A stretch of DNA of 34,304 nt from positions 1 to 34,304 of IMG/VR virus record IMGVR_UViG_3300035181_000782, one strand, 5' to 3'. The notes under the pieces were generated by a model. It was not told the origin of the DNA. It made no database searches and saw only the letters and a list, made by a program, of their open reading frames with translations. A program made the translations under genes and the position numbers. Below are positions 1-34,304 of this stretch, piece after piece. Origin of the DNA: a virus. Each line of letters opens with the position of its first letter. Positions within the stretch are counted from its first letter, which is position 1.

Positions 1-1753
1 CTGCCAATTTTCCTGCATACCATGAATCACCACCGGGGAAGCGTTCAGCATTACTGACTTTTATGGATAAGGTTTCGACTGTCATGGTTGACGTGACGTT
101 GAGCCGAAACACGCCATGCACCCGAGTTGGATTAGCCCAGCCGATGATGTGTGATTTGTCCGCCGCACCAGTGACCGTGATGTTGCTGGCACCCGATGGC
201 AGCGCCGGAGTGATGTTTGTCAGGGTGTTTCCGTTGCTGATACCTGACCATGTGTATTTGGCCCCACCGATAAAGAATTCGCCATAAGTCCAGGTGTATG
301 GCATCAGGCCGGGCACGGTCAGGGTAGTTTCACCTGCGGGAACTGTTGCAACTTGGTAGGGAATGATGTGACAGTAAATTGTGGCAACGATGTTGAAGGC
401 CGTATGCTCTTCGTTGAGCCAGACAGTTTCTGTTGACCCGACATAAATGGACAAAACGGAAGGGTTCCAATTACTTACTCCATTAACGATCACAAAAGGG
501 CCATAAGTAATCGTTTCGTCAGAATCAGGAAATGGCAAGTTTGCAAACGACCAACTGGCATTCAGGTAATTTGCAATGGCGAAGTTGAAGCGGTCGCAAT
601 CTTGCGCGACGTAGCCCTCATATTCAGCCACTGTGGCCTCACGACCTGTGCCCGTTCCAAGGATCAGGCAGGGCTTGACCGACCAATGCGTATTGGCCGG
701 GTAGTCCGAGTATTGCCAGACGCGGTTCGGCGGGCCTTGGCTACCCTCCAGAAACAGACCTTTGCAATTGGTGACGCTGTAGAAGCGGGTGCTGTCACTG
801 GTTGCAATGCCGTAAAGCAGCGCAGCCCCTTTGCCAGCGTTGAGCGTTTTGAATTCAAGGGTGAGGCTGCTGCCATTGGTCACGCCAAACGCGGTGTCAA
901 GCGTGATGGAGTAAAACTCTCTCTCGACCCATTGGTCGCGTGTCTCGTAATGCTTGGGGTAAATCACCCCAGCCCATACCAGCACGCCGTTGGCACGGAT
1001 TTGCACCGCAGCGTCATACCCGGCGCCGCTTGGCTTGCCCAGTGCCATCCATAGCCGCAGCACGGCAATGCTGGCGGTGATGCGCGGCACCATCGTGATG
1101 TGGGTGATGATGGGGGTAGCCTCGTCATACGGGTCAGTGCCCCACAGCGGCAGGCCCAGCGTGGTGGTATCGACGTGGCTGAACTCCCAAAACCAGCGGG
1201 GATCACCGGGCTCGCGGTAAACCACGTCGCCGTCGTCTATCCAGCATGGGCCTTCCAGCACCGGGCCGGTGTCCACTGTGCCGGTCACATCACTGATGCG
1301 CAGGGTGAGGTGGTGCATGTTGTGCGTGTGGCTCATGACCTCCACCAAGCCAGTGGCAACCCAGCCACGCAACACGTCCCAGCGGCTGAAACCATTTTCC
1401 GAATCAAACGCACCCAGGCGGCGGCTGATGATGGCCAGCCCGCAGGGAATGCCCTGTGCAATCAGCCATGGCACGATCAGATTGAGGGACTCCAGGCAAT
1501 CGTCAAAGTGCAGGCAGGTGACAGGGTGGTCAAAGCTCATGGTGCCTGCTTGCCAGGCCTTGTATTGGCTGACCGACACGATCTGATAGCCCGCACGCTT
1601 GAGGCTGCGCACATGGGCCTTGATGTCACCCAGCGACTCACGAAAGGTGAGCGCCTGCGAGCGTATGGCCACACAGCCGTGATAGCAGACGCAGGTGGGA
1701 TACAAGCGGCGCTTGGTACGCGCGGTTTCCTGCCCCAGCAACGAGGTGAACAT
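1..1753 (-). CDS. Tail-associated protein with N-terminal polysaccharide-deacetylase-like (CE4/NodB) domain, partial
   Basis: The minus strand is open from an ATG at 1753 to the window edge, 584 codons, so the C-terminus is missing. The N-terminal ~160 residues look like a carbohydrate esterase family 4 domain: a YH pair near residue 24, an amphipathic stretch ending LKRAGYQIVSV (51-61), the metal-site motif HFDD (82-85) and SHTHNMHHLT (141-150), in which H142 and H147 have the five-residue spacing of PgaB/IcaB-type deacetylases. The rest is Trp/Tyr/Thr-rich and beta-like, as in tail or carbohydrate-binding modules. It lies directly downstream of the tape measure gene and an 89-residue gene, so it is probably part of the tail tip. 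I infer that it deacetylates a host surface polysaccharide during adsorption. If the window is circular, the frame continues into the tail protein at the right edge. Confidence 0.72.
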   Translation of the reverse strand, partial: MFTSLLGQETARTKRRLYPTCVCYHGCVAIRSQALTFRESLGDIKAHVRSLKRAGYQIVSVSQYKAWQAGTMSFDHPVTCLHFDDCLESLNLIVPWLIAQGIPCGLAIISRRLGAFDSENGFSRWDVLRGWVATGLVEVMSHTHNMHHLTLRISDVTGTVDTGPVLEGPCWIDDGDVVYREPGDPRWFWEFSHVDTTTLGLPLWGTDPYDEATPIITHITMVPRITASIAVLRLWMALGKPSGAGYDAAVQIRANGVLVWAGVIYPKHYETRDQWVEREFYSITLDTAFGVTNGSSLTLEFKTLNAGKGAALLYGIATSDSTRFYSVTNCKGLFLEGSQGPPNRVWQYSDYPANTHWSVKPCLILGTGTGREATVAEYEGYVAQDCDRFNFAIANYLNASWSFANLPFPDSDETITYGPFVIVNGVSNWNPSVLSIYVGSTETVWLNEEHTAFNIVATIYCHIIPYQVATVPAGETTLTVPGLMPYTWTYGEFFIGGAKYTWSGISNGNTLTNITPALPSGASNITVTGAADKSHIIGWANPTRVHGVFRLNVTSTMTVETLSIKVSNAERFPGGDSWYAGKLA

Positions 1754-1758
1754 AGCTG

Positions 1759-2028
1759 CTAAAAGCCCTGCCCGAGAACAAGCACATGGGCACGCTGGCC
1801 CACGCATGAGGCGTCAAATGTGAGTGTGACGTGGGTGTAGACGTTGCCCATGTCGCCCATGTCGGTGGTGGATGCCGTGATAGTCACATAGGTTGCCGCA
1901 CCGCTGACGGTGACCAGCACCACGGGCTCGGTGATCAGGTATTGGCCCGCCGGAAAATCAAGCTGAATCGGGCTGGTGCCGGTGATGGCCAGAGTGGCAA
2001 AGCGCAGGGCGCGGGGGTCGAGTGCCAT
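1759..2028 (-). CDS. Small tail-region protein, unknown function
   Basis: This 89-residue protein lies between the tape measure gene (20 nt upstream) and the deacetylase-like tail gene (start codon 5 nt beyond its stop). It is rich in Thr, Val, Ala and Gly with alternating hydrophobic residues, which suggests a beta-sandwich. There is no signal peptide or membrane segment and no motif that I recognise. Its place directly after the tape measure suggests a small distal-tail or tail-tip component, but that is inferred from position only. I see no clear Shine-Dalgarno sequence before the ATG, so it may be translated by coupling with the upstream gene. Confidence 0.6.
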   Translation of the reverse strand: MALDPRALRFATLAITGTSPIQLDFPAGQYLITEPVVLVTVSGAATYVTITASTTDMGDMGNVYTHVTLTFDASCVGQRAHVLVLGQGF

Positions 2029-2048
2029 GGTATTTTGATGCTGATTTT

Positions 2049-4493
2049 TTAACGGCGAAAGGCTAGGGCCTGGGCGCGCTCGATTTGGCGCTGGCTGCGC
2101 CGGAAGCTGTCGGCGTCGGGGGTGGTGATGTTCATGACCACGGTGCCCGCACCGCCACCCTGCCCGCCGTCTTGGTCGGCCAAGTTACGAATGACATCCG
2201 CATATTTGGCGGGCAGGATCATTTCACTAGCGTGCGCCTGCACGACCGGGTTGACGTTGCTTGGGATGTCATAGCCCATCGAGGCGCTGATACTGGGGGC
2301 GAAAGCCATTGCGGCCGCAAAAGCAGCAGCACCTGCGGCGGGCGCCAAGGCAGGGCCAACAATGGGAATCGCTGCCGTGCTGGCGACCGCCGCTGAACCA
2401 GCAACGCCCGCGTTCGCAGTCGTCAGAGACAGCGCCGTGGCCTTGCCGTCGATCAGCTCTTTGATTTGAGTAATCGCCCACTCTGCAAGCATTTTGCTGG
2501 CAACCTGCGCGAAGGCTTGGAGGATCATGTCAAATGCGCTCTTAAAGATATCAGACATTTTAACGGTGCCCGTGGCGATCCCTTGCAACAGATTTGCCAT
2601 GCCCGACTCCATCCCTTTGAAAAATTCGGTCTGGTATTTGTTGTCCTCCACTGCGGCAGCCTTCTCGATCCCGGCCTTTTTGAGCGCGTAAGCCTGCTCA
2701 ATGGCAAGCATCTTGTCCTTCTCTTTTTGCAGCGCGACAGCCGAACTATTTGGATCGGAGGCCATCAATTTGATGCGCAACTGTTGCGCAGCGGTAGCAA
2801 TTTGGAACTTTTGCTCTTCATACGCCGCTTCGGCAACCAGCATTTGCGCCTTGGTGATCTTGCCCAGCGCCAGGTCTTTGTCGTAACCATCCTTGACCAG
2901 TTCGATTCGGTTTAGGTCGGCCTTTTCATCGGCGCTGATCTCTTCGTCGGTCATGGCCTTGTCATCGGCAGCGGATTTCTTGCGGACAGCCAGGATGGCA
3001 GCCGACAGCTTTTCCTCGACCTTCAATTTGTCGCCATTCGCCACTTGAGCGTGCGCGACCTTGGACTGCCAAAACACCACGTCCATCGACAGCGATCGGG
3101 TTTCCAGGTTGTTTTCCAGCTCGTAGTGATCCTTGGCAAGCCGGTTTTCAATCTCCCAGCCACCGACAGCCGACTTCTCTTTTCCGGGCGTGGCATCCTT
3201 TGCGGACTTGTCCTCGTAGTGCTTGCCTTTGGTGTCCAGTGGCTTCGCGTCGAATTTCGGGCCGTTCTTGTTCGATTCACCGTTTGCCGCTTTCGCAATG
3301 GCATCGCCAATCTCAGCCGCCTTTTTCATGATGCGGTTGCCAGAGGCCGACAGAATGCTTTCAATGTCGTTGGTGCCCTGCGTCCAGGCCGCCTTCACGC
3401 CGCTAAAGTTCAAGGTCATGGCGTTGTAGGCAATGTTGGAAAACATCTTGAGGTAGGCCACCGTGATTTCGATGGCTTCGCTGATGCCCTCAAACGCCAT
3501 TGTCAGGCCCAGCTCCAGGCCCAGCGCCGCAATCTTGACCACCGCGAACACATTGGCGAGGAACTGCATCGCCGTGATGCCCCGCCCTGCCCCGCCGCCA
3601 ATCGCGTCCCCAATGGCTGAAAAACAGTCGGCCACGATGTCTTTGAGGTCGATAGCCGTATTAATCACGATGCGGAAAATGTCTGCGAGGTTTTCCATGA
3701 CCACGGCCATGACCTTGACGCGGGCCGGGCCGGTGCTGGCAAACATTTCGGCCAGTTCGGTGAGTACCGGGATCAGGGCGCGTCCAATGGCGTTCTGGAT
3801 GCCGTCCATGACCAAACCGACTTGCTCCATCGCTTCCTTGTAAACCTTCATCTCACCGGCCTGCTGGGGGCCGATCACCAAGCCCAATTCTTCGGCCTTG
3901 ACTTTGGCATTCTCCATGACCTCGTTGTTCAGCTTCATCAAGGCAGTTGCTTCGGCAGCACCGCGACCGAACAACGCCTGGGCGGCCAGGTTGCGGTCGG
4001 TGCCTTCCTTGTAGCCCTTGAGAGCTTCGACCGCGCTGCTCATGATGGCCTGACCATTCAACAGGTCGCCGTTTGCATCGCGCGTGACCACCCCCATCGC
4101 CTTCAAGCCTTCTTCGTTTGACTTGAGCTGGCGCGTCAGGCGCATGTTCACGCCAGCGTAGGTATCAGCCGATATGCCCACGCTCTTGATTGCGACATTG
4201 AGCTTGCTTGCCTCCTCGCTGGAGATACCCAGCGCCTTCGACAAACTCACCGCTTCGCCGCTCATTTCCTTGGCGGCAGCCACGCCACCGGCAAACAGAG
4301 AGCCACCACCCAGGATCACCGAGAAACCGATCAGCGCCGTTTTGAGCTGGCCGAATCCACCGGCTAACCCGTCCAGGCTACTTTTCATTTCATCGGTCTG
4401 AGTCTTGACCGCGCTGTTGGCTTGAGAGAGCCCCGAGAATAATTCGTCCAGCTTGACACCAAACTGGACTAAAACCTTGTTTTCATCTGCCAC
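2049..4493 (-). CDS. Tail tape measure protein
   Basis: This 814-residue protein is the length ruler and scaffold inside the tail tube. Its size, its position after gpG/gpGT, and its hydrophobic glycine-rich segments (about residues 45-75 and 285-340) fit the family, as does the long charged, helical middle region (about 440-620). The segment around residues 650-690 resembles the C-terminal domain of lambda-type tape measure proteins. An Ala-rich hydrophobic stretch follows, then a charged C-terminus with several Arg. Translation appears to start at GTG (4493-4491), as no in-frame ATG lies close by; the purine-rich AGGGG upstream is a modest ribosome binding site. The stop of the frameshifted gpGT product lies only 16 nt upstream. 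The length would predict a tail of roughly 120 nm by the usual ratio of about 0.15 nm per residue. Confidence 0.9.
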   Translation of the reverse strand: MADENKVLVQFGVKLDELFSGLSQANSAVKTQTDEMKSSLDGLAGGFGQLKTALIGFSVILGGGSLFAGGVAAAKEMSGEAVSLSKALGISSEEASKLNVAIKSVGISADTYAGVNMRLTRQLKSNEEGLKAMGVVTRDANGDLLNGQAIMSSAVEALKGYKEGTDRNLAAQALFGRGAAEATALMKLNNEVMENAKVKAEELGLVIGPQQAGEMKVYKEAMEQVGLVMDGIQNAIGRALIPVLTELAEMFASTGPARVKVMAVVMENLADIFRIVINTAIDLKDIVADCFSAIGDAIGGGAGRGITAMQFLANVFAVVKIAALGLELGLTMAFEGISEAIEITVAYLKMFSNIAYNAMTLNFSGVKAAWTQGTNDIESILSASGNRIMKKAAEIGDAIAKAANGESNKNGPKFDAKPLDTKGKHYEDKSAKDATPGKEKSAVGGWEIENRLAKDHYELENNLETRSLSMDVVFWQSKVAHAQVANGDKLKVEEKLSAAILAVRKKSAADDKAMTDEEISADEKADLNRIELVKDGYDKDLALGKITKAQMLVAEAAYEEQKFQIATAAQQLRIKLMASDPNSSAVALQKEKDKMLAIEQAYALKKAGIEKAAAVEDNKYQTEFFKGMESGMANLLQGIATGTVKMSDIFKSAFDMILQAFAQVASKMLAEWAITQIKELIDGKATALSLTTANAGVAGSAAVASTAAIPIVGPALAPAAGAAAFAAAMAFAPSISASMGYDIPSNVNPVVQAHASEMILPAKYADVIRNLADQDGGQGGGAGTVVMNITTPDADSFRRSQRQIERAQALAFRR

Positions 4494-4509
4494 TTTTAAC
4501 CCCTAATTT

Positions 4510-5090
4510 TTAGCCGCCACTCAGGGCTTGCATAAGCTCAAAGGCGGCGTTTTCGTTCTCAGGTGATGCCACGGCAGCAGAAAGTCGTTTGCTCGCGTCC
4601 TGCGTCGATTCCGGTGCCTTCCAACCCACGTAAGCCGCCACCAAAACGTGAACCGGCGGGTTTTTCTCCCAATATCGGGCCATTGCCTTGTAATGCGGGA
4701 TGGTGAGCCGGTCAACCTGCGCCCACGTCCAGCCGGTGCAGGCTATGACGTGGGCATAGAGGTTGAGCCAATCGAACGGCTCCCCGCCTACACGTTTCCC
4801 GGCTGTTCCTCTGGCACCAAGGCAGAGATACCGGCCACGGCCTGCAAAGCTGCATTGATGTTTGCCAGGGTCAACAGCTTGGCGATCGCATCAGGGGTTA
4901 CGCCAGGGTGCTTGCCTTGCAGCGAAGCCGTGCAGATCGTCACGATGGACGCCCGCTGTTTTGCATCCGGCATTCCGTTCAGGTCTTTCAGCACCTCGAA
5001 ATCACCTTCAAGGGCCTGGAGCTGTTCAAAGTCGAGCGCAGTGAACGTGAAGTCTTGACCCTTGAGGGTTACTTTTACGAAGTCTTTCAT
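4510..5090 (-). CDS. Tail assembly chaperone gpGT, -1 frameshift product
   Basis: The fusion is read from the gpG start at 5090 and shifts by -1 at the slippery heptamer GGGAAAC (minus strand, 4800-4794). In the zero frame this reads G GGA AAC, just before the gpG stop at 4790-4788. The -1 frame then stays open for 94 codons to a TAA at 4512-4510, giving about 193 residues. The extension begins RVGGEPFDWLNLYAHVIA and contains PHYKAMARYWEKNPPVHV, which looks like a genuine tail-assembly T-type domain rather than chance open frame. In lambda and relatives gpG and gpGT coat the tape measure protein and recruit tail tube subunits. The tape measure gene follows immediately, as expected. The extension itself has no good start codon of its own. 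Confidence 0.85.
4788..5090 (-). CDS. Tail assembly chaperone gpG
   Basis: This is the 100-residue unshifted product of the gpG/gpGT pair. It starts MKDFVKVTLKGQDFTFTALD and is mostly helical and acidic, as is usual for tail assembly chaperones. It lies between the tail tube gene (8 nt upstream) and the tape measure gene, the canonical position. The stop codon at 4790-4788 falls one codon after the slippery heptamer, so most ribosomes should end here and a minority should make gpGT. The identification rests on position, size and the frameshift arrangement more than on sequence identity. Confidence 0.85.
   Translation of the reverse strand: MKDFVKVTLKGQDFTFTALDFEQLQALEGDFEVLKDLNGMPDAKQRASIVTICTASLQGKHPGVTPDAIAKLLTLANINAALQAVAGISALVPEEQPGNV
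4794..4800 (-). promoter_or_regulatory. Programmed -1 ribosomal frameshift site GGGAAAC
   Basis: On the coding strand the heptamer is in the exact X XXY YYZ register relative to the gpG frame (CCG GGA AAC GTG TAG). A -1 slip gives GGG AAA and opens a 94-codon extension. GGGAAAC-type sites are typical of the tail assembly genes of lambda-like phages. The GC-rich stretch after the site may add an mRNA structure, which I have not computed. Confidence 0.85.
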
Positions 5091-5097
5091 GGTGCGA

Positions 5098-5859
5098 TTA
5101 CTCCGTCAGCGAGTAGGTCATGATGTTGCCCGCCGCGTCTGCGAAGGCTTCAAACGCAAAGTCAGGGATCACGAAGTCATCGAGCTTGGTGGACAGCGAG
5201 AACTTGCTGCTCACGCAACTGTTCAGGCGAACGATCAGGTTCTTGCCCTGGAACGGCAGCGAGAGGTCGCACTGAAAAGTCGGTGCGTAGCCCATCAACA
5301 CGTTGGCAACGGTTGACTTGTTGCCTCCGGTCGCCAGGGTGTAGCCGTAGTTGATCTTCACGCTGATCCCGCTACCGTTGTCCGCGCTGGAGAACAGATA
5401 CACGCCAGCGGTCACGCTGTACTGACCAGCAGTCGGGGCCGAGGCAACACGTTTTAATGGCAAGCCGGTCGCGCTGTTGTAAACGCCCAAGTCATTCGTC
5501 CAGGTTGCCGAGTTGGTCACGGTGATGGTGAACGGGGTCGTCGGGATCGCGGTCGGGCCTTCATCCACGGCAATCATGTTTTGCAACAGTGGGGTGAGGG
5601 TTTGACCAAACAGAATCGCGTTCAACAGCGCACCGTTGATCTGTGCGGACTTGGCCTTGCCGGAAACCTTGCCCTTGCCACGGCCCACCGCAATCGGGAA
5701 TTGTTGGTTGCCATAGAGCATCTTGGTGTCGAACGAAATGTCCAAACCGCACTCTTGCAGCACGCCGAATTTCACGGGGGTTGGGTTGGTGATAGCGTTG
5801 CCGCTTGCGTCGGTCAGTTGGGTGCCATAAAGAACACCAGCGCCAAAAACTACTTGCAT
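5098..5859 (-). CDS. Major tail tube protein
   Basis: This 253-residue protein is placed where the tail tube gene belongs, directly before gpG. The start is the ATG at 5859, preceded by a strong AGGAGA ribosome binding site; an open frame reaching further upstream would run through two terminator hairpins and is not used. The protein is rich in Gly, Ala, Ser and Thr with beta-type alternation and few charges, as expected of tube subunits that polymerise into stacked rings. Residues near the start (GAGVLYGTQLTDASGN) resemble other phage tube proteins. The strong ribosome binding site fits high expression. Two minus-strand terminators lie just upstream, so the gene may have a separate promoter or depend on antitermination. 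Confidence 0.82.
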   Translation of the reverse strand: MQVVFGAGVLYGTQLTDASGNAITNPTPVKFGVLQECGLDISFDTKMLYGNQQFPIAVGRGKGKVSGKAKSAQINGALLNAILFGQTLTPLLQNMIAVDEGPTAIPTTPFTITVTNSATWTNDLGVYNSATGLPLKRVASAPTAGQYSVTAGVYLFSSADNGSGISVKINYGYTLATGGNKSTVANVLMGYAPTFQCDLSLPFQGKNLIVRLNSCVSSKFSLSTKLDDFVIPDFAFEAFADAAGNIMTYSLTE

Positions 5860-5885
5860 AAAAATCTCCTGGAAGGATTTGCAGA

Positions 5886-5911
5886 CGAAAAAAAACCCGC
5901 AGGTAGCGGGC
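5886..5911 (-). terminator. Intrinsic terminator upstream of the tail tube gene
   Basis: On minus-strand RNA, CCCGC and GCGGG form a stem around a five-base loop, and a run of eight U residues follows. It lies between the 71-residue gene (ends 5969) and the tail tube start (5859), so it would reduce read-through from the head genes. Confidence 0.75.
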
Positions 5912-5922
5912 TTGGGACGGGA

Positions 5923-5949
5923 ACAAAAGAGCCCGCGCTCGGCGGGCTT
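5923..5949 (-). terminator. Second, tandem terminator-like hairpin
   Basis: On the minus strand GCCCGC pairs with GCGGGC around a short loop and is followed by CUCUUUUG. It sits just ahead of the stronger terminator at 5886-5911, giving a tandem arrangement. The shorter U run makes it weaker alone. Confidence 0.55.
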
Positions 5950-5968
5950 GAGAGGGAACTGTCGGGGG

Positions 5969-6184
5969 TTATGTCTTGGTCTTGTCCAGCTCCACGACAT
6001 AGCGCATCACGCCATTGGTGCGGCGCTTGCTGATCACCAGCCGGGCATCACCCGGATGGCCAGCGAAGTCGGCCAGGGCAGCTTCCACCACCACGCCGTC
6101 AACACCAGGCAACCAGTAGGCACGCTCCCCCGCTAGACGGGTCACGCGCCGTGGATCAGGGGGCTTAATGTTGTTCAGGGTCAT
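5969..6184 (-). CDS. Small conserved-looking protein between tail terminator and tail tube genes
   Basis: This 71-residue, basic protein begins MTLNNIKPPDPRRVTRLAGE. Its start codon overlaps the stop of the preceding gene by four bases (ATGA), so it is translationally coupled to the head-tail joining genes. It has no membrane segment and no motif that I recognise. It is the last gene before the tandem terminators. A minor role in head completion or tail joining is possible from position alone; no function is assigned. Confidence 0.6.
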   Translation of the reverse strand: MTLNNIKPPDPRRVTRLAGERAYWLPGVDGVVVEAALADFAGHPGDARLVISKRRTNGVMRYVVELDKTKT

Positions 6185-6600
6185 ACGACTTGAATCACAA
6201 ATGAAATGATGGCGACACCCTGTTGACCTAGAAGACCTTCATCGTGTTCAACAGCGGACATGTAGCAATGATGGCACATACCGTCAAGCGTTTGTTGCCC
6301 CGTTTGAGGGTCAGGCTTAAGCGACAGTTCGATGGAGTCGATCAGACTGTTTAGAACAGTCGCCGGGACAGTCCCTTTTTCAGTGCGGACGTAGATATAC
6401 GCCTTGGCAGACAGATTCCAGACGGTCGGGCGGCCCAGGCTGGCAGTCGCCGCTTCGTTGCCTGCCGTCACAAACAAGGCGGGCTGTTCAGGATGCTTCA
6501 CATCATTCCAGTGGCGAAGCACGCGGTCGGTTGTAACCAGCCCGGCGGTCAGTTTGAGCTTGTTGAACAGAGCTTGATGAATTGGGTCGCGGGTAATCAT
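6181..6600 (-). CDS. Probable tail terminator / tail completion protein
   Basis: The product has 139 residues and overlaps its upstream neighbour by four bases. The start (ITRDPIHQALFNKLKL) followed by a mixed alpha/beta body and a hydrophobic strand at the C-terminus (GVAIISFVIQVV) resembles tail terminator proteins of the gpU / HK97 gp10-following group. These form a ring at the end of the tube facing the head and stop tube growth. Gene order supports this: connector, HK97 gp10-like protein, this gene, then the tail tube. The assignment rests mainly on order, size and general shape. Confidence 0.6.
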   Translation of the reverse strand: MITRDPIHQALFNKLKLTAGLVTTDRVLRHWNDVKHPEQPALFVTAGNEAATASLGRPTVWNLSAKAYIYVRTEKGTVPATVLNSLIDSIELSLKPDPQTGQQTLDGMCHHCYMSAVEHDEGLLGQQGVAIISFVIQVV

Positions 6601-7082
6601 GAGTGAATCGCTTTCGACGTTGCCGCCAGGATGGCTTCTTTGAACTCAGGCTCCAGCTCGTGCAGGGACGATGCCAGGAACGAGTGCGCCGGGTAATCGA
6701 CTTTGCGGGTGTGCGCGGCCACCGTGAACGTCACCGGGCCGCCCTTGATGGACTTGCCGAATGCTTCCTTGATGGTGCGCAGATGCGCCTTGATGTTTTG
6801 CGTGCCGGTGAAACCCAGCTCCTGAAAACGGGCGTATTCCACATTGGTTCCGACTTCACCAATGATGCTTTGCCCGTCATCCGTCACCTTCTGGTTGATC
6901 GACCGGCGCAGCCGCCCGGTGCGGACGTGTAGCACATCGTCGGACAGTTTCAGCTTGGTGCGGGCCAGGGTCTTCATCGCCATCAAGTCAACCGCGTGGC
7001 GCAAGTGCGTTTTTGCCGTCGAACCCAGTAGGCCGATTTTTTGAATGAGCGCGGCATCGCCCACCAGTGTGCCGGTAATCAA
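6597..7082 (-). CDS. HK97 gp10-like head-tail joining protein
   Basis: The 161-residue protein begins with a helical part and contains a segment typical of the HK97 gp10 family: VRTGRLRRSI (about residues 51-60) followed by a GEVGTNVEYARFQELG block (about 74-89). Such proteins are minor structural or tail-completion components at the head-tail interface. The gene overlaps both neighbours by four bases (ATGA junctions), so it is coupled to the connector upstream and the tail terminator downstream. Confidence 0.75.
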   Translation of the reverse strand: MITGTLVGDAALIQKIGLLGSTAKTHLRHAVDLMAMKTLARTKLKLSDDVLHVRTGRLRRSINQKVTDDGQSIIGEVGTNVEYARFQELGFTGTQNIKAHLRTIKEAFGKSIKGGPVTFTVAAHTRKVDYPAHSFLASSLHELEPEFKEAILAATSKAIHS

Positions 7083-7630
7083 TTTGGCACCACCTTGCGA
7101 TAGGGGGACAGAATTGCCACCACCGGGTCTGGAATGTCGTTCTGTGCGTAGCTGATGGTTTCACCGGACAGCGACTTCGACATGATGGATATGCGGTCGC
7201 GCGAGGCGTAACGGTCAGCAATCCATTCGATCACCGCCTGTTCAAGCTCGGTCGGGATGGTCACATAGCCTGCGACTGTTGACAGTTGCACGTTCTGCGA
7301 ACCTTGGGTGAATTTGTAGCCCACCAGGGTGATGCGGGTCGTCGTGAACACATAGCCGTTGGAGCCAAAGGCCGCCCTTGCGGGGATAGTCACGCCGTCA
7401 ATCACCAGGCCCGTTACCGCTGTGACCGGGTAGTTCACAAACATCAACGTGGTGCCACCGTTGCCGTCACGGGTCAGCGCATACGTCTGGGAACCCAGGT
7501 CGCGGTTGATGTAGTTGGCAACCGCGTCACTGAACGCCGTGATCATGCGAGTCAGCAGCGCATCAGACGCTGTGGACGTGATTTGCAGCCAATCCTTGAC
7601 GTTGGCAAGTGTAGTGAGCGGGGTCGCCAT
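7079..7630 (-). CDS. Head-tail connector protein (gp6-like)
   Basis: The product has 183 residues. The N-terminus (LTTLANVKDWLQI) and the helix around DALLTRMITAFSDAVANYINRD are typical of the phage gp6-like head-tail connector family, which adds a ring below the portal vertex. The C-terminal helix (ELEQAVIEWIADRYASRD) is also typical. A beta-rich insert lies in the middle. The gene follows the capsid gene and two small genes and overlaps the next gene by four bases, the usual order in siphovirus head modules. Confidence 0.78.
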   Translation of the reverse strand: MATPLTTLANVKDWLQITSTASDALLTRMITAFSDAVANYINRDLGSQTYALTRDGNGGTTLMFVNYPVTAVTGLVIDGVTIPARAAFGSNGYVFTTTRITLVGYKFTQGSQNVQLSTVAGYVTIPTELEQAVIEWIADRYASRDRISIMSKSLSGETISYAQNDIPDPVVAILSPYRKVVPN

Positions 7631-7634
7631 CTAG

Positions 7635-7811
7635 TTACTCCAAAACGATTTCAGGGGCCGCGTCGGGCGCAGCGTCAGGCATGGTGTAACCAGCCTCCAG
7701 TGCCACCGCAACGAATTCGTCTGGCAAATTGATGCAACCATCGGCATCGTTGGCGTATTCGACACCACCGACACCCAGGCCGCGCACGTCAGGAAGTGCT
7801 TTGAGCTTCAT
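7635..7811 (-). CDS. Small head-region protein, unknown
   Basis: The 58-residue reading starts at the ATG at 7811 (MKLKALPDVRGLGVGGVEYA), preceded by a purine-rich GAAGTAAG stretch. A longer reading from 7922 would overlap the upstream gene deeply and is not preferred. The protein is acidic, with a repeated AAPDAAPE-like end. It lies between the capsid gene and the connector gene, 4 nt from each neighbour. Small genes here sometimes encode capsid decoration or head-completion proteins; no direct evidence is seen. Confidence 0.5.
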   Translation of the reverse strand: MKLKALPDVRGLGVGGVEYANDADGCINLPDEFVAVALEAGYTMPDAAPDAAPEIVLE

Positions 7812-7815
7812 GGTC

Positions 7816-8034
7816 TTACTTCTTTTTGGATGCAGACACGACAGCCGCAGCAATGGCGGCCGCCTTACCGGCGGCGGCATCTTCGTCGGCCACTTCGTCT
7901 TCGGTCTTGAAACCGTGGGCAACGTGGAACACGTCGAACGCTTCGCCGGTCACGTCAATCATGCTGTCAACAATTTCAAGGGTAATGCCATCGTGAGAAA
8001 CGCTGGACACGCCAGCAGGTAATACTAATTTCAT
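7816..8034 (-). CDS. Small head-region protein, unknown
   Basis: This 72-residue protein follows the major capsid gene after a 78-nt gap that contains a strong hairpin. Its N-terminal half is hydrophobic and beta-like (MKLVLPAGVSSVSHDG), and its C-terminal half is Ala-rich and acidic, ending in SKKK. I do not recognise it. Its place suggests an accessory head protein. Confidence 0.55.
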   Translation of the reverse strand: MKLVLPAGVSSVSHDGITLEIVDSMIDVTGEAFDVFHVAHGFKTEDEVADEDAAAGKAAAIAAAVVSASKKK

Positions 8035-8063
8035 AGCAAACTTTCTTTATTTTGTAAGGGCTA

Positions 8064-8093
8064 GGCCCGATATTGGTTTTCCAACATCGGGCC
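8064..8093 (-). other. Long perfect hairpin after the major capsid gene
   Basis: On minus-strand RNA, thirteen bases pair with thirteen (GGCCCGAUGUUGG with CCAAUAUCGGGCC, one G-U pair) around an AAAA loop. The mismatch-free pairing exists only in the minus-strand RNA. No U run follows, so it is more likely an mRNA-stabilising, processing or Rho-related structure than an ordinary intrinsic terminator. Confidence 0.6.
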
Positions 8094-8112
8094 ACGGGTC
8101 ATCGACAGTCGC

Positions 8113-9579
8113 TTAGACCTTGATGTTTTTCAGCAAGCCGAACGCAGGCGGGAAGTAGTTCTGGAGCAGTTCGTCCGCGTAAACGCCGTACTCATACTTG
8201 CGAGTGCGCAGGGGCCACTCGATCTGGTAGTAGTCGCGGCGGCTCTTGACTTGCAGGATGTTGGACACACCAGACAAGGGGTAAGGCACGCTGTCGCTGT
8301 AAAACAGAATTTCGCCATCGGGCATGTCAGGGTGAACAGTCAACTTCACTTGCGTGTTGGTGATCTTGTTCAGGTAGGTGCCAACCACCGTGCCCGCGTT
8401 GATGGACGCGCCACCCGTGTCCATACCGAAACGAATCAGCGGAGCGCCACCGTTGGCAATGATCAGCTTGTTCATTGCCAGCAGGGTGCGGCCCGACACA
8501 TACATTTCGCTGGGGCTCAAGCGGCTGTTGTCCCAAAAGAACGCGAAAGCCGCATCGACTTCGACCAGACCGCCCGCGCCGTCAGTGGTCAAAGGCGTAC
8601 CGACACCTGCCAGCGTAGCCAGGGCCACGTTGTAGGAGTTGGAGCCAGGGGTCATGATCTGCGTGCGCAGGCCGTCGAACACCAGGCCGTTTTGCGACTT
8701 GTCAACAGTGAAGCCAGCAGACGCATTCTGAGTGCCAGTGGCATTCGCAATCGCGGTGACGGTGTTGAGCGCCGTGATGGCACCCAGCAACTCATTGCCC
8801 GCCGTGCCCCAATACCAGGCGTAAGCAGCGGCACCATTGACGGGCGCGGCCAACGTGGCGGTGAAGCTCGACGTGGCGGTGGACAGAACAGCGGTCGCAG
8901 CAGCCGACTTGATGGCGGTGCCCTGGTTGACTGCATCAGTCGTGCCGTCCGCATTGGTGCGGGTTGCCGACAAAGGCAGGCCAGCAGCTACCGAAGAAGA
9001 GCGCCAGCCTTCCAGGGTCAGGGCCACGCAAATGACCGACACCGTGATGGCAGCCAAGGTGCCGCCGGTTGTCGAACCCACCACTGCGGGGGTCGGGGTC
9101 GTGCCGAGTGCAATGGAGCTGTTGCCACCAAGGATCAAGCGTTCCTCACCGATCATCACCGAGCGCAACAGTCCGAGAACCGCTTTGGCCTTGATGTCAT
9201 CAAAGCCCTGGCCAGCGTAATCGGCTTCAAAGCTCACGTTGTCTTCCAGGCCCAAGCCCTTGTAAGCAGCAACGTAGTTGGCCGTCGCGGTTGCGATGGT
9301 TGCATTGCGGTTGCCTTCAGAGATACCCAGGGACAGGCCGCCGGTGTTGATCGCTGTGATGGCTTTCCAGTTGGTCGCTGTGCCACCGTTGCCACCCACG
9401 CGCGGGATGCGGTTGCGCAGTGGGGTGAGAACAGGGTAAAGCTGCAAGGCGGCGGGCTGGAGGTCATAGTTGACCAGGCCGGTGCTCTGAGTGAACGCCT
9501 TGTTGATGGCGTCAACCACAGGGGTTTGTTGGGCACCTTTGATCAGAGCAAGGGTGTCCGAAGTGACTTTTTGATTCAT
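8113..9579 (-). CDS. Major capsid protein with inserted domain
   Basis: The 488-residue product lies after the prohead protease and before the connector genes, as capsid genes do in HK97-type head modules. It starts MNQKVTSDTLALIKGAQQTP with a good AGGAG-like site. Residues from about 60 (IPRVGGNGGTATNWKAI) and the C-terminal region (from about 375) look like the conserved capsid core. Residues from about 180 to 310 form an Ala/Thr/Gly-rich, beta-like insertion that could be an Ig-like surface domain. I infer an HK97-fold capsid protein. No separate decoration protein is evident. Terminator-like hairpins before and after the gene suggest that its transcript level is set separately. Confidence 0.82.
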   Translation of the reverse strand: MNQKVTSDTLALIKGAQQTPVVDAINKAFTQSTGLVNYDLQPAALQLYPVLTPLRNRIPRVGGNGGTATNWKAITAINTGGLSLGISEGNRNATIATATANYVAAYKGLGLEDNVSFEADYAGQGFDDIKAKAVLGLLRSVMIGEERLILGGNSSIALGTTPTPAVVGSTTGGTLAAITVSVICVALTLEGWRSSSVAAGLPLSATRTNADGTTDAVNQGTAIKSAAATAVLSTATSSFTATLAAPVNGAAAYAWYWGTAGNELLGAITALNTVTAIANATGTQNASAGFTVDKSQNGLVFDGLRTQIMTPGSNSYNVALATLAGVGTPLTTDGAGGLVEVDAAFAFFWDNSRLSPSEMYVSGRTLLAMNKLIIANGGAPLIRFGMDTGGASINAGTVVGTYLNKITNTQVKLTVHPDMPDGEILFYSDSVPYPLSGVSNILQVKSRRDYYQIEWPLRTRKYEYGVYADELLQNYFPPAFGLLKNIKV

Positions 9580-9599
9580 GAAAAACTCCTAGGGGAAAA

Positions 9600-9612
9600 C
9601 GGGCTAGGCCCG
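9600..9612 (-). other. Short hairpin before the capsid gene
   Basis: On minus-strand RNA, CGGGC pairs with GCCCG around a three-base loop, followed by UUUUCCCC and then the capsid ribosome binding site. It is a weak terminator-like or leader hairpin just downstream of the stronger terminator at 9650-9674. Confidence 0.35.
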
Positions 9613-9649
9613 CGAGGTTTGCCCGGTATGGGCGCGGGAACAGGGGGCG

Positions 9650-9674
9650 AAAAAAAGCCCGCTCAAAGGCGGGC
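9650..9674 (-). terminator. Intrinsic terminator between protease and capsid genes
   Basis: On the minus strand, GCCCGC and GCGGGC form a six-base-pair stem around CUUUGA and are followed by seven U residues. It lies between the protease stop (9699) and capsid start (9579), so it should limit read-through from the packaging genes into the capsid gene. Confidence 0.75.
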
Positions 9675-9698
9675 CGTGTGAACAGGGGCGAACGTGTA

Positions 9699-11042
9699 TC
9701 AAGGGGTGAGAGCCCGCAGTCCGTTGGCGGTCATGACCATCGCGCCACCGGAGTGAATCGATTTCATGATCTGTTCGGGGGTCTTGGGTGTGTCGTCTTC
9801 TACCTTCGCCGGATTGGTCAGGTCTTGCGACTTTTCAACTACCTTGAGGGTAGCTTTCGTGGGCGCAGGTAAAGCCTTGAGGGCGGTCAACTGTTTTGCC
9901 AGGTCGTCACGTTCGCCGGTCATCTTGGCAAGGTCATTGGTCAGGCTTGCCATCTTGGAAAGGTCATCAGGGCCGTCAGCCTTGTCAGCGTAGCCCAGGC
10001 CGTCCAGGTGCGTGCAGGCTTGCTTCATGGCGCCGTGCACGTCACCAAGCACCTTCTTGGTCGAGCTGCTGAACCGTGCGCCAGCTTTTTCCAGGTCGTC
10101 GGTCTTGGCGGCGTAAGCAAAGTTGCTCATGACCGGCGACACCGGGTTGCCGTCTACGTCCAGGTTTGGATCGGGCGGCGTGATGCGGGCAATCAGTTCG
10201 CCAACTTCCTCTTGAGTCATTTCGATCAGGATGGCACCCATCTGTTCGGCCAGGGCTTGCAGCTTGGCAGGCACCGGGGATGCGTCACCCTCGCGGGCCG
10301 CTTCATCCTGCTGGTCACGCACCAGATACTGAAAACTTTGCAGGGTGTAGGCCAGTTGTCCAACGTGCCCCATGCCCTTGAACAGTGCGTCCTTGGCGGC
10401 CTGCAATTTTTCAGCTTTGTACGCGGCGAACTCGTCATGCTCTGCCTTGGTGATCGTGACGGTTTCGTCGGCCACCACTTTGACAGCCTCGACAGCCTCG
10501 ACAGTCGGAACAACCGGCGCGGCTTCGCCAGCCTTGGTCACGGTGCCAGAGTCGCCATCGGGATCATCCGGGTTAGTTTCATCGCCTGGCCCGCTATCAG
10601 CCTTGAAAAAGGTGAACGTCGCTTCGGGGTTGGCCGGTCGATCCACCAGGGACACTTCGGACAGTCGCAGGCCGTTGATGATCGTCTTATTCAACAGGTC
10701 GCGGCTGGTGACTTTGCCACCAATCGAGAAGCCCTTGTAAACCCCGGCCCGAACCTTTTTGACGGCTTCGCTGTCGATGATGTGGGCACCAAAGAAGGTA
10801 CGGCCGTCATCCTGCACTGTCGCTTCGATGGCGACCCCGGCGGCCTTTGCGGTGTGCATCTCGCGCACGTTCGCAAACTTCATGTAGTCAGGCAGCGCGG
10901 CCTTCATGGCATCGGCGGTGATCGTTTCGCCGTCGCTGTCCTTGGTGTCGCTTGAGGCGTAGCCCCACACCTTGATCGTGCCGTCATCCTGTTCCTCGGA
11001 CTTGGCAATGTCGCCATATAGCTTCACGTTTTTCGTCTTCAT
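9699..11042 (-). CDS. Prohead serine protease with C-terminal scaffold-like region
   Basis: The 447-residue protein has a protease domain in its first ~150 residues: a Gly-Tyr strand near the start (KVWGYASS), a catalytic-type His in REMH (about residue 62), and a Ser in GFSIGG (about residue 104). A SLVDRPANPEA motif follows, typical of the XkdF/S78-type capsid maturation proteases. The long remainder is acidic and Ala-rich with coiled-coil segments (KMTGERDDLAKQLTALKAL, about residues 385-405), as expected of a delta or scaffold domain that guides capsid assembly and is then degraded. No separate scaffold gene is seen. It lies 21 nt after the portal gene. Confidence 0.82.
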   Translation of the reverse strand: MKTKNVKLYGDIAKSEEQDDGTIKVWGYASSDTKDSDGETITADAMKAALPDYMKFANVREMHTAKAAGVAIEATVQDDGRTFFGAHIIDSEAVKKVRAGVYKGFSIGGKVTSRDLLNKTIINGLRLSEVSLVDRPANPEATFTFFKADSGPGDETNPDDPDGDSGTVTKAGEAAPVVPTVEAVEAVKVVADETVTITKAEHDEFAAYKAEKLQAAKDALFKGMGHVGQLAYTLQSFQYLVRDQQDEAAREGDASPVPAKLQALAEQMGAILIEMTQEEVGELIARITPPDPNLDVDGNPVSPVMSNFAYAAKTDDLEKAGARFSSSTKKVLGDVHGAMKQACTHLDGLGYADKADGPDDLSKMASLTNDLAKMTGERDDLAKQLTALKALPAPTKATLKVVEKSQDLTNPAKVEDDTPKTPEQIMKSIHSGGAMVMTANGLRALTP

Positions 11043-11063
11043 ATTTACCTCGTTGGTTAAGAA

Positions 11064-13403
11064 TTACTCAGCGTCATCACCTGCGTCATCACTGCTTGGG
11101 CCGTCTTCAATGACAGTCGGGAGAATGTCGCAACGACAGTTCGGGTGCGCGGGCGGCCCGTCATCACCGCTTGGGAACAGGTCGAACAGTCCGATTGATC
11201 CGACCTCGGAATTGGCAACACAGTCCTCGCAGGCTTCGTCGCCCAAAATCCACTCTTTGCCACTCACCACGCTGGAGTTGCGGTAAGCGGCCATGTTGCC
11301 CTGCACATCGGCCATCGCGGTTTCTGTCCTGGCGATCATGTCGGCCCGGCTTTCAGAGTAGGCAGACGCATCCGACAGCTCCTTGGACAGTCGATCATTC
11401 GACCAGCCCTCCTCCATTGCCGTGACAACCAGTTGGGCGGTGTCCTCGCGCTGCGTGTCAGTGATCACCCAGGCCGCGTCCGGGTTGGGCACCAGTTCAC
11501 CGTTGACCATCTTCATGCCCACCATTTCGGCGGCGCGTTCAGCAGCCCAATCCACGGCGGCCTGGTTGACCAGATCAAGCGTGACCTCGGGGGCATCGTT
11601 CATGCCGATCTGGATCAGCGCCTCGGCTGCCCCGTCAGCAGCCATCGCGGCCAGCACGTCGTCAATGTCGCCGTACAGCGTGGTGATGCCCTCGGACACG
11701 TCCAGCGCCTTGCGTATCTCGTCCAGCGCCTTCGCCTTGAATGCTTCGATTTCGGCATCCGTGGTGTCCACCGCTTCGGCTTTGTGAGCGTCCGCGTGTG
11801 TGGGCAGCGATTCCAGGAACGTGCCCTTGCGGGACGTGAACAGCTCCAAGGCTTGCCGGGTCATATCGACCCTGGCAGCCTTTTGCCATTTTTTAATAGC
11901 TTTTGATACGCCCTTGAGGCAGGCGGTCACGGCGGGCCGGTCGCGCTTTATTGCAGGCACAGTCCGCGCCTTGGCAAGTCTTGCACGCCCGGCCCGCGCT
12001 TTTCCCAGGCGTTGCCCCAGGTAAGCGCCTTTCGTGGCATCAGGAAGGGGCTCGCTGCCCGGCTGGCCACCGGGCGGCACCAGGCGATCAGGCGGTATCG
12101 GCGGCGGGTTCAGCTTGGCGTCCTGTTCAGGTGTCAGGGCGGCCAGGCCCAGCTTGTCGCGCACCTCGTTGGGGTCTTTGATCTTTGCGGCCACATAGGC
12201 ACAGTCGATTTGTGACTGCGTGAGCGCGTCCACCGATTCGTCGGTGTTCCAGTGGAACGTAATATCCGTGATCCCAAAGCACTGCACCAGGATGTGATTG
12301 ATCAAATCTTTGACCCACTGCATAAGCGGCATCAACCCTTCCTCATGGGCAGTCTGCGCGGCTGTCTCAGCGGTCGCCCGGTTCATCTGCATCGATAACG
12401 CTTGGGGCGAAATGCTGAACGCGAAACAGACGATCCGCGCCAGCCATTCGTCGTACATGTCCTTCAACACCTGATCCTTGGTGTTCAGCGGGTTCAGGCC
12501 ACCAGGAACGAAGCGCGTGCCCCGGCGGGCCTGGGTGTTCCCGGCCAGCACCGAATCCCACCACTCTTGAAACTGCTTGATCTGGTCGGGCTGCCAGGTG
12601 TCAGGCACACCAAAGATCAAATCAGGTGTCGAACCGTCTGTGTAGTATTGCAACTGGCTCAACTGTCGGCGCAGCGCGATGTTCACCGTCATCTGCACCT
12701 GTTCGACCGGGCTGAACCCGTAAACCTTATTGGTGCGAATGTTGCGCGGTGAGTAGATCAAAGTCTCGCGGGTGTAGTCCACCGCAGGCAAGCCCTTCAA
12801 CACCTGTTGGTAGGCCGGGCTCGGCGGCAGCGGCGTGCGGCCCTGTTCGTCAATCACCCGCTTGATGATGGCACCGTCCATCAGCTCCAGTGCGTATATG
12901 TCGCCACCGACTGTTTTGCGCGGGTAGATGGTCGGTGCGTCAATCACCAGCAAATCTTCCACCAGCGCACGAAGCCACACCGACCAAGTGTTTTCTTTGT
13001 CAGGGCTGGCAAAGAACTTCGTCAGCATGTCGATGCGGGCATCACCCTCGCCGTCTTTTTTGCTGTCGGTCGGTTTGAAGCTGTACGGCATGGCGCTGAT
13101 CTGATCCTTGCGGGTTTCGATCACCAGGCGCAATAGGTCGTAACCGTCTGCCAGCGCACGCAGACTGCCAAAGTCGAAGCCCTCTGCTTGCTTTGGGTTT
13201 TGGCGCAAGTTGAACCCGGTGTCGTAGTCAAAGGCCCGGCCTACCGCCTTTTCCTGCGCGATGGGAGCCATCGGCTGCAACGGGCCAAACCACGACTCAG
13301 GCGTGACCCCGGCCACCACGTATCGCGCGGCCTGGGTGATCCGGGCAATCATCCCCGGCGGCACTGGCGTGCCCATGTTGTTTCGATTACTGCTTTCGGC
13401 CAT
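11064..13403 (-). CDS. Portal protein fused to MuF-like head morphogenesis domain
   Basis: The 779-residue protein is longer than typical portals (about 400-550). Residues 1 to about 450 resemble siphovirus portals: RLVIETRKDQI near 93-103, RETLIYSPRNIRTNKVYGFSP near 214-235, and FSISPQALSMQ near 340. A Pro-rich linker follows. From about residue 480 it is Arg/Lys- and Ala-rich, and it ends with a MuF-type signature: IARTETAMADVQGNMAAY, then CEDC and PPAHPNCRCDILP near the end. MuF-type proteins are minor head components. The gene overlaps the large terminase by 17 bases. No stop or start separates the two parts, so a single fused product is expected unless it is cleaved. Confidence 0.85.
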   Translation of the reverse strand: MAESSNRNNMGTPVPPGMIARITQAARYVVAGVTPESWFGPLQPMAPIAQEKAVGRAFDYDTGFNLRQNPKQAEGFDFGSLRALADGYDLLRLVIETRKDQISAMPYSFKPTDSKKDGEGDARIDMLTKFFASPDKENTWSVWLRALVEDLLVIDAPTIYPRKTVGGDIYALELMDGAIIKRVIDEQGRTPLPPSPAYQQVLKGLPAVDYTRETLIYSPRNIRTNKVYGFSPVEQVQMTVNIALRRQLSQLQYYTDGSTPDLIFGVPDTWQPDQIKQFQEWWDSVLAGNTQARRGTRFVPGGLNPLNTKDQVLKDMYDEWLARIVCFAFSISPQALSMQMNRATAETAAQTAHEEGLMPLMQWVKDLINHILVQCFGITDITFHWNTDESVDALTQSQIDCAYVAAKIKDPNEVRDKLGLAALTPEQDAKLNPPPIPPDRLVPPGGQPGSEPLPDATKGAYLGQRLGKARAGRARLAKARTVPAIKRDRPAVTACLKGVSKAIKKWQKAARVDMTRQALELFTSRKGTFLESLPTHADAHKAEAVDTTDAEIEAFKAKALDEIRKALDVSEGITTLYGDIDDVLAAMAADGAAEALIQIGMNDAPEVTLDLVNQAAVDWAAERAAEMVGMKMVNGELVPNPDAAWVITDTQREDTAQLVVTAMEEGWSNDRLSKELSDASAYSESRADMIARTETAMADVQGNMAAYRNSSVVSGKEWILGDEACEDCVANSEVGSIGLFDLFPSGDDGPPAHPNCRCDILPTVIEDGPSSDDAGDDAE

Positions 13404-14832
13404 TTAGGGCATCCTCTTTGATTCGTTTCAGATCGTCGGCCTTGGCCGCCATGTAGTCGAACAAGCCCATACCACCGCCGCCACGGGCCATGTAGTTGAG
13501 CGCCTGGGTCACGCTGTCCACGTCATCGTCGTGTGCGCCATTCGGAAACTGTCCACATGACTGCACCAGCCCGGCCACCTCTGGATGACCTTCGGGCAGG
13601 AACACCCGGCCCGATTCGATGATGGGTGTCACCGCGTTTGCGTTGCTCACCTTGTCGGTGCCCTTTTGAACTGGCACAACGAACAGTCGGGTGCCGCTGC
13701 GCAGTTCCTGAATGAGCGACTGCCCGCTGGCCTTGTCTTCCACAAGAACGGCGTGCGGGTTCCACTTCGCAGCGTGCGACACGGCGATGCGTTTCAGGTC
13801 TGGAAACTCCCACTTGTCTTTCAGTATGTCCAGCAGGTAGAAGCCCAGCTCGCCTTCGCCCCAGGTGGTGCAGACCGAATAGTCGTTCGCCTCTTTTGTC
13901 TTGAACGCGGTGTCCCATGACTGAATGATCCGCTTGAACCGTGGGGCCGCCTCGGGGCGATACCAGCACCACCAGGCCGACTTGAAGATGCCACCACCGA
14001 GCGGCGCTGGGCGCTGCATGTACTGCCCGGCGAAGACATACGGGTTGGCCCGCTCCATGTTCGCCAGGGTGTCGCGGTCGTGCTTCCATGGCCAGAGTGC
14101 TTCGTCGCGCTCGTTCACCGCTGGGATCATCAAGTGTTCCCACTTCTCACCGTTGCCACCGGCCAACAGGAACCCGGACAAGTCCGATTCATGCAGGCGC
14201 TGCATGATCACGATGATGGGCGTGTGCGGCGCGTTGCGGCGGCTCTCGACTGTCAGGCCGAAGTTTTCCACCACCCTGCCCCGCATGGCATCGCTGCCAG
14301 CCTCACCGGCTTTGTGCGGGTCATCAATGATGATGGCGCCGCCAAACCCTTCACGCACCTTGCCAGCACCGAAGCCGGTGATCGTGCCGTCCGAGCCCGT
14401 GGCGTACATCACGCCGCCCGCTGTTGTCTTCCAATGCGCCTGCGCGTTGCTTGCCAGCTTGGTGTCGAAACAGTCGGCATACGCCTCATGCTGCATCAGC
14501 GACTTGGTATTGTTGCTGTTGTTCTCAGCCAGGGTCGCAGAGTAAGACAGGTGGATGAACTCGCTGTCAGGCTGCTTGCCCATTGCCCAGGCGACGAAGT
14601 TCAGCACGGCCAGCTCGGTCTTGGAGTAGCGCGGGGGTAGGTTAATCACAAGGTTTTTGACCTCACCCCGATACACCCGCATCAGGGCTTCACAGATCAG
14701 CTTGTGGTGCCAGTTGTCTTTCCACTTGTACCCCTTGCGCTTGGCAAAGGTGTATTTGCTGAAAAAGTGCAGGTCATCTTGCGCCGCCGTGCGAATCGCC
14801 AGCTTCATCGCGGCATCGCTGTGGGTCGCCAT
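13387..14832 (-). CDS. Terminase large subunit
   Basis: This 481-residue protein is the packaging motor. The ATPase part has a Walker A-like PPRYSKTE (about 66-73) and a Walker B GGAIIIDD (about 164-171). The C-terminal nuclease part shows QSWDTAFKTKEANDYSV (from about 305), VEDKASGQSL (about 364-373) and an acidic HDDDVDS (about 434-440), consistent with RNase H-like metal ligands. The ATG at 14832 overlaps the stop of the small subunit (TGATG), preferred to a TTG one codon upstream. Its end overlaps the portal start by 17 bases. Confidence 0.92.
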   Translation of the reverse strand: MATHSDAAMKLAIRTAAQDDLHFFSKYTFAKRKGYKWKDNWHHKLICEALMRVYRGEVKNLVINLPPRYSKTELAVLNFVAWAMGKQPDSEFIHLSYSATLAENNSNNTKSLMQHEAYADCFDTKLASNAQAHWKTTAGGVMYATGSDGTITGFGAGKVREGFGGAIIIDDPHKAGEAGSDAMRGRVVENFGLTVESRRNAPHTPIIVIMQRLHESDLSGFLLAGGNGEKWEHLMIPAVNERDEALWPWKHDRDTLANMERANPYVFAGQYMQRPAPLGGGIFKSAWWCWYRPEAAPRFKRIIQSWDTAFKTKEANDYSVCTTWGEGELGFYLLDILKDKWEFPDLKRIAVSHAAKWNPHAVLVEDKASGQSLIQELRSGTRLFVVPVQKGTDKVSNANAVTPIIESGRVFLPEGHPEVAGLVQSCGQFPNGAHDDDVDSVTQALNYMARGGGGMGLFDYMAAKADDLKRIKEDALNGRKQ

Positions 14833-15302
14833 CAATATTCTTTCAGCACGTCCCGCAAGGCGGCTTTGTATTCCTCAATCGGCACAGTGCCAGGGCCAGC
14901 CGGGTTCAGTGGCTCGCCATCCTTGCCGGTCAACTCAACAGTCGTTGCCGACTCGCGCCAGCGTGCCCGAACCTTGAGCCAAAAGATCGTGGCCGCAATG
15001 TTGTCGCCGCTCACCGCCATCTTGAACAGGGTTCCGGCCACCTTGAGGTTCGCCTGGGACACGCCTTCGTCCAGCTCTTTTTGGAAATACTTTTTCAGGG
15101 TGTCAAGCGAGATGCCCACCGAGTCGCCGTTACGCATGGCCGAACAGATCAGTTCCTGCGGTGCGCCCATGCCGGTCATTTGCAGCACATAGGCCCGCTG
15201 TTCAGGCGTGGGCACAAAGGCGGGCCGTCCAGACTTGAACCCGGCGGCTTCGCGGTCAGCTTTGTTCTTTGCCAACTGTTCAGGGGTCAGCTTCTTGGTC
15301 AT
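14832..15302 (-). CDS. Terminase small subunit
   Basis: The product is 156 residues from the ATG at 15302, chosen because AGGAA lies at a good distance upstream; another in-frame ATG at 15326 would add eight residues. It begins MTKKLTPEQLAKNKADREAA. Residues from about 35 form an HTH-like segment (EQRAYVLQMTGMGAPQELICSAM...), followed by a helical region (LKKYFQKELDEGVSQANLKV) likely used in ring formation. The product recognises phage DNA and hands it to the large subunit, which follows with a one-base overlap. It is the first gene of the late minus-strand block. Confidence 0.8.
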   Translation of the reverse strand: MTKKLTPEQLAKNKADREAAGFKSGRPAFVPTPEQRAYVLQMTGMGAPQELICSAMRNGDSVGISLDTLKKYFQKELDEGVSQANLKVAGTLFKMAVSGDNIAATIFWLKVRARWRESATTVELTGKDGEPLNPAGPGTVPIEEYKAALRDVLKEY

Positions 15303-15423
15303 GTCGTTTCGTTCCTGCGCACGCACGCGCCTTTTTTATGTAAGGTTTACGGGGGGCGGGGCTTTTCGCACGCTCTGCGCTGCCTTCCTTTCCCCCCTCG
15401 TTTCGGTCGTTTCCCACTCGGAG

Positions 15424-15512
15424 CAACAGTCAAGAACAGTCGGACTGGATAATTCCGACATTCCGCGACAGTCGTTAAATTGAAGTATTTGTGTTACCTT
15501 AGAGATAGCAAA
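15424..15512 (+). promoter_or_regulatory. Early control region with ACAGTC repeats and GTTACC element
   Basis: ACAGTC-type units start at 15426, 15436, 15458 (ACATTC) and 15468, that is 10, 22 and 10 bp apart and so on the same face of the helix. GTTACCTTAGAGATAG follows at 15493, and the DUF488 start is at 15545. The same order recurs upstream of 27693 and, in shorter form, 23684. The region also lies between divergent early and late blocks, so it may control both. No convincing sigma70 -35/-10 pair is apparent here. Confidence 0.55.
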
Positions 15513-15544
15513 GCATCCCGCAATGCACCAGCACATAGGTTCAC

Positions 15545-16003
15545 ATGATCTACACCATCGGATACCAGGCACTCACACCAGGGCGCCTATTGGGCATCGT
15601 CACCCACCTTGACGCTATCTTGATTGATGTTCGAGAGCGCCCAATCAGTCGAAAGCCAGGTTTCGGGTTTCGCCAACTAGAAGCCTTGTTCAACACCGAC
15701 TGCACCAAGTACGTCACCGCCGGGCACTACCTTGGCGGGCGGGGCAATGTCAGCAAAGCAGGCATTGAGCGGCTGCGCAAGTTCGACAGCTTTGATGCGC
15801 CTAACTGCGTGTTGATGTGCATGGAGCATCACCCGGCTGACTGCCACCGTCACCGGAACATTACCGGGCCGCACTTCAAAAGGGCCGAGCATCTGCTGCC
15901 TATTGCCGGGGCAGTGCTTGGGTTCAACTCGGATGATCTGAGTGATGCCATTGCCGGGACAGCCGCATTCAGCAGCATCTTGTCCTACTCGCTGGAGCTG
16001 TGA
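15545..16003 (+). CDS. DUF488 family protein
   Basis: The 152-residue protein has the family's hallmarks: an N-terminal IYTIGYQ, ILIDVRERPIS (about 26-36), a GF motif followed by a variable core, and CMEHHPADCHRHR (about 92-104) with closely spaced Cys and His. DUF488 proteins are widespread in bacteria and phages and have no firmly known role; the Cys/His cluster suggests metal or nucleic acid chemistry. It is the first gene of the plus-strand block, behind the ACAGTC/GTTACC element, with AGGT before the ATG. The next gene overlaps its stop (TGATG). Confidence 0.85.
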   Translation: MIYTIGYQALTPGRLLGIVTHLDAILIDVRERPISRKPGFGFRQLEALFNTDCTKYVTAGHYLGGRGNVSKAGIERLRKFDSFDAPNCVLMCMEHHPADCHRHRNITGPHFKRAEHLLPIAGAVLGFNSDDLSDAIAGTAAFSSILSYSLEL

Positions 16004-16212
16004 TGCCAACCATCAAGACCAGCATGAGGCCGAAGCCTCGCACCGAGCCGCTGCACCGCTTGATTCCAGCGATGCCAGGCGACGATGACGCTTTGTATAT
16101 CAGCGCCAAAGACCTTGGCCGGATCAAAACGCTCGCACTGTGCGGCCAAGTCAGGCCAGCCCGTGAATTTGCCCTTCAACTTATCAGCGAGGCCATTGGC
16201 CACACATTATGA
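16003..16212 (+). CDS. Small early protein, unknown
   Basis: The 69-residue product starts at the ATG that overlaps the DUF488 stop (TGATG). It is basic at the N-terminus and contains a helical segment in its second half. It is not recognised. Four-base overlap with the next start indicates translation in one operon. Confidence 0.6.
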   Translation: MPTIKTSMRPKPRTEPLHRLIPAMPGDDDALYISAKDLGRIKTLALCGQVRPAREFALQLISEAIGHTL

Positions 16213-16511
16213 AAACCTCACACACACCCGGCCCTTGGGGACTGTTCGACTGTTCTGAACCCATGCACCAAAATGGCATCGTGATTGAAAGCGTAAATAA
16301 GGCGCACGAAATTCGACCCGGCGTCGGCGTCCATCTTGGGGATGAAATTGCCGACCTTTGGCTTATCGCCGCTGCCCCTGATCTGTTGGCATCCCTGATA
16401 ACACTGGCAGGTCACGTCGCCCACTACGCAGCCATGCCTCATGCCCACCCTGACGCGCACCGTGATGTGGCAAACGCCTACGCCGCCATCAACAAAGCAA
16501 CTGGAGCCTAA
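16209..16511 (+). CDS. Phage protein with HTPGPW N-terminus
   Basis: The 100-residue protein starts MKTSHTPGPWGLFDCSEP. An HTPGPW motif at the N-terminus, followed by a short beta-rich region, NKAHEI and an IADLWLIAAAPDLLASL helix, is a pattern seen in many phage accessory proteins of unknown role. It has no membrane segment or catalytic motif that I can see. The start overlaps the previous stop by four bases. Confidence 0.7.
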   Translation: MKTSHTPGPWGLFDCSEPMHQNGIVIESVNKAHEIRPGVGVHLGDEIADLWLIAAAPDLLASLITLAGHVAHYAAMPHAHPDAHRDVANAYAAINKATGA

Positions 16512-16514
16512 ACC

Positions 16515-16724
16515 ATGACACGCAAATTCACCATCACCATTCAATGCGAGAACGCCGCCTTTGAGGATGATCCTCTTGGCGAGATTTCCCGCATCCTGGC
16601 CATCGAAGCCAAGCGCCTTGCACTTTGGGCCGGGGACAATCCGCGACCGCGCTGGAGCGATACCCTGCTTGACGTGAATGGCAACGTGGTGGGCTCTGCC
16701 TGCCTTACCGGGAACCTATCATGA
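16515..16724 (+). CDS. Small early protein, unknown
   Basis: The 69-residue protein begins MTRKFTITIQCENAAFEDDP and has a helix (LGEISRILAIEAKRLALWAG) followed by a strand-turn-strand end (LLDVNGNVVGSACL). The beta-alpha-beta shape is compact and plausible for a small regulatory or inhibitory protein. I do not recognise it. It lies three bases after the preceding gene and overlaps the next by four. Confidence 0.6.
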   Translation: MTRKFTITIQCENAAFEDDPLGEISRILAIEAKRLALWAGDNPRPRWSDTLLDVNGNVVGSACLTGNLS

Positions 16725-17026
16725 GCGCCTGCAAACACGGTATTGACCACGATCTAGAGTGCCACCAGTGCGAGGATGAATTTGAAGCGGCCAAGGCGAA
16801 AGTGCCAACGAAGAAACCCATGCCATCACTTGAGCAAATGATCGCTGTGATTAAGTACAAAGAGCGCATCGGGCGGGAATGGAAACGCTGCCTTCTTGAT
16901 GCCTGGGCTTGCGGCGAGGATGAAGGCGAACGCGACGACTACTTACTGCGCCAAGTCCGCAACCAGTTCGGCCCGGCTTGGATACTTGCCTTTGATCCGT
17001 CCGATTACGTCATCACTCAGGCTTGA
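16721..17026 (+). CDS. Small early protein with Cys pairs, unknown
   Basis: The 101-residue protein starts MSACKHGIDHDLECHQCEDEF; C4, H6, H10, C14 and C17 could bind a metal. A charged helical middle and an aromatic C-terminus follow. It ends the first early operon; its last 14 bases overlap the end of the convergent ParB-like gene, so neither strand has room for a terminator there. No function is assigned. Confidence 0.6.
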   Translation: MSACKHGIDHDLECHQCEDEFEAAKAKVPTKKPMPSLEQMIAVIKYKERIGREWKRCLLDAWACGEDEGERDDYLLRQVRNQFGPAWILAFDPSDYVITQA

Positions 17027-17783
17027 ACGGATTCTCAACTTCGACGTGGCCCTCCGGGGCCATGTCCGCGTTCAGGTCGTAGCCAAGCGCGTCGGCCAGC
17101 AGTTCACCGTTCTGGTATCTGCTTTGATCCCACTTGCCTTTTCCCTGTTCGATGAACCTGACCGCGTGCGGCTCGTCCCTGAACACGAAGACCAGATAAA
17201 ACTCGCTGGTTTCCTTCGCCTTGTTCCGGCTTTTGATTGTGTCGTACAGCTCCGATATGGTCGCCAACTGTTCGGCCATCTTTGCAGCATCTTCGCTGCG
17301 GGTCTCGAACGGGCTGGTGCCGAGCAACTGATACACGTCAGCCGCTTCAAACCCGGTGCCCATGATTTCCACGTTCACGTCTTTGAGCATGGCATCCAGG
17401 GCTTCAATGTCCCACTGGCCTTGTGCCATCGTGTTGTTGAGCAGGATGTTTAGTTCCTTCTCGCGCCCGGTGTCCACATCAATCGCGGCGACCCGCATGG
17501 TGTAGTCGGGTGTGCCCATCAGGCTATCCATGATTGCAATGCGCTGGTGCCCACCCACGATCAAGCCGCTGCGCTTGTTCCAGGTCGGCGGGCTCACCAA
17601 GCCGTGACGTTTCAGCCCGGCCTTGAGTTTGCGCTTCTGGTTGTCGGTCAACTGACGCGGGTTATACGGTGCGCCCTTGAGTTCGCTACGGTGGACTTCA
17701 ACCACTTCGTAGTTCTCCAGGTGCGCATCACTTAGCGTTTTTATCGGGGTAGAACCGGGCATGGGCTTTGAAGACTTCTGCAT
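17013..17783 (-). CDS. ParB/Srx-like domain protein (IbrB-like)
   Basis: The 256-residue protein has a ParB-type N-terminal domain: VEVHRSELKGAPYNPRQLTD (about 28-47), then an LKRHGLVSPPTWNKRSG turn and the core motif VGGHQRIAIMD (about 76-86). The C-terminal half is helical and charged. ParB-like proteins of this size next to PAPS-reductase-like proteins match the IbrA/IbrB pair described in E. coli prophages. The reading overlaps the end of the PAPS-reductase-like gene by 56 bases; a start at 17762 (MPGSTP) would shorten the overlap, and neither start has a strong ribosome binding site. The last gene of the minus operon; role unknown. Confidence 0.8.
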   Translation of the reverse strand: MQKSSKPMPGSTPIKTLSDAHLENYEVVEVHRSELKGAPYNPRQLTDNQKRKLKAGLKRHGLVSPPTWNKRSGLIVGGHQRIAIMDSLMGTPDYTMRVAAIDVDTGREKELNILLNNTMAQGQWDIEALDAMLKDVNVEIMGTGFEAADVYQLLGTSPFETRSEDAAKMAEQLATISELYDTIKSRNKAKETSEFYLVFVFRDEPHAVRFIEQGKGKWDQSRYQNGELLADALGYDLNADMAPEGHVEVENPFKPE

Positions 17784-18405
17784 AGGGGAAATACTCTTTG
17801 ATGGTTGCGAAGTCGCGCGGGTGGTATTCTGAAACCCACTTCATTGACTTGTGTGTCAGGCCGATGCCACTGGCGTTCGACCCTGACTGTTGCGGGATCG
17901 GGATACCCTTGGCTTGCAGGAACGCCAGCACGTCAAACTTGTTCCAGCTTTTTAGCGGATTGATCACGGTGTCCCAATGGGCCGTGCCCTTCATGAAACG
18001 CCGCCGCCAGGAACTGTCAGCCGCCTTGGCACCAACAGCCACAAAGTCGCAGCCGGTGATTTGCCGGGCGAACTCGTAAAGGTCTTTGAGCTTGTGGTCG
18101 GGGAACAGTCCCAACTCAGGCCAGGGGTCAATGAACGCACAGCCGCGCAATGAAGCGAAGCTGACCCAATGCGGTATCTCGATGGGGGTGATGCCCCAAC
18201 GTGTTTTGCAATAGTCCATCCGTTCCTGCTCATGCTCCAGGCCGGGGACGAAATACATGTGGACGGCTTCGACGCGCTTAAACGTCTTTATGCACAAATC
18301 CATCAACGCCAGCGAGTCTTTGCCGCCAGAGTACATCACAGCAACCGAGTCGCCCTTTGTGGCGGCGACCCGGAGAATGTCCAGCGTTTCCTCCAGACGA
18401 TCCAT
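17728..18405 (-). CDS. PAPS reductase/PP-loop ATP pyrophosphatase-like protein (IbrA-like)
   Basis: The 225-residue protein has the PP-loop signature MYSGGKDSLALMDL (about 24-37), which in this superfamily activates a substrate with ATP. A central region with CAFIDPWPELGLFP and a C-terminal KSWNKFDVLAFLQAKGIPIP segment agree with PAPS-reductase-type proteins. In phages and prophages such proteins are usually not involved in sulfate assimilation. It starts a few bases after the second 66-residue gene and overlaps the ParB-like gene. Possible roles are nucleic-acid thiolation or modification, or gene activation as reported for IbrA/B; none is shown by the sequence. Confidence 0.82.
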   Translation of the reverse strand: MDRLEETLDILRVAATKGDSVAVMYSGGKDSLALMDLCIKTFKRVEAVHMYFVPGLEHEQERMDYCKTRWGITPIEIPHWVSFASLRGCAFIDPWPELGLFPDHKLKDLYEFARQITGCDFVAVGAKAADSSWRRRFMKGTAHWDTVINPLKSWNKFDVLAFLQAKGIPIPQQSGSNASGIGLTHKSMKWVSEYHPRDFATIKEYFPYAEVFKAHARFYPDKNAK

Positions 18406-18410
18406 GATGC

Positions 18411-18611
18411 CTAGCCTGCGCCGCCCGTACTAGAGTTCACGCTACTGCCTGGGCCGATAGCGCCAGCAGAGCGCAAAGCCCCACGGGTGCCAGCATCAGG
18501 CCGGGCCGAATGCTTTGCAGGGGCCGCGCCCTTTTTGGGGGCTGGGCCTTTGGCGAACTTCGCCTGCATCGGTGTCAGCTTGCCGCTGACTGCTTTACCT
18601 TTGGCCGCCAT
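18411..18611 (-). CDS. Ala/Lys-rich 66-residue protein, copy A
   Basis: The product is 66 residues, strongly basic and low in complexity, with about half its residues Ala, Lys, Gly or Pro. It begins MAAKGKAVSGKLTPMQAKFA and ends GPGSSVNSSTGGAG. The neighbour upstream (18614-18814) has the same length and an end of the same type (GPGTGSNSGTGGAG). The start lies two bases after the neighbour's stop, so the two are translated together. Composition resembles histone H1-like or nucleoid-binding tails, and DNA or RNA binding is a reasonable guess. No disease-, toxin- or enzyme-type motif is present. Confidence 0.6.
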   Translation of the reverse strand: MAAKGKAVSGKLTPMQAKFAKGPAPKKGAAPAKHSARPDAGTRGALRSAGAIGPGSSVNSSTGGAG

Positions 18612-18613
18612 GA

Positions 18614-18814
18614 TTAACCCGCGCCGCCGGTTCCACTGTTGGAGCCGGTGCCGGGGCCGACCTTGCCAGCGGACAGTTTTGCAGCAAAGGCGTTCGCCTT
18701 GGCGTTCAATGCAGCCTTACCGGCCTTCGATGCGCTTGCGAACTTTGCGCCAGCAGCGACGGCTTTTGCAGACGGTGCGTTTTTGCCCTTGGGGGCGGGG
18801 GTCATTCGTGCCAT
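18614..18814 (-). CDS. Ala/Lys-rich 66-residue protein, copy B
   Basis: This product, also 66 residues, starts at the ATG at 18814 behind a clear AAGGAG site; a longer reading to 18868 would lack such a site. It begins MARMTPAPKGKNAPSAKAVA and has an Ala/Lys-rich middle (ASKAGKAALNAKANAFAAKL) and a Gly/Ser tail that matches copy A. It is the first gene of the minus operon B-A-PAPS-ParB. The shared length and tail suggest an old duplication. I infer a nucleic-acid-binding partner of the two downstream proteins. Confidence 0.6.
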   Translation of the reverse strand: MARMTPAPKGKNAPSAKAVAAGAKFASASKAGKAALNAKANAFAAKLSAGKVGPGTGSNSGTGGAG

Positions 18815-18921
18815 TTGGCAACTCCTTAGAAATTGCCAGCGGGATGCTGGCGGGTTAGCGGAAAACACCGCGATTTATTGCGATCTGATTTTGTAAGATT
18901 CAAGTCAGATTCACTTTGTTG

Positions 18922-18958
18922 CATTTAAACCACATCACCAGGCAGGGCACATTTAAAC
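18922..18958. repeat. Two direct repeats CATTTAAAC
   Basis: Copies start at 18922 and 18950, 28 bp apart, which is close to a whole number of helical turns. Each contains the palindrome TTTAAA. They lie upstream of the minus-strand operon and may be an operator. Confidence 0.4.
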
Positions 18959-19100
18959 GCGCCAGGGCGCGCGCCAGCCTATCCTAGCGGCACCCATAAC
19001 AACCCAGAGCCACGCGGCCAGCCTAGCGGGTTTTCCCAATGAAGGCAGGCACCCAGGCAGGCCAAAAAAGCCCAGAATTTTCCAGGCTTCTCAGAATCAT

Positions 19101-19159
19101 CAAATAAATTCAAATAAATTACCCGAAAGGTTGCATAGTTACCTAAAAAGGGACATAAT
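19101..19159 (+). promoter_or_regulatory. Candidate sigma70-like promoter with A/T-rich upstream repeats
   Basis: TTGCAT at 19131 and CATAAT at 19154 are separated by 17 bases, close to the consensus. Two tandem copies of CAAATAAATT (19101-19120) lie upstream as a possible UP element. GTTACC (19138) is inside the spacer, so a regulator that binds GTTACC here would be able to block or alter the promoter. Confidence 0.5.
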
Positions 19160-19369
19160 CAAGTCTTCCAAGGGGAAACCCAAGGAAATGACCCACTTAG
19201 GCCCAAGGCTAGACACCAGGATTCCCGAAAGTGGCGAAGCGTAAAACCCTTCCGCAGTGCGCGAGGGCTGGAGAAACCCGGCCCGCCCAATCTGTGACAA
19301 ACCCAGTGGCGCAGTTTTTTCAACTCGCACCCAGCGGTGAATGAGCAAACGGGATTCGTACCCGCTGCG

Positions 19370-19390
19370 ACTGGCCGACGACCGGCCAGT
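19370..19390. other. Hairpin in the 19.2-19.5 kb non-coding region
   Basis: ACTGGCCG and CGGCCAGT pair over eight bases around a five-base loop (ACGAC). Twenty bases before it lies CGGG-N7-CCCG. These make a structured RNA or a control site plausible, and no U run follows. Confidence 0.45.
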
Positions 19391-19505
19391 GCAATAAGTC
19401 TCTGACAGTCGTCTTTCCACATAACACAACCGCCAGCCTATTCAAACGAGTGGGCTGTCAGGTGTGCATGTCGCACATCACATTCATACAACCGGAGACA
19501 TTGAT

Positions 19506-19709
19506 ATGAACGACTACCGCAACAAGACACTGGCCGCCCTGCAATACATCCAACGCGATGCAAGCGAAGCCGCCAAGTTCGCCCAGGACTTAGGCAACTA
19601 CCAAGCCGAATGCAAGTATCTGGATCAAGTCAACGATGCCAGCACCGAGATTTACCGCCGCCGTGAAGCCGGGCTCTGCATGGTTCCTGCCGCCCGCCTT
19701 GCCGCTTAA
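19506..19709 (+). CDS. Small early protein, unknown
   Basis: The 67-residue product starts at an ATG preceded by a good CGGAG site about eleven bases away; an upstream in-frame ATG at 19464 has no site. It begins MNDYRNKTLAALQYIQRDAS and appears to be mostly helical and charged. It heads the second plus-strand operon and lies 22 bases before the AAA+ gene. I do not recognise it. Confidence 0.65.
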   Translation: MNDYRNKTLAALQYIQRDASEAAKFAQDLGNYQAECKYLDQVNDASTEIYRRREAGLCMVPAARLAA

Positions 19710-19731
19710 CTTTTAACTTCTGGAGTACCTT

Positions 19732-21081
19732 ATGACAACCGCACAACAAACCTTTGACTTTTCCCGCTTCACCAAGAAACAACTGCAAGTAATCGCCGCC
19801 AACGCTGGCCTTCGCAAGAATTGGGCACCTATCAGCATTGCCGAGATTCGCGGCATGTTGAGCTCGGTCAGTTTTGACCGGATGCGCGTGGCGCTTCTTC
19901 GCAGCGAAGTCGATGAATCCGATGTTGACGACCTGATCATTGACGTGGGCACCCCGGGCGCTTATGACGTGAACGACGATCTGACCGAAGTGGTGAACGA
20001 CGAAGCCGACGAAGCGGCCGAAGTGGCCGACGAACTTTTCACGCCGGTCAAGGCTACCCGGCAGGTGGTTAAAGCCGCCGCGCCGGTAGTTGGTAACGTG
20101 TCCGATGTTGCCGCCGCCCTTGCCGGGTTGCTTGCCTCGGGTGGCACCAACGAAGCACGGGTGACTGAAATTGCCCAGGCCATTGCAACGGCCACTGCGC
20201 ACGATGCGATGGGCGTCGTGCAGATCGAACTCCAAACCGATCTGGCCAGAATGAAAAGTTTCGTGAAGGATGCCATTGCAGCCGCCACTGTCAACCTGCC
20301 CACACAGACCATCGTGCAGCCGGTGATTGGTGAGCCCAAGAAACTGCCCGGCCTTGTCCACGCCAGGTTTGAGCGGGTTTACAAGCTGGCCAGCCTGCGC
20401 CAGAACGTGATGCTGGTCGGCCCCGCCGGTTGCGGCAAAACGCAACTCGCTGAAATGGTTGCCGATGCGCTTGGACTGTCGTTCTCGTTCCTGTCCTGTT
20501 CGGCAGGCATGAGCGAGTCACAGCTTCAAGGCTGGTTGCTGCCCACGGGTGACAGCGGCCAATTCTCTTACGTGCCAGCCGCGTTCGTGACCGCCTACGA
20601 AAACGGTGGTGTGTTCCTGCTTGATGAAATTGACGCGGCTGATGAAAACCTGCTGCTGGTGATCAACAGCGCACTAGCCAACGGCAAGTTTGCTATCCCC
20701 CAACGCTACGACAACTCGGTGGCGAAACGTCACGCTGACTTCTGCATGATCGCAGCGGCCAACACCTACGGCAACGGCGCGGATCGTGTCTATGCTGGTC
20801 GCAACCAACTTGACGGCGCAACGCTCGACCGATTCCGCACCGGGATGGTCACGATGGGCTATGACGCGAACGTCGAAAGCGCCCTGGTGGACACCGAGGT
20901 TCTGCTGTGGGGCGCGGCCATTCGTGCCAAGATCGAAGCCAACAAATTGCGCCGCGTGATGTCAACCCGCGTACTAATCAACTACACCGCCCAAAAGAAT
21001 GCTGGCCTGACGCGCAGCGATTGGGAAGAGTCTTACTTCTGCGACTGGTCACGCGATGAACTGTCCAAGGTCGGACGCTAA
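19732..21081 (+). CDS. MoxR-like AAA+ ATPase
   Basis: The 449-residue protein has an AAA+ core in its second half: Walker A GPAGCGKT (230-237), Walker B VFLLDEID (294-301), a sensor-1-type CMIAAANTYG near 340-350, and DRFR, a candidate arginine finger, near 375-380. The pattern agrees with the MoxR/CbbQ (AAA_5) group. The N-terminal ~190 residues hold a SAP-like or helical segment (SRFTKKQLQVIAANAGLRKN) and an acidic linker. MoxR ATPases usually act with a VWA-domain partner encoded next to them to remodel proteins, and a VWA-like gene follows here. The start follows a CTGGAG site. Confidence 0.85.
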   Translation: MTTAQQTFDFSRFTKKQLQVIAANAGLRKNWAPISIAEIRGMLSSVSFDRMRVALLRSEVDESDVDDLIIDVGTPGAYDVNDDLTEVVNDEADEAAEVADELFTPVKATRQVVKAAAPVVGNVSDVAAALAGLLASGGTNEARVTEIAQAIATATAHDAMGVVQIELQTDLARMKSFVKDAIAAATVNLPTQTIVQPVIGEPKKLPGLVHARFERVYKLASLRQNVMLVGPAGCGKTQLAEMVADALGLSFSFLSCSAGMSESQLQGWLLPTGDSGQFSYVPAAFVTAYENGGVFLLDEIDAADENLLLVINSALANGKFAIPQRYDNSVAKRHADFCMIAAANTYGNGADRVYAGRNQLDGATLDRFRTGMVTMGYDANVESALVDTEVLLWGAAIRAKIEANKLRRVMSTRVLINYTAQKNAGLTRSDWEESYFCDWSRDELSKVGR

Positions 21082-21106
21082 CCCCTCACCCCTCTGGAGA
21101 ACAACC

Positions 21107-22009
21107 ATGTCATCAATACGCTACTGCGACGCCGCCGTGATCCCCGAAGCCCAACGCCGCGCCAATGGCGACAATGCCCGAATCGCCAAACGGTTTCACT
21201 CGCTGGCCGAGTATGCCGCCGTGCCCGCCATGACCGATTACAACCGAGAGCAACTGGTGCGCAAGATGAACCTCAAGTCAGGCGCTGAATCGAAAGACTG
21301 GTACGGCGTTGCTGGCGGCGCTGACAAGGTGCTTGACCTGATCAAGAACGGCTGGCCAGAGGGTGTGCAGCGGATGCTTGATTCGTTCGGCAAGCTGACT
21401 ACTTCACAGACCGCGACAAGCATCAAGCGCATCAAGGCCCGTGGCGACCACGGTGACGAATTTGACATTCACCGGGCTTACAGCGGCGGGCTTGACAAGG
21501 CTTGGTCGCGCCGCGCTCGGGGCCGCCGCCCTTCCGCCCGCTGCGTCAGCATCTACCTGAGCGCGGCTGTTAGCTGGAACGTCAATGCCGAGTCGATGTT
21601 CTGGCGCGGTGCTGCGGCGCTTGCCATCACTGATCTGCTGTCAACTGCTGGGTACTCGGTCGAAGTGATCACCGGGGTATCGACAGACAACATGGCAGCG
21701 GCAGGGTCAGCCCACCTAACCAGCGCCACCACAGTCAAAGCGGCCAGCGACCCGGTGAACCTGAATAGCCTGGCCTCCAGCCTGTGCCTTGCCGGATTCT
21801 TCCGGGTGCTTGGCTTTGCGCAGATTCACTCTGCCCCGTTCGATGTTGATTCCGGCTTGGGCCAGCCAGCCAATGTCCGCTTGTCAGAAATCGAAGCATC
21901 TGACACCACCATCGTGATCGAAGGCACTTCAGTCAGCAGCGAAGCATCAGCCCGGCGCTGGCTTGAAGCCACCCTGGCCGGTATCGAAGACGGCTCGATC
22001 AAACTCTAA
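21107..22009 (+). CDS. VWA-like protein next to the MoxR-type ATPase, degenerate metal site
   Basis: The 300-residue protein starts at the ATG at 21107 with CTGGAGAAC upstream. Its middle (from about 145: ARCVSIYLSAAVSW) reads as the first beta strand of a von Willebrand A-like fold, followed by a helix (FWRGAAALAITDLLSTAGY) and a second strand (SVEVIT). The usual MIDAS DxSxS is absent: LSAAVS is found where it would be. The N-terminal third is helical and charged. Position, 25 bases after the AAA+ gene, supports a MoxR-VWA type pair. This is inference from pattern; no sequence search was run. Confidence 0.55.
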   Translation: MSSIRYCDAAVIPEAQRRANGDNARIAKRFHSLAEYAAVPAMTDYNREQLVRKMNLKSGAESKDWYGVAGGADKVLDLIKNGWPEGVQRMLDSFGKLTTSQTATSIKRIKARGDHGDEFDIHRAYSGGLDKAWSRRARGRRPSARCVSIYLSAAVSWNVNAESMFWRGAAALAITDLLSTAGYSVEVITGVSTDNMAAAGSAHLTSATTVKAASDPVNLNSLASSLCLAGFFRVLGFAQIHSAPFDVDSGLGQPANVRLSEIEASDTTIVIEGTSVSSEASARRWLEATLAGIEDGSIKL

Positions 22010-22017
22010 ACCAACCC

Positions 22018-22033
22018 GCCCCCACTTGGGGGC
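22018..22033 (+). other. GC-rich hairpin in front of the next gene
   Basis: GCCCCC pairs with GGGGGC around ACTT, directly ahead of the AAAGGAAA ribosome binding site of the gene at 22049. It may be an mRNA end-protecting or transcript-limiting structure; no U run follows. Confidence 0.5.
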
Positions 22034-22048
22034 ATCAAAGGAAACATC

Positions 22049-22516
22049 ATGACAAACTCAAACACCCAAAACATTCGCGGCATTCTGATCGACCCTTTCA
22101 CCCATACCGTCACCGAAGTGTTCGTGGACGGCAGCGACACGCTCAAAGCCATGCGCAAGCAAATCCAGTGCGACTACGTTTGCCGGGTTGCTCTCGGCAG
22201 CATTCGCGGCATCGAGCAAGACCTGTGGATTGACGATGAGGGCATCCTGTGCGATTGGGACACCCAGGCGTTTTTCAAACTGCGCGGTATGCCTGACCCG
22301 CTGGCCGGGCGCGGCATCATCTTCGCAGGAACGGAGGACGGCGACACCGTAGGCACCACGCTTGAAGTCGAGCGCGTTACAGAGCTGATGCAATGGATCA
22401 CCCCCCAACAGGTCATCGTTCCAGCGCCGCGCATGATCGGGATCAACGAAGACGGCACCGAGAGCGTCACCCTGCTTGCAGGCACCGAGTCCTGGTCGTA
22501 CACAAACCAACCCTAA
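22049..22516 (+). CDS. DUF3846-like protein, tentative
   Basis: The 155-residue protein begins with IRGILIDPFTHTVTEVFVDG (from about residue 9), then SDTLKAMRKQIQCDYV. This beta-turn-beta followed by a helix is reminiscent of DUF3846 phage proteins. A short LWIDDEGIL strand and a DPLAGRGIIFAG segment follow, consistent with the same group. It is acidic and has no membrane segment. It lies behind a hairpin and a good ribosome binding site in the AAA+ operon. The family call is by eye only. Confidence 0.65.
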   Translation: MTNSNTQNIRGILIDPFTHTVTEVFVDGSDTLKAMRKQIQCDYVCRVALGSIRGIEQDLWIDDEGILCDWDTQAFFKLRGMPDPLAGRGIIFAGTEDGDTVGTTLEVERVTELMQWITPQQVIVPAPRMIGINEDGTESVTLLAGTESWSYTNQP

Positions 22517-22571
22517 ACCCATCCGACAGTCGGGCATTCGCTCGGCTGTCAAAACTACCTTGGAGAACGCA

Positions 22572-22769
22572 ATGCTACAAAACAGAAAACCATTTTTAAA
22601 CGTCACCCTTTCGCCCTACGGCGGCATCCGGGTATCGGTGGACGACCACCAGCGCATTGAGGCGTACATCGACCAACAGGAAAGCCAGGACAACGCCAGC
22701 GCCAGCGCCCAGATCGAATACGACCAGCGCCAGCACACAGCAGAGCATGAGCAGGAGGTCACACCATGA
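22572..22769 (+). CDS. Small early protein, unknown
   Basis: The 65-residue product starts at the ATG at 22572 behind TTGGAGAACG, the site type used by its neighbours. It begins MLQNRKPFLNVTLSPYGGIR and has a Gln/Glu/Asp/Ser-rich second half. It overlaps the next gene by four bases. An ACAGTCG copy (22526) lies in the short gap before it. It is not recognised. Confidence 0.6.
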   Translation: MLQNRKPFLNVTLSPYGGIRVSVDDHQRIEAYIDQQESQDNASASAQIEYDQRQHTAEHEQEVTP

Positions 22770-23005
22770 GCGCCTACACCGCCACCCTGCTTGCGGTAAT
22801 CTTTGCCGCGCTGCTCGGCTGGTTCGGGCCAGTCGTGCTTGATCAGCAGCCCACGCCATCGACCCAGGACGCATTCAAAGCCCAACAGGCCGAGCGCCGC
22901 ATGGACAAAGCAGCCCAGGCCATTTGCCAGGGCCGGGCCTACACGTTGACCGATACCCCCGGCGAAATCATTTGCACAGTGGTATCGTCCGCAGCGGTTT
23001 TCTGA
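22766..23005 (+). CDS. Small membrane protein, one N-terminal segment
   Basis: The 79-residue protein has a hydrophobic segment at residues 5-25 (TATLLAVIFAALLGWFGPVV), likely a signal anchor. Residues 30-60 are polar and helical with KAAQAICQGRAYTLTDTPGE. It ends the second plus-strand operon and starts by ATGA overlap with the upstream gene. A membrane-associated accessory role is possible; nothing more can be said. Confidence 0.6.
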   Translation: MSAYTATLLAVIFAALLGWFGPVVLDQQPTPSTQDAFKAQQAERRMDKAAQAICQGRAYTLTDTPGEIICTVVSSAAVF

Positions 23006-23021
23006 TTCGGGCGCAAGCCCA

Positions 23022-23052
23022 GTGGCAGCCTTCTCTCCGGTTGTGCTGCCAC
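23022..23052 (+). terminator. Hairpin behind the AAA+ operon, possible terminator
   Basis: GTGGCAGC and GCTGCCAC pair over eight bases around a 15-base loop, 16 bases after the operon's last stop codon. There is no U run, so any termination would be Rho-dependent. Confidence 0.4.
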
Positions 23053-23286
23053 GTCAGATAACCACCTTACTTATTCCTTACAACCTGCCCCGTGCTTCGG
23101 GAAACCCTGAAAACTCAGGGAAACGCAGGTAAACCCCACGCACAATCCAGCCACGCCAGCACACCGCCACGCCACGCGCCAGGGCTTCAGGCTACCACCC
23201 TACCGGCCCGGAAAATAACGGCTCAAAAGGGCTTAAATCAAGCCGCCTTGAGTCGTTGTTTTTTCGCAACAATCTGTCATGTAGAA

Positions 23287-23327
23287 CAAAAAAGGCACCA
23301 AGGGACTTTAATCCTTGATGCCTTTTT
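23287..23327 (-). terminator. Intrinsic terminator that fits the minus strand
   Basis: On minus-strand RNA, AGGCAUCAAGG and CCUUGGUGCCU pair over eleven bases (one U-G pair) and UUUUUU follows. On the plus strand the same position would be a C-A mismatch, though U residues also follow there. It lies about 80 bases beyond the stop of the 71-residue minus-strand frame, so it probably ends that transcript. Confidence 0.75.
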
Positions 23328-23405
23328 AAAAGAGCAACCACGCAACTATCACAACATCATCACCACAGTGGCACCAAAAGCCACCGTGACATAAATGTAA
23401 CAGGC

Positions 23406-23621
23406 TTACCCACGGGTAGCAATGTGGTCACGCGGATTTATTTCCCACACGTCTTTCAAGCTGCATCGGCCCCTGGCCCAGCGCGGTTTCGACATACACC
23501 CGCCCCTATCGGATTTGAAGGCATACACGTTCGGCACGCCACTATGGTTCACGTCCATCCAGCCGAAACATTCCACGACAGTTGGGTAAACCTGAAAAAA
23601 CTCAGGCTTATAAGTTACCAT
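23406..23621 (-). CDS. Possible minus-strand gene, 71 residues, unknown
   Basis: The frame starts MVTYKPEFFQVYPTVVECFG and contains MDVNHSGVPNVYAFKSDRGG and CMSKPRWARGRC. The protein looks well composed, with balanced residues and no low complexity. Support comes from the minus-strand terminator 80 bases beyond its stop. Against it are the absence of a Shine-Dalgarno site and the overlap of its start with the GTTACC control element. It faces the HTH gene at 23684, the place of a repressor in many temperate phages, but I see no helix-turn-helix. A plus-strand frame on the same bases (23424-23624) looks less protein-like. Confidence 0.4.
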   Translation of the reverse strand: MVTYKPEFFQVYPTVVECFGWMDVNHSGVPNVYAFKSDRGGCMSKPRWARGRCSLKDVWEINPRDHIATRG

Positions 23622-23630
23622 TAGGGTCGC
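23571..23630 (+). promoter_or_regulatory. Control element upstream of the replication operon
   Basis: ACAGTTG (about 23578), the palindrome CCTGAAAAAACTCAGG (23591-23606) and GTTACCATTAGGGT (23614-23627) precede the HTH gene start at 23684. GTTACC-N-TTAGGGT is shared with the elements at 27625 and, in part, 15493. The leader also ends with GATTGGAACC, as does that of the gene at 27693. Confidence 0.5.
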
Positions 23631-23683
23631 AGAGTTATCAAATAGATGGCACTGATTTTTAACAAGTAACGATTGGAACCAAA

Positions 23684-24007
23684 ATGAACCTTACCCCACC
23701 TCTACCCGCTCGTAAACCGCTCGACATTGCTACCTACTGGAACACTGTCGGCACCGACAACATCGAGAAGATCATTGCGTCCATTGGGTCAAGCATCCAG
23801 TATTTCCGAATGGTCAAGATTGGCCGCAAGGGCATCAGCCCAGGGCGGGCCGAACAGATCATTGCCGCCGCGCGGGTTCACACCCCAGGCTTTGAGCCCG
23901 ACTTTGAACTCATGGTGCGCCCACGGCCACCACATAAGGCCAGTGTCACCAAAGGCCGCAAGATTCAGCCCTCGGCTGAGTTTCTGGCAGCACAGGAAGC
24001 ATCATGA
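23684..24007 (+). CDS. Small HTH protein, Cro/YdaS-like regulator
   Basis: The 107-residue protein has a helical segment IEKIIASIGSSIQYFRMVKIGRKGISPGRAEQII, broken here by position (about residues 27-60), with the ISPGRAEQI end typical of YdaS/Cro-like helix-turn-helix proteins, in which the second part reads ISPERALAIE or similar. The C-terminal part is basic and Pro-rich. It is the first gene of the replication operon, behind a control element, and its stop overlaps the initiator start. It may repress or activate the GTTACC sites; that is inference. Confidence 0.6.
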   Translation: MNLTPPLPARKPLDIATYWNTVGTDNIEKIIASIGSSIQYFRMVKIGRKGISPGRAEQIIAAARVHTPGFEPDFELMVRPRPPHKASVTKGRKIQPSAEFLAAQEAS

Positions 24008-24789
24008 GCATCTACGTCACGTCAGCCGCATGGAAGAACAGCCGCGCCTCCGGGGCGACTTTGCTGATGCTGCTGGCCATCTGCGACTTTGCCGATGATG
24101 AAGGCCGGGCGTTCCCGTCCATCAAGACCCTGGCAGAAAAGTCCCGCATCTGCGAACGCACCGCCCAGTATTCCGTGACCGAGTTGATCAACTTGCAGGA
24201 GCTGGTTGTCACGCGCGGCGCTGGCCCCAAGGGCTGTAACCTCTATCACGTCCAGGTGCAAAACCTGCGGGGTGCATATTTTGCGGGGGTGCATTCTGCA
24301 ACAGGGGGGGTGCAATCCACGACAGGGGGGGGTGCAATCCACGACATAAAGGGGGTGCACGTCGCTGCACCCGAACCATCATTAGAACCGTCATACGAAC
24401 CATCATTAGAACCGTCAGTGGCGAACGCGGCGAAAAAATCGACCAAACCTGAAAAGATTGGATTCGACAAAGAACTCGGAACCTTCACCAACATTGATGA
24501 GCAGTGCGCGATGGACTTTGCCCTTGCCTACCCAGACGTTCACCTTGACGCGGAAGTCAGGCGGGCGGCCATTTGGGTCAAGGCCAACCCGCTGACCGCA
24601 CCGAAAAGCAACTTCGCCCGTTTCCTCGCATCCTGGTTGAGCCGGTCACAAAACAAGATCGACCTTGCCAAAGCCACCGGCCAGAAAGCGCCGGTCAACT
24701 TCACCGACCAACGCCGGAACTTCATTGATGGCCTGACAGGCCGGGGCCGCGCCGTCGCCAACTTCACAGGAGACACTTTCGATGCGTAA
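24004..24789 (+). CDS. Replication initiator, O-like, winged helix
   Basis: The 261-residue protein has an N-terminal winged-helix domain (residues ~1-85) with the replication-protein pattern RASGATLLMLLAICDFADDE, FPSIKTLAEKSRI, then RTAQYSVTELINLQELVVTR. A Gly/Thr/Pro-rich linker (about 90-140) is encoded by a stretch of repeats (see 24269-24359) and by four EPS-type repeats. The C-terminal domain is helical and basic. As in lambda O, the gene contains its own candidate origin. It is followed by the P-like gene and overlaps both neighbours. Confidence 0.75.
   Translation: MSIYVTSAAWKNSRASGATLLMLLAICDFADDEGRAFPSIKTLAEKSRICERTAQYSVTELINLQELVVTRGAGPKGCNLYHVQVQNLRGAYFAGVHSATGGVQSTTGGGAIHDIKGVHVAAPEPSLEPSYEPSLEPSVANAAKKSTKPEKIGFDKELGTFTNIDEQCAMDFALAYPDVHLDAEVRRAAIWVKANPLTAPKSNFARFLASWLSRSQNKIDLAKATGQKAPVNFTDQRRNFIDGLTGRGRAVANFTGDTFDA
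24269..24418 (+). repeat. Candidate replication origin: GGGGTGCA iterons and flanking direct repeats
   Basis: GGGGTGCA occurs at 24269, 24286, 24307, 24329 and 24352, spaced 17-23 bp, with three of the copies embedded in near-identical units (GGGGGTGCAATCCACGACA type). Directly after them a 20-base unit starting GAACCATCATTAGAACC is repeated at about 24373 and 24399. Iterons inside the initiator gene match the lambda O/ori design. No unwinding element was computed. Confidence 0.6.
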
Positions 24790-25234
24790 ACCACTTCCCC
24801 GCGAATGGATCGAGCGGCTGTTCAAGCGGCTGTCGCTTGAGTACGGTTCCCGCTTCACGAACATGTGGAGCAGCAACGACCCCGAGGACATGATTGACTT
24901 TTGGGCCGGTGAGCTGGCCTGCTTCTACGACAACAAAGCCGCCATCCAGTACGGCGTGGAGCATCTGCCTGAGACCTTCCCACCCACAGCGGCAGAGTTT
25001 CGCAGGCTATGCCTTGGGAACTCTGACCGACCGAAGGCGCTGCTGCCAGAACCGCTGGCCAACCCGGAAGTCATTGCGCAAGCAATGGAATCCATCAGCA
25101 CCCCCACCAAGTCCAACCCGAAAGCCTGGGCACACCGCCTGCGCGAACGTGAGGAATCCGGGGAAATCCTGCACGGCTGTCAAAAAACGATGTGGCGTGC
25201 CGCACTCAAACTCCCGGCGGAAACCAATGTGTGA
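24782..25234 (+). CDS. Replication protein P-like helicase loader, tentative
   Basis: The 150-residue protein begins MRKPLPREWIERLFKRLSLE and contains the segment FPPTAAEFRRLCLGN (about 66-80), which resembles the C-terminal part of P-like and related phage replication proteins that recruit host DnaB. The last part is charged and helical. It overlaps the O-like gene by eight bases, the expected position for the loader. No Walker motif is present, so it is not a DnaC-type ATPase. Confidence 0.6.
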   Translation: MRKPLPREWIERLFKRLSLEYGSRFTNMWSSNDPEDMIDFWAGELACFYDNKAAIQYGVEHLPETFPPTAAEFRRLCLGNSDRPKALLPEPLANPEVIAQAMESISTPTKSNPKAWAHRLREREESGEILHGCQKTMWRAALKLPAETNV

Positions 25235-25382
25235 ACCCGACCAACACATTCAACGCCTGATAGCAGACATTGCCAAGTGGATCGTCGTCTTCTGCGAAGC
25301 TATCGGGATCGTCACCTTGATCATCGGTTACTGGCTTTACACCACCGGGTTCTTTGGCTGGCTTTTCAAGGCTACCCCGTAG
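25227..25382 (+). CDS. Small membrane protein, 51 residues
   Basis: The start ATG at 25227 overlaps the P-like gene by eight bases. The product begins MCEPDQHIQRLIADIAKWIV and has one strongly hydrophobic segment (about residues 18-40, VVFCEAIGIVTLIIGYWLYT). A short aromatic tail follows (FFGWLFKATP). The composition, with a soluble head and one membrane span, supports a real gene. Its function is unknown; small membrane proteins in early operons often affect superinfection or host membrane state. Confidence 0.5.
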   Translation: MCEPDQHIQRLIADIAKWIVVFCEAIGIVTLIIGYWLYTTGFFGWLFKATP

Positions 25383-25415
25383 AACTCACCACTACTATCC
25401 AACACACAAACCACC

Positions 25416-25760
25416 ATGCAAAACAGTCTTTTCAACGATGCCATTGAAGTCGAGCGCCTTTGCCGCGACACCGGAATTGCCAAAGCTGCTGACCACGCCA
25501 ACCGGGAACGCCCCGAATGGACAGTCAAGGCCACCGAGTTTTTTATTCACTTTGTCCAACAAGCTGTTGGCCCCTTCATGACCGAAGACGTGCGCCGTGC
25601 CGCAGAACTGAACGGCCTGCCCTTGCCGCCCGACCGCCGGGCCTGGGGCGCAGTCACTAGCGAGGTCGCCAAGCGCAAGGTGATCAAGCGCATTGGCTAC
25701 GGGCCGCAAACAACAACCGGGTGCCACATGGCCCCGAAATCCATCTGGAGGAAAGCATGA
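25416..25760 (+). CDS. Conserved phage protein, unknown
   Basis: The 114-residue protein contains a helical region from about residue 40 (ATEFFIHFVQQAVGPFMTED), then LPLPPDRRAWGAVTSEVAKR and an IKRIGYGPQTT segment, with MAPKSIWRK at the end. The RRAWG...IKRIGY... pattern is common in early proteins of betaproteobacterial and other phages; I do not know its role. It lies 33 bases after the membrane protein and overlaps the next start by four bases. Confidence 0.65.
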   Translation: MQNSLFNDAIEVERLCRDTGIAKAADHANRERPEWTVKATEFFIHFVQQAVGPFMTEDVRRAAELNGLPLPPDRRAWGAVTSEVAKRKVIKRIGYGPQTTTGCHMAPKSIWRKA

Positions 25761-26266
25761 GTACCGCTACCGCCTTTCAGGGTGAGATCATGCTGGCCGG
25801 TTGGTCGGAAACCCACAACGGCGGCGCAAAGCTGATATTCTGGTTGCCAGACGCGGGAGAGCTTGACGCATTCCGGACTTTGACTGTCCGCAAGGGCAAC
25901 ACCGCCGGGCAGCGGTTCATGGCTGTCCTGGTGCAGATTGGTGACGATGAACTTCCCGTACCAAATCCAGCGCCAGCCCTCTCTGGCAAAGCGCCAGCAG
26001 CTACTCAATTTGTAGCGCCCAAAAAGACCGGGCCGCTGTGCATGTTGGCCGTGCGCTTCGGTGATGAAGCCGCATTCAGGACGTGGGCGACAGAACACTT
26101 CGGCTACGAAATCAACACCGCCGCCGAGGTCGCTGAAATGATCCGCACCGTCTGCAATGTCGAGAGCCGCAAAGACCTGGACACCAGTGACTTTGCCGCC
26201 GAGGCGTTCCACGAACAGTTGCGCAAGCCGTATGTCGCGTGGCGCAACGACCGGGGCTTTCGATGA
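25757..26266 (+). CDS. Conserved phage protein, unknown
   Basis: The 169-residue product starts at ATG 25757 with GGAGGAAAGC upstream. It begins with a beta-rich half (GEIMLAGWSETHNGGAKLIF) and has an acidic, helical C-terminal half (DEAAFRTWATEHFGYEINTA). It occurs here next to nuclease genes, ahead of the HNH protein, so a role in DNA recombination or repair is possible. No catalytic motif is seen. Overlaps the next start by four bases. Confidence 0.6.
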   Translation: MSTATAFQGEIMLAGWSETHNGGAKLIFWLPDAGELDAFRTLTVRKGNTAGQRFMAVLVQIGDDELPVPNPAPALSGKAPAATQFVAPKKTGPLCMLAVRFGDEAAFRTWATEHFGYEINTAAEVAEMIRTVCNVESRKDLDTSDFAAEAFHEQLRKPYVAWRNDRGFR

Positions 26267-26427
26267 TCCCGCCGATTGTTCCGGGCACGCGCTACGGCTG
26301 CCACAACCGCGCACCGATAACGACCTATGGTGCCCAGCCATGCCAGTACACCCTTTCCGCGCAAGGCAAGGACAAGCTGGCAAAGGACGACCCCCGGTGC
26401 GCCGGGTGTATCGAACAAAAAAAATGA
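26263..26427 (+). CDS. Small Cys-containing protein, unknown
   Basis: The 54-residue product starts at an ATGA overlap. It contains C16 or so in YGCHN, C in PCQY, and a CAGC pair near the end, a set that could bind zinc. It overlaps the HNH gene by four bases. A small Zn-binding accessory protein is likely but unproven. Confidence 0.55.
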   Translation: MIPPIVPGTRYGCHNRAPITTYGAQPCQYTLSAQGKDKLAKDDPRCAGCIEQKK

Positions 26428-26699
26428 CAGTCGCTGAACTGCACCACAAATCGCGCGTTGTCCTGCTTGGCTGCGCCATGTGCTACCACATTCGCGGCCC
26501 CCACGATCCAGGCCCGGTTGAACTGCATCACCTACGTTCAGGTGGATGGGGCAAGGGCGATTTCAAAACCTTGATCCCGCTTTGCTTTAACCACCATCGT
26601 GGAGCCGATGGCATTCACCACATCGGAACAAAGCTGTGGGAGCGCGAATTTGGCGTGACGCAGAAACAGTTGCTTGACTGGACACTGGAGAATATGTGA
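26424..26699 (+). CDS. HNH-type nuclease, Ref-like
   Basis: The 91-residue protein has an early CAMC pair, VELHHLRSGGWGKGDFKT (about 33-50), then PLCFNHHRGADGIHHIG and WEREFG near the end. This HH...LC..HHRG..GIH...W...FG arrangement is that of the phage P1 Ref / HNHc_6 group, which includes recombination-associated nucleases. It starts by ATGA overlap with the small Cys gene and stops at the ATG of the DUF1064 gene. An ACAGTCG copy starts within its third codon. Confidence 0.75.
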   Translation: MTVAELHHKSRVVLLGCAMCYHIRGPHDPGPVELHHLRSGGWGKGDFKTLIPLCFNHHRGADGIHHIGTKLWEREFGVTQKQLLDWTLENM

Positions 26700-27058
26700 T
26701 GAATCACGGATCGAAAAAAATATTCGCGCTGGGTCGCTTGAAGACCGGCGAAATGAACCGCCTTGAAAGTGCCTACGCGCAAAAGCTCGAAAGCGACAAG
26801 GCAGCAGGGCTGGTGCTGTGGTATCGGTTTGAAGGTGTCAAGTTGCGCCTTGCCGATGCGACATTTTTAAGCCCTGACTTTTTCGTGATGACCAGCACTG
26901 GCGAATTGCAAGCGCATGAATGCAAGGGATTCATGCAAGAGGATGCCAACGTAAAACTAAAAGTGGCAGCGGCAACCTACCCGTTTAGGTTCTTTTTGAT
27001 CAAGGCCAGGGCCAAAAAAGACGGCGGCGGGTTCTCTGTTCAGGAGATTGGCGCATGA
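26699..27058 (+). CDS. DUF1064 nuclease-like protein (PD-(D/E)XK type)
   Basis: The 119-residue protein (ATG 26699; GTG one codon before is less likely) has RLESAYAQKLES near the start, a YRFEGVKLRLAD segment, SPDFFV (about 58-63), ELQAHECKGF (about 71-80) and NVKLKVAAATYPF. The PD...ExK pattern suggests a PD-(D/E)XK nuclease, as inferred for DUF1064 proteins, which are often located where a RusA-type resolvase would be. It lies in a recombination cluster and may resolve junctions. Confidence 0.75.
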   Translation: MNHGSKKIFALGRLKTGEMNRLESAYAQKLESDKAAGLVLWYRFEGVKLRLADATFLSPDFFVMTSTGELQAHECKGFMQEDANVKLKVAAATYPFRFFLIKARAKKDGGGFSVQEIGA

Positions 27059-27570
27059 AAGATGAACCCTTGTTTCGCAGCGTACGCCAAGCCTTGTCGT
27101 TCGCCTATGCCATCACCGAGTTCAGCATCATGCCCGTGGCACGCTACGGGGTGCCCGAGGGCTCGACACAAAGCAGCGCGGCCTATGGCATGACTGCCCA
27201 CGACTGGCACGCTCAAGGCGCATTGATCCGGCGCATGGTCGAACAGCGCCTGACCGGGGCGCATCTTCACTTCACCCTGGCTGAGTACGGCCACGGCCAA
27301 CTCAAGCAGTTGGCCATCAAGGAAATAGCACGCCACATCGGGGCCAGTATCCGCAAGCCGGGGCTCGGCCGTGAACTGGTGTACCGCCACTTTGGAGCGC
27401 AAGACCGGCGGCTGTCACAGCAGCAGCTTGCCAAGCAGTTCGACCTTTCTCAGTCAACCATATCCCGACTGGATATTGAAATCCGCGATCAGGTCGTTCG
27501 TCTGTCCAACGAAACCGAAGCCATGCTGCATCAAAAGTTCGTTGTCACTGGACTTTGCGAGTCGGTCTGA
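27055..27570 (+). CDS. HTH protein, possible late or early regulator
   Basis: The 171-residue protein ends with a clear helix-turn-helix (LSQQQLAKQFDLSQSTISRLDIEI, about residues 117-140; break at 20 residues in this text is for style). The N-terminal part is helical (FRSVRQALSFAYAITEFSIM). It closes the third plus-strand transcription unit; a repeat-rich promoter element follows at once. A phage transcription regulator, perhaps of late genes, is possible, but the family is not recognised. Confidence 0.6.
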   Translation: MKDEPLFRSVRQALSFAYAITEFSIMPVARYGVPEGSTQSSAAYGMTAHDWHAQGALIRRMVEQRLTGAHLHFTLAEYGHGQLKQLAIKEIARHIGASIRKPGLGRELVYRHFGAQDRRLSQQQLAKQFDLSQSTISRLDIEIRDQVVRLSNETEAMLHQKFVVTGLCESV

Positions 27571-27648
27571 CAGTTCAAACCTGACATTCACCGACAGCCG
27601 AAACAGTCAACCGACAGTCGCATTGTTACCTTTAGGGTAGTACACTTG
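27567..27648 (+). promoter_or_regulatory. Promoter region with five ACAGTC-like repeats and GTTACC element
   Basis: ACAGTTC 27570, ACATTCA 27584, ACAGCCG 27594, ACAGTCA 27603 and ACAGTCG 27614 are spaced 14, 10, 9 and 11 bp. GTTACCTTTAGGGTAG follows at 27625, and TACACT at 27641 could be a -10. The Sak4-like gene starts at 27693. The array is the most complete of the set and looks like a helical-phase activator or repressor site. Confidence 0.6.
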
Positions 27649-27692
27649 CGATTGTCAGCACATCAACATTTTTGAGATTGGAACCACGAATC

Positions 27693-28382
27693 ATGAGCAT
27701 TGCCTGTCTAGTATTGGGTGAATCAGGCAGCGGGAAAACCACCGCCCTGCGCAACCTTGACCCCACACAAACCCTGTTGATCCAGGCCATTCGCAAGCCC
27801 CTGCCATTCCGGTCATCCGGATGGGGCAAGCGCACCAAGGATCAGGTCAGCGGGATCATCACCGGCAACATCGTTGTCACGGATGACCCATTGGTGATCG
27901 TGTCCACCATGAAGCGGGCCGCAGAGGAATTCCCGATCATCGTGATTGACGATTTTCAGTATGTTTTGGCGAACGAGTTCATGCGCCGCTCTAGTGAAAA
28001 AGGCTTTGAAAAGTTCACCGAGATTGGCCGTCACGCCTGGGAAATCATGAGCCTGGCATCGGGCTACATGGACAACAAACGCTACCTGCCAGATGACACA
28101 CGGGTTTACCTGTTGTCGCACCTTCAGAGCGAAGACAGCGGGCGCACCAAGATGAAGACCATCGGGAAGATGCTGGACGAAAAGATCACCCCCGAGGGCA
28201 TGTTCACCATCGTTCTAAAAACAGTCGTGAGCGATGGCAACTACTACCTGTCCACGCAAAGCAATGGGCAAGACCCGGCCAAGTCACCAATGGGCATGTT
28301 TGGCGAAATGCTGATCACCAACGATTTGAAAAAAGTCGATGACAGCATTTGTGAGTTTTACGGCCACCCGGTCGCTGCCTGA
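27693..28382 (+). CDS. Sak4-like ATPase, single-strand annealing
   Basis: The 229-residue protein starts at the ATG at 27693 and has a Walker A ESGSGKTTAL (about 10-19), a hydrophobic strand ending IIVIDDFQYVL (Walker B, about 86-96), and an LLSHLQS segment (about 141-147). This is the pattern of RecA-like ATPases of the Sak4 type found in phages. It is followed directly by an SSB-like gene, as known for Sak4 systems. Role: recombination or annealing in replication. Confidence 0.75.
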   Translation: MSIACLVLGESGSGKTTALRNLDPTQTLLIQAIRKPLPFRSSGWGKRTKDQVSGIITGNIVVTDDPLVIVSTMKRAAEEFPIIVIDDFQYVLANEFMRRSSEKGFEKFTEIGRHAWEIMSLASGYMDNKRYLPDDTRVYLLSHLQSEDSGRTKMKTIGKMLDEKITPEGMFTIVLKTVVSDGNYYLSTQSNGQDPAKSPMGMFGEMLITNDLKKVDDSICEFYGHPVAA

Positions 28383-28439
28383 TTTTTTACGGCATTGGGC
28401 GGGGCCGATTTTTCCCGCTCGTTTTTGGAGTTTTGAATC

Positions 28440-29117
28440 ATGAGCCAAGTTCGCAGTTACACCATGAACCCCGATGGCGCTGTTGCCGCCGGGCAGTCCA
28501 ACCGCATTGATGCCACGGGCGCCTACATTGGCACCTTCACCCGTGCCGAGGCGGTTATGTCCACCAAAAAGACCGAGGGCATCGAGTTCTCGTTTGTGGA
28601 CAAGCAGGGGCGCGAGGCCAGCTTTCTATCGCTGTGGACATACAGCGCGGACAACAAAGAACTGTCGGGCAAGAAGATGCTGGACGCAATGATGGTCTGT
28701 ATGCGGGTGAAGTCCATCACCCCGTCCGATGCCAACGTCGAAAAGTGGGTGAACGGCACCAAGGGCATCGCCGCTGCGACTGTCTTCAAGGATTTGATGG
28801 GCAAGCAAATCGGCCTGCTGCTGTCGCGCGAGCCCTACGAAGCCAAGGATGGCAGCATCAAATACCAGTTCCAGATTGAAGGCACGTTCGCCCCGATGAC
28901 CGATGGCACAACCCGCACGGCCAAAAACATCATCGAAGGCAAGCCCGATGACGGCACGGTCGCCAAGATGACCGCCCTGCTGGCCGACAAGCCGCTCAAG
29001 CGCCGGGCCGGGCCTGCCAGCGGCGGTCAAGCCTATGGCGGCAGTCAGCCAGCGGCAGGCCACCCGGCCAGCGGCGGCGACGGGTTTGCCGGGATGGACG
29101 ACGACATTCCCTGGTAA
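28440..29117 (+). CDS. Single-stranded DNA-binding protein-like
   Basis: The 225-residue protein has an OB-fold-like body (beta-rich with TEGIEFSFVDKQGREASFL, about 42-60) and a Gly/Pro/Gln-rich C-terminal tail from about 180 that ends in MDDDIPW. The tip is nearly the DDDIPF of bacterial SSB, which binds host partner proteins. It lies 57 bases after the Sak4-like gene, in the same unit, with GGAG before the ATG. It probably binds ssDNA for replication and annealing. Confidence 0.75.
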   Translation: MSQVRSYTMNPDGAVAAGQSNRIDATGAYIGTFTRAEAVMSTKKTEGIEFSFVDKQGREASFLSLWTYSADNKELSGKKMLDAMMVCMRVKSITPSDANVEKWVNGTKGIAAATVFKDLMGKQIGLLLSREPYEAKDGSIKYQFQIEGTFAPMTDGTTRTAKNIIEGKPDDGTVAKMTALLADKPLKRRAGPASGGQAYGGSQPAAGHPASGGDGFAGMDDDIPW

Positions 29118-29131
29118 GCCGGTGAACTGCC

Positions 29132-29335
29132 TTGTCCACCATCTACGCGAGAAACCTGCAATGGCTGATCACACTGATGCAAGTACCCGGCTGGCGGGAC
29201 TATGCCCAGGACAAGGCGGGGAAGATGGACAAGGGCGCGTCGGGGCTGTTCAAGGGAATCAGCGCCGATCTGGAGAAGCACTGTTTATCAGGCACCCCGA
29301 CGAAGACGAAACCCCCCTATCGCAACACGAAATAG
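29132..29335 (+). CDS. Small early protein, TTG start likely
   Basis: The 67-residue frame starts at TTG 29132 with GGTGA seven bases before; an ATG at 29177 is the alternative. It begins STIYARNLQWLITLMQVPGW and ends with basic residues (KTKPPYRNTK). The protein is compact and well composed. It is not recognised; position is between the SSB-like and Gp157 genes. Confidence 0.45.
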   Translation: MSTIYARNLQWLITLMQVPGWRDYAQDKAGKMDKGASGLFKGISADLEKHCLSGTPTKTKPPYRNTK

Positions 29336-29386
29336 ACATAGCCCGTGGCCGCAGCCACCACCTTTACTAACCACTGGAACCACATC

Positions 29387-29971
29387 ATGACAACCCTCTA
29401 CGAAATCGAACACGACTTGCGAGTGCAACTGGCAGCCATTGCTGACGAAGACTTGGGCCCCCAGGAAGCCGCTGAAAAGCTGCGTTGCCTTACCGGCACA
29501 TTTGAAAAAAAGTTAAACGCTGTTGTCGGCTACGCAATGGAATTGAAAGCCATTGCCACCACCCGCATCGAACACGCGAAGCGGCTGGCCGACAGCGCAA
29601 AACCCATTTTCAACAAAGTCGAAAACCTGCTGGACTATGCGCAAATCTCCCTCCAAAACATCGAAATGCCCATGCCCCTTCGGCTTGCCGACTTCACGCT
29701 GAACCTCGCCAAGATGCCGCCCAAGTCGATGATCACCGATGACGATCTGGTGCCCGACGAGTACAAAACCCGCACCGTGACCTTGACGCTGAAATCGGGC
29801 TTCACCCTGGCCGATCTGAACGCAACATTCCCGCAACTCAAAGAACAGTGCGACGCAATGGAAGCCATGACAAACATCAGCCGCTCCGCCATTCTGGCCG
29901 ACCTCAAAGAAGGCGTGCTGATCGACGGCGCGAAGTTGGAGCCCCTGGCTTATCGCTTAACTGTCAAATGA
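29387..29971 (+). CDS. Siphovirus Gp157 family protein
   Basis: The 194-residue product starts at ATG 29387 (TGGAACC before it). It opens MTTLYEIEHDLRVQLAAIAD, with a long coiled-coil through about residue 95 (ALTGTFEKKLNAVVGYAMEL, KAIATTRIEHAKRLADSAK), and continues as a mixed domain with DDDLVPDEYKTRTVT. This matches Gp157, a protein family described in Streptococcus phage Sfi21 in connection with phage resistance, and widespread in phages near replication genes. Role uncertain. Confidence 0.78.
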   Translation: MTTLYEIEHDLRVQLAAIADEDLGPQEAAEKLRCLTGTFEKKLNAVVGYAMELKAIATTRIEHAKRLADSAKPIFNKVENLLDYAQISLQNIEMPMPLRLADFTLNLAKMPPKSMITDDDLVPDEYKTRTVTLTLKSGFTLADLNATFPQLKEQCDAMEAMTNISRSAILADLKEGVLIDGAKLEPLAYRLTVK

Positions 29972-30192
29972 CCACCCCCGTTTACCTGCTGCCCGACGAA
30001 CTGATCACCATCACCGGCTATCGGCAAAAGGGTGCGCAGGCCCGCTGGCTGAAAGGCCAGAAAATTCAACACCGGCTGAATGCCTACGGGCACCCGGTTG
30101 TCAGCCGCGCCTATTGGGAACAGTCCACCGGACAGCCCAAGCGATCGGACAAACAAAGTCCCAATTTGGATGCACTTGGAGCGACAGCATGA
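29968..30192 (+). CDS. DUF4224 protein
   Basis: The 74-residue protein starts by ATGA overlap. It contains LLPDELITITGYRQKGAQAR (about 7-26) and LNAYGHPVVSRAYWE, the usual DUF4224 pattern, often associated with phage excisionase- or integrase-adjacent genes. It may be a small DNA-binding protein. There is no integrase in the window. Confidence 0.72.
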   Translation: MTTPVYLLPDELITITGYRQKGAQARWLKGQKIQHRLNAYGHPVVSRAYWEQSTGQPKRSDKQSPNLDALGATA

Positions 30193-30470
30193 AAACAAAA
30201 CAACTTGCGCTTGAGGCGCTGAAATACCACACGGCACAGACACGCCCAATTGGTCGGACAGATGCCGCAATCGCCGCACTCGAAACCGACCTTGCGGCCA
30301 AGGTGGAGCCTACCTGTATTTGGACATCCTTGTCAGATGAGTCTATGCCCGACGCATATAAAAGTGGATGTGGTCAGATTTGGTGTTTTCTGGATGGTGG
30401 GCCAGCAGAAAACCATGTGCGCTACTGCCATTGGTGTGGTGGGCTTGTTGCAATAAAAGACGCATCATGA
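30189..30470 (+). CDS. Small phage protein with CxxC end, unknown
   Basis: The 93-residue product starts by ATGA overlap. A Lys/Ala-rich helical first half (MKTKQLALEALKYHTAQTRP) is followed by an SGCGQIWCF section and YCHWCGG at the end. Cys pairs suggest zinc binding. It is not recognised. Confidence 0.6.
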   Translation: MKTKQLALEALKYHTAQTRPIGRTDAAIAALETDLAAKVEPTCIWTSLSDESMPDAYKSGCGQIWCFLDGGPAENHVRYCHWCGGLVAIKDAS

Positions 30471-30793
30471 CCGAAGACCAAATACGTGACATTCTGCGAG
30501 CCGCAGACAACGAAAAAGCAGCGCGAGCGGCTGACATGCCAGACGATGATGCCGCCATGCGAGCAATGCACCGGGCATACCGGCGCCTGCGGGATTTGGG
30601 GTGGGCGGAAGCCATTTACAGCCCAAAAGACGGTACTGTGTTTGAGGCGCTTGAAGCTGGCTGTGTAGTCCCAGGTCATTGTCACTACATGGGCGAGTGG
30701 CCCAATGGCGGTTGGTGGATGCACAGCGATAACGATCTATGGCCGTCACGTCCAATCCTGTGGCGAAAGTTGCCATCATCAAGCCGGGCATGA
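30467..30793 (+). CDS. Small phage protein, unknown
   Basis: The 108-residue product starts by ATGA overlap with the Cys-rich gene. It begins MTEDQIRDILRAADNEKAAR and ends with a Trp-rich part (GEWPNGGWWMHSDNDLWPSR, then PILWRKL). Not recognised. Last clear gene of the plus block. A small frame of 24 residues (30739-30813) overlaps its end, and a 46-residue frame (30841-30981) follows. Confidence 0.6.
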   Translation: MTEDQIRDILRAADNEKAARAADMPDDDAAMRAMHRAYRRLRDLGWAEAIYSPKDGTVFEALEAGCVVPGHCHYMGEWPNGGWWMHSDNDLWPSRPILWRKLPSSSRA

Positions 30794-30840
30794 CAGTCAC
30801 CCAGGTCACGTAACTGTTGGGCAACCCGCAGCACACCGAC

Positions 30841-30981
30841 ATGACCCAATACGGCACGATGCTGTCGTGGGCCTATGTTGTGCCGCCCGGGTGTCCTGGT
30901 GCTGCAAAGAATCTGCAAAATCTGCAAACATTCGGAGCCACAAAAACAAAGACCGCTATCGTTTTGCATTCCGACAGTTAG
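30841..30981 (+). CDS. Possible small gene or remnant, 46 residues
   Basis: The frame reads MTQYGTMLSWAYVVPPGCPG, then a Gln/Lys/Thr-rich end. It has no ribosome binding site. The 24-residue frame before it (MAVTSNPVAKVAIIKPGMTV) could be the front of the same broken gene in another frame, so decay of a longer gene is possible. The end overlaps the holin's end on the opposite strand. Confidence 0.3.
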   Translation: MTQYGTMLSWAYVVPPGCPGAAKNLQNLQTFGATKTKTAIVLHSDS

Positions 30982-30993
30982 CCGCGATTGTCG
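30970..30993. other. Inverted repeat CCGACA-N12-TGTCGG between convergent blocks
   Basis: Six bases pair around a twelve-base loop at the junction of the plus-strand early block and the minus-strand lysis block, just beyond the holin's end. No U run follows on either strand. It may contribute to transcription ending or be part of the ACAGTC-like motif set. Confidence 0.35.
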
Positions 30994-31502
30994 GTGGTTA
31001 TGTTCGGATCGGCCTGCGCCTTGCCACGAAACCAGCTTGCCACACCCAGCACGCCACCGATGGCAAACCATGCCTCGGTCGGTACAGTCGGAACCGGGAG
31101 CCGTGCCAATGGAAGCACAAAGTACACCCCAATGAACATCACGCCAAACACGAAGCCCACGAATGGCCGCCAGGAATAGGTCGGCCAGTGATCGGCTTTT
31201 GCCTCGACTTGCATGGTCGCATTGACCGCCAGGATCGCAGCCGTGTCAGAGGCCAGCCGGTTCGCTTCGGACTGGACGACCAGCTTTTGCAGTTCGACTT
31301 GATTGTCCGATTCGATCTGCTTGAGCTTGACGGCAATGTCGGGGTTGATCTGGAGCGCCTGGGCCACATCGTCGGGGCTGTTGACCACACCGAGCCCACT
31401 GGACACCATCGCGCCGATTGCAGCGCCAGCCGGGCCACCAATCAAGGTGCCCACCAGTGGCGCGTATTTGCCGACTGTCGCGGCTAGGTCTTTCCATTCC
31501 AT
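30978..31502 (-). CDS. 3TM holin-like protein
   Basis: The 174-residue protein has a hydrophobic Gly/Ala-rich segment near the start (APLVGTLIGGPAGAAIGAMV, residues 14-33), a charged coiled helix (about 60-90), and two hydrophobic segments at about 112-131 (FVGFVFGVMFIGVYFVLPLA) and 145-157 (FAIGGVLGVASWF). This is the pattern of the holin-of-3TMs family (first described with gene transfer agent release). It is the last gene of the lysis cluster, immediately after the endolysin, and would form membrane lesions for endolysin release. Confidence 0.75.
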   Translation of the reverse strand: MEWKDLAATVGKYAPLVGTLIGGPAGAAIGAMVSSGLGVVNSPDDVAQALQINPDIAVKLKQIESDNQVELQKLVVQSEANRLASDTAAILAVNATMQVEAKADHWPTYSWRPFVGFVFGVMFIGVYFVLPLARLPVPTVPTEAWFAIGGVLGVASWFRGKAQADPNITTDNRG

Positions 31503-31504
31503 GA

Positions 31505-31987
31505 TCAGTTGTCCTTTGCGGCAAATTCAAGGTCATTGGCAATGCGGTTCGCCAGCCCAACACTCATGGTCTGCCACACCGCGCACTTGGTCAGGAAGCG
31601 CAGGCGCTGGGCAGCGTAGAGCATTAGAACATCGCTCACATCCATCGCCGCCAGCTTGGCAGCAGACAGCGGCCCCCAATACCCATCGTCAGCCGCACCG
31701 ACCGCCGCCTGGAGCTTGCGGATCGCGGTTTGAATGCCTGACTGCACGGCAAAGTCGAAGCACTGGAATTTGATGGCCGGGTGCGCGTCTTGCAACGGCA
31801 TCCAGAAATCGGGGTAGTAAATCGCCTTGGCACCGTCACGGGTCAGCATCTTTATATCCACGTTCGGATAACTGCGCTTGGAGATTCCCCAGTTTGTTTC
31901 ACCACCTGGATCGCCAGGAAGGCCCGGTGTGTAGCCGCCCTCATTGCCCATGAGCCGGTCGAACGCTGTGTTGAAGTCGATGGTCAT
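31505..31987 (-). CDS. Endolysin, glycoside hydrolase family 108-like
   Basis: The 160-residue protein (ATG 31987) has the catalytic-type segment FDRLMGNEGGYTPGLPGDPG (from about residue 9), with Glu in NEGGY, then ETNWGISKRS. The C-terminal part (from about 85) with IQTAIRKLQAAVGAADDGYWGP is the peptidoglycan-binding repeat pattern of the family. It cuts murein glycan strands. No signal peptide is evident, so release depends on a holin. It overlaps the upstream gene by four bases. Confidence 0.82.
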   Translation of the reverse strand: MTIDFNTAFDRLMGNEGGYTPGLPGDPGGETNWGISKRSYPNVDIKMLTRDGAKAIYYPDFWMPLQDAHPAIKFQCFDFAVQSGIQTAIRKLQAAVGAADDGYWGPLSAAKLAAMDVSDVLMLYAAQRLRFLTKCAVWQTMSVGLANRIANDLEFAAKDN

Positions 31988-32424
31988 TTGACTGCCCCCG
32001 CCATCAATGCGCCAACACCCATCTTGGCCGCGATCCCGGCCAGCACCAGAATGGTCAGGATATGCAGGATGCCCCAAATCGACTTCTTGGCAATCTCGAC
32101 TTTGAGCCCCTGCCAGAACTCGCGCTCTGCTTTGGAGGCATCAATCATGGCCTGATGCGCAGCCTTGTGTGCTTGCGTACCGTCCGGGAAGGCATCGCTC
32201 TCCAAGGCTGCAATCAAGTCCTTGATGCGCTCCTGCTCACGAACTTCGTGGTCGCGCAATTTACGGTCGAAGGCATCCTCGACTTCGGCCAGGGTCTTGC
32301 CATAAATCCGGCGTTCTTGGCCTGTATAGTTTGCTCGTGCATCAGCGGTCATGGTAATGGTCTCCCGATAGTTCAAAACGTCCAGCAGGTGCTGGCTCTC
32401 AGCGTCTGGCTGCTTATCGCTCAT
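31984..32424 (-). CDS. Membrane-anchored lysis-cluster protein
   Basis: The 146-residue protein has a long charged helical part (about 30-110, including KTLAEVEDAFDRKLRDHEVR) and a single hydrophobic C-terminal segment (about 119-143, ILHILTILVLAGIAAKMGVG). Its place directly before the endolysin and holin suggests a lysis or spanin-like accessory, but it lacks a lipobox and its membrane segment is C-terminal, unlike typical Rz. It overlaps the endolysin start by four bases. Confidence 0.6.
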   Translation of the reverse strand: MSDKQPDAESQHLLDVLNYRETITMTADARANYTGQERRIYGKTLAEVEDAFDRKLRDHEVREQERIKDLIAALESDAFPDGTQAHKAAHQAMIDASKAEREFWQGLKVEIAKKSIWGILHILTILVLAGIAAKMGVGALMAGAVK

Positions 32425-32426
32425 GC

Positions 32427-32798
32427 TTAGCCTACCATTCTTACCACAGCCCCATCACAAACCAACACCTTGACCGACCCGGCGGCGGCCACCGGTGGAC
32501 TGGATTGGCCGCTGCACTGCACGGTGACAGCGTGCGTGCCGTCATTGATCAGGCTCCAAATCTTTGGCACCGCCTGCATGGTCACGGTGCAAGCCATTGT
32601 CGTCGCCGTGACATGGATGATGGCATTGCTGGACTCTGAGCCGCTCAGGGTTTTGGCACTCAATCCACTGAGGTTGAGTGACAGCGCACCCGCGATGGTT
32701 TTGTCAATGACATCAAATGCTTCGTTGACGGTGACGTGGGCCGACTCCTGGCCCTCCACGAGCTTTGTGATGCCAATGTTGGCGGTGTAGGTAGGCAT
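32427..32798 (-). CDS. Small tail-associated protein, unknown
   Basis: The 123-residue protein begins MPTYTANIGITKLVEGQESA and is beta-rich with low charge in its second half (TMACTVTMQAVPKIWSLIND). The repeated hydrophobic alternation suggests a fibre- or tail-associated beta structure. It lies 19 bases after the tail protein and two bases before the lysis cluster. Role unknown. Confidence 0.6.
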   Translation of the reverse strand: MPTYTANIGITKLVEGQESAHVTVNEAFDVIDKTIAGALSLNLSGLSAKTLSGSESSNAIIHVTATTMACTVTMQAVPKIWSLINDGTHAVTVQCSGQSSPPVAAAGSVKVLVCDGAVVRMVG

Positions 32799-32817
32799 GG
32801 TTTCCTTTCAATGGTTT

Positions 32818-34304
32818 TTAAACGGTTGCAGATGTGCTGCGGCCAGAGCCGTAGATGGACGAAATTTGCGAGATGCGCACATTGGTCACAGCCAAGGTAA
32901 AGCCAAAGTCTGCAATCTGCTGGGATTCGGTGTAAGTGCAGGTAGCACTGGACACAATGATGCTGCGCATGACGCTGCTGCCGTCTCCACTCAAAATCTC
33001 CACCAGGTACGACAGTGGGGAAAAGTCAAGCGGAATGTCTGCCCGGTTGGGCAAGGCACTGCCAATGCGCGAGCGGCGCCACCAGGTCAGGGTGAGGTCT
33101 CGATAGGGGTCATTGCGGGTGCCACGAATGCGCAGGGTTGGCCAAGGTGTGATGTTGGCTCCATTGCAGACAAACGTGATGGGCGCTTCGACTGTGACAT
33201 CACCCCCAATCGGCACCACCTTGTATTGCCGGGCAGCGCCAATGCTGGCAATGGGCAGCTCGATAAATGTGGCGGTTTCGAGCATGGTAAACGGCTCGCT
33301 GGCCACATGGCCGGTCATGGACTCTTCGGTTGCCTTGACACCGCGCAGCAAGTGGCTCAGCCGGTAGGTACTGGCGCCAATCAGTTCGGCAATACCAAAC
33401 TGGATGATTTCGGTGCCCACCAGTGCGCGATTTGCACCGGCCAAAAGCTGGGTATCGGTGACACTTAAAAGCTGGCCTTTGATCAGCGTCACCTCCAAGA
33501 TGCTGGCATTGTCAAAATTGCAGGCCCCAATGTTGCTGGCAGGTGCTGCAAGCCCTGCGGCGCATGTTCCCATGACTGTGTAGGTTGACAGCGTGGCCAG
33601 GCTTGTCCATGACACGCCAGCATCGGGGCTCTCATACACAATGGCCGATCGCCATGCGGATGATGCGCCGGTTGCGACCACATAAAAGCCAAAGCTGGCG
33701 GCATTGGCTGCTGCCAGTGGAGACAAATTAAGCAGCCGTGCCACCGTGCTGCCGATGTCAGCAGGGGGTGTGGGTGTAAATCCACCCGACTCACCCACGG
33801 CATAGCTGACGGCGTTGGAGCCCTCGTAGGCCACGCCAGAGACCTCCACCGAGTAGTCGGCGCCCAATGTGACTTTGGTCAGTCGCATGGTGTGGAGGTT
33901 GCCTACATCGTCAATCGCTTGCACCACATTACCCGGGCGCAAGCCAAGGTATTGGGGCCCAAGCCTGATGGGGCCAAATTCAACGGCCTCGATCCACTGC
34001 CGGTACAGACGCCGGTCTGCAATGCGCCGGGCGCTGGTGGCGTCCATCAGAAACTCGTAGTTTTCAGTGGTTTCGTTTTTGCTGTTCACGGTGATGCGCA
34101 TCACCGTTTGCGAGCAGCCCAGGCCGTCGCGGTCTACGTCCTGGTACTTGATGGTCATTCTGGCGGGCAACGCGTATTCGTCGGGCATCTTGACGGGCAG
34201 CAATGCGGTGTCATTGGGATCGCCACCAGAGCTTACCGAACCCATTTCGCCGCTGACAATGTTGCCGGATATGGGCAACAGATCAGTCTCGTAAAAGAAC
34301 AGGG
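32818..34304 (-). CDS. Phage tail protein, C-terminal part (GTA gp15/phage-tail_3-like), partial
   Basis: The frame is open from the window edge (34304) to a stop at 32818; about 494 codons are visible. A possible internal TTG start lies at 34278, but the true start is probably beyond the edge. Residues after it contain YALPARMTIKYQDVDRDGLG, RRIADRRLYRQWIEAVEFGP and LRPGNVVQAIDD, a pattern of the central tail-hub family represented in gene transfer agents (phage-tail_3). The C-terminal part is beta-rich and contains LLRGVKATEESMTGHVASEP. It probably forms a tail-tip or hub part that contacts the host. It precedes the lysis genes. Confidence 0.72.
   Translation of the reverse strand, partial: LFFYETDLLPISGNIVSGEMGSVSSGGDPNDTALLPVKMPDEYALPARMTIKYQDVDRDGLGCSQTVMRITVNSKNETTENYEFLMDATSARRIADRRLYRQWIEAVEFGPIRLGPQYLGLRPGNVVQAIDDVGNLHTMRLTKVTLGADYSVEVSGVAYEGSNAVSYAVGESGGFTPTPPADIGSTVARLLNLSPLAAANAASFGFYVVATGASSAWRSAIVYESPDAGVSWTSLATLSTYTVMGTCAAGLAAPASNIGACNFDNASILEVTLIKGQLLSVTDTQLLAGANRALVGTEIIQFGIAELIGASTYRLSHLLRGVKATEESMTGHVASEPFTMLETATFIELPIASIGAARQYKVVPIGGDVTVEAPITFVCNGANITPWPTLRIRGTRNDPYRDLTLTWWRRSRIGSALPNRADIPLDFSPLSYLVEILSGDGSSVMRSIIVSSATCTYTESQQIADFGFTLAVTNVRISQISSIYGSGRSTSATV

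Follow-up and report, generated by a model that had tools for sequence, protein, structure and literature searches.

The deacetylases described from phage tails are mostly SGNH enzymes that act as O-deacetylases, and they are metal-independent. PgaB, the PNAG N-deacetylase of E. coli, A. actinomycetemcomitans and B. bronchiseptica, combines a CE4 domain with a GH153 domain. We take the aspartate pair of its first motif to be D114-D115, with the first Asp of the pair acting as the CE4 catalytic base. The residues that coordinate its metal include D115 and H184 (PMC13366581), and deacetylation is abolished in the D115A mutant (PMC9384988). PgaB and IcaB are of the NodB2 type. This type is circularly permuted: MT5 (consensus VLMYH) comes first, the AYPYG-like MT3 lacks the first proline and MT4 is absent (PMC10967932).

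We analyzed a linear IMG/VR record over its whole length of 34,304 bases (the window), in which a minus-strand ORF runs into the edge. The ORF (positions 2–1753, minus strand) begins at ATG 1753, has no stop by base 2 and encodes 584 residues of a multidomain tail-tip protein; because the contig stops within the gene, the product is a fragment rather than a whole protein. The start agrees with that of the closest relative, L008 (MFTGLLGG). On the basis of homology, motif conservation, a split domain, a fold match and gene order, we think it likely that this is a tail-tip CE4 de-N-acetylase of NodB2 type, with a split catalytic domain followed by GH18 and DUF2460 domains, that acts on an amino-sugar glycan of the host.

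Gene neighborhood and the CE4 half-domain

The original prediction set the gene in a tail-tip cluster, and its neighbors agree. On the minus strand, it follows a tail tape measure gene (2049–4493; phrog_2854, E = 4e-34) and, in the interval between the two, an ORF of 89 aa (1759–2028); in the corresponding position L008 has an ORF of 89 aa and L009 one of 90 aa. The tail-tip order in L008 is tape measure, 89-aa ORF, CE4 gene, baseplate hub, NlpC/P60 and Rcc01698-type megatron; the first three of these genes are also present in the window. A search for a contig continuing the window beyond its end gave no exact match. PHROGs has no family for the CE4 ORF, nor has PADLOC. We regard antisense ORFs across the CE4 gene as a consequence of its G+C-rich coding sequence. 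Elsewhere in the window, neighboring minus-strand ORFs match a ParB-like family (17013–17783) and the phosphoadenosine phosphosulfate reductase family (17728–18405), and an ORF at 19732–21081 has hits to phrog_249, which carries the label porphyrin biosynthesis (E = 1.7e-55), and to ATPase families.

The first half of the putative CE4 domain occupies residues 12–152 (1298–1720, minus strand). Motif 1, HFDD (residues 82–85; 1499–1510), and the stretch SHTHNMHHLT (141–150), which contains motif 2, HTHNMH (142–147; 1313–1330), lie exactly where they had been reported, both on the minus strand. Taken without profiles, these motifs are suggestive of CE4; FDD and Hx4H at suitable spacing occurred in 27 of 20,000 residue shuffles. 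The CE4 assignment goes beyond them because two profile matches decide it, those to NCBIfam PgaB (TIGR03938, E = 2.1e-8, 32.9 bits, residues 22–148) and to the PgaB structure 4u10 (E = 7e-6, residues 44–149). The second best profile match was IcaB (4wcj, E = 0.003). The 32.9 bits come from the CE4 first half only, and the curated TIGR03938 cut-off of 321.9 bits covers CE4 plus the C-terminal hydrolase; we therefore call the module PgaB-type, not PgaB. Judged by profile, the deacetylase-like domain predicted at the N terminus is a genuine PgaB/IcaB-type CE4 half-domain, the window holding its first half only.

The order of the motifs is that of NodB2. An MT5-like CYHG (residues 23–26; 1676–1687, minus strand), whose H25 is invariant in the family, stands first at the N terminus and is followed by DD, by HTx3H and, in relatives, by a YPFG without leading proline. 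Thus the tandem Asp of CE4 motif 1 and the H-x3/4-H of motif 2 are both in the window (82–85 and 142–147); motif 3 (YPFG, residues 638–641 of L008) and the remainder of the domain are seen in relatives, as the window ends before them. In the alignment, D84-D85 pair with the PgaB DD, and H142 and H147 with two PgaB histidines. Since PgaB D115 coordinates the metal and D115A is inactive, D85 is the expected ligand, together with H142 and H147, and D84 the expected base; this corrects the proposal that D84 binds the metal. No SGNH/GDSL Pfam match was found in the window, L002, PMBT3, L009 or L020. Together with the CE4 fold match described below, this bears out the predicted difference from the SGNH enzymes that make up most described tail deacetylases.

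Scans that covered viral contigs, bacterial genomes, phages and plasmids revealed relatives, full-length or partial, in a dozen viral contigs (L005 and L006 encode one identical protein), as well as in a contig of a Rhodocyclaceae MAG (L009), two Acinetobacter phage-plasmids and Pseudomonas phage PMBT3 (gp023; L007 in the viral set). PMBT3 was the sole match of the window fragment among 50,697 phage records; the other matches listed for the whole L008 protein cover the DUF2460 part only. C23, H25, D84, D85, H142, N145 and H147 are invariant in an 11-row alignment. L020 keeps H25, both aspartates and both metal histidines, with Asp at the position of N145, and both aspartates and both metal histidines are visible in L028, L030 and L031. 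Between the window and L008 the CE4 half has a dN of 0.20 against a dS of 1.54, the latter near saturation; with dN below dS, this half is under purifying selection. A tree of the part covered by the window pairs it with L008 (support 100/100) and nests it in a seven-member group (support 94/93) in which every other protein carries DUF2460. In the Acinetobacter indicus plasmid pAI02 (L021, 7000–9100), the CE4 part is apparently interrupted by an IS21-looking transposase element, with IstA/IstB-like frames recognized by reading only.

A catalytic domain split by two inserts

In the relatives, two β-rich insertions, amounting to ∼360–520 extra residues, separate motif 2 of the CE4 domain from motif 3. 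YPFG lies ∼420–580 residues past the motif-2 histidine, versus 60 in 4u10 (counted in alignments from the second motif-2 His to the motif-3 Pro). The order is insert A, a strand-helix segment and insert B, and all three begin within the window on its minus strand. Insert A (residues 153–360, ∼208 residues; 674–1297) is a predicted β-sandwich/jelly-roll that is weakly CBM-like. The segment GTGREATVAEYEGYVAQD (residues 361–403; 545–673), placed by profile alignment to 4u10 and 5bu6, corresponds to the strand-helix that precedes motif 3 in PgaB. The start of insert B (residues 404–584; 2–544) is β-rich and is cut by the contig end, ∼100 residues short of where L008 has motif 3. At the place of insert B, L020 gave an F5/8 type C match that is weak and below cut-off.

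When the inserts were excised in silico, the resulting 276-position profile aligned in one piece, across both splice points and through motif 3, to 4u10 (2.2e-14), 5bu6 and 3vus. All hits below E = 0.1 were PgaB or IcaB chains; otherwise there was one P450 at E = 0.9. The part after insert A was also searched alone, as a test independent of the first half. Its best match among 177,635 sequences was PgaB 5bu6, in the right place (E = 0.027), and its best NCBIfam families were TIGR03938 (PgaB, E = 0.047) and IcaB (E = 0.061), values that are weak singly but all three of the same kind. These alignments indicate that the CE4 catalytic domain is discontinuous, split by two inserted β domains. The expected match to PF01522 depended on the inserts: the window fragment fell under the 23.1-bit cut-off (16.3 bits, E = 0.0097), as did L009 with its inserts in place (22.6 bits), whereas L008 with inserts excised reached 31.4 bits. 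Inserted domains can thus hide a catalytic domain from domain searches.

Residues 1–725 of L008 were modeled with middling confidence (pLDDT 68, mostly 75–94 in the first CE4 half and partly under 50 in the C-half). Foldseek gave PgaB structures as best hits (4e-9, probability 1.00), and IcaB, PplD and BC0361 reached the same probability, so that the anticipated fold match to both PgaB and IcaB was obtained. TM-scores normalized by target length were 0.39–0.50 for single-domain targets and 0.33 for BC0361; such low scores would be in line with a partly modeled domain. The model of insert A (window residues 150–372, pLDDT 74) is a β-sandwich. Its fold search included CBM35, CBM32 and CBM6 among the hits, and because these CBM-like matches are only weak (best E of the search, 3e-3), no binding family is claimed.

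C-terminal domains, proposed mechanism and target

Untruncated relatives carry a GH18-type domain after CE4, and the ones most closely related to the window have a GTA-type distal-tail domain, DUF2460, at the C terminus. In L002/L004 the GH18 domain matches YdhD (3cz8, E = 7e-13), and DUF2460 matches PF09343 (E = 1.4e-58) and Rcc01695 (6tba, E = 2.6e-32). L008 and L009 are arranged in the same way (PF09343, E = 8e-58 in L009). The GH18 family PF00704 was above cut-off in PMBT3 and below it in L002/L004 and L009. The PMBT3 and L020 proteins end without DUF2460, and L030 and L031 end, by reading, after GH18. DUF2460 of the relatives is also matched by the Dit of roseophage R4C, which is a hexamer (PMC10276861). 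Both domains lie past the window end and are known from relatives; DUF2460 is expected in the window protein because the window nests within the DUF2460-bearing group. On this comparison, the deacetylase is predicted to be one module of a longer polypeptide that also contains GH18-type and distal-tail domains. Two observations concern annotation and repeats. In L008, 11136–11780 matches phrog_2913, named glycoside hydrolase, which covers DUF2460 (residues 1051–1264) and not GH18, so that the name looks misplaced. In L030 (9000–11693), a stretch like insert B is seemingly repeated in the GH18 part, where NEANPTLYVGVAFGTYTDGTKVDSKF resembles NEADPMLYLGVAFGTYGDGTLVDSKF (by reading only).

We propose the following mechanism, in which activity, substrate, insert role, copy number and what the window's protein has at its C terminus are predictions. 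The N-terminal module would be an active de-N-acetylase that depends on a metal; its CE4 domain would belong to the circularly permuted PgaB/IcaB class (NodB2), with a β-sandwich inserted behind motif 2 and a second β-rich domain ahead of motif 3. The whole protein would continue with GH18-type and DUF2460 distal-tail domains, as in the nearest relatives, and DUF2460 would locate both enzymes at the ring of the distal tail. As the phage adsorbs, the inserts may bind a glycan of the host surface that is rich in N-acetylated amino sugars; the CE4 site may strip acetyl groups from this glycan, and the GH18 domain may cut or grip the chain, which would let the tail tip pass through. The phage therefore probably edits host surface sugars during attachment. 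A more elaborate version is tentative at best: a PgaB-type de-N-acetylase built into the distal ring, its split CE4 enclosing glycan-binding β-sandwiches and joined to GH18 and DUF2460, several copies of which would ring the tail tip and breach a poly-GlcNAc-type matrix by deacetylating and then cutting it, with the chemistry of the cell's own synthesis. The presence in a tail protein of an N-deacetylase that needs a metal and is of the biofilm-polysaccharide type would widen the chemistry known for phage entry and would indicate amino-sugar polymers as receptors or barriers. PMBT3 is a named, isolated phage that carries the family, which makes the proposal directly testable.

Peptidoglycan is the main rival target because of the GH18 type, whose nearest matches are enzymes of the spore-wall type (YdhD). 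Deacetylation of GlcNAc/MurNAc and strand cutting by CE4 and GH18 would then aid wall penetration. PMBT3 gp023 was deposited as a peptidoglycan hydrolase, and L008 has an NlpC/P60 gene among those for its tail tip, although such proteins are usual at GTA-like tail tips. The CE4 subtype, however, is that of PgaB/IcaB (NodB2), and no PgdA- or PdaA-type peptidoglycan deacetylase was among the sequence searches or fold hits shown. Their absence is not decisive, because PplD, a non-PNAG wall-glycan deacetylase, appears among the fold hits. We regard peptidoglycan as a rather unlikely target. A role as glycan-binding receptor domains, in which neither the CE4 nor the GH18 fold is catalytic, would suit the two sizeable insertions close to the active site. 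It would also suit the GH18 site (catalytic motif DxxDxDxE), where the residue two before the catalytic Glu is Asn in 10 of 13 sequences and Thr in L028 (Asp only in L030 and L031); GH18 hydrolysis is uncertain because the usual Asp is mostly Asn. Yet the Glu is kept in all 13 sequences with a readable site, and DD, the metal histidines, the MT5 histidine and YPFG persist across members differing at more than half of their residues. We consider a purely binding role improbable.

A narrower form of the favored reading, de-N-acetylation of an amino-sugar glycan, has PNAG or another poly-GlcNAc exopolysaccharide as the specific substrate and receptor. From kinship PNAG is plausible. Acinetobacter contributes two members and a Pseudomonas phage one, and PNAG loci are known in both genera; the closest solved relatives are PNAG deacetylases, and in PgaB, too, CE4 is linked to a glycoside hydrolase (PMC13366581). 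The CE4 subtype does not fix the substrate, however, since NodB2 includes PplD as well as functionally uncharacterized proteins, and the second enzyme here is GH18, not GH153. In the Rhodocyclaceae MAG that carries L009, a search for PgaB found none above the family cut-off, which leaves a PNAG operon, and PNAG synthesis in this host, without support. The narrower form is accordingly possible but doubtful. The same MAG encodes, at 1171–2217 of L032, a protein that is LysM-type by reading, with a PgaB-like CE4 (E = 1.4e-26) under the cut-off.

Comparison with known systems

Phage N4 gp64 was predicted by Phyre2 to be a poly-GlcNAc deacetylase in the BASEL paper (PMC8594841). We rejected it as a CE4 precedent: its gene (L022, 8758–10011) has a TIM-barrel tail-sheath family, PF23845, as sole Pfam match to E = 0.1 (E = 3e-69), and gave no CE4 match by sequence. 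Our guess is that the Phyre2 hit was to the barrel of PgaB. Our literature search found no PgaB-type CE4 shown by sequence in a phage tail protein, with coverage that is incomplete and leaves absence unproven. PMBT3 gp023 (YP_009796574.1, minor tail protein / peptidoglycan hydrolase) is itself a family member, with split CE4 and GH18, but is without DUF2460, and its record is silent on CE4.

With PgaB the phage family shares the CE4 subtype and motif order, the helix before motif 3 and the pairing of CE4 with a C-terminal glycosidase domain. PgaB differs in being an outer-membrane lipoprotein of the producer cell, with a continuous CE4, GH153 and no tail domain; the phage proteins have a split CE4, with the long spacing given above (∼420–580 versus 60), and GH18. 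The IcaB-type enzyme of Ammonifex degensii (4wcj) has the same NodB2 CE4 motifs, but IcaB-type proteins are single-domain and cellular. HFTV1 gp31, a turret head protein of an archaeal virus, is likewise a virion CE4-like polysaccharide deacetylase with a Zn site and an adjoining galactose-binding-like domain; it is located on capsid turrets rather than a tail, its best match is 3RXZ and not PgaB, and its deacetylase is reported as one stretch (PMC12494034). The C-terminal ∼205 residues of L004, L005, L008 and L009 resemble RcGTA Rcc01695 and the roseophage R4C distal tail protein, which, unlike these four, carry no fused enzymes. G7C gp63.1, Aristophanes gp41 and Possum gp66 are likewise tail enzymes that deacetylate a host glycan at adsorption, but they are O-deacetylases with the SGNH/GDSL fold. 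The CE4 described here differs from these tail deacetylases in that, by subclass and motifs, it is PgaB-type, and it lies in a phage tail protein.
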